Assembly: GCA_037042915.1 (NCBI GenBank)
Contig: CM073194.1
Location: forward strand, 930,001-994,000
Reading direction: 5' to 3'
Source: Auricularia sp. M13
Lineage: Eukaryota; Basidiomycota; Agaricomycetes; Auriculariales; Auriculariaceae
Length of the DNA: 64,000 nucleotides
Shown here: positions 1 to 64,000 of the stretch, in pieces
How the letters are laid out: the number at the start of each line of letters is the position of its first letter
Position numbering within the stretch: position 1 is the stretch's first letter
The notes under the pieces: model-generated
The model's input: the letters and a program-made list of their open reading frames with translations, nothing else
The model's database searches: none
Told to the model about the DNA's origin: nothing
Program-made: the position numbers and the translations under genes

Positions 1-439
1 CACGAATTTGCGCTCGATGAAGAGCGCTCCTGCAGCCGGCCCCCGCGCCAGATGAGTTCGTTGTCCAGCTCATCGTCTCTGCACATCGTACGCACCTGTC
101 GCGACTATGCGGTCCGAGTTCTTGTCGACGATGACGATTGTGAAGTACGTCCCTGGAAGCAAGCGCTGGTAATGGAACTGCCGTGCGTACGCCGCGGGTC
201 CTATGTCAGGAGATGGTGAGAGGACAGAGAGCACGCGGAGGTGTCCCCGTCCATAATCCGTCAGCGCGAGCGGGCGTATCTGCGTCTCAGAGTCAGAAAA
301 CTGAGAGCATTGTATAGGAAGCGACGCAATCGCCGTGGAGGCGTACGTGAAGGTCGGCAGGCAAGGATGAGCGAGCAGCCTGTGGGATGAGCGCGGGATC
401 GAAGAGCAGCTCTAGTAGGTGATCGGGCGTTAACGGCAT
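1..439 (-). CDS. GNA1: Glucosamine 6-phosphate N-acetyltransferase, 5' part only (runs off the left edge)
   Basis: Spliced model complement(join(<1..29, 96..279, 347..439)). The introns 30-95 and 280-346 are GT..AG with consistent phase. Exon 1 gives MPLTPDHLLELLFDPALIPQ and ends in PADLH; exon 2 continues IRPLALTDYGRGHLRVLSVL and later GTYFTIVIVDKNSDRIVAT; exon 3 gives GALFIERKFV at the edge. This matches the N-terminal half of the fungal GNA1 family (GNAT fold): DLH-IRPL, RGHL-VLS-L, YF-IVIVD, IVA-G-FIERKF. The enzyme acetylates glucosamine 6-phosphate with acetyl-CoA on the way to UDP-GlcNAc and chitin. The acetyl-CoA loop lies beyond the window. Start at 439 is the first Met of the homologous region. 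Identification is firm; only about 100 residues are seen. Confidence 0.87.
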
Positions 440-1213
440 GGCTTGCTGCGGCTCGAAGGAGAGAACAGCGTCGAGCTGAATTTCGAAAGTGAGAATTCAC
501 TGTCGCGATGCTTGAGCATTGAATAAATAATTCTGTCCTTGGGATCATGCGGCCGTCAGCGGGACCGTGCCGGCATGATCAAGATTCCACGAGGCTGCCA
601 GCGCGCGCTGAGCGCTGAGCATTGAGATGCAACCCGTTGCGACATTTTTTGACAGCTGGAGACAAACACCGCCGTTCCAGCCGAGATGCTAGCAGGTCCG
701 TCACAGATATTTCACCAGCAGAACCGCTTCAACGCGAGTATGAACGTCGAGATGTACTGTGTCCGCCAGGTGTTGTATATAGTCCATCGCGATATAAACC
801 GGGCACTGCTGTCTCCCAGCAGGTGGCTGCGTCGGTCCCCTGCATCCCAAGCATACATATGCTGTGGCCTTAGTCAAGGTCCGTGGGAGGAAGAAGCACG
901 CCAACCCATTCGTCAATCGCAGTTATGTGCTTACGAGAGCTTGAGGAAATGATATTAGCAAGTCAGAACTCAGGAGGTCCACACACTCACACAACCCACC
1001 GAAATTTGCACAGCATCAGGAGTCTAAATCAGGACGATGTTTTTGACATTTCAAGATGAGCTCACGGCTGCCTGCGGATGGACCATCCTGACCCGAGTGG
1101 TAATGATGTTTATTCGTGGTAATACGATGGTTGGACAGTTGCGCAGCAGACTCGTTTGATGATCCCAGAACACTCAAAGCTGGCCAACATTGGTAGTTCC
1201 AAAGGCACCTAGC
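440..1213. other. Intergenic, no gene seen
   Basis: This stretch upstream of GNA1 and downstream of the acyltransferase stop holds only short overlapping ORFs (at most 88 codons) with no recognisable motif, no signal peptide and no plausible splice chain. Confidence 0.5.
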
Positions 1214-2449
1214 CTATGGTTTATAGCCGTTCTCCCACTCAGCATAACACATGAACTCGTCGCTCGCCAGCAGTGCATCGATCTGCTCTCGCGGCAATCC
1301 GACTGCCACGTCAAGCCCACCAGCGCGTCGCGGGAGGACAATGGCGATGCCTGGTCTGAGTGACGCAGGGAACATGGCGTACTCGCCACGGAAACCTTCA
1401 ATGCCCCACTCAAGGCCTAATGTCCCTTGGTCGGTCCAGGACGTGACGAGGAACGGCCCTCCTGGCATACGGTGAGCTTCGTATACCCTCCGCAGATTTC
1501 TCACGGCTCCGAGGAAGTCTGAGAGAAGTTCGGCATCCACAGCGCGTACGGCGGCGCGGACGGCCGATGCGGCAGCCTGCAGGGTACCTGATGGTGACGG
1601 GGCCGATGCAGCGTAGACGGCGTTTCCGATGAAAGATTCGGGCAGCGGCGGGTTGAGACGCGAGCGGATGTTCGCGATGACACTCACGCGCCGGGTCGGA
1701 GCGATGTGGGTCCAGAGGAGAGCGACGAGGGCGTCGTGCGATGAAATCCACGCGCCGTTTACTGCACCGGGCGAAGAAGCGGCTTCCTTGAGTGCCTTGA
1801 GTTTCTCGTTGGGAAACCAGAACCGCGTCGTCACACTCTCGGGCCAAGATCCGGCAGGTGCAGTAGCCATGTACCCCGGGTGGCGCAGGATATTGCCAGT
1901 GGTCTCGATAGAAGCGTCGTTCTTTGGATATCGTGGGACCAAAGAGAGCTCAGGCAGCGCGTCCCCACGAGTTGCTGCAGCCCATGCAGCCCATACATGC
2001 GCCGAGCCAGTCCCGTCTAATGCGGAATGGTGAAATAGAATCCTAAGAGTAGAGCCGCCGTCCATCCTCGTCAAGGTCGCACGCAGCACGGGCGAAGGGA
2101 AAATGTCGAGTGGCGGCGGCGACCACATATGGGAAATATCCTGCACTGGGAAACGTCGTGCACGCCATGCGTTGTAATCGAATTTGCCGCGCTCGTCGTG
2201 AATACTGAGGAGATCGCTGGATACATCGTATGGCCCGACAACATGCGTCCAGCCAGTTGTGCTGTCTTCGACGACTTGACCCGAGAGGAAAGGTGCGCTT
2301 TGGACAACCGTTGCCAGGCCGGTGCGCAGGCGTTCAATGGCCGCGTCGGACAGTTCCACTGGGAAACAACAGAGCAGGCCACCGAGTCCGCGGATCGTCA
2401 CCTGGTCCAGCGCAGACGGTGCGTATTCATTTTCAGGAGCTGCAGCCAT
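1214..2449 (-). CDS. BAHD / trichothecene-acetyltransferase-like acyl-CoA transferase
   Basis: Uninterrupted 411-residue ORF. The catalytic HxxxDG motif is at residues 141-146 (HSALDG). ISSHDALVALLWTHI fits the 'S(N/H)DALxAxLW' region of the fungal transferase family (Pfam Transferase, PF02458). LGLEWGIEGF near the C-terminus stands where plant BAHD enzymes have DFGWG. Such enzymes move an acyl group from acyl-CoA to a hydroxyl or amine of a secondary metabolite; the substrate cannot be read from sequence. Length is slightly short for the family (430-480), with both lobes present. Start at 2449 is the first Met and precedes the expected N-terminal strand. Transposon element A ends about 200 bp upstream, so the promoter is probably altered. 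Confidence 0.78.
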   Translation of the reverse strand: MAAAPENEYAPSALDQVTIRGLGGLLCCFPVELSDAAIERLRTGLATVVQSAPFLSGQVVEDSTTGWTHVVGPYDVSSDLLSIHDERGKFDYNAWRARRFPVQDISHMWSPPPLDIFPSPVLRATLTRMDGGSTLRILFHHSALDGTGSAHVWAAWAAATRGDALPELSLVPRYPKNDASIETTGNILRHPGYMATAPAGSWPESVTTRFWFPNEKLKALKEAASSPGAVNGAWISSHDALVALLWTHIAPTRRVSVIANIRSRLNPPLPESFIGNAVYAASAPSPSGTLQAAASAVRAAVRAVDAELLSDFLGAVRNLRRVYEAHRMPGGPFLVTSWTDQGTLGLEWGIEGFRGEYAMFPASLRPGIAIVLPRRAGGLDVAVGLPREQIDALLASDEFMCYAEWENGYKP

Positions 2450-2641
2450 GACGGACGTGGTAAGAGGTCGAGGTCATCATCCTGCGCCATCGGACAGCCA
2501 TTCCGATGAGTCCTCATCACGCCTTTTTCGGCTCCGCTCCCCGGTGTTTGGTCACCTACCGGATCAGGCAACAGGACAGAAACCATGATTGCGTGCAAAC
2601 GAAAATAGCTGCTGTACATCTGTCCAGCAGAGAGAGACACG

Positions 2642-2650
2642 GGATCGAAC
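2642..2650. repeat. Target-site duplication of element A, left copy
   Basis: GGATCGAAC directly abuts the left inverted repeat and is repeated exactly at 8396-8404 after the right one. If the terminal C/G pair is counted as part of the TIR instead, the duplication reads as the 7-mer GATCGAA; the 9-bp reading is the longest. Confidence 0.85.
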
Positions 2651-2776
2651 CATACTCCTACCCAGTGGACTTCGCACTGTTTGGCCCTGTTGTGACATCA
2701 CGAACGGGCCAAGTGCGAAGCACCACTGGCAACACTTGCATAAGCGCCCGTTCGGCCGAGCTCCGGATCATGCTCG
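2651..2776 (+). repeat. Left terminal inverted repeat of element A
   Basis: 126 bp starting CATACTCCTACCCAGTGG and ending ATCATGCTCG. It matches the reverse complement of 8270-8395 at every base I compared; similarity stops sharply after 2776. It contains an internal inverted pair (CTTCGCACT..GGCCC with GGGCC..AGTGCGAAG, about 2670-2720) able to form a hairpin. Confidence 0.93.
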
Positions 2777-2851
2777 ACCGCGACGGGACGGACGCAGATC
2801 AGCTTAGATTGCGATTGTCACGATTGCGAGGCACATTCTCTCTGCCACGCT

Positions 2852-5664
2852 ATGAAGCTGCACCTAGCTCTCGATTACTTGCGCAGCATTGGATATAGAC
2901 CTGAACAGCTGTTTGTTGACTTGCTCACAGGGCATGATGCTCAGTCGGCATCGTTTGTTGCAACACTGCCCTCCGTTCTGGATGCCATCCAGCGCCACGC
3001 TCCCACCGCTGCTCAGTCCTGGGTGTTTCGGATGACTGCTTCCTTCCCAGGACAGATCGTTGAAGGGCTGCTACTCTCGCCCGACGTGAATCTGCGGGCT
3101 AGTTTTCTTGTCGGACTGCCTCATTTACTGGACTCGGTCTTGCTGCATCTTCCAGAGGTTATGGAGCGTTGGATCCTCAGCAATGCCATGCAGTTATACC
3201 ATAAAGAACTCCTGCGTACAACAGCCAAGGATGCCGGCTTTCAGTCTAATGCTACGCACATGCAACCTGAGCAAGTCGAGCAATTCAGCATCGCCGATCT
3301 GGCTCGCAAGCTGCGGGTGCTTGCACCGCGGCTTTGGGAACTGGTTATTCTGTTGCTTTCACCCAAGGACCACCGGCATTTGTTACGGCCGCGTCACTTG
3401 CATGGGCGCGTCATCGATCGCGGTGGTGATCTCGGCGGTGAAGGCGATCGCCTCCTGCCGCAGGCCACCGCACGTTCGCCCTCTCCCGTTTCTGATGCAA
3501 TGGAAGTCGATGGTAGCATGGAAGAGGCCGCGACGAAACCCACTGCTTCTGGTGACTTAGGCGGTGACGATGAGGATGCCCGTGCGGCAATGCTTGAGAT
3601 TGTGAGTTCACCCGCTCGAGAGATTTCTCAGCTCACAGGTATTTGCAGAAGGCAGTAACTATAATAGGATCTTGGCAACAAAGCATTAACCAGCGCTGCA
3701 ACGCTGTGCAGGCCAATATGGGACTATTCCTGCATCTGACGCGCGTCGCGGACACCGTTATCAGCGTTCTCAATCATATTGGCGCCTCAACCAGCAATGC
3801 GACCATCGAACGATCTTGCGAATCGCTGGATAAGGTCTGCGAGCACCTTCTCGGCGAGGAGGGGAAGACTCTCACCACACAGGAGGCATACGATAATTTC
3901 AACTTCAAGCAACGTGTTGCGGTGCCCGTTCCGGGGCGCGGCGACCTCTTCATCAGCGCCACTTCTGCAATTGCCATTCGCTCGCATCCCTGCCTCTCGA
4001 AGGAGGATTTCAAGCATGCAGAGACCGTCTGGTATCTGAATCCCGCAAATCGTCTCCCTCGCTCACCGTCCCAACCGACACCGTTCACGGCGACTTACAT
4101 GCAGGTCCTGCAGCTTCCCCGCGTTCTTGACCCGCGGCGTGCAACATCAGCTGCTCTGGGAGCCGCCAAACTACCACATACGCTGTCTATGCATGCCTGG
4201 CACATCCGACGCATCCTTCTTGAGCGCTCTGCTGCGATGGCGGGATTCCGAAACGCTCTTAGCCCGCCGGATATCGTCTTGGAAATTCCGCTGCACAAGA
4301 CCGAGTATCTGCCTATGCGAGCCATGGAGCTTAACCAGTCCACGACTCAGGGAAACATCCTAGCTCTCGAAAAGATGTTTGCTCAGGTCAAATTTCCCGA
4401 CGAGGCCGCGAAGGACTATGTTACGTTCGTGCATGCCGATCTTGGCGGCTGTGAGCGCATTCACTCCGCGCAGTCTGATCGCTGCGACGAGGACCGCCCG
4501 ATTGACCAGTTCAAGAACGTTGTAGACTGCCCAGGTCTCTTTCACATGAAGATGGCTTCGACGGACGCCATCTTCCGCATCCACCTCGCCAAATCCGACG
4601 CGCGTCATCCCGAGTCCTGCGCGTGGAAATATGTTCGCAGACTGCGACCTCAGGCTGGCGAACAGGTTAAATTCAGTGGGAAGCAGGGTCCTGGGTACCG
4701 GCGGATGCACGATGTCTCTCGCCATATCACTTGGGCTTTGGTTCTGGATGCCTGGACTCTTGAGGTCGAGCGCTGGAGTGACGGTGTTTGCACATCGCTT
4801 GTCGACTTTGCCAACCTCCTGAAGGGTTCTTATACGCCACGGCAGGTTTCGTTCATCATCAATTCACTCTCCGTGACGATTGCGCAGAAGTATGTCGCCG
4901 GAAACGACTTTCATCGGTCGCGTCTTGCACCACAGTCTACCCGCGACCAAGTCTTCGAGAACTGGCAGCTCTGGCTGTCTCATGCCCTGCTTGATGAGGA
5001 GCTCGACTTTGCCATCAAGCAGATGGATGTCGGCCGAGTTTGTCTCTGCCTATTCCACTGGATGTTCATCTTCCAAGCGACAGGAAAGCACCCCTACGCC
5101 CGCCACACTCTTCGCGTTCTTCTGAACATTGGATATGCTTTTCCAAAGCCTCTTGCTCGCGCATTCCTCATGAGTTGGATTATTAATCCCACGGGGAAGC
5201 CAGGAGGAGGGCGGGGAGTTGATTGGCTGGTTGAGCTGTTCAATCTTTACTTGAAGGTAACGTGCTGCTTCACACTTTCCCACACACTCTCACAAATCCA
5301 GAATGTTCATTCTGGGTCTTCCTCGAACTTTGGCATCAAGAGAATTGTGAAGATCTCGACGCTCATCTCAATATTCAAGTTTGTTTTCGACAACTTCATC
5401 CTCAATTACCGAATTCTTACGAGGAATGTGCGACATGCACCACCCAACATGACGGAGACGATTGAGAATCTGCGGCACATTATCCATGAAGACAATGCGC
5501 TGCGATTCACTCCGGGTCGGCGCACTCCGTATCAAGTTCCTGACGCGCTGGCGCAGGGCCAGAATGCCGTACAAACAGGTGGTGTGGGAGAACTTACAGA
5601 CCACAGGGAGGATAGCGAGGAGAATCAGCTGTCCGATGCTGAATCGGACTTTTTCGACGACTAG
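2852..5664 (+). CDS. DUF6589 protein of element A (candidate transposase)
   Basis: Model join(2852..3601, 3649..5256, 5302..5664), 906 aa. The 47-bp intron 3602-3648 and 45-bp intron 5257-5301 are GT..AG and lie at the same places as in the element B homologue. The N-terminus is helical (LDYLRSIGYRPEQLFVDLL), followed by an acidic, low-complexity stretch. The DUF6589 core follows: LPMRAMELNQSTTQGNILAL, then FVHADLGGCERIHS (D514), CPGLFHMKMASTDAIFRIHL (D556) and HPYARHTLRVLL (H736 where the B copy has Glu). The C-tail is acidic. Function is not established for the family; the location inside a TIR element suggests transposase or an accessory. The first Met after the TIR was taken as start. No nonsense or frameshift was seen. 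Confidence 0.8.
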
Positions 5665-5744
5665 TACTTCGCACACACACTGGCAGCTGATCGTGACCCG
5701 AAAATGTTTTGCAGGGCGCAAGTGCAACTATAAAATTACCTAGG

Positions 5745-8181
5745 CTAAGAAGCAGATCCGGAAGCACCAGGCGTGCCATTATGTGGTTTTAGAAGCATGG
5801 GAGATGCATGCGGAGTTGCGCTTTGCGCAGCGGTTGGTGTTGGCGGCAGAACACAATTATAAGGCGAGTTTGGGAGGGGTGCAAACCGGAATGCCGCGCC
5901 ATTAGCGCGTGTAAGTGGGCGAGGAGTTGCTGGGAGTGTGCCTGTGGCTGCCGCTCCTCCCGTTTGATGGACAGGAGGAATGTTCTCCTTCGCCGCTGCA
6001 TTCCGTCTTGCGGCCTGCTCTTCCAGATATAATGCTCGTAAAGGGCATTCCGCCTGATTCTCTGAGCCAGTGTGAGTAAGATATCGATAGAATACTGATC
6101 TACTCACTAGCATGACCGACTGCTTTGCAATTGCTGCAGGTAGGCTGCGCTTTCCGGCGCACAGAATCTGAGGCTGATGGCAGTGGAGGTTTAGGGAATG
6201 CGGCATCGATGAGAGACACAATCTCATCGCCGTAGGTATCTGAGAGAAGCCACCCAGTTTCACGAAGGAGGGTGGAACGGTCCTTGATGACTCCGCGGTG
6301 TGCAATGTGCACGATACGTGCAATGACAGTGTCGCCAAGCAAGGCTGTCGGTCCCCAAATCTCGTCTCGGAACTCCAGGGCATGCTTGTCCGTGCGCCAC
6401 TTCCGTAGGTATGCCTCCAGAATGTCCTCTTGTTCCCCAGGCTCGTGTGTTCTCGACGCGGCGGTTTTCCGAGGGAGAGGAGGCTTTGCGGGCGGTAAGT
6501 ATGACAGTATCCGCCGCATCCAACTCGGAAGATTTGAGGGCGGATCGTCCAGATTAATGCTGTAGTCACAGCACAGAGTGGGAGGCGGAGGTGAACAGCG
6601 AGGGCAGACATGAGACGGATCTGCGGGGAGCGGACATGTGTCTGCATCTGTGAATACGTCAGTGCGCGTATCCCGACGGCACATAGTATGGGATCCAGGA
6701 AGCACAGTCGCAGCGGGGTTGATACCAGCATATTTGAGGACAGCGGGGTCCGCACCCTGTAGATGCGATGTCACAGCGCTCGGAGCTGCAGCAGAAGAGT
6801 TCAACTTTACACGCTTCGAAGGACGTGCATCCGAACTGTCGGTTGAGTCGCTTTCCTCGCGGGGGTAGAACTTGTCCTCCACGAATAGTAGCGCTAGCGT
6901 TTGGAGCGATCGATCCCGCCCTGCGCGGCCCGAGCGCTGCGCAAGGCCGCTGAACGTGAGACCTTTGATTCCCCACTGCATGACCACCATGACGTCTGGA
7001 ATATCGATCCCCTGCGCAATATTTTCATCAATCCACTCATTTTGAAGTGAAACTATGCATACCAGACCAGCAGCATCAGTACAAAACATGCCCCAGACAC
7101 CACCCTTTCGAAAACCTTCCATGCGGGTCGTTTTGTACCCATCCGTCTTGTCCGAATGATACCAGCAGATCTTGTCCTGGTGGTGCATCGGAAGAAAGTT
7201 GAGCAGATAGATGGCAGCATCACGGCACTCCTGTTTTGACTGCATAAAGACCATGAACTTTGGCGGTGGTGCACAGTCCAATGGGAGAGACATCGGGTCG
7301 TCCGGCAGAAGTACGCGCATGGCAGAGTAGCTAGTCGCCGGTCCTGGCATCCGGCGAACGGCCAGAACTGTATTGCCTGGGTTTCCGTCCAGGCGAATGA
7401 CACAAGTCTTCGTGGGAGCCATTCCGAGTCTGTCCATCGTAGTGAGACGCGAGTGTCGTGTTAGAGTTGCCGAAGCCAGCACAAATCGAATGTGAGACTT
7501 GAGCCGGTGAAGAATGATGTCCAGGTTAAGATAATCGAAGCGAAACGTCGTCCCCCACTCTTCAATACAGTGAGCCTCGTCGAATACAATGCGCGCAAGA
7601 CGTGTGGCCAGCGGTTCACGATTGAACAGATCCCGAACTTCCAGAATAAGAAGCATCTCTGGCGAAAGAATGACCACCTGATAAACACAAGCAGAAATTT
7701 TCTTATGGGATTTAGCAGAGAACAAGACTGAATTCAATAGACATACAATCAGGAGCTCTTTGCAGAATGTTTCCGACGTTATCTCACATGCAGAAACACC
7801 GTAAGATAGAAAGCTGGAAAGATGTTGATGTCCGAGAGAAAGCAGCGGTGAGATGACGAAGATGATATGGTCGGCATTGAGCAGAAGAGGTGCCAGGAAT
7901 GCCAGAGTTTTGCCAGCGCCGCATGGCGCTAGGATAACAAGGTGCTGATCCCCCGCATTCTGAACAAGCGTTGCATAAGCTTGCCACGTGCACAGCATAA
8001 CACCGAGCATAGACTGCAGTTTAGCGCGTAATGCTTCGATGGCAGCGGTACTCTCTGTCGAGCAGCTTTGCTCCTCGCGCGCAGTGTCGGAAACAGTGGC
8101 AGCAGGTACTGGAGGGGTGGCACCTGAATCGGCCGGAGGACAGCGGGATGCAGCGCTATATTCGTCCACCGCATCTGCCAT
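5745..8181 (-). CDS. RecQ-like superfamily II DNA helicase of element A
   Basis: Model complement(join(5745..6061, 6108..7011, 7063..7677, 7747..8181)), 756 aa. Introns of 46, 51 and 69 bp are GT..AG; splicing restores motifs. Motif 0 is near LCTWQAY, motif I is CGAGKT (about residue 90; Cys replaces the usual Thr), motif II DEAHCIEEWGTTFRFDY is RecQ-type, motif III is SAT, motif V is TDAAGL-GIDIPDV across intron 7012-7062, and motif VI is QRSGRAGRD. A Cys-rich segment (CPRC..CC) follows, then a WR..FG..ALL..W..YG module shared with element B's helicase. A CCHC-like zinc knuckle (CSNCKAVGH..C) is completed across the last intron, with a Ser/Pro tail. Start at Met 8181 is preferred because the longer ORF runs through the TIR. 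Likely role: unwinding DNA during transposition. Confidence 0.82.
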
Positions 8182-8269
8182 GCTGCTGGACGGATGGCAC
8201 GGCGGTGGCTCGGTGACAGTGGTCTGCGCGGTAGAAGACAAAAATCTAGCACGGACATCGGTCGCTCGG

Positions 8270-8395
8270 CGAGCATGATCCGGAGCTCGGCCGAACGGGC
8301 GCTTATGCAAGTGTTGCCAGTGGTGCTTCGCACTTGGCCCGTTCGTGATGTCACAACAGGGCCAAACAGTGCGAAGTCCACTGGGTAGGAGTATG
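8270..8395 (-). repeat. Right terminal inverted repeat of element A
   Basis: Reverse complement of 2651-2776 over 126 bp, ending GGGTAGGAGTATG, followed at once by the second GGATCGAAC (8396-8404). Confidence 0.93.
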
Positions 8396-8404
8396 GGATC
8401 GAAC
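8396..8404. repeat. Target-site duplication of element A, right copy
   Basis: GGATCGAAC, identical to 2642-2650. Confidence 0.85.
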
Positions 8405-8798
8405 GTGAGATGCATCTAATCGAGGAGGTTGTCTCATTTCCTACCATCGCCTCGGCACTCTGATCTCTATGTAGCCCAGGCTGTCCTGAAGTCAGAGATT
8501 CCTCTCGGATACTTTCGTTGAATGGATCGGACAGGGTACCACACTGACAGCGTACTTCGGTCGCAAGGAATTAATCAGACGACTTCAGTATTGCGAAACA
8601 TGAGTAGCAGAGCGTACGACAGCCTGAGTTAGAGAACGTGCAGCGAGAGCAGATGTTACAATTTCCCAGTCGCCTCGATTATCACCTCCCCTACAACCTC
8701 GCATCACACTCATCTCACTGTCACGACAGCCTCCGCCGCCCTGTCAGCCAATTCGACATTGCAGCAAGCTACCAGAACTCACAGAGTTAGCGTCGATT
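8405..8798. other. Intergenic, no gene seen
   Basis: Between element A and the small secreted peptide gene. No ORF of note, no repeat shared with element A. Confidence 0.5.
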
Positions 8799-8939
8799 TC
8801 AGGCGCGAGCCGGGGCGTCGAGAGCGACCTCGCGACGCCAGTGAGGCGTGCCGCCAGGTACGGGCACCGGCAGCGGGTTCGCCAGCGCAAGGGAGAAGAG
8901 GACGACGGAGAGGAGCGAGGTGAAGAGAACGCGGGCCAT
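8799..8939 (-). CDS. Small secreted peptide, 46 aa (hypothetical)
   Basis: Short ORF with a textbook signal peptide: Met-Ala-Arg, then LFTSLLSVVLFSLALANPLP with a likely cleavage after ALA. The predicted mature peptide is only about 26 residues (PVPVPGGTPHWRREVALDAP..) and contains an Arg-Arg pair. A TATA box (TATAAAA on the minus strand, 9012-9018) lies about 75 bp upstream, at a usable distance. A longer reading frame extends upstream, but the Met at 8939 is the only one directly before the signal sequence. No cysteines, so it is not a classic effector or hydrophobin; no CaaX end, so not a lipopeptide pheromone. An unseen 3' exon is possible. Confidence 0.45.
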   Translation of the reverse strand: MARVLFTSLLSVVLFSLALANPLPVPVPGGTPHWRREVALDAPARA

Positions 8940-9011
8940 CGATACGTGCTGTGCTGAACGAACGGTTCGCGGGATGTGAATCGTGATCATTCTTCCAAGC
9001 TGCCCCGGTCC

Positions 9012-9018
9012 TTTTATA
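9012..9018 (-). promoter_or_regulatory. TATA box of the small secreted peptide gene
   Basis: TATAAAA on the minus strand, about 75 bp upstream of the Met at 8939. Confidence 0.5.
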
Positions 9019-9601
9019 CCTGAGAGAAAGCGAGGCTCAAAGAGACCGAACAGTGCCACACGCCCCCTTGAATTCCAGGGGTAATTGACGACGTTTCGCG
9101 TCGGGATCATGAATAATGTACCGTTTAGAGTGTTTGTGGACTCAATAGCCCTGGGGGCTATATCTCATTACGGCGTCTCTGCCCAGGCACCCGCCGTACC
9201 AGGGACTGCGCAGTGTATATCGAGTGCAAGGCTTCCGACCTCGCCTGCGCGGGGCGGCCACTATCCTGCACGTTCCTGACACGAGGAATCGATATGCACG
9301 GCACTGTATACGATCGATGGGACTGCCGCTTTGAGTCTTCGATTCTGAAGCCAAACGTCAGAGTGCCTGACGGCTGACGCGACCCTGAGCGGCGGAGGCG
9401 CGTGTGCGTGGCATTCCGGTTCGATGTTCCTGGTATGCGTCACGTGGTCTCGGGGAACGGCATTGCAGGCGTTGCATCGCAGGGAACGTCTCACGAACGA
9501 GGATACGAATGCACAAAAGAACGTTTCCTGTATTGTAATCGCTTGAATGAAGCCCGATTAAAAAGAGCACAAAGAGGACCCATACTATGTATGATATATG
9601 A

Positions 9602-10641
9602 TCATAGGTCTGTCGACTCCTCCAGATGCCGCCAAATGACCTCACGGGCCTCGCCCGTCGCGTACGGGCTCACAGGCACCGGATCCGCGGTGTCGCTTTT
9701 GAAGTGCGCGCCGGTCTGGGCGTCCTTGTCGAGCAGGGCGTACATCATGAACTCGCCGCAGTCCTCCGAGGAGCGAGCAAACAAGGCCTCCATGACCACA
9801 AAGATCCAGCGCAGGAAAAAGGGCATCTCGCGTTTCAGGCCAGATGCAATAAATCCCGGGAAGATGTGTGTGATTGAGATGCTCGGGAAGCGTTTGGCAA
9901 GTTCCTGGACGAAATGAGATAAGTTCTGCATGGGAGAGAAAAAGAGGATGCATTGGAAACGCACGAGGGTGTAGATGTCGGTGTACGTGACGAAGCGCGC
10001 GCGCATCTCAGGTACCTTCCATACGGGGGCCTGAACGGCCTTCTTCAACGCGATGTCGTTCAGGTCGACGGGGCCGCCGATGCCGGCATACGCGACGGTC
10101 ATAATGTGCGCGTCCTCGCCGGCCGCGCGTGTCTTCTCCACCAGCGGCGCGAGGTCCAGCGCGGCGCGCACGCGGCCATACAGCCCAAGCGCGAAGAGGG
10201 GATGGAAGCCCTCCGCGGTGTCTGGCGCACGGAAATGTGCGGCGCCTTGCGAGAGAACGAGGTAGTTGATTTTTGGGAGCCGCGCGGCCACTGCGGCGCA
10301 TGTTTTGCGGACGTTGGCGATGAGCAGCGCGTCGAGCGGCTCGAACTCGTAGATAGACTCGGCGTGCTGCGGGAGCGACGCGATGAGCTCAGCCGCAGCT
10401 TGCTTCGAGCGGCCCAGTATGACGATGTGCACGCGGCCGCGCGTGTGGCGGGCGAAGGCCTTGACTATGCCGGCGCCTACCAATAATCCAGATAGCTGTC
10501 AGTACATAATTCTTGCGCGGAGAAGCAGAATCGTCGTTGCCACGCACCGATTCCGCTTGTCCCGCCAAAGACAACGAGCACTGGCCTTGCCTTGGGTGCA
10601 TATTGTGCATTGGATACCTTGACCGTGGATAGAGAGGGCAT
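9602..10641 (-). CDS. Short-chain dehydrogenase/reductase-like protein, paralogue 1
   Basis: Model complement(join(9602..9904, 9965..10476, 10548..10641)), 302 aa; exons of 303, 512 and 94 nt, identical to the two paralogues. The N-terminus PVLVVFGGTSGIG (glycine motif at residues 26-32) is the Rossmann NAD(P)-binding loop. ILGRS follows beta-2, and INYLVLSQGA stands for the NNAG strand. The catalytic YxxxK is not present: the region reads Y196-TDI-Y200-TL-ELAKR, with Tyr in place of Lys, and the Ser strand reads MTVAYAGIGG. SITHIFPGF matches the usual 'V.PG' after the active site. Cofactor binding is likely, but classical SDR chemistry is doubtful. It lies head-to-head with paralogue 2; a TATA-like TTAAATAG is about 30 bp upstream. 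Confidence 0.8.
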
Positions 10642-11130
10642 TGTTGCCCCTGAAATGCGCCAGTACAGCTATTTAAGAGGATTCGCGGATTCGCATGCCG
10701 CAGCTGACGCGTCCATTCGGCGGGATCTTGATTTCGGGCCCCTAATATTGAACTCAATGCTGCAGATGCTCTTGCTGAACAGTTGAGAGGGTAAGCAGTT
10801 TGCCAAATGGTCAGAAGGACGCAGCTGGCATTCGTTGTCATGAAGCTCAAGGCTTGCCTGGCCCTTCCAACTCCGCCCGACAACCCTTCCTCTCGCCGTT
10901 CCCATAGAAGGATTTCAATCGTTGTCACTTACTCAGCTCGTGCTGCAATAACTGTGGAGTGCACCACTATTTGCAGGAAAGCAGCAGCTCACTCAGCAAC
11001 TTCCTGTTACTGGTACTATTGCGCGATATGCCTGGTAGAAGACGGTTTTCCACTTCCGGCCTGAGCTGGTACCCCGCAGCTACTGTCTACGCCACTGGCA
11101 CGCTGCCACAGGACACTGCCCCTACTGCCG

Positions 11131-11138
11131 TATAAATA
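11131..11138 (+). promoter_or_regulatory. TATA box of SDR-like paralogue 2
   Basis: TATAAATA lies 35-42 bp before the ATG at 11173. Paralogue 3 has a comparable TTTATATAG at 15715-15723. Confidence 0.55.
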
Positions 11139-11172
11139 CAGTTTGGTTTGAATCACCGGACCCTCATCCACC

Positions 11173-12206
11173 ATGCCTTTACTCTCCGACGTCCAGGCAT
11201 CAAACGCCCAGTTTACGCCCACAGCACGCCCCGTCCTTGTTGTATTTGGAGGGACCAGTGGCGTCGGTGCGTCCACTAAACCCAGTCCAAGGCATTTTCC
11301 CGTCCGCTTATATCTGCCAGGGCTGGGAACTATCAAGGCATTCGGGCGCCACGCTCAGGGCCGCATCCACGTTGTCATTCTCGGCCGCTCGCGCCAAGCA
11401 GCAGAGGCTCTCATTGCATCGTTGCCTCAGCATGCCGAATCGCTCTATGAATTCGAGCAGCTCGACGCGCTTCTAATCGCCGACCTGCGCAAGGCCTGCG
11501 CTGCGCTGTCCGCGCGCCTGCCGAAGATTAATTACCTAGTGCTCTCGCACGGCGCGGCGCTGTACCGCAATCCACCCACTGCGGAGGGGCTTGATCCGCT
11601 GTTGGCCACCATGCTTTACGGGCGCGTGCGCGCCGCGCTGGACCTTGCGCCGAAGCTGGAGGCCGCGAGCGCGGCGGGCGAAGACGCGCGCGTGCTGACC
11701 GTCGCGCGCGCTGGCACGGGTGGGCCGGTCGAGCTGGATCACATTGCGTTCAAGAAGGCGCTGCAGGGTCCACCGTGGGCTGCGGCGTCGCTGCGCGCGC
11801 GTCTTGCTACGTACACCGACATCTACACCTTGGTACGGCCCATTTCATTCCTTCAATCATTCAGCTCGAATGCTGACCTTCCGTGTCCCTTCCATCTCTA
11901 TAGGAGCTCACCCAACGCCATCCCAGCGTGTCGTTCACGCACATCTACCCCGGCTTCATCGCCTCGGGCCTCAAGCGCTCCATGCCTTTCCTTATGCGCG
12001 TACTACTCTCAGCCTTCGAGCCGTTCTTCTCGCGCTCACCCGAGGACTGCGGCGAATTCATGATGCACGCCCTCGTAGAGCCAAACGCGAAGACCGGCGC
12101 GCACTTCAAGAGCGACACGGCGGAGGAAATTGGTCCAGCACAGTATGCCACTGGGGAGGCACGAGAGCTCGTCTGGAAGCATTTGCTAGAGACCACGGAT
12201 TTGTAG
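11173..12206 (+). CDS. Short-chain dehydrogenase/reductase-like protein, paralogue 2
   Basis: Model join(11173..11266, 11321..11832, 11904..12206), 302 aa; exons 94/512/303 nt exactly as in paralogues 1 and 3. Intron 11267-11320 is in frame, so an unspliced ORF exists, but splicing is needed for the conserved GGTSGVG-LGTIKAF join. Glycine motif PVLVVFGGTSGVG, then VVILGRSRQAAEALIASLPQ and INYLVLSHGA. The catalytic site is again atypical (ATYTDIYTLELTQR, no Lys). The last exon gives SFTHIYPGFIASGLKRSMPF and ends ETTDL, as in paralogue 1. Divergent head-to-head pair with paralogue 1, separated by about 530 bp. Substrate unknown. Confidence 0.8.
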
Positions 12207-13834
12207 AAGTTCGACTCGCGAATGGCTCCGTGTCCGGAGCCACAACGCGCCGGTTTGGGAGCTCCCGAGCGCGCATCGTCTTCTGCACGCGTTTGATTCG
12301 ACAGCGTGAACAGCAGTGGTGCCATTGATGTCAATCTATATGTACGCCCTACATCTCTGTACAGTACAATTCATTCTTGTGACAGCATCCAGCCACAGAA
12401 CCGTCGTTGCGGGCTCTCGCTGGCCGACCCAGCCAGTCCCCGGCTCACATGACCGCCTCAATGTCCCTGAACCATAATGCATAAGCTGTCAAGTAACATG
12501 CTCTCGAGCCGTTTCAGTAATGCCGTGCCTCCGACGTTGCATTGTCGCATGCTGGTCCATAAGATTCGCCGATCACAGCTGTGATAGTACACCACGCGGA
12601 TCCGCCTAACACTTTGGAATCCTTGTGTTCTCCCGCGTTGACCCGAGTCGTTCTTCAATTGTTTCGGGACAAGTGACCCAGAAAATTTCTCACATTCAAC
12701 CATTGATGTGCATTGCTACGCGAATCTTTCCCCTTTGCAGATCGCGAGCAAGTCGGGCCTGGAACTTTCTCAGCATACTTGGCAGATTTCAGAAGGTACG
12801 TGGTCGCGAATGCTAGAACGTCCAGGGTGCCGAACTCTGAATCGTCACTGACAGCAGTCGTGGTAAGTCCGCACATTCTCATCCGCCGCCAGCCTTTCAG
12901 TATCCGTGCTGACTGTCCAAACGCATCACATGTCCCTGCACGCGCCGTGCGCGCTCCGTCTGCAGCTGAGAAATCAATTCTCCCTGCGAATATACTGCCT
13001 TCACGCCGCTAAGAGTTGCGCAATGGGACGGTTGATTCGCTTCTTCTTGCATCCATGACGTCCTCAACAAAGTCTACTTGCCAAGTTAGGACTCTCACGG
13101 ATAGGCTCAATGCGGACTGCACATCTTCCTGCTCGTTCAATAGGAACAACGCCGAGTCGAGGCCCGCCGTCCCTGGCGATTCTTCCGACTCAATGCCATC
13201 TCCGCATCCACATCTTGGCAGGCGTTTCCCTATTCATATACCGCGGCTCTGCCAGCAGATCTTCGCCACATAGAAATCCTCGTCTCACTTCCGCATTGGG
13301 ACGCGCAAACGGGTGCCATCGCGATAACAACCGCAGCAAATCACCCGCAAGGCTGCATTGTTCGCCGACATCCGTCTCTAATCTATGATTCATCGCGCAT
13401 ATCTGTTCCTGTGACGCGCCTGTCAGCACGGGCAGGCGATCCTTATTTTGCGTCGCCGGCCTTGAAGCTGTCCTAGCGGGACTCGCGCGATAGGCTTTGT
13501 CACTTGTGCGAAGGTGCGATAGCTGCACGCTGCACGCTGCGCTCTGACTGGTCCAGCGGCGTTTCTCTCGATATAATCCCAGCGCGGCAGGACCGGCGCA
13601 TCGATCACAGCGCACGCGATAACCGACCCAGATGCCGTGGTCCTCCGAGTCATCCGCCTTTGTCGTGCGGCATATAAAGCCTTGGCGGTCGTCGACGCTA
13701 CATGACGACCACCCATCGCAATCGCAATCAAGCCAGGCTTTCACCTCATACCTCGCCTCGCCTCGCTCTCCAGACGCGCATTCTTGCTCGCTCGCCGCCC
13801 TCGCCGCACACACCGTTATACAGTAGCTACACGC
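12207..13834. other. Intergenic, no convincing gene
   Basis: Contains several 60-100 codon ORFs on both strands and one 262-codon minus ORF, none with recognisable motifs or codon character; the longest is Arg/Ser-rich in the manner of an antisense shadow. The last part holds the CT-rich promoter and TATA of the next gene. Confidence 0.45.
13673..13678 (+). promoter_or_regulatory. TATA box of the small cysteine protein gene
   Basis: TATAAA in CATATAAAGC, followed by a CT-rich leader; about 160 bp before the ATG at 13835. Confidence 0.45.
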
Positions 13835-14100
13835 ATGTCGCAGCAGCAGCAGCCGAAGCAGCACGAGTGGTGCGCCGCGGCGGGATGCACCGGCGCCGCG
13901 CTGCTGCCGCATCCGTATTGCCAGTATCGTGCGTCGTTCCTCGCCGTCTTTGTCGCCGTCTGACATGCATGTGCGCATGTGAAGACCTCGATACCTCGCA
14001 GATCCCGCCGCACCCGGCTACGGGCCGTATCCCGCCTCCTCCAGGCCAGCCGCAGCCCGGCCAGGCGCAGGGGAGCGGCAGCGGCAGCAAGAAGAAGTAA
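13835..14100 (+). CDS. Small cysteine/proline-rich protein, 69 aa (hypothetical)
   Basis: Model join(13835..13928, 13985..14100); the 56-bp intron 13929-13984 (GTGCGT..GAAG) restores one frame. Product: MSQQQQPKQHEWCAAAGCTG then AALLPHPYCQYH, followed by a Pro/Gly/Gln tail ending GSGSGSKKK. The Cys-x4-Cys-x10-Cys-x2-His spacing could bind one zinc. I recall similar tiny agaricomycete proteins but cannot name the family. No signal peptide, so cytosolic or nuclear; the Lys-rich end could aid nuclear import. Supported by the TATA and CT-rich leader upstream. An alternative donor three bases upstream changes the tail frame. Confidence 0.5.
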
Positions 14101-14111
14101 ACTTCTTCTTG
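14088..14111. repeat. 24-bp near-perfect palindrome over the stop codon
   Basis: CAAGAAGAAGT followed by AA and then ACTTCTTCTTG; it spans the TAA stop of the small cysteine protein gene and can fold as an 11-bp hairpin in the mRNA. Confidence 0.7.
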
Positions 14112-14309
14112 CCGGCCCTGCAGATGGAAGACCTTTGACTTCACCTCTACTCTGCTGATTCGAAGTCCAGATTCGAGTTGTAATTCGCATTGCTTTGTCC
14201 TGCTTTGTATGTACCGTACTTTCGAGGTCGCTATGGGAGCACGCTCTCTGCATTGCTGCACCCAATATCCATCGCTAATAGTAGAATCTCTTTTATGCCT
14301 GAAGTTGCA

Positions 14310-14310
<1 letters not shown>

Positions 14311-14340
<30 letters not shown>
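14311..14340. repeat. Hexanucleotide microsatellite (GTGGTC)n
   Basis: About five uninterrupted copies of GTGGTC downstream of the small cysteine protein gene. Confidence 0.85.
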
Positions 14341-15024
14341 AAAGGCTAGTCGCGTTGCCAAAGCCAAGACCGGCCGGCCGCGCAGTGCGCACGTGCTTCA
14401 CGGAAAGCCGCAGACAGTCACGTGTACCGTGCACGCTATGTAAAGCAAGATAGTGAAAGCCGCACGTTGGGCACTTCTCCGCAGCCCAGAACGTAGGTGG
14501 ATAATGCAGCAGCAAGCTCTCGGCACCGAATAAATCTCGAGAGCTTATCGTGCGCAGCTTGGATCTTGAAATTCAACCCCAGGGAGAAAGCAGCGAGCCA
14601 TATTGGCAGTTTAGCGGACAAACCTGAGATCGTCTTGGTGGAGAATTCCCATTCCAGAGCGAGATCAAAAGCCAAGCTTGGCAAGCCAGTTGTGGGTGCA
14701 GGTGCCCATTGCTCGTCTGCCTGGGCAGCGAGAAATGGGCGCCTGGGCCGAAGCAACATATCAAGCAGCTCCAGCCATGTTCGATGCGCAAATGAGGTGT
14801 AGTAGGAGCGATACTGCGCCCGTGCTGGCCCAACTGGACCGCTGGATGAGAGGGGGATGGAAATTGTGACGGGCTATCCGCAAAATAATAAGCGGCTTGA
14901 GCTCAGTGATTCGGGACTACCGTAGAGCAGATGCCAGGCTACGCGAAGACAGCGATGAAGAGTCCCCAGAGAGGCAAGAGTTCCGAGCAAGGGGTGTCCA
15001 TCGGCAAAATCCGATAGCACGAGG

Positions 15025-15075
15025 ACGAGGGAGGGAGGGGTCCGATGAGGACCTTATTTCGTTTTTTGAAAAATG
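15025..15075 (+). repeat. Direct repeat, copy 1 (G-rich tract plus CTTATTTCGTTTTTTG)
   Basis: GAGGGAGGGAGGGGTCCG followed by about 14 variable bases and then CTTATTTCGTTTTTTG. The same block recurs at 15405-15456 in the same orientation. No coding potential; looks like remains of a dispersed repeat. Confidence 0.6.
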
Positions 15076-15404
15076 AGTATTTGCCTCTGAAATCCATCTT
15101 GAAGCTGCATAGAAGGTCCCAAGACTTGTATGAGCACCTGAAATTGTGGTGTGAACCTTGTTTGAACCCTAACATGCAGCATACTATTCACAAGTAGGCA
15201 TTAGAGACCATCCACTCCTTGAGTACAGGTTGGGTCTGATCAGGAATAACTTTAAAAGTCATGTGTCTAAGTACTGAGACGTCGAACTGATGACTTACAT
15301 ACTTGGGAGAATGACAAAAAGCCCTGGGATTATCGCGATGATCCCGGAGTTAGCGGTTCTGGATATCCGGAGGCAAATGCGTGGGAAGATATTACTGGAT
15401 TAGG

Positions 15405-15456
15405 CAGGAGGGAGGGAGGGAGGGGTCCGCTGGAGAGCTTATTTCGTTTTTTGGAC
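15405..15456 (+). repeat. Direct repeat, copy 2
   Basis: Same arrangement as 15025-15075 with one extra GAGG unit. It is followed by a T-run at about 15468-15476. Confidence 0.6.
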
Positions 15457-15754
15457 CCTGTGTAACTTTTTTTTTTCTTGGACACCCCTTGGTTCCGAGT
15501 CCAAGGTGCGGCAACAGCCGTGAGCACGCTCCCACGGCGTGACGGCCAACGATCACTTTCTCCGACCAAGCATCCCATCGACGCCGCTCGATGACCTCCC
15601 GCTCCGTCTGCCACGTCGACACCTGAGATATGGCGCTCATCGCGCCTGTACGTCGACATGCCCGGCGGGGACTGGCGACGCGTCAGCGTCTGTTAGCGTG
15701 CGGCTTGTGGAAGTTTTATATAGGGTGCTCTTGTCCAGGTAGCTCGAAACAGGG

Positions 15755-16772
15755 ATGCCTTCGCTCTCTGTCGCAAAGGTCTCTAACGCGCAATATGCGC
15801 CTCAGAGGCGGCCTGTACTGGTTGTCTTCGGCGGGACGAGCGGTATCGGTGCGTGGCAATTCTGTGTCAGAAGCCATTGTTTCTTACATAAGTAATGATA
15901 TTGCAGGCGCTGGCATAGTCAGAGCTTTCGCACGCAACACCCACGGACGCGTGCACATCGTTATTCTGGGCCGCTCCCAGGCAGCGGCCGACGCCCTCAT
16001 CGCGTCTTTGCCGAAACACGCCGAGTCGCAATACGAGTTCGAGCGTGTCGACGCCGTGCTCATGGCCAACGTCCGCAAGACCTGCGCCGCGCTCTCTGCC
16101 CGGCTGCCCAAAATCAACTACCTCGTCCTCTCACAGGGCGCCGTGATCCTCCGCGCGCCTGATACCGCGGAAGGACTGCCCCCGCTCGTAGCTATCGGGA
16201 TCTACAGTCGCGTGCGCGCTGCGCTCGATCTCGCGCCGTTGCTCGAGAAAGCTAGCGCGTCGGGCGAGGACGCTCGCATCATGACCGTCGCCGTCGCCGG
16301 CGCCGGCGGGCCTGTCAACTTGGACGACATCGCGTTGAAGAAGGCGATGCATTTACCGCTGTGGAAGATGGGGCAGATGCGTGGGCTTATCAGCACATAT
16401 ACCGACATCTATACCCTTGTGCGTTCCCCCAATTTCCAGCAGGGACTTTCCACTCACACTTGAACCCAGGAAATCGCAAAACGATTCCCGAGCATATCCG
16501 TCACGCACGTATTCCCGGGATTCGTCGAGTCCAGTCTCAACCGCGACATGCCCTTCGTAATGCGCTGGATTTCCGCCATCATGCAGCTGCTGTTCGCGCG
16601 CTCCGCAGACGACTGCGGTGAGTACATGATGTACGCTCTCCTAGACCCCGCTGCGAAGACCGGCGCGCATTTCAAGAGAGATAAGGCCGAGTCCGTTTCG
16701 GCAAGCCCATATGCTGAGGGTATCGCCAGAGAGGCCGTCTGGCGGCACATGGAAGAGGTGACGAATGTGTAA
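15755..16772 (+). CDS. Short-chain dehydrogenase/reductase-like protein, paralogue 3
   Basis: Model join(15755..15848, 15907..16418, 16470..16772), 302 aa; exon sizes 94/512/303 as in the other two copies, with introns of 58 and 51 bp. Start MPSLSVAKVSNAQYAPQRRP, glycine motif GGTSGIG, VVILGRS-type strand and INYLVLSQGA. The active-site region STYTDIYTLEIAKR again has no Lys in YxxxK. SVTHVFPGFVESSLNRDMPF and EVTNV end the protein. The TATA-like element TTTATATAG is about 35 bp upstream. A gap of about 3.5 kb with the small cysteine protein gene separates it from paralogue 2. Likely a NAD(P)-binding protein with non-classical or lost catalysis. Confidence 0.8.
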
Positions 16773-19082
16773 TATTTGCGTTGCAATGCAATTTTACGAT
16801 GTCTTCAATACATTGCCCACCCTTCCACGTTAGAAAGCTATGCTTCGGGGGCTCTCCCCTCTTCTTTGACTGCACTGACGTGTCAAATCCCCTCTGTCAG
16901 AGTCCATGAACTTATGTGCGCAATCCTAACACTGAGCATGAATCGCTCAGGCCGGCACTCGCAATCTCCACAGAGCGCCGAGACGCTGCCTTCGAACCAA
17001 TGCCTGAGGCATCATTCTGCTCTTTTTTAATCGACTGCCCCAGATCTCGCGTATCTTCACTTGCGGTCAGCGACCGTTCCGTGAACTTGTGCAATGGTGT
17101 CCTCTCGTTCAATCTGGTGAGGCATATTGGACGTGGTACTACACGGCGGCAAAATACTGTTTTCAGAACATCTGGACTGAGCAGAATTGATAGAGTACTG
17201 GAGGTCAGTCAACCGCTTCCCAGTCTCCAGATAATAGTCTCGGTCTTTCTCACGTTACTGCTAGCCCGGTATACCACATTCCTGGTGCACCTACAAACAG
17301 TTCCCAACATTCAATTCACCATTGCAGCCTATTTGAACCGACGAAGTTCTTCTAGTTCCTGTGCAGGTGAATTTGTTTCGAATCATTCTGCGGGGAGGCA
17401 GGCGTTCCGCCCGAGTGTTTCCCGAGAGTGCAGTTGAACCTCATCCGATCGTGGGAAGTCAGAAGCTCGACTCTGGGACGCCAGAATCTCGACGAGATCG
17501 AGGGCGCTGCCCCGAGCTTTCGTGCGGAGATGAACTGACCAGCGGCGCACATTCATCGTGACTCGGGGAGGACTACAACTGCCGCCTGAGTAAGTATACA
17601 TACTGACTCTCGAAATCGTAGTTTTCATGCGAATGTGCCCCGAGAAAAGAGCTGGAAACCTGCGAAGAGTGGTTCCGTTAAAGCGTCCACTGCTTCCATC
17701 TTCCACATCCTCTTCTCGCTTTGACCGAATTAGGCTGCAGGTTGCCGTGTAGGGCGGACAGATCTGAGATTGGCGTAGTGGTATTTGCCAACGTGCAAAG
17801 GCGTGCATGAGCGCAAGTGGAGTCTGTGTTAGACAGTTTGACTTTGATGGAATATGCACGGGTCACGTGCTAGCACGCCGTCTGACTCCGCCGGAGTCGC
17901 ATTTCGGGTGACCAGACATATATACCTAGCGAGTCACTGAGCTCTGTCAACGTCAGACTCTCCACCTCTTTCAGCTTACATGTAGCTAGGCCTATCAAGC
18001 CATGATAGCAAACGTCTCAGAAAATATGCATCATCAAATATGAAGCCCCACACAGCAACCGGTATGACTTCCTGATGGTCGCGCTTCGCGCTCGCTTGTT
18101 CTTCTCTCAGCGCGCGAATGGGGGTCATGAGATGCTCGAGATCATCGGTGATGGCAGCGCTAGGCGCATCGGCCTTCCGGGACCGATGGCGCACTTTTGC
18201 GTTCAGAGTGCGTTCCCGCTGTTCCCGCACCAAAGCACGCGTCCTGTTGAATGCTGTCACGTGATGGTCGCTCCAGAAGATAACCTCTAAGTACTACCGC
18301 ACTCTATCAGAGCGCAATTCCACGAGAAGCCCGCCGGCGGCGGACCCGAAATGAAAGTCAATCGTGCAGCGCCGGATGCAAGATGCGCCCCGTCGGGCAA
18401 AGTGATATGCGTCTCATTGATGCTCCACTAAGCTCCTGCGCGTCGCACATGAGCGATGAGCACGCGAAATGACGCGGTCGTTCGTACTCGCGACGGTGAG
18501 AAGGCCGTCGTGGGAAAGCGTCCGGTGTTTGGCTGCCGGGAGCTCAGAACGAGGAGGCTGAGACGCCGACGATGTGTGCTGGGCGTCGAAGTTCACCGCG
18601 CGCTCGAATTTGCACGGTTTGGAGTTTGCGCGAAATTGCACGGAGTTCCCGTTTGGATCATGAGCTCAGATTGAGAACGACGGCCGCTTCTGGCGCGCCA
18701 CCGGCAGTCCGGCATCGCTGTCACCCTGCCAACTGTCGATCATCTTTGTATCCCGGCGCCCCAAGCAGTCGCGCGAACTTTGGGCTCCTATTGCTCCCTG
18801 CTGTGACCCTGAGACCTTGCAGGGTGCTCAGACCCTGTGAATGCAATCCAATTAGTTTTTTGGAGTGCAAATACTGCAGAGCAAAGCACGAAGGACGCTC
18901 GAACACGACAAAAGATGATTTCTGACAGCCGCCGACGTCACGATCACGTGTGCGTCATCGGATTTTCCGGGGGCTCCACACACTGTTCCGGTTTACCGTT
19001 GCGCGACTGCGACAGGAGCGCGCGCTTCTTGCTTCCGCGCGCGAAGCATCGCCGTAGCGACTCCGGCAGAACGCGAAGCAGC
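16773..19082. other. Intergenic, no gene supported
   Basis: Only short ORFs, among them a 94-codon minus ORF at 17976-18260 (charged, no motif). A perfect 15-bp palindrome GACTCCGCCGGAGTC lies at about 17885, followed by ATATATAC near 17920, which could be an unlinked promoter; no gene could be built from it. Confidence 0.45.
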
Positions 19083-19090
19083 TATAAAAG
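19083..19090 (+). promoter_or_regulatory. TATA box of the secreted hydrophobic protein gene
   Basis: TATAAAAG, followed by a long CT-rich leader up to the ATG at 19212; typical of a strongly expressed fungal gene. Confidence 0.6.
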
Positions 19091-19211
19091 ATGGCCGGGG
19101 CTGCGGTCTCCTGCTCCCCAACCCGCTCTCCAGCAGCCAACTCCAAGCTCCCGCTAGCCTCTCACCACCACCCGCGTACCCCGCCCCCCAACTCTCCCGC
19201 AACTTTGCAAG

Positions 19212-19870
19212 ATGCAGTCCGCTCGTTTCCTCGCCGCTCTTTCCGCCCTCCTCGCGTTCGTGACGTTCGCGTTCGCCGCCCCGACCGCCGTGCAGCCGCA
19301 GCAGCGCAACGTTGACGTCCAGGCCGTCCTCGCCACTCTCCAGCAGACCGTCCACGGTATCCTCGGGAAGCTTGATGCTACCCTCCAGGACGGCGGCCTC
19401 ACCGAGGCCGTCCTCGGCCCCATCGTTGACGAAGTCGTCGGCGCCCTCGACACCACCGCTGCCGACCTCGGCAACCTCGTCATCGCCGCCACCTCGCCCG
19501 TCGCCAGCGCCGTCCCCATCTCCACGCGCCAGGTCGACACCGACGCCGTCGGCCAGATCGTCGGCGCCATCGTCACGGACCTCAACACCATCCTCGGCTC
19601 GCTCGTCAACGAGGCTGCCCAGGTCCCCGGCGTCGCGACCCTCCTCATCGGCGTCAACTCGTCGCTCACCCAGATCCTCTCGCTCACTGAGTCCCTCGTC
19701 CCGGGTGTCCTCGGCATCGTGACTGGCCTGTACGTCCCTCCTGCGCCTTTGCCACCGTCTTGACCTCCTGCTCACATTCCCATCGCAGCGTCGGCACCCT
19801 CACCACGACCCTCGGCCAGCTCCTCAACGGCCTTGGTCTTGGCTCGCTCCTCGGGTCCCTCGGCCTGTAA
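19212..19870 (+). CDS. Secreted hydrophobic protein, 199 aa, unknown function
   Basis: Model join(19212..19729, 19789..19870); the 59-bp intron 19730-19788 (GTACGT..CGCAG) moves the end from PPAPLPPS to a better-conserved Gly/Leu tail (LVGTLTTTLGQLLNGLGLGS). The signal peptide is MQSARFLAALSALLAFVTFA with a likely cut after FAA. The mature chain has no cysteines and is built of amphipathic Leu/Val/Ala helices (VLATLQQTVHGILGKLDATL, LGPIVDEVVGALDTTAADLG). Codons end strongly in C, and TATA plus CT-rich leader suggest high expression. It resembles small fungal surface-active helical proteins, but I see no diagnostic motif, so no family is claimed. Confidence 0.68.
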
Positions 19871-20829
19871 ATCGGCCTCCCTCACATAATTGTCTCCTCC
19901 GCGCTTTTTGTTGTTTTTGCTTTCGTCCACAGCGCTCTCTCTCATGTTGCATGAATCCTTCACGTCCGGTTTCCCTTGCACTTTACTCAGTCCTCAGCAT
20001 CCTCGCCTGATCTCATCTACTTGCTTTACTACTTTGCTGTACCGCCCGGTGGACTAGTTCGACATACCCTCCCGTGTCCACTGCCGCATGAATTGAAATC
20101 CGCTCCGAAACAACAAACGTTGTGTGCTGCAAACAAAAACTTTGTGTGCTGCAAACTGCTTGCTTGAATACGGTGCCAATTTGAGACAGAGCGTCAAGAT
20201 AAGAGTTGAAGTTTATTTTCAGCATGTGCGCTTCATGGCCTGACTTCGCGAGGCGAGATACAGCAGCTTGATTGATTCGAGCCTACCGCACACCTCTTCG
20301 CGTCTTCTGGCTCCACCTCCTAACGCTCCTGAGACTGTTTGAAGTCGAACTGACCTTCCTCAGTTCCTGTGCATGGGCACGGGTGCTCAGGTGATTTTGT
20401 TTCTGATCTCTGAGGCTTGCTGCTTGGAGTTTGAGCTGAGATCGGCGTGCACTTCCTGTTGCGATGTCGGATACAGGGTACAGTACTGATAGCTTGCATT
20501 ATACTGTATTGGCCATGGACTTCGAAGAGTTCTGCTGTAGACGGCGGCGACGTGATGCGACGGGCGTCGGGTCACTTACTGCTATACTCAACTCAAGCAT
20601 CCTACCTTGTACTCACAGCCGGTCGGGCTCGGACTTGAGGACCGAACTGATGCATAGCATGTTTGGATCTTTGCCGCGAGCGTAGGTACAGCGCGAAGCA
20701 CAACTGGAAGCACCCATTCTTCCACCCGCTCCCCAAACTCAAGCTCACACTCACGTGACGACGTTCGTCAGCTCCACATACGGGATATTGCACGTGTTCC
20801 CACTTCCCGCCCACAGTCAATCAGCAGAC
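19871..20829. other. Intergenic, no gene seen
   Basis: 3' region of the secreted protein gene (T-rich, GTTGTTTTTGC) and downstream of the concanavalin-A-like gene. Only short ORFs. Confidence 0.5.
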
Positions 20830-22590
20830 TCACTGCCAGACTGCCAGTGCCCGGGCGCACCTGATAGTGCCGAACGTGACGCTCCAGTCCTTACCCTCGA
20901 CGCCGACGGGGTATCCGAGATGCCCTGAGGGTGGGGGTGGGTGATCGGTGTGTAGGATTCGGAAGGACGACTGGGAGACGCACCGATGTTCTTGCACCAG
21001 CCGGACGCGGCCGTCGTCGCGGTCATCACGACGTTGTTGAACTGCGGTGGGGGCGTCAGCGCGGGGAGGCGCGGGCATACGGACGCACGCACGTGGACGG
21101 GGCTGAAGTCGAACGGGTTGTTGTACACCTCCACCGCGAGCACCGCGCTATTCGAGTTGAGTTCAGAATCTCCGGGTCAGCATGGTATGAAAGCAGGCGG
21201 GAGTGGGAGAGGGAAATGTTGGGAGGTGTCTCATATGCGTGGAGATGTCGCGAGGCGTCTCATCTCGCGCCCCGAGCTTGGGACAAGTCGTTCCACAGAT
21301 ATGATAGGATCCAAGGAGAGATACGGGCGAGAAAGGGGAAGCGGAAGGACTCGGAGAAACCAAAACGCACGTCGTCATCGTCTGCCCGGGCAGCGAGAAC
21401 GTCGTCGAGGCCGAGCCGGGGCCCGAGAGCGTGCCCGTCCAGGTGCCGTTGCCGTTCTGCTCGCGCAAGCAGGCGGCACGGTTCAGGTTATTAGAATAAA
21501 CGACGGGCGACGTCCGGCAGTGCGATTTCGTTGTTCAGTTTCGTACGGTTGTCCAGTTTCGTCGTTTCGTTCGGATTGTCCAGTTTGAAGCGAGAGAGAA
21601 GGGAGAGCGAATTCAGCATGGGATTAAGCCTGATGCAATGCGCGGCTCTGAACGCACGGATTTGAGGTTGAAGTTGACCACCTGCCCCGGCGAGACGCTG
21701 AACCCCGCGCCCCATGGCAGGCTTGGGTTGCCGTACCACCCGTTCCCGATCCACCAGTTTCCGTTATTCTTCCTGCAGTACCAATGCCGGCGCAACGATA
21801 TCATCAAGACTGACTCGGAGGAGAGTACACCCGGCATAAAGTACTTACCCGTCGAGCACGGCCTGCAGGACGCCGTTGGAGTTCTGCACGCCTGTTGTGG
21901 GTGTGGCGAGCGGGAGTGCCAGCCAATTTTGCGGAGGGAACGCGAGAAGAGGAGATGGGGTGAGATGAGATTGCTTGGGTCAGCGCTGGCACAATGATAC
22001 GACTCGGAGGAGAGGGTGTGCGGAGACGGCTGCGCCTCCGTCGCGGGGGACGGACGGACTCCGCCGCGGGGGACGGACGGATACGCCCCCGCCGCATCGA
22101 GTACAGTAGTGAGACGCACGCACCAGGCCACACATACGGCGTGCCGACGGCGCCTGCGCTGCCCGGCCGCTTGGGCACGGTGAGCTGGCCGCTGATCGAG
22201 GTGAAGGACGGGGCGTTCCACTGCGGGTGAGGCAGGGTCTCGGGTTAGCAGGCGAGGCGGGGTTCGGGTTAGCAACAAAGGATCTATGGGGAATCGAGTT
22301 GACTGGGAATTGGGACGACTCGGCCGGGCGGCGGGAATGGAGGGGGGCCGGTGACACGAAGTAAAGTGATGCGTTGGATTTTTAGCGCAGGCTCGTGGAA
22401 GGCGCGGAGCGGTTGAATCGATAGCGACAACTAGTTTTGATAGGGCAGGGAGAGAGAACATAGGAAGACTTGGGGAGAGGCCTGTGATGCCCGGGACTGG
22501 GATTGTACTCGCCTGCAGCGCATACCAAGTCTGGGCGGCACTGACGACGCCGGTCAACGCGAGGAGGCCTAGGGGGGTTCCGAGCAGCAT
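20830..22590 (-). CDS. Secreted concanavalin-A-like (lectin/glucanase fold) protein
   Basis: Multi-exon gene. The start at 22590 gives a signal peptide (MLLGTPLGLLALTGVVSAAQ). Exon 22124-22220 encodes WNAPSFTSISGQLTVPKRPG..GTPYVWPG; 21849-21891 encodes VQNSNGVLQAVLDG; the next exon (about 21671-21782) gives NNGNWWIGNGWYGNPSLPWG and SVSPGQVVNFNLKS. Further exons give NGNGTWTGTLSGPGSASTTF, AVLAVEVYNNPFDFSPVH, FNNVVMTATTAASGWCKNIG and a C-terminal GYPVGVEGKDWSVTFGTIRC, stop at 20830. The order (W..ISG.L.VP, YVWPG, GVLQ.VL, W.IG.GW, V.PGD/Q.V, TW.G..) is that of a fungal extracellular family with a concanavalin-A-like fold. The first intron (about 22221-22508) could not be joined in phase and may hide another exon. 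Ligand unknown. Confidence 0.6.
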
Positions 22591-24519
22591 GGCGACGTAG
22601 AGAGCGCAATTGAAAACCGTGACGAAATGCGTTCAGCGCCCATTTTATTTATGAGACGGCGGGTAGCGCGGAGCCGAGATTCTACCGTCGGAGGAGCGCT
22701 GCTGGCATGAATGCAAATCGGAATACGGGAGGAAGAGAGAAAGAGAGGAAGTGCACGCCTAGGAAGGCCCGGCGGACCGTGCACGAGTCTCGACGTCACG
22801 TGGGCGACAAGCTGGGGAAGAACAGTTGCAATGCCAGATGGGAAATATCACATATCCCAGTTGCTTGGTGCGCTCGAGCCCGTGTTGTTATGTCGTTTAT
22901 CGTCCAGCACGCCGATAGAACTGTTGTAGTTGGCGGAAACCTGGAACGCGGAAGAGCAAAAAGAGCACAGAGATCTCAGATGACATGCGGCGAAAATTCA
23001 TATTCGCAGTCGAAAAGCGCGTGGGCGAGAGCAAGGAAAATTCCGGGTTCTGGAGCACCGCAAAGCTCCAGCGTGTGTCTGGCGGGTCGCAGTAAGGCAG
23101 CACCGTCTTCATCCTTATTGGAAAGCAGCGCAGCGGGAAGAGCACGCCAAACGCGCCGGCGATACCCGACTTCGCTCTCCTCCTCCTCCAATGTCCTCTA
23201 TGAATCAACGGTGCGTACGGGCCGTCCATACATCTCGCTATGATGCACCGTCTAGTAAAAGGGATGAACGCCCCATTGCCAGCCCGCGCCCCCACCTCCC
23301 CATATCCACACCAACCTCTGGGCGTCCCATGCTCGGCGCAGCGCCCGAGCCCCACGCGCGCGCGCCGTAAGGCGGGACGTATATTATCTTATCATTGGCG
23401 CGAGAAATAGACCGCCGCTGCCCGCAGGCCGACGTGCGCGGTAGTAAAGGACGCGTCTACATTCCCCCTTCCCCCTTCCCTTCATTGGGACCCGCACCTC
23501 CAAGCGGCGCTGCACTTAGGTCGTCGTGCGCTGACCGCGGCCTTATGTACGGGATATTTCTTACGGAGCGCGCACAGTGGGCGGCGGTAAGAGAGTAACG
23601 CCGTCGCCCGTGGTTGCCCGCTCATATTCTTCTCTTTCTTTCCATTCCTTTTTTTGGTGCGGTGTGCGGAGTGTTCGGTGTAGGGGCGTTTGTGGGCCGG
23701 CTGGGGATCAGGATATCATCGTGTTATGTGGCTTTCGAGCTACCTGAGCTCTCCTCGTCTTCCTGGTTCAGTTTTTGCGTTATGCTGACCGTGCATTAGG
23801 GGGAATTACAGCAGTCGAAACTCGTCGAGACTCGACCTTTTCGACCGTTTCGACTTTCTACTCCGAGAGTCGGAACGCTCGAAACGTTCCGTCGAAACTG
23901 GTTATCAGCTATGCCTTCCCCTTGACAAAATATTCATCCCTTTGGTTCTTAATCTTCGAATGTTAAATTCCCGCAGCTCGGTTTTGCAATTATCGGCCAG
24001 TGGTTTCTGGGGTAGTCACAGTTGATTCTCACGATGTTTCGGCGGGCCGCTTCGTGGTCGTCGCGGCGCCGTGACTGACGGTGCGCAGATACGGACAGCG
24101 CGACTCGCGGCCTGTGGACCCGCCGCCCGTTGTCCAGGTCTGAATGATCGAAATATTCGACTACGGCACAACGGGCGAGAGGAGGGTCGAGCTGGACGTG
24201 AGGCAAGTTATATTGCCATCAAGTCGTTGCGCACGCATCCTGCTCTCGTTTGACGTGTCGCGGCCGCATTATACCCCCATGGCAGCTCAAAACAACATGA
24301 AGACGCGGACGCGGTACGTCTGCTTACCCTGCCTCTGCTGGTGTTGTTATTCCAAGCAACTCATAACGTCCGCGTAGCCCGTCTGTCCGCGAGGGTACAG
24401 CCTGCGCCTGCGCCTGCGCCGGGCGCCGCACCCAACGAGCCCTGCACCGCACGGACACAGTGCTATCCTTGGCTTGCCTGAAATACCCGCACCCACCCGC
24501 AACCCGCCCCGTTCCCCCC
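22591..24519. other. Intergenic, no gene supported
   Basis: An AT-rich TATA-like stretch (ATAAATAAAA on the minus strand near 22645-22655) probably serves the concanavalin-A-like gene. A cluster of short GTCGAAA/TTTCGAC motifs in both orientations lies at about 23812-23905. GCGCCT/GCGCCTG repeats sit at about 24405-24430. No ORF with family features. Confidence 0.45.
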
Positions 24520-24828
24520 ATGTCGGCAGCCAACACCGTCCTCGCCGTCCTAGTGTCCAGCGCGCTCGTCGCGCTCCTCGTCGGCCTCGTCTTCCTTTAT
24601 GTCACGCGCGGGCGACGCGGGCGCCGCGCGTCCAGCGGTGCACCGCTCCTCCCGGATGAAGGAGAGGGGCGCGGTCATGGGAGATTTGGGCTGATGACGC
24701 TCAGCGAGTACGAGCGACAACGTCAACAGGACGTCGAGATGCTGCCGTTACCGTTGGAGCTCCCGCCGATGCCGCCCGAGCGCGTGCGGCTGGGCACTTG
24801 GGCGCGCTTCCATGCGTTCTTGGGATGA
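24520..24828 (+). CDS. Small single-pass membrane protein, 102 aa (hypothetical)
   Basis: Single exon starting MSAANTVLAVLVSSALVALL, with one strong membrane segment (about residues 6-28, ending VFLYVT) directly followed by RGRRGRR, so N-out/C-in topology or a signal anchor is expected. The cytosolic part has APLLPDEGEGRG, a charged EYERQRQQDVEM stretch, then a Pro/Leu-rich segment and GTWARFHAFLG end. The start at 24520 was chosen over upstream frames because it is the Met directly before the membrane segment and follows a C-rich leader. No family recognised. Confidence 0.5.
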   Translation: MSAANTVLAVLVSSALVALLVGLVFLYVTRGRRGRRASSGAPLLPDEGEGRGHGRFGLMTLSEYERQRQQDVEMLPLPLELPPMPPERVRLGTWARFHAFLG

Positions 24829-25039
24829 ACGCGGGAGGGCACGGCGATGACGTCGAATCTGCGCCCCTAACTCCCCGCTCGTCTCGCGTCGCGCGCGCTG
24901 CGCCGCCCGACCAGTCTTCCCGTGTCCGCCAACCTGCTCGAGCTCTGCGCCGCGAGACTCCACCACGGCGACGCAATCTGGCAGCGTAGAAAGAGCGCCC
25001 ACCCTCCTCGCCTACCATTCGCTGTCATCTACGTTTCCA

Positions 25040-26900
25040 GAGCGTGTCTGACTGCGACTGGAAGCGGGACTGGACGCCTATTTCTGGAGACTGGCCGCCC
25101 AGATCACTGTACCGTGAAGGAGAAGGAGCATTCGAGGCGCCGTACTTCGATAGCCTCGGGGGACGCGCACAACCTGACTGCGTCGGAGGCTCGGCAACGG
25201 GCACTTTTTCTTTGAAACTCGGACTCGGACTCGCCGACTTCGAGACCCAGCCCCCAGTTTGGCGAGTATACGCTCGCGCACACCGACGCGTTCCTGCCAC
25301 AGTGGTGTCGCGGCACCACTCCGAGCCTCAAGCTGCGCCGCCTCAGTACCCGCACGCTCGCCGCGCTCTCGGGTGTCTTTGAATCGACGCGGTCGCCGCT
25401 ACGGGTCGCGTGCTCTTGGGCGACACGCTCCCCGGCCTGCTTCGTGCCAACCACCACCTGCTCCGGGCTGCTTCGAGTTCGAGGCAGCACGCTCTTAGGC
25501 CGCGTCGGGTCAAAGCTCTTGGGCAGCTTCCGGTCAATAATATGCACGCGGTCTTAGGTTGCTCCGAGTCCACTCGAGCTGCGTCGGATACTCACGACCT
25601 CAGGCGACACGCTCTCGGGCGGCGGCTCGGGCAGCGTCGACGCAACCGGCTTCTGGGCTGCGCGGTCGTCACGCTCTCGGGCTGCATTGACGCGATGCGC
25701 GTACGCTCTCGAGTTGCCTGGAGGCGACGGCTCCGCTGCGCTGCACCAACACTCCACGGAGGCGTCGCGTCAACCCGCTCGCCAACTCGCTTCCGGGCTG
25801 TGCTGCCACGCTCATCCGCTGGGTCGAGTCAGCATGCTCTTAGGCCGAGACGCTCCGTCGGCTCCCACTCGATGCGCTCAGTCGACAAGCTGCCGGGCCG
25901 CATGGAGTAAACACGCTCGTGGGCTGCGTCGACGCCGAGGCAGCACGCTCTGGGGCTTCGTCCCGTCTACTAGTACATGCATCGCGCTATTCACGATTCA
26001 CACTCTCGGTTCGCGGCCGCGCGTCGAGATTACTCCTTCTCGGGCCGAGCCAACATGCCCTTTCGCGATGCCTGCGTCGCTCCGGCTGCAAACACCCCGC
26101 TCCTGTGCAACACCGCGTACCGTGAAGCTCGCACGAATGCGATGGCGGGCGCGGGTGTGGCACGGTGTCTACCTGGCGCTGCGTCGATCTGCGTCACGGA
26201 AATGCGCTCTTGGATTGCGGAGTGTCCGTCTGCTTAGAGTCAACACGCTCTCTGGTCGACAACACACTTTCTTCAAGTTTCTTCGACACGCGCACCCTGG
26301 CAGCTGAGCGCTGATCCACTGCCGGGCTGCCGCAGGTCCAGCTTCAAGACGCGCTTGGGGAGTACTCAGATCTCCTCGGCTGCGCCATTGGTCCACACGC
26401 GCTCGGGCTGCCTCAGGACACCTCGACACCATTCCGCTGCGTCGCGCCCATACGCTTGCGAGCTGCTTGGAAACAGAGCCAATTTTATTACTCAAGACCA
26501 GTTGCGTCGACTCCCGAGCTGCGTCGCGACGCGCTCTGGGGGTATCCTCGGGCTGCGCGATCTTCGCGTTGAAGCAAGATGCAACATACTCCCGGGCCGC
26601 GCGCGAGTCGAAACGCTCTCGCTCCCGCTCAGCACGCGCCGGACATCATGTGCTCTTCGGTTGTGCACGAAGCGGCAGTGGACGCGCTCTCTCTGGCTGC
26701 TGCTTCGAGGCAACACGATCTCGGGCTGCGTAGCGCTCGGGCTGCATTGCGTTATCACACTCCCGGTTCGCGGGCGGCATCCGCTGCGTCCTTCCCGGGC
26801 TGCGACGCGCCAGCGCCCGGCCTTGTTCACGTCGGGACGGACATTACAAGGGAGTGCTGCGGCTCGTGATGCAGGTTCCACGCAGCTGTCCTCGCGTTCA
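25040..26900. repeat. GC-rich degenerate tandem-repeat block R1
   Basis: About 1.8 kb of loosely periodic (roughly 33-36 bp) units built on CACGCTCTCGGGCTGCGTCG with many variants. Its part around 25430-25560 is closely similar to 35350-35480 (for example GAGTTCGAGGCAGCACGCTC in both), so it is a diverged copy of block R2. Several long ORFs cross it (up to 233 codons) but read as Arg/Ser/Leu repeats; no single frame is kept, so coding is not claimed. Confidence 0.65.
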
Positions 26901-27986
26901 CAAGTAAGGAGTTGGACCCATATGGTCATTTTAATTCGTGCTGGCGGTGTGCGCGAAGCTTGTGCGGTATATCCGATGACTCCAGGCGTGTCACTGTCCT
27001 CGAGGAACTTTTGGAGGGAATTAATCAGCGTGTTTTTTCTCTGGTCTTTGCGTTGAGAATTCATCGACGTCAAATGTTAGCTTCATGATCATTTCAACAT
27101 TTACCGACAAGTGCGACTTTAGTCTGTGGCGGCCATGAGCCCAGATTGAGGTTGCGGGGAGCCAGGACCCGCGGAGGCGCGCAGAAAGAGCAGGTACTTG
27201 GAGAATGCGTCAGTCGCGAGCTAAATGTCACATGAAACGCGTGAGCTCACCATGCCTCGCCTGGCGATAGGCGCCGACAGGTGTAGATATAGTCGTTCGG
27301 AATATCATTGAGCTCGTCTTCGGACGTCGCCTGACGGATGGCGCGGAGCGTAGCCAGCGCCTGGGCGGCCGTCGGTCGCGCATCGGGATCGTCGTTCTTC
27401 ATGGAGGCGAAAAGCTCGTGCAGTCCGGGAACAGTTGTCATGGACTGAACAGCGCGTTAATAGTTGCATCGGAACCACGACACGGTGTGCGCACCTTGAA
27501 GAAGGTCGAAGCGCTCCAGCCAAGCTGGAAGATGTCCGCCTTGAAGGGGCAGTATGGCGCGTCCAAGAGCGCTTCCGGCGCGAGCGGCTTGAGATACATA
27601 TCTGCCGAAAAGCCGTAGCGGGAGGCTGGAATGCCGCTGACGAGGCGTGTCTTGGGGTCCGAGTCCGGCGCGAACTGCACTGCGAGCTCGAAGTCATTGA
27701 TAAAGTAGCGCAGGTCGGGGCAGAGAGCGCGGAAAGTGGGCGGTATACGGCGGCAACGACTCTGCGTTCGCTGTGTTTCGAAGTCCCAGTCGCAGCCGTA
27801 GTTCATAAAGACCTCGCGGAGGGAAAAATCCTGAAAATGAACGGGTTGGCCGCCGGACATGGAATCTGTAATACAACATACTTACTCGATGGGCAATAAG
27901 CCGGCGATGAAGGAGGACAAAGCCCTGCATCGCGCAGCCACCGAATAAGCAACAGTTTGACGGATGAGGGATCGAATCGACGCACT

Positions 27987-27994
27987 TCCATGAC
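27987..27994. repeat. 8-bp target duplication (TCCATGAC), left copy
   Basis: Identical to 34259-34266; on the gene's strand it is GTCATGGA, the end of a kinase exon. Confidence 0.85.
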
Positions 27995-28030
27995 AGGACC
28001 CCCGAATAAGTCATCAGATGTTAAATTTTT

Positions 28031-28053
28031 TTTGGCCGCCAAAGGCGGCCAAA
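28031..28053. repeat. Perfect hairpin inside the TIR element
   Basis: TTTGGCCGCC, AAA, GGCGGCCAAA: a 10-bp perfect stem with 3-base loop, 36 bp from the element's left end. Confidence 0.85.
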
Positions 28054-28566
28054 TGTCCGAAAGTCAAAAAGCTCCTCTGGGCCCCTGTTGTCCGAAAATT
28101 CCCATCTAAGCTTCGCCAGAGGCCCAAATGTCCGAAAACTGTCAAAAATGCCAAAAAAATGCCGAAAAATCGAAAAAAATTAGCTGAGGTACTATAAGCC
28201 TGCAACATGAGACCCAAGGCGATTACAGTAATCTCACGACCCGGAGAAGGCGTCTGGGGGTCTGCATCGTGATCCTTGTACTGATTTTTTGTCGTTGTCA
28301 GCTGGATGAACCGTGTTTTCTGCTTGCGGCGAGGATTCAAGGGCATATATGCATCCATAAGAGAAATTTAGCTGGAACTGCGCGTCAACAGCGTCGTGGA
28401 CTCCTAGCGCGATGTCGTTTCAAGAAATTTGCTGCGGCACCATCGGTGCTCGTCGTACGGCGCAGCAATGTCCGGTTCATCCGGTATTTCGAGTAAGCAA
28501 GCTGCATTAGACGGGTAGAAAAAAGAGCTCATTCCAAGATGTTAAGCAGGTGCCATTCATGCTATA

Positions 28567-28571
28567 AAGGC
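28567..28571. repeat. 5-bp target duplication of the Copia element (AAGGC)
   Basis: AAGGC precedes the left LTR and is repeated at 33909-33913 after the right LTR. Confidence 0.85.
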
Positions 28572-28900
28572 TGTTGAAATAATACGCTCTCACGCGGGGG
28601 CCTGAGAGAGAATCGGAGACTCAGTACAAAGCGGCGTAACGCAAAGGACTGAGCATTGCAATATACCTGAGAGAGAATCGGAGACTACATGCGTCATGAG
28701 TACATGCAGGACACGGCAGACAGTGTGAACCATACCTCAGTACAAAGCGGCGTAACGCAAAGGACTGAGGAGCTAATCGTGAACGGGCCGCAGCCATAGA
28801 GATCGTGAAAAAGAACTAATCCTAATCCGTCGTAATCATACTGGTCATCATCAGGGACACAGAGAAAGGGAACCGCAACTGAGAACCTCATATTCCAACA
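28572..28900 (-). repeat. 3' LTR of the Copia element
   Basis: 329 bp, TGTTGAAATAATACG to ATTCCAACA. It contains two internal direct-repeat pairs: CCTGAGAGAGAATCGGAGAC twice, and a segment of about 32 bp starting CTCAGTACAAAGCGGCG twice. Confidence 0.93.
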
Positions 28901-28908
28901 TCCTCCCC

Positions 28909-31900
28909 TCAAGCCGAAGCGTCGACGAGCCCAAGGCGCGACGCGAAGTGCTTGACCTTTATCGAAGGCAGCGGTTTCGTCATGATGTCCGCGACCATGT
29001 CCGCGGTTTTGCAGTAGACAAGGCGAATGTCACCGGCCTCGACGAGATAGCGGATAAAGTGATAGCGTATGTCAATATGCTTCGTGCGCGAATGGAACTG
29101 ATAGCCCCTCGTGAGCTTGATCGCGCCGTCATTGTCCGCATAAATCGTCGTGGGGTCGGGGATCTTGTCGAGCACCTCGCCGACCAACGTGCGAAGCCAC
29201 ATCGCTTGCTTCGCCGCATGAGTCTGCGCCACGTATTCCGCCTCCGTGGTCGAGAGCGACACCAGCTCCTGCTTCTTGGTTGACCACGCGATCGTGCCGC
29301 CGTTCCAGCGAAAGACGTAACCCGAGATGGCGCGACGATGCCACTGGGTCATGCCGTCTGCGTCGGTGAACCCGACAAGCCCGTCGTTGTCACCCGTCTC
29401 CCCGAGCAACAGCCGCATGTCGCGCGTGAGACGCACGTATCCGTAAGCGCGCTGCAGCGCCATAACGTGCGCTTGCCCCAGCGACTCCAGGAACTGCGAG
29501 AGAAGGCTGATTGTGAGCGCGAGGTCGGGACGAGTCCAGCGAACGAGATAATTCAGCGCGCCGACCATCTCTCGGTACGGGTAGCCACGCATCCTCGCGT
29601 GCTCCTCGCCCGTCTTTGGCGAGTCGTCCGGCGTGAGTCTGACGTTGACGTCCATCGGCGTCGTGTACGTGCGGCAGTTGTCCATCCCATAACGCCGGAG
29701 GATCGTGTCGACGTACGCGCGCTGGCTGAGCGCCGCGGTGCGCTTCGCCCTGTCGCGGATGATCTCCACGCCTAGCAGCCACCTCGCCTCGCCCAGGTCC
29801 TTGATCTCGTACAAGGCCCCCATTTCCTCCTTGAAAATGGTGATGACTTCGATGTTGGGCGATGCGCAGAGGCAGTCATCGGTGCTGACGGCGACGAGTA
29901 ATACGCATTCCTGCACCTTCAGAATAAAGAGACCCATGTCAGCCTGCGAACGCGAGAATCCGAGCTCCAGCATTGCCGCGACGAGCGTGAAATACCAGAT
30001 CCTCCCCGCGTCCTTCAGCCCATAAAGCGCCTTCAGCAAGAGCCAGCAGAACAGGCGGATCGGGTGCAGCGGGTCGTCGTCGTAGCCCGGCGGCGGCTCA
30101 AGAAAGACCTCCTTGTCCAACTTGCCGTTGAGAAATGCGGTGTCGAAGTCGATCTGGTGCAGCTCCCAGTCGAATAGCGCGCCGAGCGAGATCATGAACC
30201 TCAGAGTCTCCGGGGTGACGACCGGCGATGTCGTATCAGTGAAGTCGACCCCGGGTATCGTCGAGTAGCCCTGCGCGACGAGACGCGCCTTGTAGCGCAC
30301 AAGGTGTCCAGCGGCGTCGCGTTTCGCGCGGTACACCCACTTGCTGCCGACGGTCTTCCTGCCCTTCGCCGCAACGTCTTCGCGGCTGATCCACTCGTAC
30401 ACGCCCTTGGCCTTCAAGGACGCGCGCTCGGCCTGCTCGGCCTCCACCCAGCGATCAGCGTCGGGGCGAGAGAGAGCCTCTGCATGAGAGGTCGGCTCCA
30501 GGAGTTCCGGGTCCGCGTGCTGCGCGACAAACGCAGTGGCGAAATCTTCGTATCCGAATAGCTCCTGTGCGTTGGCAAAGACAACGTGGTCGTGTCCAGG
30601 TTCAGCAGGCGGTGCTTGAAGCCCCCTCGGTAGCTGTGGCTGACTCGGGCGGCCATCTGCCACGCCAACCCCGTCTCGTACGTCGCGTACATACTGGGAC
30701 GGCTTCCGTACGCGCGGGCCCTCCAGTATGTTGTCCTCGTCGACTTCTGCAAGACGCTGCGCGAAGCGTTCCGCAGGAGCTTGCGCGCGTGCTGGTGCAT
30801 CAGGTACTGGCGCCGGCGCCTGGGCGCGTGGCGGCGTGCGTGGCAGCGGAAGGCCAGGATTGGGAGCGCCGGTTGCAGATCCATCACCGGGATCGGCATC
30901 CTCCCCTGGATCTGCAGCCGCGCGGTCCACCTCATCCCAGAACAAGTCCCCAACGTCCGTCGCGAAGACATCTTCCTCGCGGTCGGGCTCCAAGCGCAGA
31001 AACCGGACGGCAGGCTCAATGCGTACCTTCTGGCCTTTCCTGGACCAGAGGCGGTGCCCCTTCGTGGGCGTCTGCGAGTCAAATCCGAGCCAATGGACGC
31101 GCTCCGCGTTGTCCTCCAGCTTGCCGGTCTCCAGGTCAAAGACGTAGCACGGAGCGCCCCACTCCGGCACGCCAGATATATCAGGAGCCCGTCCGTAACG
31201 CAGTTCGAATGGCGACTTCCCGCCTGGATTCGAGCGCGTTCCAACGCGATTCAGGACCCACGTCATATGGTGCGCACACTCGCCCCATAGCTTCTTCGAG
31301 AGTCCCGACTCGCGCAGGCCAGCGCGGACACGCTCGAACAAGGTGCGGTTGAACCGCTCGGCGAGCCCGATTTGCTGGTGAGTATCGTGCGTAGTCTGCA
31401 GGTGCACGATCCCACGCTTACGGAGGTGCTCTTGCACTTTGCCAGCGTTGTACTCGCCGACCTGGTCCGTGTACCAGCGCTTGAGACGAACCCCGAGCTG
31501 CGTCTCGAGCCAAGCGTCGAGCTCGATAATGGTGTCCTCCGCCTCGTCCTTCGTGCGGTAGAGGTACAACTCGTGCCAGTGAGTGGAGTCCTCCGTATAG
31601 ATTTCCGCATAGCGCTTACGGCCCACTGTCTCAACCTGGGCCGGGCCCCATATGTCGGAAAACCAGCATTCACCGAATACCGTCGAGCGCGGCCCCTCGC
31701 GCTCCTTCGGAATCACGGCAGCACGAAGCTTGCCCATGATGCACGCTTCGCAGTCGAAGATATCGGACTGCTCGTCGACCACAACGCCTTTCAGCCCGCC
31801 GCGGAGGTACTGCGCCTTGGCCGCCGCCGGCGAGACGTGTCCCAACACCCGGTGCAACTCCATCCAGGTGAGCGGGCTCTTGGCGGACGCGTACGCGAAG

Positions 31901-33459
31901 TGCGCGTGCGATTCTTCGTCCGAATCACGCTGAATTTGATACAGCCCGCCAGTGCGCGGTACGACGCCGACGACGCGGCGCTTCGTGTCGTAGATCTTGC
32001 AGGTACCGCCAGAGAAGCGTACCTCGCAATTCGCCTCGTCGATGGCAGATACGGAGACCAGCGTTCCCTGCAGCGCTCGTGCGTACAGGGTGTCTTTCAG
32101 GATGACGTTACGCTGACCTCCGCCTTCATCTGGCAGCTTCAGGAGATAGTCCCCGCGCGCCGTCGCGTGGAACGTAACACCCTCGGCCGCGACAATGGGA
32201 TGCGGCGGAATTTGCTGCAGAGAGATAAAGCGCGTCCCGAGTGACGACATATGCTTGCTGGCACCGGAGTCGATAATCTCGGCCGTCTTGCGCACTGCGT
32301 CGCCGTCTGCGACAAGCAGCGCCTCCAGCGGGACGCCTGTGACTTCAGCATCGCGCTCAGCGTCGTCGTCCTCGTCCCACAGCCCGTCTAGCCAAGTGGA
32401 CGGGTCGTCCCCGTCTGCGATGAGTTGCGAGCCCGGGATCGGCAGGCACGTCGTTGCACCGGCATGCGCAGCAAACGCGAGCACCGGCGACTTGGCGCGC
32501 GCCATCAGCGCGGTGTCCTTCTTCTCGGACGTCGCCGCAGTGTTCGCTGCGGCCGCCTTGGGGGGCTTGGACGCCTCGTACGCCTTCTTCTTCTCCGGGT
32601 CGCATTTGCCTTCGTTCGCAAAGTGGCCCTTGTCGCCGCAGCCGAAGCACTTGATGTTGGACTTGTCGAACTTGCCCCCGCGCCATTTCTTCTTATCCGA
32701 CTTCTCGGACTTCTTGTCGTTGGCGGCGAGGGCTACATCGTCGGCTGGTTTCTTCGCCTTCGTCGGGTTCTCGACTTGCAGGCGATCGTACTCGACACGC
32801 ACCGCGCGCAGCAAAGCTTCGGCCTTCGGCGCGGGGAGCTCCAGCGCGGTGGCATTCGCCCGGGTCTGCGGGATGAACTTGCGGTAGTAGTCGGGCAGCG
32901 ACGCAAGCACGGTACGCATGTATTCGCTGTCGACCATCTTCTCGGCAGCTGCTGCGTCGTACTGCTGACGCAACTCTTCCATCTCGTCGATGTGTGCGCG
33001 CAGATCACCGTTCGCAGGGCAGCGCTTGGCCTCGAATTGGCGACGAACCTCCTGCGCGAAGGCGTCGCCCTTCTTCTCGAATTCCTGGACCAGCCACGCC
33101 CAGACGTCCTTCATGACGTTCTTGCGCATGGCAGTGCTCGCGAGGCTGTCCGGGAGTCCGGAGACAAGGTGCAGGAGCGCCGACGAGTTCTCGGTCTCCC
33201 AGGTGAGTCGGATGCGCTCTTCTGCGCGGTACGTTGCCAGCAACTGGGTGTCCTTCTGAATTACATCCCAGTCGAAATCAGCGGCTTTGCTGGGGTCCTC
33301 GGGGACGTGGTGCGTGGGGCGGATAAGTGCACCGTATCCGCGGCGGTTCAGCTGAAGGGTAACGCGGTCCCTCCAGACGAACCAGTTGCTGCCGTTCGTC
33401 TGCAGCATCGGGGCCTTCATGCCCGGCTCCACCATCGCGGTCGTCGTCGTCGTCGACAT
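28909..33459 (-). CDS. Copia gag-pol polyprotein, 1516 aa, intact
   Basis: Single ORF from Met at 33459. Gag-like N-terminus (NWFVWRDRVTLQL), then a zinc knuckle at 271-286 (CFGCGDKGHFANEGKC; spacing C-x2-C-x4-H-x6-C is longer than usual). Aspartic protease IIDSGASKHMS (D397). GAG-pre-integrase zinc site (ELHRVLGH..DCEAC, about 535-573). Integrase D602 (SDIWGP), D665 (YTDQVGEY) and E701 (GLAERFNRTL) give the DDE triad. Reverse transcriptase: WVYRAKRDAAGHLVRYKARL, DFDTAFLNGKLDKEVF, and the catalytic box AVSTDDCLC where most Copia elements have YVDD. RNase H: GFTDADGMTQW..STTEAEYVA, ending DIMTKPL. Each region is complete; no stop or frameshift interrupts it. Codon use is strongly C/G-ending. 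Confidence 0.95.
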   Translation of the reverse strand: MSTTTTTAMVEPGMKAPMLQTNGSNWFVWRDRVTLQLNRRGYGALIRPTHHVPEDPSKAADFDWDVIQKDTQLLATYRAEERIRLTWETENSSALLHLVSGLPDSLASTAMRKNVMKDVWAWLVQEFEKKGDAFAQEVRRQFEAKRCPANGDLRAHIDEMEELRQQYDAAAAEKMVDSEYMRTVLASLPDYYRKFIPQTRANATALELPAPKAEALLRAVRVEYDRLQVENPTKAKKPADDVALAANDKKSEKSDKKKWRGGKFDKSNIKCFGCGDKGHFANEGKCDPEKKKAYEASKPPKAAAANTAATSEKKDTALMARAKSPVLAFAAHAGATTCLPIPGSQLIADGDDPSTWLDGLWDEDDDAERDAEVTGVPLEALLVADGDAVRKTAEIIDSGASKHMSSLGTRFISLQQIPPHPIVAAEGVTFHATARGDYLLKLPDEGGGQRNVILKDTLYARALQGTLVSVSAIDEANCEVRFSGGTCKIYDTKRRVVGVVPRTGGLYQIQRDSDEESHAHFAYASAKSPLTWMELHRVLGHVSPAAAKAQYLRGGLKGVVVDEQSDIFDCEACIMGKLRAAVIPKEREGPRSTVFGECWFSDIWGPAQVETVGRKRYAEIYTEDSTHWHELYLYRTKDEAEDTIIELDAWLETQLGVRLKRWYTDQVGEYNAGKVQEHLRKRGIVHLQTTHDTHQQIGLAERFNRTLFERVRAGLRESGLSKKLWGECAHHMTWVLNRVGTRSNPGGKSPFELRYGRAPDISGVPEWGAPCYVFDLETGKLEDNAERVHWLGFDSQTPTKGHRLWSRKGQKVRIEPAVRFLRLEPDREEDVFATDVGDLFWDEVDRAAADPGEDADPGDGSATGAPNPGLPLPRTPPRAQAPAPVPDAPARAQAPAERFAQRLAEVDEDNILEGPRVRKPSQYVRDVRDGVGVADGRPSQPQLPRGLQAPPAEPGHDHVVFANAQELFGYEDFATAFVAQHADPELLEPTSHAEALSRPDADRWVEAEQAERASLKAKGVYEWISREDVAAKGRKTVGSKWVYRAKRDAAGHLVRYKARLVAQGYSTIPGVDFTDTTSPVVTPETLRFMISLGALFDWELHQIDFDTAFLNGKLDKEVFLEPPPGYDDDPLHPIRLFCWLLLKALYGLKDAGRIWYFTLVAAMLELGFSRSQADMGLFILKVQECVLLVAVSTDDCLCASPNIEVITIFKEEMGALYEIKDLGEARWLLGVEIIRDRAKRTAALSQRAYVDTILRRYGMDNCRTYTTPMDVNVRLTPDDSPKTGEEHARMRGYPYREMVGALNYLVRWTRPDLALTISLLSQFLESLGQAHVMALQRAYGYVRLTRDMRLLLGETGDNDGLVGFTDADGMTQWHRRAISGYVFRWNGGTIAWSTKKQELVSLSTTEAEYVAQTHAAKQAMWLRTLVGEVLDKIPDPTTIYADNDGAIKLTRGYQFHSRTKHIDIRYHFIRYLVEAGDIRLVYCKTADMVADIMTKPLPSIKVKHFASRLGLVDASA

Positions 33460-33564
33460 GGTTACGGAGCTTGATGGCTGTGTGTGGCGAACGGAAGCGA
33501 TAGAGGTGCTCTTCTAGCACAGCGAGTCCAATGTAGAACTGAGTGTGTCTCTCACAGGCGAGCA

Positions 33565-33579
33565 GCGGGGCTCATAACC
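33565..33579 (-). promoter_or_regulatory. Primer binding site (half initiator tRNA-Met type)
   Basis: The plus strand reads GCGGGGCTCATAACC right beside the 5' LTR. This is nearly the anticodon-arm 5' half of fungal initiator tRNA-Met, CAT being the anticodon, so the minus-strand RNA pairs with a tRNA cut in its anticodon loop, as in Drosophila copia. Confidence 0.75.
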
Positions 33580-33908
33580 TGTTGAAATAATACGCTCTCA
33601 CGCGGGGGCCTGAGAGAGAATCGGAGACTCAGTACAAAGCGGCGTAACGCAAAGGACTGAGCATTGCAATATACCTGAGAGAGAATCGGAGACTACATGC
33701 GTCATGAGTACATGCAGGACACGGCAGACAGTGTGAACCATACCTCAGTACAAAGCGGCGTAACGCAAAGGACTGAGGAGCTAATCGTGAACGGGCCGCA
33801 GCCATAGAGATCGTGAAAAAGAACTAATCCTAATCCGTCGTAATCATACTGGTCATCATCAGGGACACAGAGAAAGGGAACCGCAACTGAGAACCTCATA
33901 TTCCAACA
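33580..33908 (-). repeat. 5' LTR of the Copia element
   Basis: Same 329 bp as 28572-28900, with no difference seen by eye. Transcription should start here and run leftward. Confidence 0.93.
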
Positions 33909-34008
33909 AAGGCGGATGAGACGACACTGCGCAACGGACCGGTCCGTGCACAAACAACGTGGCCGAATGACAGAGAAAGCAGCTACTACATCTGAGGCTC
34001 GTCAAAAG

Positions 34009-34080
34009 GCCTTGGGCAAGAGTCGAACCCACGGCCTCACAGATACAAACACCGCCCTCTGCCACTACGTAACATAGATC
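34009..34080 (-). other. tRNA-like / pol III promoter-like remnant inside the TIR element
   Basis: On the minus strand GGTTCGACTC (34020-34029) resembles a tRNA B box and TGGCAGAGGGC (34054-34064) an A box, about 25-30 nt apart. The arms do not pair well enough for a tRNA gene, so it is either a degenerate tRNA-derived (SINE-like) piece or chance. Confidence 0.3.
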
Positions 34081-34258
34081 CATGTCCGAAACCAAAATCT
34101 AACCTTCACATAGGGGGGTCAATGTCCGACATATAGAATCTGAGATCAAGCGGACCCTCATACACCATGTCCGTCAGGCACACAGAGACCTTCAGTCCAA
34201 GCTATATCATGATGTCCGAAAGGGAAATTTAACATTTAATGACATTTTCGGGGGTCCT

Positions 34259-34266
34259 TCCATGAC
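34259..34266. repeat. 8-bp target duplication (TCCATGAC), right copy
   Basis: Matches 27987-27994. Confidence 0.85.
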
Positions 34267-34919
34267 CTGCTCCAGTGCATCAAGCGCTTCTCGGATAGTC
34301 TCGAACCATGGTTGCATGGCGTCGTCCCACATGTAGGGAAATACGCCAAAAATCACGTCGTCCTTCTGCAACTCGGCGACCATCGGGACTGTCACGGTGC
34401 GATTCTCCGCGGCGAGGGCACGCATAATGGCCAAGTGCTCCAAACCGTCGTCGCCAATGGACATTATGCGAATGATGACGTCGGTGTTGTGCGGGGAGCG
34501 AGCAGCGGTGTTCATGGAAGACTAAGTATGAAGAGTGAGTGGCATGAGCTAGGTTCAGCAAGACACTCGCCCCAGGACAGAAAAGGGACCATGTAGGCTT
34601 CATCTGAAACGATTCTGGCATGAACCGGCAATACTCATCTTCGGTGCGCACGCGACTGCAGTCTGGCGGCGGCACCAGATATTCGCTAGCGCCAGGCTCG
34701 TCGCTGGGGTCGGGCACAAAAAGTCTGTAACCATGCTCGTCGAAGAAAGGTCGGAACTGCTCCCAGGCAGTCTGGGAGGACTCTCCGACTTTCAAACATC
34801 GCCATGCGAGCAGCGTGCTGGGGTTGGGCGGCATCAGCTGTGGTCGGAAACAAGCGGCCGGCACACGTGACTGCCAACGGAGTTGAGTTAACTAAGCCCG
34901 CTCGGCTGGCGCCGAGCGC

Positions 34920-35960
34920 CCTCCCAGCGCTTATGACTAACTTCAAGTTCGAGAGCCAAATGCCAGTGGGCGACTTGAAGACTCAGATGTCCATGTCAGT
35001 GGGCGAACTTGGGGACTCAGACCCCAGTTGGCGACTGTGGGTGGATAGTCGCTCCTGGAAGTCCTGGACGGTGTCGCGTCAATGCGAGGCTCTCGCGCTT
35101 CGAGTCGGCACACTCTCGGGCTGCGGGCTGCGTCGCGTCGATGCCTACACGCTGGGCCGCGTCACTTCAATACGCGCAGCGTCACGCCAACACCGTCTTA
35201 AATCCGCGCACGCTCGCGCGCGGCGCTCTGTCGAGCCCACTCGCTCCCGGGCGTCCAGTCGACAGTCAACACTGGCACGCTCTGAGCCGCGCTCTCGGGT
35301 GTCTGTGAATCGACACGCTGCCTGCTGCGACGCCGCTGCCCATGCTCTTGGTCGACACGCTCTCGGGCCGCTTCGAGCCATCTGGCGCCGGCTTGCTTCG
35401 AGTTCGAGGCAGCACGCTCTTAGGCCGCGTCCGGTCAACGCTCTTGGGCAGCTTCCAGTCAATACGCACACGATCTTGGGTAGCGGGCTATGTCACGTTT
35501 GTTCTCGGGCTGCGCGCCAGTTACGCCGTGGTCGCACGCTCTCGGGCTGCTTCTCGACCCACCACTGCTTTGACTCGTTGTGCTTTCCGGCTCCACGATC
35601 TCCGGCTGTGTCGAGGCAACGCGCTCTTGGACTGCGTCGCGTCAACACGTTCTCCGGCTGCGTCGCTTGTCGACTCGAAGCAGCCCGGGAGCTCGCCGAC
35701 TCGGAGTCTGTCCAAGAGCATGTTGATTCGACGTACGAGAAGAAAACCCTGTCGACCCGACGTAGAGGAAAAGCGTGCGGAAGCGCGTTGTCTGGACCCA
35801 GCCTAAGATTTTGATTCGACGGGAAGAGCATGCCGATACACGCAGACGCAGCGGAGAGCGCATACTTAGCATGTCGACTGGAGAGCCGGCCCGTATTGCA
35901 ATGCTTCGACTCGGGCTGCGATGCGCCCGGGATGTGTCGCTCGAGCTGCAAATGCGTCGC
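34920..35960. repeat. GC-rich degenerate tandem-repeat block R2
   Basis: Diverged second copy of the 25-27 kb block: the same CACTCTCGGGCTGCG-type monomers, and a stretch at about 35350-35480 closely similar to 25430-25560. It begins with GACTCAGACCCCAGTTGGCGA, which has a counterpart near 25240. ORFs through it share SSRQHALRPR and ALGQLPVN peptides with R1, which reflects DNA homology and is no proof of coding. Confidence 0.6.
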
Positions 35961-36139
35961 GCCCCGTGACGCCCCTACGAGGGCGAATAAGGAAACGATG
36001 GCGGGCGTGGGCGGGGGGGAGGGGGAGGTTTTGGGTGCTGCGCGACGCTGCGCAGGGTGTCGCGATGTCCACCGGAGGGCACGCAGAGCCGCGACATGGC
36101 TACCCGTCTCCGAGCTCCCCCCGGAAGTCATCATCATGA

Positions 36140-36840
36140 TACCACTCAAAGCACGAGGCGTGCGCGTATCTGCTGCTCGCTGCGTGGGGGTGGGGCCGCT
36201 CGCAATTAATATTTCGACTATTTCGCGCTGGAGCTGTTTGAATACAAGTTGCATCTGCCATCGGCCGCGGTGCAAGTGGGGTGCACAAGTTTGCATGACG
36301 GTGCGAGATGGTCTGATTCGGTGCGTGCGTCTTGTCCTAAGGGTTGGGAAATAGCAATTCGGATGGCTGACGCAGGTGTAGCTCGACACTGTTGCTGTAA
36401 CGGGATGCGTTACGACGTCAAGCCGGGTAACTTACTCTTCCGCGCGGACGCACACTCAAGCTCATCGACTTCAGCACGCACACCTTGGAGGGCGGCGACG
36501 AACTATCTGAGGGTGCCACCGCGACGACGTGGAAGGGCGCTGCGCACGGAAGAGCGCCTGGGTCGGCGCCGCTGCACCTCGACGTTTCCGCTGAGCCTGT
36601 CCGCTGGGGTTCGCGCTGGCCGAGTTAGTACTGTACTGCGTTTTGTGCGCCCGCTCCCGGCACCGACGCTGCGTTCGATCCGGCGGACGAAGACTGGGAC
36701 GCGGAGCTGCCGCAGCCGTCGGCGCAGTCGGACGAGATACCCGACAGCGACGACGGGCGGCGGTACCCGTGCACGAGCAGGCGCTATCGAGGGGCCGCCC
36801 GCCGTGGTTGCGCTGCCGAGGCCATGCTGCCGCTCTAATA
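36140..36840 (+). pseudogene. Casein-kinase-1-like gene, degenerate copy 1
   Basis: Fragments collinear with the intact gene at 36993-38152: CACGAGGCGTGCGCGTATCT (the HEACAYLL segment), GGGGCCGCTCGCAATTAATA (WGRSQYY), then GACGTCAAGCCGGGTAACTT (catalytic DVKPGN) and CTCAAGCTCATCGACTTCAG (KLIDF). The C-terminal tail is also present (EIPDSDDG and AMLPL). The G-loop and activation segment are missing or scrambled and the frame changes several times. The kinase cannot be made from this copy. Confidence 0.68.
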
Positions 36841-36992
36841 CAGGCCGCGGCGTGCGTCGTCTCGCTTCTTCATCGCGTAATGGCTGAAGCGGATGTATAT
36901 GGTTCTCGACTTTGCCACCCACCTCCGAGTGCCGATCAAGTCATGATGATCGTACTTAATCCGCGTCGAAGCCTAAGCCCGAACGTTGCTAA

Positions 36993-38152
36993 ATGAGACT
37001 CTATCTTGACAGAAGAGCTGGCATGGGCGGCCACAGTGCGTACATTTCGCTGACGGGCTGCGAGTGGCTAATTTGCCTCCAGGCCGTGTGTATGTGGCGC
37101 GTGTAACGGCGTCGTCGTCGCCGACAGTGGCGACGGGCACACTCGTTGCGGTGAAGAAAATGCACATCACCAAGCACACGCCCAACTCGGTCCTGCGGCA
37201 CGAGGCCTGCGTGTACCTGCTGCTCGCCGGGCATCCCAGCGTGCCCGAGGTCTATGGCTGGGGCCGCTCGCAGTACTACGACTACCTGGCACTGGAACTG
37301 CTCGGAGAAGACTTGTTCTCTGTGCGCAACGGCCTGACGCTGCGGAATTTTGCGATGATCGCATGTGCTATGCTCGACGCGCTAGAGCATGTGCACAAGC
37401 ACGGGATCGTGCACTGCGACGTCAAGCCGGGCAACTTCCTCTTCACCACCGACCGCCGCACGCTCAAGCTCATCGACTTCGGCTTGGCCACGTCGTTCCA
37501 CGACGCGCGCACCGGCGCGCACGTGCCGGAATGCACGACGCGCAGCCTGCGCGGGACCAGGCACTACGCGAGCATCCACGCGCATATGCACCGCACGCCC
37601 GCGCGCCGCGACGACCTCGTCTCGCTGGCGTACACGCTTGCGGAACTGCAGCTCGGCCGCCTGCCCTGGGACGCCGATGCTGACGCTGACGTGCTGGACC
37701 GGAAGGCGGCGTGGACCCGCGCGGACTCGGAGCTGCGCCCGCCGCTGGCCGCGTTCGTCCGGTACGCCTGCGCGCTGGGCTTCGCCGCCGAGCCGGACTA
37801 CGCGTGCTGGCGTGCGGCGTTCAGCGCGCTCGCCCCCGGCGCCGGCGCCGCCTTCGTCGACCCGGCAGACGACGGCCCGCGCCTCAGCCTAGGCGACGAC
37901 GACGCGGCCGGGGACGTGCCCCACATCGACGCGCCGGCGTCCGTCGAGTCCGATGTGATACCGGACAGCGACGACGGCTGGGTGCCCGCGGACGGCACGT
38001 GGCCGGGGCCGATGTCGGTACGCGCCGCGGACCTCGTCGGGGACGAGCAGGCGACCGTGCGCGCGCGGCTGCAGCACATCGAGGAGCCGCCCGAGATGGA
38101 TACGCCGTGGCTGTACGGGTGGGACAGCCCGGAGGCCATGCTGCCGCTCTGA
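36993..38152 (+). CDS. Casein-kinase-1-like protein kinase, intact copy 2
   Basis: Model join(36993..37035, 37083..38152), 370 aa; the 47-bp intron 37036-37082 restores the glycine loop (GMGGHSRVYVARV). Lys of VAIK is in LVAVKKMH. HRD is replaced by HCDVKPGNFLF (catalytic Asp and Asn kept), DFG is kept (KLIDFGLAT), and SLRGTRHYASIHAHMHRTPARRDDLVSLAY is the CK1 signature (GT.RYAS...H....RRDDL.SL.Y). The C-terminal 110 residues are acidic and end AMLPL. CK1 kinases are constitutive Ser/Thr kinases; the partner is unknown. The glycine loop has Gly-Met-Gly-Gly-His. The same start, intron site and tail occur in copy 3, supporting the model. It is the only intact member of the tandem array. Confidence 0.83.
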
Positions 38153-38366
38153 ATATGCGCCCGTCGACGGGGGTTGGACTCAGGCTGCGCTCGCCGTACA
38201 CGAGGATGTTCGGGACTCTAGTACTCGGCGGCGGCAGCGGATGTATCGTACTCGACTTTGCCACCCATCTCAGAGTGCCGATCATGGACCAGTCATCAAG
38301 ATAACCCTAGGTTACAAAGGACCAAGCCCCCTTGCCGGCTTGTATCGATAGACGACCTTTACCTTA

Positions 38367-39590
38367 TGAGACTCTTTCTTGACAAGGTTGTCGGCAACGG
38401 CGGATTCAGTGAGTTGCACACGACAACACTCGGGTTGTTTTAATTCATTGAATTTCATTCAGGCCAAGTGTATGTAGCGCGCGTGACGGCGTTGTCGTCG
38501 CCAGCGGTAGCGACCGGCGCTGTCGTCGCGGTGAAGAAGATGCACATGGCATCACCAAGCACACGCCCAACTCCGTTCTGCGGCACGAGGCGTGTGCGTA
38601 TCTGCTGCTTGCCGGGCATCCCAGCGTGCCCGAGGTCTACGCATGGGGTCGCTCGCAATATTACGATTATCTTGCGCTCGAACTGCTGGGCGGCGACCTG
38701 AACTCTGTGCGGGAGCGCCTGACGTTGCGCAATTTCGCTGTGATTGCATGTGCCATGCTCGATGCGCTCGAGCATGTCCACACGCACGGGCGCGTCCACT
38801 GCGACGTCAGGCCGGGCAACTTCGTGTTCCGCGCCGACTATCGCACTCTTAAGCTCATCGACTTCGGCCTGGCTACGCGCTTCCGCGACGCGCGCATGTC
38901 CCCGAGCTCGCCACGAGCCACCTGGGCGGCACCAGGCGCTACGCCAGCATCCACGCACACATGCACCGCACGCCCGCGCGCCGCGACGACTGTCGTACGC
39001 GCTCGTCGAGCTCGAGCGCGGCCGCCTACCCTGGCACGACGTGCGCCGAAACGCCATATTGAACCTGAAGGTCGCATCGCTGCGCCCCATCTTGGCCTCC
39101 TTCGTTCAGTATGCTCGCGAGCTGCCTTTCTCCGCCACCCCGCAATACTCTCTCTGGCGCACAGCATTCCGCGCGCTCGTTCCGAGCCTGCCTCCCAATG
39201 CGACCTTCGATCCGGCAGACGCGGGCCCCTGCGTCGGCGCTGACGGCTGCGACGAGGAGGAGGTTGCGGAACCTGTGCCTGAGGTCGACGCGCCGGCGTC
39301 CCTCAAGTCATACGATATACCCTCCAGCGACTACGGCTGGGTCCCGACGTTCACCTGGGCGCCCCCGGTGTCCGTGCGCAACGAGGACCTACTCGGGGAC
39401 GAACAGGCGACCGTGCGCGAGCACCTGCAGCATATCGAGGAGCCGCCCGCCATGGCAGAGCCCTGGCTGCGCTATTGCGACAGCTACCGCTCTGACCGTG
39501 GTACGTTTGGACTCCTCGAAATCGCGCCTAGGCATCGCGCTTATGGACCTCAGCGTCGCCCGCACAGTCGTCAACATATATTGCAGGTAT
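38367..39590 (+). pseudogene. Casein-kinase-1-like gene, frameshifted copy 3
   Basis: Exon 1 (MRLFLDKVVGNGGFS) and intron (about 38410-38461) are still correct and give GNGGFSQVYVARV. A 4-bp insertion follows the VAVKKMHM codons (CACATGGCATCACC against CACATCACC in copy 2), shifting the frame. Further on, HCDVRPGNFVF and LKLIDFGLATRF are readable in a second frame. Deletions in the activation segment and at RRDD..SL.Y shift to a third frame, which then reads YALVELERGRLPW to the acidic tail (DIPSSDYGW, EHLQHIEEPPAMAEPW). At least three frame changes, so a pseudogene, but with over 1 kb of good homology. Confidence 0.77.
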
Positions 39591-40197
39591 AGTGTGCATA
39601 GTGTAACGGTATGCTGCATGGACCCTCGACGTGTATAGATGGTCCTTGACTAGGCACGCGGTGGCGGCGAAAGTGGGCGACACGGACGCAAGGGTCATAC
39701 CCATCGCACACACTAGACGGGATGCACGTCGCCGCCGATCATCGATGACTGGCCGCCAACTGCCCTTGCAGCGCCGGCATGAGGCACCGACATTCAGCAC
39801 TTGCATTGGCGGCGCCGGAACGCGCCTCGCAGTATCGGATGATGACCCGTTGGACGCGACTCGTAACCATCTCCAACCCAAATCCTCGTTCTGCTATCCG
39901 CGCTCTAGACAGCGCCTCGGCAGTGTCGCGCGTCGGACAAGGTGTCTGTGAGCTTTTCCATGCAACATTGCACTTTGTTCGCTCCAGTTGATGCCTCGCT
40001 CACGGGATGGACTGTCACTTGAAACTGCTGTAACGGCGGTGCCTCATGGAGTTCATGCCGGACGGGCTCAGCTACCACTTCCGAGTCTACTTTCAACACG
40101 GGGAGATTACTCCGCGCCTGCTGACGTTGCACCCCGACCTCGGATCCCGCTTCCGGGAATCGCCCAAGCATATCCCGCCGCCACCGCGTCGACGCGC
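39591..40197. other. Intergenic, no gene seen
   Basis: Between the kinase array and the CBM1 gene; short ORFs only. Confidence 0.5.
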
Positions 40198-40204
40198 TAT
40201 ATAT
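40198..40204 (+). promoter_or_regulatory. TATA box of the CBM1 gene
   Basis: TATATAT, about 75 bp before the ATG at 40275. Confidence 0.55.
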
Positions 40205-40274
40205 GCCGCGCCGCCATCGATGTACAGCGACTTCCCTGCGAGGCTGGACGCTCCACAGACAGCAACCGCTAACT

Positions 40275-41142
40275 ATGCGCACCTTCCTCCTGGTCGCCGT
40301 CGTCTCCGCTGGCGCGGTCGCCGGGCAGCAGCCCGCGTGGGCGCAATGTGGGGGCATCGGATGGTGCGTCTCTAGCTTCTCAATTTATGTTGTACAGATG
40401 CTGAACTGTTTGGGGTTTCTGATTGCAGGACTGGCGCGACGACCTGCGTGAGCGGGTACTCGTGCTCGGCGCAGAACCAGTATTACTCGCAATGCATCCC
40501 GTCGGCCAACGCCCCTCCTCCTGCTTCCACAGCCACGGCGACTGCCACTGCAACCTCGAAGACGACTTCCGTCGTCGCCACGCCGACCGGGACGACGCCC
40601 GCGGCCCCTGCGGCCAGCGGCGTGCAGATCCGCGGCGTGCAGGACCCCGTGTTCCACCTCTATTTGCAGAACTCGAGTCAGTCTTCTTCAGTCTTCAACA
40701 CTGCCTTTCCGTCGGCTAATCACATTCTATCCACTGCAGATGGCACGGCCGTGCTGGGCCCCGAGGCGAGCAGCGGCCACTTCACGATCAACGGCTCCAT
40801 CGCGCTGAACGGCGGCGCGGCCCCGCTGTTCCTCAACGTCGGCAGCGAGAGCACGTCCTACCGCTCGCTGACGTTCGGGTCGAGCGCGACGTTCTCGGGA
40901 TGGGGGTGCGTCCGCTGTCCCACGCTGTTGTGTTGCCGGTGGCTGACACGCCGCTGTGCTCACGTAGACTGGAGGGCGACACGATCATCACGACGCAGTC
41001 CAGCCAGTTCGGGCGCCAGCTCAACTTCGTCGCGTGCGCTGCCACCGGCGGCGCGTACAAAGTCTACCTGCAGCTCGGGAGCGACGTCCCCGCTGGCTCC
41101 TGCGCGAACTTCGTGTCGCTGCATTTGCCGTGCTTGTGCTGA
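40275..41142 (+). CDS. Secreted protein with N-terminal CBM1 (cellulose-binding) module
   Basis: Model join(40275..40363, 40429..40676, 40740..40905, 40968..41142), 225 aa; three introns of 62-65 bp, all in phase. The signal peptide MRTFLLVAVVSAGAVAGQQP is followed directly by a CBM1: WAQCGGIGWTGATTCVSGYS then CSAQNQYYSQCIP, with four cysteines and the aromatic residues of the flat cellulose-binding face. A Ser/Thr/Ala/Pro linker (about residues 62-95) leads to a C-terminal domain of about 130 residues (VFHLYLQNSNGTAVLGPEAS, FLNVGSESTSYRSLTFGSSA, EGDTIITTQSSQFGRQLNFV, SCANFVSLHLPCLC) of no family I can name. It acts outside the cell on plant cell wall or fungal wall; catalysis is not shown. 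Confidence 0.83.
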
Positions 41143-41256
41143 GAGCTGTCGGCCTCGGAAAAATGGTAGCATTATTCTTTTCGTAAAGGCTCGAAGCAAA
41201 CGATTACAGAGTCGACGCAAAGTTGCATATGTATGGATTCATGAGGGCCAGTCGTT

Positions 41257-44200
41257 TCAAGCCACATGCGTGACGGAATGCTTCTCGTCCTTCTCGTGAA
41301 CGTGGTCCTCCTTCTGGCCCTCGGGGTCGCTGGCGCGCGCGTTGTACGCGTCGAGACCGATGCTCTTGTTGATGCGCGCCTGGCGCTCGATGTCAGCGCG
41401 TGCCAGGCCAGCGCCCGCATCGCCGAAGGCCTCGTCCATCTCCTCCAGCGTCAACCCCTTCGTCTCCGGCACCTAAATCCGCGCGCAGTTAGCTGTGCTT
41501 GGGTACGGAAGGGCGTTTGGATTGGACGTACGAAGAACCAAATGAACATCCCGCCCAAGAAGGAGAAGAGGCCGAAGAATATGAAGGTGCCGTATGGCAT
41601 CGCCGTGCGCATGCTGGGCGTTACCTGTAGGACAGTCAGTGCTGGATCGGACGGTGACGGCGGGGAACGTACTTGTCCGACTGTAGCGCGAATGAACGGC
41701 CTGGTCAGTTGTTTTCCGGAATCACACACCGATAAAGTTGTTCATCTATCTCAATGGTTGCAGTTGAAACAGGCGAGGCTTTACATGGTCGGCACACGTA
41801 CCCAGTTTGACGACGCGGCGATTGACATGCCCTTGCTCCGCACGCTCACTGAAGCAACATCTCTGAGAGCCCGCTGAATGCCTGGAGGCACATTGGCTTA
41901 CGAGGGAAGACCTCCGCAATGAGGATCCACGACGCAGGACCTGGTTAACCTGATTAGAGCTTGTGCAGATTCCGCGCGAAAATTTGTACCCCATGAGTAT
42001 CCAAAGGCCATGGAAAAGATCTGGGGGACATCAGCTGCGTTCTGCGCCGTGAACGGTTTCTGCGTACCCAGACGAAGGCACTCGCGGTCCACGCGGCAGC
42101 TAGACATTTTTCTCAGGTTCTTGCGGAACGCGGCGCACACGGCTCGCACCTTTATGACTATAACATGGTTTGAGTGAGATATTCGGGCAAAGTGCTTGAT
42201 TGGAGGACGTACGTATCCCACGATTTCTCAAATTGGCCGATTAAAGCTGCGACGATAAAGTGGCAACTGGTAATCGAAGTGAACCGTGTTTCACAGCAAA
42301 AGCTTGGAAGGCACGAACCCTGCCATGATGAATGCACCAGAAATTAGGATCGGCTTGCGTCCGATATTGTCAACCCAGATCATGGCCGGGATGGTGGCGA
42401 GGAACATCACAACACCGACGACTCCGGTCGCAAGAAGTGAGACCGTGTTGCCTGCGGTGACGATGAATCGGGATAAGCTCTGCATGGGTGAAAGTGAGTT
42501 GTAGCAGACCTGTAAGGCCGAGTCCGTCGAAGATGCTACGTAGTTCATCAAGATTAATTCACTTCCAAGATATTGAACACTGAGCTTACCTCGGAGCATA
42601 GTAAAGACTGGGTTGCGCGGAGTAGGTGAGCTCCGGGTCTAACGCAGGAAGACTGGATGGCGTACATTGCATTGATTCCTGACAAGAGATGAGCTTCAGT
42701 CCTAAGTCAGCTCTCGCACTTACCAGTCCATTGCTAAGTTACGAAAGATGAGAAATAACAAATAAAGTGCTCAGATTATGACTCGTACCTGGAAAAACAT
42801 CGTGAGAACTCCGACGGTAACACGCCAGCGGAGAACTAAGATGACATTTAGATCGGTGGAAGGATTCTTGTCTGTCACGGACCTCTGTTCGTAAGCAAGC
42901 TAAGGTATCCGTACGCAGCGAGCTTGAAGTTTGAAGAACGACTGCCATCCTGGTACTGAGGGAAGTTTTCTTGTGAAACTTCCTTCTCAAACAAGTATTG
43001 CGCGCGAATCTCGCTAAACAGATTTCAGAGAGGGTGAGAGGTCCAGAGACTGCGGACCCACAGGAATTCAATCTGAACCAGATCAGAGGATGGGTCGAGC
43101 TCGCGGGCCTTCGCAAGGACCATGAGAGCTTCGTCGTCCCGTCCCTTGTTGACGAGCCATCTGCATTCGATCAGAAATCACATTTCATTTTTATGGGATG
43201 GAATAACCTCGGTGAGAAGGGCATGAATAGGATACCAGCGCCTATGCTTGTCAGTTGAGTCTTTCAGCGACTCTCTGCTGAGTCACGGACCGAGGATGAG
43301 CGCGGGAATGAGCTGCAGTGCCAGAGGGAGACGCCACGCAGCCTCAGATTGGCCTGCACCGGTTCCGCCAATGTAGTTGGTGCCGTAGTCAATCCAGAAG
43401 GAGATCATGATGCCAGTGACAATGGAGAGCTGTTGGAGCGCGACGAGCGACCCGCGGACCTCGGGCGGCGACATCTCGGCGTTGTACAGCGGGACGGCCA
43501 TACTGAGCGAGCCGACACCCAACCCAACGACGAATCGTCCCCCGTAGATGGACGAAGGACCCTGCGCGGTTGTCTGCACAATGACCCCGATAACGAATAC
43601 CACCACGGCTACGAGAATCGTGTATTTACGGGAGAGGCGGTCGGCCGCAGGACCTGTGAGAAGGACTCCAAACCAGGCGCCTGAGCAGCGTGGTTCAGCG
43701 CTCGGCCATGATAACCAGCCAGGAACGCGCGTACCAAGTTCCAAAATTGAGACAAGCCATCCTTAAGCAAACTGAGGATCCTGAAAATGAGCATGTGACA
43801 TGACTGCCACACCTTTCTTTCCGTCATTATCTTTGTCAGACCCGTAAGTACCGTGTCAGGTTGGAGGTCGTGTACCGCTTGTAAACGCACCGACTGCGGA
43901 TGCCATGCGGTCGTCGAACGACCTCATGCTACGGGCGCCATCAGAGGATACCAGTTACTAGAAGGAAAGCGCACGAACGTAAGGACGCTCGAGAAAACAC
44001 CCTGGAAGAGCGTTCATCGTTAGACAGCGTCGCAATAGTCTATATCGCATACCTGATTATAACCTGGGCAGGAAAATAGAACTTTAGCACTGCGAATGAC
44101 ACCACCATTTCCGGCATACCATACAACCTGCATATGCACCGAATCAGTGACCTTCGGCATTGAATCGTTTTCAGAAGTACGCACAGTCCTCCCAGTGACG

Positions 44201-44368
44201 CAAACACGGCGAGGCCAAAGATCTTTCTGTTCTTGACTAAGCCAGCCTACAATGACGTTTAGAGGAGTAGAGGACGAGCGACGAGCGACGGACCCAGCCA
44301 GACTGCCCAGCAAGCGCCTGGCGGCGCAATAGAGCGGCGCTGACGCCGTCGGTTCCTGCTCCGTGCAT
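41257..44368 (-). CDS. MFS sugar (hexose-type) transporter, intron-rich
   Basis: More than ten short exons. Start region at 44368 (MHGAGTDGVSAALLRRQALA), then KNRKIFGLAVFASLGG, GYNQ-GVFSSVLTF, WLVSILELGAWFGVLLTGPAADRLSRKY (motif A), VVVFVIGVIVQTTAQ, YGGRFVVGLGVGSLSMAVPLYNAEMSPPEVRGSL (sugar transporter signature), SFWIDYGTNYI, SPRWLVNKGRD. After the central loop: ATIPAMIWVDNIGRKPILI, IVAALIGQFEKSW, WTASAFVW, IFSMAFGYSWG, PASWILIAEVFPL joined to SVRSKGMSIAASSNW, MNNFIG, TFIFFGLFSFLGGMFIWFF and VPETKGLTLEEMDEAFG (PETKG motif), stop 41257. All 12 helices can be accounted for; the joins I tested keep phase, so the gene looks intact despite the broken ORF picture. Plasma-membrane proton/sugar symport is the family role; the exact sugar is unknown. 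Exons near 44050-44100 are unsettled. Confidence 0.76.
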
Positions 44369-44439
44369 CTTCGTCGGGATTCGGACAGTATGGAGTGGGG
44401 GAGAAGTACGAACGGAAAGCGGGCCGTGGGTCGCTTCAT

Positions 44440-45186
44440 TATAAGAAGGAGATCATGGTAGCAATGTTTCTCCAGGCGCTCGTGAGCCAGCGGTAATACT
44501 CCCAGGCCGATCGAGCAGCTGTCCAGTTTTTCCGGCCTGTGCGCGCTCGGATTGTATACTATACCGAGCAGGCCTGATCAGGGAATGGAATGAGGGAAAT
44601 CGCCGTCCCCGTAGCACGCGCAGAGTTGAAGCCCATCGCAGCCGAAAAGTTGGCACACATCTGAAGCAGCCAGCGCGTCAACGGATTGTCAACATAGACG
44701 CGGTCGGAAATCGCGCAAGATCAGCACAGCGAGCGCGGGCCCGTAACGCGGGTACTATGCAAGGGGACCCAGCCGGCAAAATCCGGAACACCGGGTTAGG
44801 ATGGATGGGTCGGTCGACCTTCTGCTAGGGAGGTTCGGGACCCCGGCAAATTTGGCTCCGGAGAAGGTCAAATGAGCCCATTTCAACTTCATATTGACTG
44901 AGAAAATGTATTATGCAACATTTGCAGTAGTTTTAGGCCTTGTGTACCCCCCTGAATGACTACAAGGGCACTGATCCGGGAAGCCTCGGATGCATATTGT
45001 AGGCTGACATAATACATCAACGTTCCGAGATCGGACCCTTGGGCAACCTGCTGCATGCAAACACAGTCTGGGACCCCATGTGGCTGATTAAATATCTTTT
45101 TCGGTTCAAAAAGCTGCCAGGTACCAGAAAATATGGTAAACTGCGCATTTCCGGAAGCAAATCGGAGGTATATCCGCGGAAATAGG
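44440..45186. other. Intergenic with one TIR-like block
   Basis: No gene. At 44795-44865 a segment (GGATGGATGGGTCGGTCGAC then CTAGGGAGGTTCGGG) resembles the outer ends of element B, whose left TIR repeats GGATGGATGGGTCGG at about 45187. Confidence 0.45.
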
Positions 45187-45345
45187 ATGGATGGGTCGGG
45201 CATCGGTGGCTTGCTAGTCTCGTAACCAGACCTCCGGAGCCGGCCCGGCAGCTCCCGCATTTTCGTGTTTGGGTATTGTTTGGTCGCTGCTCGGACGGCT
45301 CCTTGAGGTCTGGTGGATTTTGTAGAGGCGAGCACGCCAGGCCGC
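45187..45345 (+). repeat. Left inverted repeat of element B (diverged)
   Basis: Pairs with 51365-51565 in reverse complement: best over 45311-45338, weaker over about 45193-45260 and 45265-45300 (TTTTCGTGTTTGG and TCGCTGCTCGG). Confidence 0.6.
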
Positions 45346-45438
45346 CTTCAAGACACAACCTCCCCTGTACTGCTTCTATTCGCTTTATACACGCTATAAC
45401 AGCGCCTCCACCGCTTTGTGCAAGTCCAGGTCACGAAT

Positions 45439-48262
45439 ATGGCCGAGAACGGCGGGTTTTCGTCGCCGGTTAGCCGCGCCTACAGCGGTAGTGACTACAT
45501 GCCGAGCTCAAGCCCGCTGCCCGCGTCAAGTGTTCGGGGCATGTCCAGCTCGGATCCGGCATACGACGAAACTGTGTTGGCAACACCACGAGCTCAACGG
45601 CGCAAACCTGCTCGGCGCCGCCCTCGTTCCATGCGCCAGAAGGTCTACCGTGTTCTGCGGTCACTGTCAAAGTGCGGGCTCTCGCTCGCGCAGTTCCTGG
45701 ATGCGCTTTTCTACGGGGACAAGGATTGCATTTCTGATCCTGCCATGATACAAATCCGCCGTGGTTTTGCTCAGAGTCCACTCCTACCAAAGCTCCTCAA
45801 TAATATTCTGCACCCACCCCATCGAGCTGCCACACGGCGTGGCCGTCTATTCAAGGGAGCTAGAGCCGTGCTCGTCCAGTTTGCATTTGATGCGGTCTCA
45901 GAGCGTGTGGTGTCCGAGCTGAAACGCTACGAATCCAAGACTGCTGGGGAAGCCTCTGCCTCAATCGACGGCGATTCCCTACTCGCCATTTCGCTAGACG
46001 GCATAGTCGCCGACTTTGAAAACCACTGCCCGCGGCTGGTGTCGCTAGTTCGTGGTGTTATGACAAGCAAGAACGCGTTACGGCGCACCGGACAGCGGCA
46101 CAAGCTACACCATCGCAACGTGAGTGGAAACATGTATACGTCGCACAGACTGCTTATACACTGCAGATGGTTGCTGTCATTAGTAGTATGGTACTTTTTG
46201 CTCGCTCTCAGCGACAGAACCTCCTGCAGCGGAAACTTTCAATCTACATGAAGGCGAAGGGAACACCGACGAAAGTCTTTGACTTCTTGCAGTCAATTGG
46301 CTTAACTCTCAGCTACAGCTGGACACTCTCAGCCATTGACAGCCTTGCCGATGCTGCTACTGCCGATCTGCGTGCCTGGGTGGCCACCAAAGCCGCCATC
46401 GTCAACATGGACAACGTCCTTCTTGTCTATCCCGTTCAGAGTCAGCGCATTCTCAACCGGACGGAGACTATAAATGCGACGGCTTGTACTGTTATCAAAG
46501 TACCCCTGCATACGCTTCCTACCCTGAATTCATACGGGGCTGAGCGTGCGGCACTCCGCACTGAGATGCGGCTTCTACGATCTACCAATGCGGTCTTGCC
46601 GCGTCTCAGCTTTGTCGATCTCATTGTCCCCGCTGCGGAAGAACGTCTTGCAAAGCTGCACATTCACTATATCCTCCTTGCACTTCGTGACGCCCCAGGC
46701 TTCCAGGGCTTCCGGCATCGCGACGACATCGTCTTTGCACCTCCTCCCCCGACTCGCCAGCTCCCCACCGGACCTGCTCACCGAACAGAGTACTTCATGC
46801 TCCCAACAGAGCCCATTGACGAGATCAGTTACGAGGGTACCAAACGGTGCATTGCTGCCTTCATGAAGCACATGGGACTCGACAACACCGAGTCTCAGCG
46901 GCGTTATGGGACGGAGTCGGCATTACCCTGGGGAGGCGACGGCCTTACCACAGCTCGCATGCGTGCACTTCAGCGCTACTGTGTCGATGCTAGAAATGGG
47001 TGGGACCGCTACGATTGGCTGGTTCAGTATAGCTGCCTGTTCCACGAGCAGTGGTGGGTTGCAATTGACATCCACCATAATCACTACGGGACATCCGTCG
47101 GGAATGGCCTCGGCCGCGAGATCAAGTTCCTGAATCGTACTGGCATGGCAGCTAACAAAAAGAAACCCGACTTTCATACCCTTGATGAGATGGTCGCCCA
47201 GTTCTGGACGGCGAGCACACTGGATTGTTGGCTCTGGTCTGCAGGCTGCGACTCTCTCCCGGATCTGCTTTCCTGGGCTAATTCTCGTACACCTTCGGAG
47301 CTCCGCACCTTTGCGGAGACTATCTATTTCAAGCGCCAGTCCAGCGCGGCTATCGCAGACCTGGATGACCGGCAACGGCGCAACCCCGCGGACGTCGATG
47401 AGGCACTCTATGCACGGATCCTCGCTGACCGGGATATAGCGTTCTATTTGACGCTTCGCCGCTCATTGAAGAAGGGCGACATTGGCGTTTATATGGACGC
47501 TCTGCCCCGTCTTTTGGCTTTCTACAAAGGAAGCGGAAATGTCCACTACGCCCGAGAGCTGTACGAATCGATGCAGTTCCTTCTCAAGGAGGCATCACCC
47601 GCAATGCGTGACTTCGTCTTAGAACACTGCCTACTAGTCAACGTCTCCGGCCAGCCAGACCGATTCATGCCCACTGGGCAGCTGCAAGAGCATAATAATG
47701 ATAAGATCAAGGTGCGTGGATTCCTTTGCTCTTCTTTCGTTGTGGCTAACATCTCGATGAGTAGAATAATCATAGCACCCACTCGGCTAGTTCGAGCATG
47801 GAGCTGGTCAAGCGCATCTCACCCGCTCTCCCGGTTATGGATGCCATCTGCAAGGACGTCGATGCCAACTTCACTCAGTTGTATCACGGCACACGACACA
47901 GCACTCCGAATTCAGAGCGCGATGTTACGCGCATGCTGGCGCGCTTTTCTGCCGCAAGGATACATCATTTTGTCCCCGAACGCAGATGCAACGCGCGCGA
48001 TAAACCTGTCGATGTTATACGAAAGGGACTGCAGGACTTGCAGTCCAACGAGTATCTCAACGAGTGCTGGAACGAGCGGGAACTCTTCCTTCGGTATGCA
48101 TCCACAGAACAGGAGTTTGGATCGCCTCCTGCCATGGAAGAGTCTCAGCCTCCGGTAGCAGAACCACAACTGTCGGATGCTCATATAGGTATTCATTTTG
48201 ACGATTTGTCCTGGGATGATATCGCTGCCTGTGACGATGCAATGGAGCTAGATATGCATTAG
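45439..48262 (+). CDS. DUF6589 protein of element B (candidate transposase)
   Basis: Model join(45439..46119, 46167..47711, 47765..48262), 907 aa, one residue longer than the element A protein. Introns 46120-46166 (47 bp) and 47712-47764 (53 bp) sit at the homologous places. N-terminal helical repeat VYRVLRSLSKCGLSLAQFLD, then LLQRKLSIYMKAKG..LQSIGLTLSYSWTL, FMLPTEPIDEISYEGTKRCI, ALPWGGDGLTTARMRALQRY (D485), YSCLFHEQWWVAIDIHHNHY (D528), VHYARELYESMQFLL (E691), PAMRDFVLEHCLLVNVSG, and after intron 2 NNHSTHSASSSMELVKRISP to an acidic end. The Met at 45439 is preferred over the upstream in-frame 45418. No frameshift or stop seen; could still be functional. Confidence 0.8.
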
Positions 48263-48273
48263 CACTAGGTACA

Positions 48274-51194
48274 TTAATTCATATGATTATGCTCCTCTTC
48301 ACGCGACGATGGGTTTCGAGGGCGCTTGGCCGTTGGTGTTGCTAGATCAGCACCCTCTGTCGAACGCTTCCGTCCATTCAGGTTGGCAAGCGGACCTGTC
48401 GATCGAGCCACGAGAGGAGTCACTACGTAGTTAGTTGGTGTCCGGTGCGACGTTGGAATGGAACTCGGAGGCAATGGGACACACTGCATGTGTTCCAGCT
48501 GGAACACCATGTGTTGCTCTGGTGCAACTCGGGCTGGGGCACGCATTGCAGGTGTGTGCACTGCGGAAATTTGCAATGGCTGGCATGGCGCTGATTGTGC
48601 GGGCGTCGTTGGTGGCAGCACAGCGGCCGGAGTGTATGCAGCCGACGCCGACGGCTCTGCGCGTCCCGGAGTCGATGAGCGGTGCTGTTCTGGTGTAGAC
48701 GGCGCCGCCGCTGCAGCCATGGACTGACTGACAGCACAGGCATTGATCTGCGCCCGCCGCTGGAGTTCGACCTTTGTTGGGCGACCACGAAGCGTGTGAC
48801 CGGCGCGGACCTGAGCGTCCCGATGGGCCTGCCGGAGCTCCTGCTTCGAAGGACCCTTCTGCTGACGAGCTGCTTGCTTCTGGTTGCGCTCTCGGGTTTT
48901 GGCAACCTCCTTCTCCAGCTGCGCCTCTTCACGGGCCCTGTCCTTCTCGCGCTGCGCCAGCGCTCGGGCTGTTTCCTCCTTGCCGCTGATAAGCTGCAGT
49001 TCGGCAAGCAGCTCAGACTGGTAGCGCCCACAAAGGCCCCATGTTGGTATGACGCTTGCCAAGGTCTGAACGTCCCGTATGCCGCGTTTCTTGCTGATGG
49101 TAAGTAGGTCGGCCTCCGAGAGGACCGCTTGTTCGCCAAACGCGCTCCAGCGCATGTCACGCTTCCATATCCTCCGACGCCACTCATAGATGCGCTCCTT
49201 GGCCTGTTCCAGCTGGTCGCCGCGGCGGTCGCCCATCCCAGCCTCTCGCCGCACACGTGGTGCAGGTTGAGCAGGCTGATTCGGTTCAGTGGCGGACACG
49301 GGGTCGGGTTCGGTACGCGCGCTCGTAACAAGCGCGGCCTTTCGTGCGATACACAGATCACAGCACCCAGATGGGGCATCTACAATAAGGTCAGCACCAG
49401 GTATTTCTCAATCAAGCACGGTAGCGACTGACCATCGTGCGTCGGATTGAGATAGGTTTGGTCAATGACCTGGCCACGGCAGTCGCGAGTGGAAACGAAA
49501 GCGCGTAAGTCTTTTGCTATCTTTTTTGCGTATACGCGGGCCTGTCTGACCGTGTGCTTTGACTTCTGGTTGCGCTTACTTGTCGTTTCCTTTGACAGGG
49601 TAGGAGTAGCTGCGCCTGGGCGGGATGCTTGCATATCGGCAGCACCATCCGCAGTGCTGTCGTTGTCCACCTCCACTTCGACATCTACAAGCTGGATTTC
49701 GTCGTCTTCATCATCGGAGTCGGAGGCGCCGTCAAGACTGTCATTATCTCCTGGATCGGCATCGTCGTCGAGAGTAGGGGCCGATAGCGCTTCAAGTTGT
49801 TCCAGCGAGGTTGCTGACCGCGTTGCAGCGTCAGCCTGAGCTGCAGCCTGCTCATGGTCCGCTTCAAACACTGCCGCCTTTCTGCGCCGCTTCTTGCGTG
49901 GTGCAACCAGTTGGAATACAGATGGCTGGACGAGTAAGATGCAGCGACAAGTGATTTGTGGGTTCCTGCCGCCGCGCCCGCCGCGCTGTATCCAAGTCGT
50001 CAACGAGTCGGGAATCAGGAACTGCACAACCCGGGTAATATTTCGGAAGTCACAGCCCTGCTCACCAGTGAGTAACTTTATCTATTCTGGCTGCAAGAGC
50101 TTACCATGGCAATGGCTTCGGAGCAGACTATTATTCGGGTGGAACCTCGTTCGAAGTTGTACATCGTCCATGCCCGCTGGTGGACTGTTCGTAAGGAATG
50201 GTAGATCTCCACCGTGTGATGCAGGTGCTCCGGTAAGCGCTGCCGAAGGCGATGGGCAAGCTTGTGAGTTGTGACCAGCTTATTTGCGAACAAAAGCTGC
50301 TGCTCGATGTCCTCCGCCTGAACAACATTATCGGGCACCATAAAGTCGACTTCTTCAACGCAACTTTCAGCGCCATTCATACGCCGAACTTCCCATACAA
50401 GATTCTTGCGATGGTTGCCGAGGTTGATGACTTCTGCATCGTCGCCGAACTGCAGCACCTCGCGGATTGTGCGCACATCCTCTGGTGTGGCAGTCGCTGT
50501 GCAGGCGATGAATGGAACACGGTGCGGGAGATATGCTCTGAAGGCGCCAATGCGTGCATAAGTCTTGCGAAAAGAATCCTTCCAACGTGGAATGCAGTGT
50601 GCTTCGTCGACGACCAACACGATGTCCTTTGCCCAATTGGGCTGTGCAGCAAGCTCTCGAAGTCCTCCTTTCGAGTCCATCATCTCTGGAGACGTGCATA
50701 GAGCTTGGAACTTCCGGTCCCGGATTCTCTTGGTTCAAGTTAGTGACAGCTGCTTCGTCAACCTGCTCACGAGCTCACCCGCCGAAGCTCTGGTGTTGCA
50801 GTGTCTGCATTGAATACATGAGCTTCAAGTCCCCACTTTCTGAACTTTTGGACGTGATTTTGGCCGTCAGCTTAGAGGCAGAACAAATAAAACAGGTTGT
50901 ACTCATCTGGAGCTTCTCCAGCTCATTCAGAGGCATGAGCATAATGACTGCAACCGTAGGCCTCAAGAAGGCCGAGATTATCTGTGGCACTGTCTTGCCT
51001 GCCCCCGTAGCGGCCAGTACGATGGTGTCTACGCGCTTGACAGTTGCATTGACACCGGGTTTGACCTGCCAATCGTCCGGAACAAGGCCTGTGGCACGCT
51101 CGAAGTTCTCAACCATGACTTCCCAGGCCGCAGGGACCCAAGCACTGCATAGCTCGCGCGGCAAGACATCCGGTATCACGGATAGCGAACCCAT
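48274..51194 (-). CDS. RecQ-like superfamily II DNA helicase of element B
   Basis: Exons 48274-49379, 49433-50057, 50105-50728, 50779-about 50935, about 50940-51194. Introns 49380-49432, 50058-50104 and 50729-50778 are GT..AG and in phase; the donor near 50930 is unsettled. Motif I LAATGAGKTVPQ; then KFRKWGLEAHVFNADTATPE; SPEMMD; motif II LVVDEAHCIPRWKDSFRKTY; motif III TATA; IIVCSEAIAM joined to GCDFRNITRVVQF (motif V); IQRGGRGGR (motif VI). A Cys cluster completed across an intron (APSGCCDLC) is the RecQ zinc site equivalent. The C-terminal 340 residues hold the WRRRIWKRDMRWSAFGEQAV module shared with element A, a charged coiled coil (EKDRAREEAQLEKEVAK) and a Ser/Pro tail. An upstream first exon is possible. 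Confidence 0.75.
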
Positions 51195-51364
51195 TGGCCG
51201 GCGGAAGACGCGTCTTGACGCGCTTGACGGAGTACGGCCCGCGCTTCGACGCGTTTGCTGGAGAACGATCTGTCACAAACACACGTTAAAAACGCATCCG
51301 CGGGGAAGGGTAGATGCTATACTTTATATTCTGACGTGTTGCAGCAAGGTTGTGGTACGAAGGT

Positions 51365-51565
51365 CACCAGGCGTGCTCGCCTATACAAAATCCACCAGGC
51401 TCTCTAGGGAGGTTCCGCGCGCGCGACAAATACTACAAAACATCGAAATGTCGGATCCAAATACCCGTTACATCCGTTGCTCCCGACTGACCCTTCGCAC
51501 TCGAACCTCCCGTCGAGCCTGGTCACGAGGCTAGTGGCTTGCAGAGGTTACCGACCCGGTGCCGT
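51365..51565 (-). repeat. Right inverted repeat of element B (diverged)
   Basis: Reverse-complement partner of 45187-45345; ends near ACCGACCC (51562). Confidence 0.6.
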
Positions 51566-52752
51566 TCAATTTGCTTCCGGTGTCCCCTTGGTACTATGGG
51601 AGATAGACTTCGAACACGGCAGTTTTTCGGCAAGTTTAAGAAGTGGGTCACAGCACCAGTCGAAGTCATGGACAGCAGAGCACGGCGTATCTAATGGTCA
51701 TATTAATGGTAAGAACCAATGCCGATGACCAGTACACCGTGCAACGTGAAGGAGAAGGAGCCAGTGACGGCAAGCGCCGAAGCCTCTTGCCCTCTGCATT
51801 CACCTTTAGCAGCCTAATGTGGTACCCAGCTGATGAACGCATCAATATCCAAAGTCGTTCCATAGATAGAAAATATATACAATGTATCACCTCGTAGACT
51901 GTGGTATTCACCCAACATTCAGGCCTCGGAGCCTTACTCCCCTCCTTGCGCTTGTCCCGTTACTCTGAGTTGATTATACCGCCATCTCAATACGTTCTTG
52001 CTCTTTGAGGATTGGGTAGGTTCCATGTATATTCCTAGTTGTCGGGAGGAGCTAGCGCTACACACAATTTGAGCACCTGTTCCTTATTTGCTTTTCGCAG
52101 ACATCAGGCGCCAGCTACTGCATCAAAAGGCCATTCGAGTGTGTATACTTTTGGCATGGATAGACGCTTGGATCTCTGAGTTGATATCTCAACGATTCAC
52201 AGACTAAGAAATGAGTTCAAATGTCTGAATCCAAGGATCATTTGCTTCACTCAAGGCGCTTATTTGAGCCGGTCTAGCTTCGTCTGTGCAGTGCGAAGGG
52301 TAGAATTGTCGACGAAATGGTCCAAACGATGTTCATGGCCGAGTGTGCCAATTAATTCCGCATTGATCCCGCCTGATTATCAGATCTTCGAAGGCTGTGC
52401 TGCTGGACCACGCACGGAACCAGATGGTGCATACAATCGTCAGATTGTACCTGCCAAAATTGAAAGCAGGACCTAGTTTTCGAGGAAAAGAAAGCGTTGA
52501 TGTATATTTGGTGTTTTGGGCATGTAGAGCGACAACAGGGGAGCGACATCCAGGACGAAAATGCATTACAACGGACGAGAGCGAAGCGAGGAGAGCGGAT
52601 TGGGAGAGCGCGGGATAGTAAGGGAACGGACAATAAAAGCGAGTCATACGGCAAGATCATTGCAAGCAAGAGATAGCGATGGAGAGCAAGCGAGCGGGAG
52701 AGAGCAAACCGACTTACCAATCATTAAGGGAGAGTATAGCGCCCGGCGTATA
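51566..52752. other. Intergenic, no gene seen
   Basis: AT-richer than the surroundings. Two CTCTGAGTTGAT motifs (about 51963 and 52178). No gene model possible. Confidence 0.5.
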
Positions 52753-54363
52753 TCACCGAAACCCGTGGAACGACGTAGGGGGCTGTGGAGGACCGAATGG
52801 AGGACCCGGGCGGTGTGCATTCTGGGGCGGCTGGCCCGGCTGCGGGCCAAAGGGCTGCCCATTCTGATTCTGGGCGACACCATGCTGCGGCGTCAAGGGA
52901 GGAATGTTCTGCATAGCCCGCTGCAACGCGTCGCGCAAAGCTGCCTCCCGCGCGGGATCAACATACTGCCAATTCTGAACGACTCCGGGTTGAGGCGGCG
53001 GCGGCGGCGGCGCGGGCGCAGGGAAATTGCCAGAATTCTGCAAGGCCTGCTGGAGAGCGTTCTGCAAGGCTACTTGCGGCGAATCAATCTGAAGCTGCAA
53101 CGCGAGCTGAAGTTGAAGCTGCAGCTCCTGCTGTTTGTTCTGCTGCCCGCCTTGCAGGCGCTGGTAGTCCTCGAGAAGCCGTTGAAAAGGGCGCGCGCGC
53201 CCAGTGAAGCGTTGGATACCGTCCATCTTCCAGCGCGGGATGAACTCGGGCGCAAGAGGATTCAATGTACTCGCATGAGGAGCCAAATTATTCGCCTGCG
53301 ATCCGAAACGAGTGAAAGTGACGGGCAATGGGGCATTGGGAGGCATTGGAGGCGGGAATTGCGAAGGTGGATGGGGCCCGAAGTACGATCCTGAGCGCTG
53401 CGCCTGTCCTGGTGGAAAACGCGCAGGCGGAGTTGAGAAGGGTGATAGCAGAGGCTGGACCGGGGGGATTTCAAAGCGTCCCGGCGGAGCGGATGGCCGA
53501 CCCTGTGCAAACGAAGGCGCAGCCTGCGACCATGGCGGCTGTTGTTGCTGCCCATGGAACCCGGGCTGCGAAAATGGCGTCGGCGCATGGGGAGACATTG
53601 GAGTAGAAGGGAAAGAGGGCGCTGCTTGGTCGTGCTTCACTATAGCCGGCTTCGACAAATAGTTCACAGGCGGTCGCCAAGCAGCCACTCCGGCGTTGCT
53701 CGAGCGCAACGGTGAAGATTGAACACTGGGAGACGGAGTCACAAAAGATTGAGGTGACTGAGTGGTGGAGGATCCAGATCGAAAAATGTCGTGGGTGGCA
53801 CCGCCGACGGTGGTGGCACTCTCAGAGAGCTCAGGCTCGGAGTCAGAGGCTGATTCATCGAGGTCCATGTAATTCATCTGGGATACAAGGTCGTCTTCGT
53901 AGTTCTGACGGATATGCGAGCCTCCCTGAACCATGGGAGTCAGCTGAGTTGACTGCCCAACGTAGCTGATGGTGCGCACCGAAGTCTGGCCACCGAGCTG
54001 GTAAACAACGCTTTCGGACTGTCCAAAGCTGGCGCCTGAGCTCCCTGGATTCGCCATGCTGCTAAGACCCTGTAGTTGAATCGGCTCCCAGACAGGCTTC
54101 TTCATGCGTTGCCTCCTCGCTGCAGCCCGATCTTTTGCACGAGATTTCTTCCGATGTTCTGCGGTATCCTGCTCGTGCTGAACCATGGCATGAACCACGG
54201 CCAAACGGCTTGACTGCTGCTTGAAGGAGGGATTGGTCGACGCGAATGAGCCATCGTCACGAGAACTGGTCGTACTGAAGGCGGCTGTGGCACTGGCAGC
54301 CACGGGAGCGCTGCTGCTGCCCGGCTGCGCTCCCAAAACGAAAGGTCCAGAGTTGGACCCCAT
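52753..54363 (-). CDS. Low-complexity protein with PAM2-like motif, 536 aa
   Basis: Single uninterrupted ORF. Regions in order: Ser/Ala-rich start, a basic segment (HRKKSRAKDRAAARRQRMKK, about residues 70-90, possible nuclear signal), an acidic patch (MDLDESASDSEPELSES), a long Ser/Pro/Gln region, then STLNPLAPEFIP (residues 365-376). This last matches the PAM2 motif (xxLNPxAxEFxP) that binds the MLLE domain of poly(A)-binding protein. After it come a Gln/Leu helix (KQQELQLQLQLALQLQ), poly-Pro, and a Gln/Pro/Gly tail. Hence an RNA-metabolism role via Pab1 is plausible. No catalytic or folded RNA-binding domain seen. Start at 54363 is the first Met; upstream exons are possible. Confidence 0.67.
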   Translation of the reverse strand: MGSNSGPFVLGAQPGSSSAPVAASATAAFSTTSSRDDGSFASTNPSFKQQSSRLAVVHAMVQHEQDTAEHRKKSRAKDRAAARRQRMKKPVWEPIQLQGLSSMANPGSSGASFGQSESVVYQLGGQTSVRTISYVGQSTQLTPMVQGGSHIRQNYEDDLVSQMNYMDLDESASDSEPELSESATTVGGATHDIFRSGSSTTQSPQSFVTPSPSVQSSPLRSSNAGVAAWRPPVNYLSKPAIVKHDQAAPSFPSTPMSPHAPTPFSQPGFHGQQQQPPWSQAAPSFAQGRPSAPPGRFEIPPVQPLLSPFSTPPARFPPGQAQRSGSYFGPHPPSQFPPPMPPNAPLPVTFTRFGSQANNLAPHASTLNPLAPEFIPRWKMDGIQRFTGRARPFQRLLEDYQRLQGGQQNKQQELQLQLQLALQLQIDSPQVALQNALQQALQNSGNFPAPAPPPPPPQPGVVQNWQYVDPAREAALRDALQRAMQNIPPLTPQHGVAQNQNGQPFGPQPGQPPQNAHRPGPPFGPPQPPTSFHGFR

Positions 54364-54980
54364 TAGAGGGGGAAGGAAAGCACCGTCGTGTGTCGTGGCT
54401 CAGCCTGAGATGCGTAGCATTATGAACCACAATCACGCAGCGGTTACTCCGCCGGATCAACTCAGCCGTCAACCACACGCCAAGAAGCATCCTTTCGCAA
54501 ACCACCGACAGGCACAAACGTGAACCCGGGCGATGCACACACCTTTCTGAGCGTGGTGCGTGGTTCCAAACCCTCATTGGGCGATCGTCCCTGGTGTCAA
54601 CCCAGGGATTTTCATTGAGAACAGCGCAGTGATGCATACCTCCGCGGGAAGCGCAAGCGTGGTGCATCACGACCTTCTCCAGTGGAATTCGTTCTCGTGC
54701 TCTTTTGTTGAGTATAAGAACAGAATAATCTTTGACGTATAGCTCGTTGTTGCGCTGATAAGCGACGCTTCTCCGGTGTTTTTTTGCGTGTCTGCTGGAC
54801 ACAATTTGAACCCGCGCATGATGGGGGAGCATAAAAGATCACCCTCCCGTGGTTGACTTGTTTCGGCGCGTGGTGCGCGGCAATTCGCGAAGAGACCGTG
54901 GTGCGCTTTCATTGTGGCGAGTGCCAAGTTAAAAGGCACACATATCGCATCGTGGTCTCCTTACCCCGTTCACGCTTCGT
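54364..54980. other. Divergent promoter region
   Basis: Shared upstream region between the PAM2-motif gene (-) and the zinc-finger gene (+). No supported gene; short ORFs only. Confidence 0.5.
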
Positions 54981-57169
54981 ATGTCTACGCCGCACGATGA
55001 GCCAAGCCACGCTGTCCACAGCACGGAGCAGTCCCGAGGAACAGGACGGAAATATACTGGGGACCAAGATGCACCTGGGTCGCGTCTTAGACCAGACGCG
55101 GGCGCTGTATCGCTCAGCCTCACCGCACCGCGCGAGACCCCGCACGCGTTCACGGACGACGACGGTGACAGCGACGGCGATAACTCCGTGAGTGCTGTTT
55201 TCGCGTCGGATCTCGGCGCGAACTTGCTTTGTGGTCATCGTCGCTGATATCCATTCCAGGCGCCGGAAGCAACTCGCGGTGCTCCCGTGTTTCCTCCTTT
55301 CAACGCCCCCGTTGCGAGTTATCGTGAGCCGCAGTCGCGCCCACTCAACGACCCGCACGCACGACCGCAATGGGACCTTCCGTCGCCTCAGTCTATGGCG
55401 CGACGCCTCCAGAGTCCCCACGAGACAGCGCATCTTCCCTCCGTGTCCGAAGTCATCCAACAGTTTTCATTTGGTCGAGGAAGCTTGAAACGGGAGGATG
55501 ATGATACCGGGCGAGGAGGTGCGTCTTTGCTTTATGTGACTTCGCGGTATTGACTCCTGCAACGCAGATCATACAGAGCGTTCGGTGATACAGGCAGAGT
55601 CGGTTGAAGACTCAATGGACGTTGACAGCCAGCACACCGTCCGGTCTAATCGCGCCATGGTGCATTCCCATCGCCCTGCGGCAACGCAGAGCATATCCAA
55701 CGAAGTTCATGGCGATCGTACTGTCTGCACGTCTCCTCCCCCTCCTGCGCCTTCTCAACGCAACAGCGGAGCTGTTGCACGAGAAGTAAAGAAAACCCAA
55801 CTGGACAGTCAAAGAGGTGCGCCCAGAATAATGTTGAGCATGCGCATTTCATTCTGAACAAGAACCTTAACAGGTCATGCCGCCGGTATAAATGCTGATA
55901 AGCGACCATCGCTGCCGTCAATAATTGTCCCTGCACCACCCGGGGCGCCTGCACCAGACCCACAAGCTGGAGGGGATGCCTCTCGCCGAAATTCCACCGG
56001 TATGATCGTGCAGCCGACTCCATTCAATTTCCCACCTCCACCTCAACCTCAACCTGCGCAGCCGCGGAGTGCCCCGCCTCAGGTTCGGTTCTTGCACTTC
56101 CCCATTCAGCAGGAGTCTTATTTTTCCTTTTCAGCGAGAACGCAGGGCTCGGTCCCGCGTCTCGCGCAAAGACGGGTATAAATCCGCGCGCGCTGAACTT
56201 AAGGCAGTTGGTATCGAACGGGTCGAAGACGATCCGGAGCACGTTTATATGTGCCCAAATTGCAAAGGGCAGGTACCTAGCAGGTTCAAGCCAACGACGT
56301 CCTGGGACGGGTTCGTGCAGCACTACTCGCGCTGCGGACAGGTGCCGTGTCATTTCTGCGGCAAATCGTACACGGCGAAGGGGCGCCCGCACCATATGCA
56401 CCGTCATCTCGTCGGTAATGCTGGAATGAAGCCGTGCACGGGCCTACAGAACCTCATTAGGGACGGCGTCGACACTTACGGCCGGCTGCGCGACTGGATG
56501 GTCAAGAACGACAAGGACCTGGACATCAAGTACATCGGCGCGCAGATCGGGCGCCGTGTCATGTCGGCCTACGGCAAGGGCTACAACGAGCCTATCAACA
56601 TTGAAGAATTTCGGATCGAGGAGCAGCGCCCCAAGCGACCGCCGAGGCAGAAGCCGGGACAAGGAGGAACGGTCACGACGAAGGCGATGGTTCCGCCGGC
56701 CAGCACTACCGCGGCCCCTCCACCCGCCAGCACCAGCGCGATCCCTCCTGCGCAGTCTGGTACCGGAAAGCCCGCACCGGCTCTGAGCGACGGCGGGCGG
56801 CGTCAGGACGGCTGGGCCGCGCTTGTCGAAGCAACAGTCGCGCAGCACGACGCCATGACTCGCGGTCAACAAGCCCCCGATCCCCGGCGCCGTCGCGCAG
56901 TGTCCTTGACGCCATCCCCTCCTCCCCCTCCTGCACATCCTCTTCCTCTTACGAGTCGACGTGGACGATCTTATGAGCGCGTGCCTCCGAGAGGAGAGCA
57001 AGGAATGCGCCGGCGCAGTGCGTCTCCGCGTCGGCGCAGCCCTTCGACCCAACCCTCGATTTCTGCGGAATCGGGCGCAACTACTCCAACGCACTCACCT
57101 CAACACTACGATGAAGAAGGAGAATCTGAAGTTGATGAAGACGAAGGATCAGACTACGTTGACGACTAA
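54981..57169 (+). CDS. Zinc-finger protein with disordered N- and C-terminal regions, 652 aa
   Basis: Model join(54981..55187, 55260..55518, 55568..55816, 55874..56082, 56135..57169); four introns of 49-72 bp, all GT..AG with matching phase. Residues 1-300 are disordered and Pro/Ser-rich (MSTPHDEPSHAVHSTEQSRG, VAREVKKTQLDSQR, FNFPPPPQPQPAQPRSAPP). A Cys/His module follows: VYMCPNCKGQVPSRFKPTTS, VQHYSRCGQVPCHFCGKSYT, RPHHMHRH; this reads as two zinc sites, the second near-C2H2 (C-x2-C-x11-H-x3-H). GLQNLIRDGVDTYGRLRDWM follows, then a basic, Pro-rich tail with RRRSASPRRRSPS and an acidic end (EVDEDEGSDYVDD). Probably a nuclear nucleic-acid-binding protein; the target is unknown and no named family is claimed. 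Confidence 0.68.
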
Positions 57170-58461
57170 CGAGGTTCATTAAATTGCTCACGACCTCTCG
57201 CACACAGAAAATGACACGCCCTCAGCGAATGCATCTTTAAAGACATTCATGTCTGCATATTCTTGACGAGTAGATAGATAATTGACGAAAGTGCATGATT
57301 GCAATCCGATTAATCTTTTGCTTGCATGAATGTTTGTGCGATCTCTTTAATCGAGAGACATCCAAGGTAAAGCTAAAGATCAGCGGCTTGTACTTGTGGG
57401 CGGATAACGTGGTGAAAAAAACGCGGGGGCCCTTGGGCTAGCAGGAGCGATTAATTATCATTAGTCCATATCTCGGGGAATGCTGGTTCCAGAGCAGAGG
57501 TTCGTTGAGTACGAGAGCATCAACGTTCAATATCAATGCACTCGAGCCATGGATTGAAAGGTACCGTTACAGGCCCTGCGACGTGCGGTACCGTGGGCCA
57601 CTTGCGAGTTTGGATTGAATCCGCACCGATCAGAACAGCTGGCAGGGCTTCGACAATATAGTGAGTGGTACAGTGTGTAGGTCAAGAACCGAGTGGATCC
57701 TCAGGCATTGAGCCAGAGACTGGAGAGTGCAAAATTTATCCCGGTAGATCTCCCCAGTGAAGCAGAAGAGCAGTCTGAGCATGCGCAGGAGCAGGAGCCA
57801 GGAGTTTTTGTCTAGTGTGCTCCGAACGAGAGATCCGAGTGATAGTACGCTGGTACGTCGCAGGTAAGAACTGTCAACGGTAGAGCGATGCAGAGCTAAG
57901 CAGAAAGCAAATCGTGCGACGGCCAGCTGGTTGGCAGGCCATTGCACCCAAAGTTTGCAGTACCCCGAGCCAAACGAGTTGCAGTGCGACATCAACCCAC
58001 TGTAAGCTTCAGGATTTGTCGGAGGTAGCTCGCTGGCAGAAGAAGGCCGAGATGGTGAGCTGGGACTGAGTGTCTCAGGTTGTTGGGTGCTGGCAGGTGA
58101 CCGTAGCTGGTCAGCTGGCTGCCGGCGCTGCCCCTGAATCTACTTTGACCGTTTCCCTTTTCCTCCGTCTCCGGTCCACGCTCAGAAATTTTTTGGACCC
58201 CCCCTTTCCAGCGAGAGCCCGCGTAGGCGACGTTCGCGGCTGTACGACTACTGTAACGACTCATTGAACCCCGGACGACCACCCGGTCGCCGACGCTGTG
58301 CCGCTGCTAGGGCTGCGTTGTATTGCTCAGGCTGTCCATCTGGATCAGGCCGCTCGTGCTATACCTTTGCCTTGTACTACCACCACCACCCATCGACGTC
58401 GAGTTCACTGCATCCAGATCATCGCACTCGTTTCCCGCTTATCGCTGAAGCCCCCTGTACA
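57170..58461. other. Intergenic, no gene supported
   Basis: Only ORFs of up to 121 codons without motifs. The last 150 bp are C/T-rich (CACCACCACCACCC) and probably the promoter/leader of the C2H2 gene. Confidence 0.5.
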
Positions 58462-60012
58462 ATGAGCTCGCTTCCCGCAGTACGTGCTCTGCTGCTCATC
58501 GCGTCGGGCTGACTCAGACCTGTTGTAGGTTGCCCACGGCGACCCATTGTCTCTGCTGTCGAATGCAGCCCTTGACGGGGCTACCGGCAAGCTCGGGACT
58601 GGTATGGGGATGAAGACACGCCGGCTTAGCGCGAGTGCCAGCGCCAGCAGTCATCGCCGACGCATGAGCGACGCCCGCGATGGTGCCCCGGTCAAGATTC
58701 TGTGCGTTCAGATACATTTCCAGGTTATGCCTGGATATATTTCTGGTAGAAACCAACTGACATGTATCCCGCAGCAGCCCATCGCTCAAGCCCAAGACAC
58801 CCGCGCTCATCAGCGCTTTGGTCAAAGCGCCGGCGCCAGCGCTCCCTGTGGACGGAAGCATGCCAGACAGCCCGTCGTCGCCAGCCTTCAAGAACCCAGA
58901 TCTGAGCGGCGGCAGTGGCGGCCTCAGCGGGCGTCGCAAGGGCACGGTCTTTCGCTGCGAGAGCTGCTCCAAGGTTCGCCATCTCTCCTCAGCCCTACTA
59001 GGCCCGAACGCTGACGTTTGCTCGCTCTCTTCACTCATCTCTGACGACGTGCTTGACTGGTCGCTCGTTGCCGCTTTCGAAATTTCGCACCGCATGTCAC
59101 CGGCGCGGGATCTGTTCGGCTTGCGGGTCCTGCTTCCATGTCTCGTCGTTGTTCTTTGCCACCATTGGCAACTGTCAACCGTTGTTGTCACCGACATCGA
59201 CCACGCAGGTCTACCGTCATCCCTCGTGCCTCATCAAACACCGCTGGGAACACTCTCCGCACTGGGCCGAGTCCTCGAAGCTCCTGCTGTCTAAGCATCA
59301 GCAAGTGCAGCTACTCGAGGGCGCAGCCATCCTGTCGAACTTCCAGGTCGGCTCACTCCCCGAAGATCGCGCGCTGTGGCCGACCTGGGCAACATCTGCT
59401 ACGTCGTCACTCCCTGGCTCAACAGGAATGCTAGACGCCATCGCCGGCGGTATGGAGGGTTCTGCTATCGACGATTCTGACGAGGAAGAACCACGTGAGG
59501 AGGATACGCGCCCTCGCAGCAGGAGTATGGGCGCTGCGGCTATGCTCAAGCGTCGTCCCGTCAAGGCGGGCTTCACACCGCCTGCGCACGCCAAGGTTAC
59601 CCAGGTCGCGCCCGGCGTGCTGCTCGCGCCCTCCGCGCCCGCGCCGGTGCCCATCAAGCAGCACCAGACACGCAGCCGCGGCGCACCCGCGTCGAGCCCC
59701 GTGGAGGTGCGGCCGGGAGTGCTCGCCGTGGACCGCGGCTCGGAGCCCATCGCGATCAAGCGCGAGGCGTTCGCCGCGTCGACGTCGCCGACATCTGCGC
59801 TCGACGCGCTCGCGTCGCTCACGCTCTCGCTCTCGGCATCCGTGTCGTCGTACTCGGCCAGCTACGCGCGCTCCAGCGTGCGCAGTGGGAGCGAGGAGGA
59901 CCCCGAGTTGCCCGAGCTGGATGAGCACCCGGAGGAGGACGATGTCCCCGTGTCGCGCAAGGAGGACGTGTGGGACGGCATGGACGTCGATCTGGACGAG
60001 ATGGAGATGTAG
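58462..60012 (+). CDS. C2H2 zinc-finger transcription-factor-like protein, 397 aa
   Basis: Model join(58462..58479, 58529..58701, 58775..58973, 59209..60012). Exon 1 is only 18 nt (MSSLPA) and joins VAHGDPLSLLSNAAL. The finger is assembled across the 235-bp intron 58974-59208: VFRCESCSKV then YRHPSCLIKHRWEHSPHW (C-x2-C-x12-H-x4-H). It is followed by a conserved-looking helix SSKLLLSKHQQVQLLEGAAI. The rest is disordered: acidic DDSDEEEPREEDTRP, RRPVKAGFTPP, a Ser-rich run (SLTLSLSASVSSYSASYARS) and an acidic end EEDDVPVSRKEDVWDGMDVD. I recall this single-finger architecture as conserved in agaricomycetes. Nuclear regulator likely, targets unknown. The large intron may hide an alternative exon. 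Confidence 0.77.
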
Positions 60013-60471
60013 GTGGTGTTGAGAAGTTGATTGGTGGTCGGACACTGGGTTCACCTGCTTTATTGGGTTGTATCATCTTTTGCGTTGTTCATGATCTTTC
60101 CGTTCTTTCTTGGTTTTTGCGCTGTGCTCATGCTCTTGCTGCCCGCCGATTTGTACTATAGTACAACGATCCTCGATGCTGTCCTAAGCATCGAATGAAT
60201 TGATTACAGTAAGTTTCCCCTCAGCCTGTCAGACTGCGTGACAGAATCCTGAGTCCTTCCTTATTCATTGCGAATCCGCTTATAATCTGATAATATGGTA
60301 CGTCCACTCTTCGACTTCAGATCTTTGGGGCTCAAGTTCAAGTCTGCAGACTGAGACTAGGCTGGCAATGCCGGCACCAGTAGTCTGGGCCACATGGCTC
60401 GGCAACCGTGATGCCCGAGAACACGGCGGCCGCGCAAGTTTAATATCTTGCATCGAACCACTACCAACAGC
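60013..60471. other. Intergenic
   Basis: 3' region of the C2H2 gene and 5' region of the membrane protein gene; no further gene. Confidence 0.5.
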
Positions 60472-61088
60472 ATGGCCAAACCGACGACCACGAAGGCAGC
60501 GACGGCGACGGCGAAGACGGGCGTGCCGGCGGCCTGGTGGATCAGCGCGTGGTTCCTGCTGAGCGCGCCCATCATCTTCTGGGATGCTGGCTACTGCCTC
60601 ATGCGCCCGCGGTCGATGCGCGGCGGCGACTTGCACTGGATCTGGAAGCCGTACTCGATCTACCAGGACGTCGACCTCGTTTACGGCCTCAAGGCGCTCG
60701 AGGAGAACAACGGCTTCACGAGCGCCCAGAGCCTGATGAATCTCATCGAGACGTTCCTCAATCTGCTCTACGTCTACAAGACGCACGTTGACCCCTCGCC
60801 CGCCGCAGCCGTCATCGGTCTCAGCAGCGCCGTCATGACCCTCAGCAAAACTGTGCTTTACTGGGCGCAGGAATACTACTGCAACTACTGCGCCGTCGGG
60901 CACAACACCGCGGTCGACCTCGTTTTCCTCTGGATCATCCCAAACGGGTGCGACCTGCCATACGCTTCGGTGTCGCTCGCTGAACTCTGAATAGCATTTG
61001 GCTCATCGTCCCCACGCTGATCATCATCCGCCTTGGCAAGGACATTACACACTCCCTCAGTGTTGCAGCTGGCGTCAAGGCCCAGTAG
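60472..61088 (+). CDS. Conserved fungal multi-pass membrane protein, 189 aa (EXPERA-like?)
   Basis: Model join(60472..60947, 60995..61088); the 47-bp intron 60948-60994 replaces GCDLPYASVSLAEL by the hydrophobic end GIWLIVPTLIIIRLGKDITH. About four membrane segments: WWISAWFLLSAPIIFWDAGY, SLMNLIETFLNLLYVYKTHV, AVIGLSSAVMTLSKTVLYWA, and VDLVFLWIIPN-GIWLIVPTL. Conserved-looking polar sites are WDAGYCLMRP, NGF.SAQS..N..E and GHN.A.DLVFLW. Size and topology recall EXPERA-domain proteins (sterol isomerase/TMEM97 type), but the key residues are not clear enough to claim the enzyme. Likely an ER or endomembrane protein. Start is the first Met of the frame, after MAKPTTTK. Confidence 0.7.
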
Positions 61089-62088
61089 ACTGTGGAGGAT
61101 GCATCTCGTATACAAAATGGAGTGTATAACTGTTGTAGGACCGGTCATAAAATTCATTCGAGCCTAATTGGCTGCGTGCTCGTCGATATTTTCGGGACGG
61201 GTCATTGGGAACTTCACTGGATTTCGACAATTTCCCCCAATCGTCTTCCTTCGGCATTTGTTCGTCAATTTCCTTTGATCGTCTCACATTGCAACACATC
61301 GTGCGCGCAACGCGGCGTGCGCAAGCGATGGTCAAAGGTGCTCGCTCCACCGTTCATCCAAGTCTCTCATGGCTAGTCATCCATGCGATTAATCTTCGCT
61401 CTTTTTTGACTCTTTGAACAAAGCTTGGAGGTATCCTCTTAGACAAGGTCCTACGCGCTACCGAATAACTATGCTGAAAGTTCAATGTGAAACCGGGAGC
61501 TCCAACATTTACATCGGAACGATTATCTTCCACCGTAAAGTCTGCAAAGGAGATTAGCTCCAACAGCACCTGCGCCGTTAATTCTTGCCTCTGCTTCGAC
61601 GAGAGCGCATTAGTTCCTCCCCGTCCACCTCCCTCTCCGGCTACAACTGTATCTAATCGCAAGCGAGAGGCAAGAGTGGGAAAACTCACAGTTTCTGCAC
61701 TCAGCAAGCCGACGGCGAAGGTTTGAGGGCATGACTGCTTCTAAACTGTTGCGTCGACCATCGTCACGGACCTGTATGCACTCTGTTAGGAAAAAGACTG
61801 TCGGAGTCGCAATCGTCGGGATTGCTTTGCAACTTGCCTCTGAACTCAACAGCATCCGTGTGCCAAGCATCCGATAGCAGCGCCCACGACGCCCGTAGCG
61901 GACAGTACCCCACTATTTATCATGCCTGAGCCCTAGCTGTGTTATGACGCCGACGCTCGAACATTTAATGTCCTGCCGCCACATCTCACCTAGAATGATT
62001 TCGGACGGCGACCACACACTCCAGACCTCATTCGATACTATCACGTCGGGCCGCAGACGCCTCTTAGACCGCCATTCCCACTCTGACC
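61089..62088. other. Intergenic, no gene supported
   Basis: Holds a 117-codon minus ORF (61354-61707) overlapped by a 79-codon plus ORF; neither has motifs or splice partners I could confirm. Confidence 0.4.
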
Positions 62089-63566
62089 ATGTGGGGTGCG
62101 TTGGCCGCGGGGGTTGTCGTACTCCGAGTTGTCGGTTGTATTCTCCCGTCTTGGGCCAGGGAAGTCAACATCACCATCGACGACACGTTCGGAGATCCTA
62201 CGACTGGCCAAATTCCGTCCTACGATCCTGCGGCACACCCTAAATTACAAGCACGCAGCGGACAAGCGGCCTGCGATGGTTGCAGACTTGGTTTGGATGC
62301 GTCTCAGGTGTACAAGTCCACCTGGTGAGCCGACCCGGCATTCACGTCGTGGGCGCCCGCCTTACATTATGCATTAACCGCACTGGAAGGCATGACCTGA
62401 CCTCAACGGAAACAGCATCGTCCAACCTCAGTTTCCAGTTCCGTGGTAGGTGGCCGCGAACTTCGGCTTTCTGGCGGTTTGAGGATTGACGATGTCCAGG
62501 CACGGCAGTTTACGTTTATTTCATCCTGGCCAACAGCATTCAGGATGCGGATATCCATATGTCCTTCTTCATGGATGGGCAGCTGGTCGGGACCTTCACC
62601 GATATTGGCAACCGCTCAACTGAGGCGCCGGCGTTCAGGTATCACCAAGTTGTGTACGCCAGCGGTAATCTGTCCAACGCAGTCCACTCGTTTGTCCTAT
62701 CCGGTGCCCCCCGCTGCGCCGGCGGGTCAGTGGTTCTGTTTGACTATGCCGTCTACACGTGAGTTAACGCACTGCGTCTGTTCCGCTGCTCTAACGATGT
62801 TTGTCATTCCAGCGCTGAAGATGAACCCTCTCCTGATACCTCTGTCCGTGAAAGAGCTGAAAATATTACGTGGGATACCCATGCAGCTTCGGTCTTTGCG
62901 CCGACCGAGGATGATATCCCCCATACTAGCAGCTCGTTTCTGGCGTCATCAATTGCATATGGCTCCCCTGATCATGACGGGATCCCCCGCATGGAGGACC
63001 TTTCGACGCAACCCATGCCTCAACCAAGCGCTGACCATCCCGTGACGATTGGGCTGATAATTGTATCGATCGCCGCGGCCCTTGCTTACCTCGCTGGCCT
63101 CTTCTGGTATTGCAACCGCCGTCGGAAAACGCAGGAAAGCCAGATGAGACAGCTGGAGCCTCAACCTCTGAATCTACCTCCCCTGTCTTCACCTGCTACC
63201 GCATATCACTCGGATAGCACTGTTCGTCCGTTTATCCCGCCCGCGCTCGGGATGCCGGCGGCCGCCTCAGCCATGCACTCTTACGGCCATGCTGCCGTAG
63301 CTCGATCCGCAGGACTCACTCCTGGAGTTGCGGCGGCAATCTCGATGTCCTCTGTTGCAGCGAAGTACGCCTCGATTTCCAAAGGGAGAGCGGTACTTCC
63401 TCAACCCGATGCACCTGCTGGGCATAACTCGCAGCTTCATGAGGAGCTGGCTCAGCTGCGGGAGGAGGTGGAGATACTGCGGGCTCGAGATGATCCACCT
63501 CCTGGATACTACGATACCTCAATGCCGGGTCCTTCTCGACCAGCTCCTGCGGTATTGCGGCTGTAA
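62089..63566 (+). CDS. Type I membrane protein with fungal IDDT-type ectodomain, 434 aa
   Basis: Model join(62089..62324, 62390..62445, 62500..62758, 62813..63566); three introns (54-65 bp) in phase. Signal peptide MWGALAAGVVVLRVVGCILP; ectodomain EVNITIDDTFGDPTTGQIPS, ACDGCRLGLDAS, STWHDLTSTE, TAVYVYFILANSIQDADIHM, SFFMDGQLVG, VVLFDYAVYT. This is a recurrent agaricomycete extracellular domain (unnamed, beta-rich). After a Ser/Asp-rich stalk comes one membrane helix (VTIGLIIVSIAAALAYLAGL FWYC) with stop-transfer RRRK. The cytosolic tail is Pro/Ser/Ala-rich with a short coiled coil (QLHEELAQLREEVEILRAR) and a PPPGYYD motif (PY-like, possible WW-domain or arrestin/ubiquitin-ligase binding). Cell-surface sensor or adhesion role is possible but unproven. 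Confidence 0.77.
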
Positions 63567-64000
63567 TATTTGAGTCATACAACTGTAAAGGTAAATTTCA
63601 GATAAAACAAAATTCGGCTGTGCGAAATATTTACGCGTTCTATTCCCTCCCTAAAAGCCTTTCGCAAGGACAGGCAGGTGTAATAGTCGTCTAAATCGGC
63701 ATTTCATTGTTCTTCGGGATCGGCCGGGTGCACAACAGTCTGCTTCCGTCACTCATGTGCGGAGTCCGCTCAGCGTATTTATAATTGGTTGTAATCAACC
63801 CCGTCTACGTGTTGAAGCATCGCACGCGGCGCAGAGAGCCAAGAAAGGCGAAGCACAAAGACATGAAGTCACTGCTCACACTGTGGGTCTGGACTGAAGT
63901 GGAAACGGCGGTCGGCTGGAAGGAAAGAAATCACGACTCTCGAAGAGCGCAAGGTGCGGTCCGTTGCGCGCAAAGACTCTGAGCTTTGGCTCGAGCTTTA
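63567..64000. other. Intergenic up to the right edge, no gene seen
   Basis: No ORF with recognisable features; an AT-rich stretch (GATAAAACAAAATTC) follows the last gene. Confidence 0.5.

Follow-up and report, generated by a model that had tools for sequence, protein, structure and literature searches.

The DNA analysed here, referred to as the window, is a stretch of 64,000 nt from Auricularia sp. M13 (assembly GCA_037042915.1, contig CM073194.1, positions 930,001-994,000 of the forward strand), and all element positions are numbered from its first nucleotide. It carries a focal element bounded by terminal inverted repeats (TIRs) and a target-site duplication, within which a DUF6589 gene and a gene for a RecQ-type SF2 helicase converge, with 80 bp separating their stops, and a second element with matches to the same two genes (Table 1). 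The initial annotation had described identical inverted repeats of 126 bp, a perfect 9-bp duplication and two convergent genes with introns at the focal locus, and all three descriptions hold.

Table 1 Features of the two DUF6589/helicase elements in the window.
Feature	Position	Strand	Remarks
Focal element, left target-site duplication GGATCGAAC	2642..2650		perfect, 9 bp
Left TIR	2651..2776	+	126 bp, begins CATACTCCTACCC
Imperfect palindrome (potential hairpin) in left TIR	2662..2729	+	begins 12 nt from tip
DUF6589 gene, probable DDE transposase	2852..5664	+	exons 2852-3601, 3712-5256, 5302-5664; 885 aa
Candidate first catalytic Asp, in YDNFN	3892..3894	+	upstream of Pfam match; Asp-Asn motif conservation
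Candidate second catalytic Asp	4438..4440	+	Asp in 20/20 rows
Candidate catalytic Glu	5233..5235	+	Glu in 12/12 rows reaching the position
RecQ-type SF2 helicase gene	8181..5745	-	modelled 756 aa; GAGKT, DEAH, SAT, QRSGRA motifs
Right TIR	8270..8395	-	126 bp, identical to left
Same palindrome in right TIR	8317..8384	-	
Right target-site duplication GGATCGAAC	8396..8404		perfect, 9 bp
Second element, left duplication GTGGCTTGC	45206..45214		9 bp
Second DUF6589/helicase element	45215..51533		tips TAGTCTCG / TAGCCTCG
DUF6589 match of second element	46608..47714	+	C2:976608-977714
Helicase match of second element	50090..50743	-	C2:980090-980743
Second element, right duplication GTGGCTTGC	51534..51542		9 bp

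The two focal ends are 100% complementary over 127 nt (2650-2776 and 8270-8396), and since the outermost base falls by chance in the duplication, the TIR was set to 126 nt. A 10-bp duplication is a possible reading at this locus, which was dropped because the tips then become unequal. The same ambiguity between 9 and 10 bp is met in loci L037, L041 and L052.

The exon models of both focal genes were drawn up from reading frame and splice signals only. The DUF6589 gene contains introns at 3602-3711 and 5257-5301, and the helicase gene, on the minus strand, at 7746-7678, 7062-7012 and, most likely, 6107-6062. A helicase model ending at 6100 was replaced, as the third intron fits better and extends the model to 5745; the 341-aa frame that forms the end of the helicase gave no Pfam match.

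Relatives of the focal element in the genome

When other copies of the TIR were searched for, a further element of the focal type was found on contig C8, which is 99.4-99.7% identical over the aligned part and has the same TIRs, other flanks and its own, different 9-bp duplication AGTGGCAGG. It is clear from this copy that the focal element has moved. Focal repeats identical over 126 bp could in themselves point to an artefact of assembly or segmental duplication, but the C8 copy rules this out, and the same architecture recurs at many divergent loci, so that we regard the probability of an artefact as negligible.

A profile search of the whole assembly with PF20231 (DUF6589) gave 36 matches, which were merged into 21 loci, and in 20 of these a helicase of the element type lies within about 5 kb of DUF6589. 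The surroundings were read for 18 of the 21 loci, and the counts of ends refer to these 18. Related tips together with a perfect duplication of 9 bp (13 loci) or 10 bp (one locus) were present in 14 of them; in L047 seven of the nine duplicated bases match, and in L048, L051 and L053 no element ends were found. The focal element, the C8 copy, the second window element and L037, L038, L041, L047, L049, L050 and L052 have inverted repeats at their ends or close to them, while L039, L040, L042, L054 and L055 have related tips agreeing in 7-13 of 16 letters. The two tips share just 7-9 of 16 letters in L039, L040, L052 and L055, which we count against the main reading presented below; for L039 and L040 the boundaries were placed by eye where the two related copies cease to match, and then checked. 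Short relatives of 534 and 403 bp, which contain neither gene, have the same tips and perfect 9-bp duplications.

With the same TIR recurring elsewhere, separate duplications around the elements and a helicase beside nearly every DUF6589 locus, DUF6589 and the helicase form a joint mobile unit, as the initial annotation had proposed. The protein divergence of the two is correlated (r 0.91, 0 of 5000 permutations, covering 101 of the 105 pairs of 15 elements), and this co-divergence shows that the family has passed them on jointly throughout its history. Among the pairs listed, they stay together even where the protein distances reach at least 0.66 for DUF6589 and at least 0.70 for the helicase.

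A scan for tips of the form YANNCTC with an exact 9- or 10-bp duplication gave two matches in the whole 64-kb window, namely the focal element and the element at 45215-51533, and nine matches over all 15 sequences, each within an accepted element. Because the motif was derived from the elements themselves, five permuted tip motifs run through the same scan are the sole control, and these gave one match in total. The matches L051 1314-2197, L042 3677-5275, L047 3382-6107 and others with one or two mismatches were rejected, as both genes were not spanned or the tips were mismatched, and they indicate that looser scans yield chance matches.

The DUF6589 protein and the helicase

The DUF6589 frame of the focal element matches PF20231 with an E value of 4.9e-79. 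Its conserved acids (an Asp-Asn motif, an Asp and a Glu) resemble a DDE triad, and the candidates are kept even though the 13 aligned DUF6589 sequences are only 17-49% identical to the focal one. The Asp-Asn motif lies upstream of the Pfam model in 19 of the 20 DUF6589 loci checked. Several observations count against a DDE transposase: the motif was not found in the twentieth locus (L024), it lies in a different frame from the Pfam match in five other loci, the spacing of 182 residues between the first and second candidate Asp of the focal protein seems long for a DDE core, no PDB sequence matched DUF6589 up to E 10, and none of the transposase families in Pfam was matched by the 13 DUF6589 sequences. 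The acid of an M..(D/N)(E/Q)S motif was dropped as first catalytic acid, because several proteins, the focal one included, have Asn at this position. AlphaFold, given an input of two window sequences only, returned a DUF6589 model with pLDDT 34.8 and pTM 0.23, too low in confidence to reveal the RNase H fold of DDE transposases. Scans by tblastn, four against viral contigs and one against genome contigs, gave no viral or prokaryotic relatives.

Since we recognised no further gene inside the focal element, and since the DDE-like acids are kept, we infer that DUF6589 is the transposase of these elements. The initial annotation had suggested a candidate transposase with a helicase partner; the pairing of the two genes is borne out by the joint unit, and the transposase role stands as the probable one. 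It could be argued that both genes are passengers and that another protein acts in trans as the transposase, and the existence of short copies without genes does imply that the ends are movable with nothing inside. However, no other transposase family appeared in the focal open frames scanned or in the 13 DUF6589 sequences, and DUF6589 and the helicase stay paired with their candidate acids persisting at the low identities given above, which makes passengers quite improbable. The presence of DUF6589 in all 14 loci with ends is no evidence here, because DUF6589 served as the bait.

The focal helicase frame matches DEAD and Helicase_C in Pfam, and its match to RECQ5 structures covers residues 143-319 of the open frame (E 1.3e-15). 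Against the recQ_fam model it gave E 2e-19 with 69.7 bits, compared with a curated cut-off of 219.8. The element helicase thus shares the RecQ family matches of human RECQ5, BLM and RECQ1 but differs from these in falling far under the curated cut-off, and because of this score it is, as judged from its sequence, a divergent, element-borne branch of the RecQ family.

Placement among DNA transposons and a possible mechanism

Kojima reportedly described AcademH in 2020 as a helicase-bearing lineage of Academ DNA transposons. AcademH elements have TIRs, as have the elements studied here. In the available parts of two papers (PMC10045372, PMC10799480), AcademH is characterized by an SF2 helicase with DEAD and Helicase_C, duplications of 9 or 10 bp, fungal hosts and low copy number. 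Compared by these partial descriptions, the focal family is alike in helicase, host, copy number and duplication length, and it fits an AcademH-like assignment by helicase and duplications, in which respects an earlier suggestion of AcademH agrees with the published accounts as far as they were available. The same parts describe AcademH without DUF6589 or subterminal hairpins. As the likeness is known by description, the DUF6589/helicase elements could be a superfamily apart from Academ that has converged on helicase and duplication length; we find this unlikely, since the helicase type, the duplications and the fungal host are together the AcademH combination described in the available parts of those papers (PMC10045372, PMC10799480).

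KolobokH is another fungal lineage of DNA transposons with a RecQ helicase, known only from fungi (PMC9587614), and would suit both the helicase and a genome that harbours many families of fungal transposons. Kolobok elements, however, have 4-bp TTAA duplications and 5'-RR termini (PMC9587614), whereas the present tips start with CA or TA next to duplications of 9 or 10 bp, and the focal helicase is a separate gene on the opposite strand. A KolobokH identity is thus very improbable, and it was rejected on the duplications. Helitrons are not known to make a target duplication and differ in this from the focal family. They carry an HUH nuclease (PMC12730594), whereas the three main frames gave no Pfam match to an HUH family. 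The KDZ transposons (Kyakuja/Dileera/Zisupton) are multiplied in fungi like the focal family, with 149 matches to PF18758 in this genome, but Zisupton makes 8-bp duplications (PMC12730594) and the transposase family differs, since a scan of 13 DUF6589 sequences gave no match to KDZ.

We therefore read the focal locus, with high confidence, as a complete, recently moved and probably autonomous AcademH-like transposon, in which DUF6589 is most likely a DDE transposase and the RecQ-type helicase most likely acts on the ends or the product. The DUF6589 protein would recognise and cut the inverted ends and join them to the target across a 9-bp stagger, leaving the 9-bp duplication after repair, while the helicase from the convergent gene may open or remodel the ends or the strand-transfer product; the short gene-less relatives would have been moved in trans. 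DUF6589 is a Pfam family listed without assigned function, with at least 21 loci in this genome, and if it is the transposase, then DUF6589 proteins and the adjoining RecQ-like helicases are genes of mobile elements and not of the host; without this, such helicases would be mistaken for an expanded repair family of the host. The element is a clear model for the role of a helicase in cut-and-paste transposition, as its ends and target duplication are defined along with the helicase and the candidate transposase.

The literature searched does not name DUF6589, and its mentions of PF20231 are, judged by title, on other subjects, so that the suggestion of an undescribed link between DUF6589 and transposons stands within that literature. 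What is probably new here is DUF6589 as a probable transposase and a hairpin-forming sequence within many of the tips. Folded as DNA, the focal repeat reaches -33.6 kcal/mol (z -5.96), and 0 of 200 shuffles were equally stable. Much more tentatively, DUF6589 might be the transposase of an entire helicase-bearing superfamily, with many ends carrying a palindrome that keeps its shape while its letters change, which the helicase would open or resolve, so that movement would proceed via unwound or hairpin ends and not by plain duplex cutting; this possibility we hold to be doubtful. The hairpin is not a general feature of these elements: among the ends folded it is absent from the CAAGCTCC group (L038, L041 and L047), it is weak at several other ends, and it is strong in the focal element, the C8 copy, L042 and L049, while L050, L052 and the second window element each have one end where it is strong.

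Structure and movement of the focal element

The initial annotation described identical 126-bp inverted repeats, a perfect 9-bp duplication (GGATCGAAC) and two convergent genes inside 2642-8404, and all of these are present: the terminal inverted repeats (TIRs) do not differ from each other, and the stops of the DUF6589 gene (+ strand) and the helicase gene (- strand) lie 80 bp apart. Exon models were built from reading frame and splice signals only. The helicase model contains the motifs GAGKT, DEAH, SAT and QRSGRA, and its frame matched DEAD (E 1.4e-16) and Helicase_C (6.8e-10) in the Pfam scan. RecQ is the closest curated family (recQ_fam, E 2e-19; the score of 69.7 bits lies well under the cut-off, 219.8), and human RECQ5 chains are the best solved relatives (E 1.3e-15). 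Near the end of the helicase frame (window 6030-6150, - strand) a Cys/His cluster, consisting of CSNC, GH and a C past the probable third intron, resembles a zinc knuckle; Pfam reported none in the focal frames scanned.

Coordinates of elements, repeats and genes, with target duplications
Feature	Position	Description
Focal TIRs	window 2651-2776 and 8270-8395	126 bp, identical
Focal duplication	window 2642-2650 and 8396-8404	9 bp, GGATCGAAC, perfect
Focal DUF6589 gene		+ strand; modelled with three exons, 885 aa; main frame matches PF20231, the Pfam model of DUF6589 (E 4.9e-79)
Focal helicase gene	end at 5745	- strand; modelled 756 aa, given a probable third intron
Second window element	window 45215-51533	same kind as focal; 9 bp, GTGGCTTGC
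Stretch breaking the C8 copy	L005 556-6039	5.5 kb; own 106-bp inverted repeats (96%), tips CAAGGGGCATGC
LTR-like insert in the C8 copy	C8, 7032-8774 of stretch from 2894000	184-bp identical direct repeats
Short element	L043 526-1059	534 bp, too small for genes; CATACTCCTTCCC tips, perfect 9-bp duplication
Short element	L045 524-926	403 bp, too small for genes; CATACTCCTTCCC tips, perfect 9-bp duplication
Small element	L048 7511-8083	family tips, duplication 8/9
Inverted repeats	L037 1308-1457 and 1955-2104	150 bp, 97%; abut left end of C9 element
Other 9-bp duplications		C8 copy AGTGGCAGG; L037 GGCTCTTAG; L038 CCTCCGAGC; L041 ACTCTGACC; L049 ACGTTCAGG; L042 GCGCTTGGC; L050 GACGCGGCC; L054 CCGCTTCGC; L055 CCGATATCT; L052 GGGTTTCCC; L039 CGTTCCTCG
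10-bp duplication		L040 GTGCCGGAGG

The genome (52.1 Mb, 14 contigs) is most likely fungal, judging from gene structure, DUF6589 and 149 KDZ matches. When it was searched with the focal TIR, four matches were obtained, namely the focal pair and one pair on contig C8, which surrounds a copy 99.4% identical to the focal element over 4638 bp and 99.7% over 992 bp. The C8 copy has the same tips and a perfect, different duplication of its own, showing that the family has moved, and the focal element is a complete, recently moved DNA transposon. Since the C8 copy is interrupted and its DUF6589 falls into five match pieces with shifting frames, against one piece in the focal element, the latter is the more complete copy. 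The interrupting stretch sits inside the C8 copy's left repeat, from which 43 bp are missing at the insertion point; its open frames measure 373 and 612 aa, and the parts scanned gave no above-cut-off Pfam match. The LTR-like insert shows a 5-bp overlap, suggesting a duplication.

Ends of the family and the subterminal palindrome

The surroundings were read for 18 of the 21 DUF6589 loci of the genome, and in 14 of these (L numbers denote loci or stretches of this genome) related tips directly abut a perfect duplication. Left and right tips agree at 11-16 of their 16 letters for ten of the 14 elements and at just 7-9 for L039, L040, L052 and L055. In L047 the inverted repeats are clear (248 bp, 92%), with a duplication of only 7/9 bases, and ends were sought without success in L048, L051 and L053. 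The tips are of the types CATACTCC, CAAGCTCC and TAGNCTC, with variants such as TAGATTC. Scanning 15 sequences for YANNCTC tips with an exact 9- or 10-bp duplication, a search that overlooked elements with deviating tips, gave nine matches, all of them within accepted elements and two of them the sole matches in the window; five permuted tip motifs, used as control, gave one match between them. The second window element is divergent in its proteins, its DUF6589 being 23% identical to the focal one over the aligned parts, and a long palindrome lies within its left tip. The 150-bp repeats of L037 are perhaps a small element, into the edge of which the C9 element inserted.

Each focal TIR contains a 68-nt imperfect palindrome beginning 12 nt from the tip, with a DNA fold of -33.6 kcal/mol (z -5.96; 0/200 shuffles as stable). 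Counting the focal and C8 ends, which are copies of one another, z values of -3 or below were found at about 15 of 34 ends (17 elements) against 1/90 interior stretches, and a fixed pairing measure (at least 10/12 letters paired, first arm beginning 9-20 nt from the tip) was passed by 16/34 ends against 9/300 interior stretches. In an arm-swap test on 15 ends from 8 elements, chosen for the test, 10 ends had at least 10/14 pairs, the focal end itself having 9; their own arms paired at 11.6/14, partly by selection, while swapped arms paired at 5.3 and reached 10 pairs in 1/90 cases. Both ends of L049 are 12/12 paired although 5/12 pairs differ (arms compared by eye), and palindromes pairing despite changed arm sequence were seen at ends of L049, L050, L042, the second window element and the focal element. 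In duplex DNA the palindrome could serve as a pair of inverted binding sites; alternatively it could form a real hairpin that acts as substrate, which would fit with the presence of a helicase. In the CAAGCTCC group (L038, L041, L047) it is absent, so that a hairpin cannot be required by all members.

DUF6589 and its helicase partner

PF20231 gave at least 36 matches in the genome, merged by hand into the 21 loci, and none in 14 control genomes; the focal helicase protein gave 37 genome matches, itself counted. A helicase neighbours DUF6589 at 20 of the 21 loci: 18, the focal one included, have a focal-type helicase match within about 5 kb, at C4:403 kb a Helicase_C protein adjoins, and at C5:3967 kb the helicase was detected using that of another element as query. 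Near the partial DUF6589 match at C5:4017 kb no helicase was found. As 5 kb on each side of the 21 loci makes up about 0.4% of the genome (by arithmetic), the association is far from chance. By coordinates 16/20 pairs are convergent and four divergent (C1:3295, C4:3537, C2:730 and C1:4945 kb). Element-type helicase matches without a nearby DUF6589 match occur at C5:563881-564573, C5:586352-586645 and C8:1235055-1236324; other lone matches are weak and may be host genes. At one locus additional to the 21, a helicase at C3:145 kb is accompanied by DUF6589 in pieces, split between C3:147.9 kb and C3:158.3-158.8 kb.

The two proteins also diverge together, their distances correlating with r 0.91 over 101/105 pairs from 15 of 18 elements (L053-L055 were left out for coverage), a value reached by 0/5000 permutations. 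Single distances are rough because the alignments took the focal proteins as anchor and passed over stops; that between the focal and C8 copies is 0.16 for DUF6589 and 0.01 for the helicase, probably due to the broken C8 frame. The two proteins travel together, and the RecQ-type helicase is a lasting partner of DUF6589.

Apart from these two genes none was recognised in the three main frames and a 341-aa frame of the focal element, the latter, which overlaps the helicase gene at its end, matching nothing in Pfam. In the DUF6589 alignment an Asp and, 35 residues further on, a His are invariant in 20/20 loci, and the Glu of a D...E..N motif is kept in the 12/12 rows reaching that far; in a later alignment the 13 sequences show identities of 17-49% with the focal protein. 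The Pfam domain itself lacks the acid still needed for a DDE triad. An Asp-Asn motif, in the forms (Y/F)DN[LVFM], IDN[IA], LDN[VA] and MDNV, lies 150-501 nt upstream of the PF20231 match in 19/20 loci, the loose pattern also matching elsewhere and those matches being discarded by position and context; none was shown upstream in L024. In L007, L012, L016, L021 and L023 it is in a different frame from the Pfam match, as across an intron or break. Both residues are invariant in a seven-row alignment extended upstream, and the three acids of the focal protein are spaced by 182 and 265 residues. The focal and C8 rows are non-independent in these counts, and the acids form a DDE-like pattern rather than proof. 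DUF6589 matched no known transposase family in Pfam and no PDB sequence up to E 10, and AlphaFold models of the two window proteins reached a pLDDT of 34.8 with only two sequences as input. Together, the lack of any other recognised gene in the focal element and the DDE-like acids support the proposed role as candidate transposase, and judging from sequence DUF6589 is probably the DDE transposase of the element. The initial annotation was right in its observations and largely right in reading the element as a complete transposon with a candidate transposase and its helicase.

Relation to AcademH

AcademH is reported to have duplications of 9 or 10 bp and AcademX of 3 or 4, with ties to a helicase and a nuclease (PMC10045372). 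DEAD and Helicase_C domains are associated with AcademH, KolobokH or Helitron, the first of these being present at low copy number in Basidiomycota, Ascomycota and Mucoromycota (PMC10799480). Kolobok is characterised by TTAA duplications and 5'-RR termini (PMC9587614), neither of which is seen in these elements. The focal-type elements share all tested features of AcademH, combining a DEAD/Helicase_C helicase with 9- or 10-bp duplications, and would work alike, and they may descend from Academ transposases; by this comparison the focal element is most likely an AcademH, as had been suggested. Widespread putative nonautonomous Academ elements are described in a mushroom study, where autonomous partners were sought by an Academ profile (PMC8290104), so the group has already been met by others. 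The word DUF6589 was absent from the literature searched, and the four papers containing PF20231 were off subject, judged by their titles. Repbase AcademH proteins are likely to match PF20231, and the link between DUF6589 and AcademH may be known to curators though absent from that literature. Other DNA transposons are plentiful in the genome, with 149 KDZ (PF18758) and 6 MULE matches.
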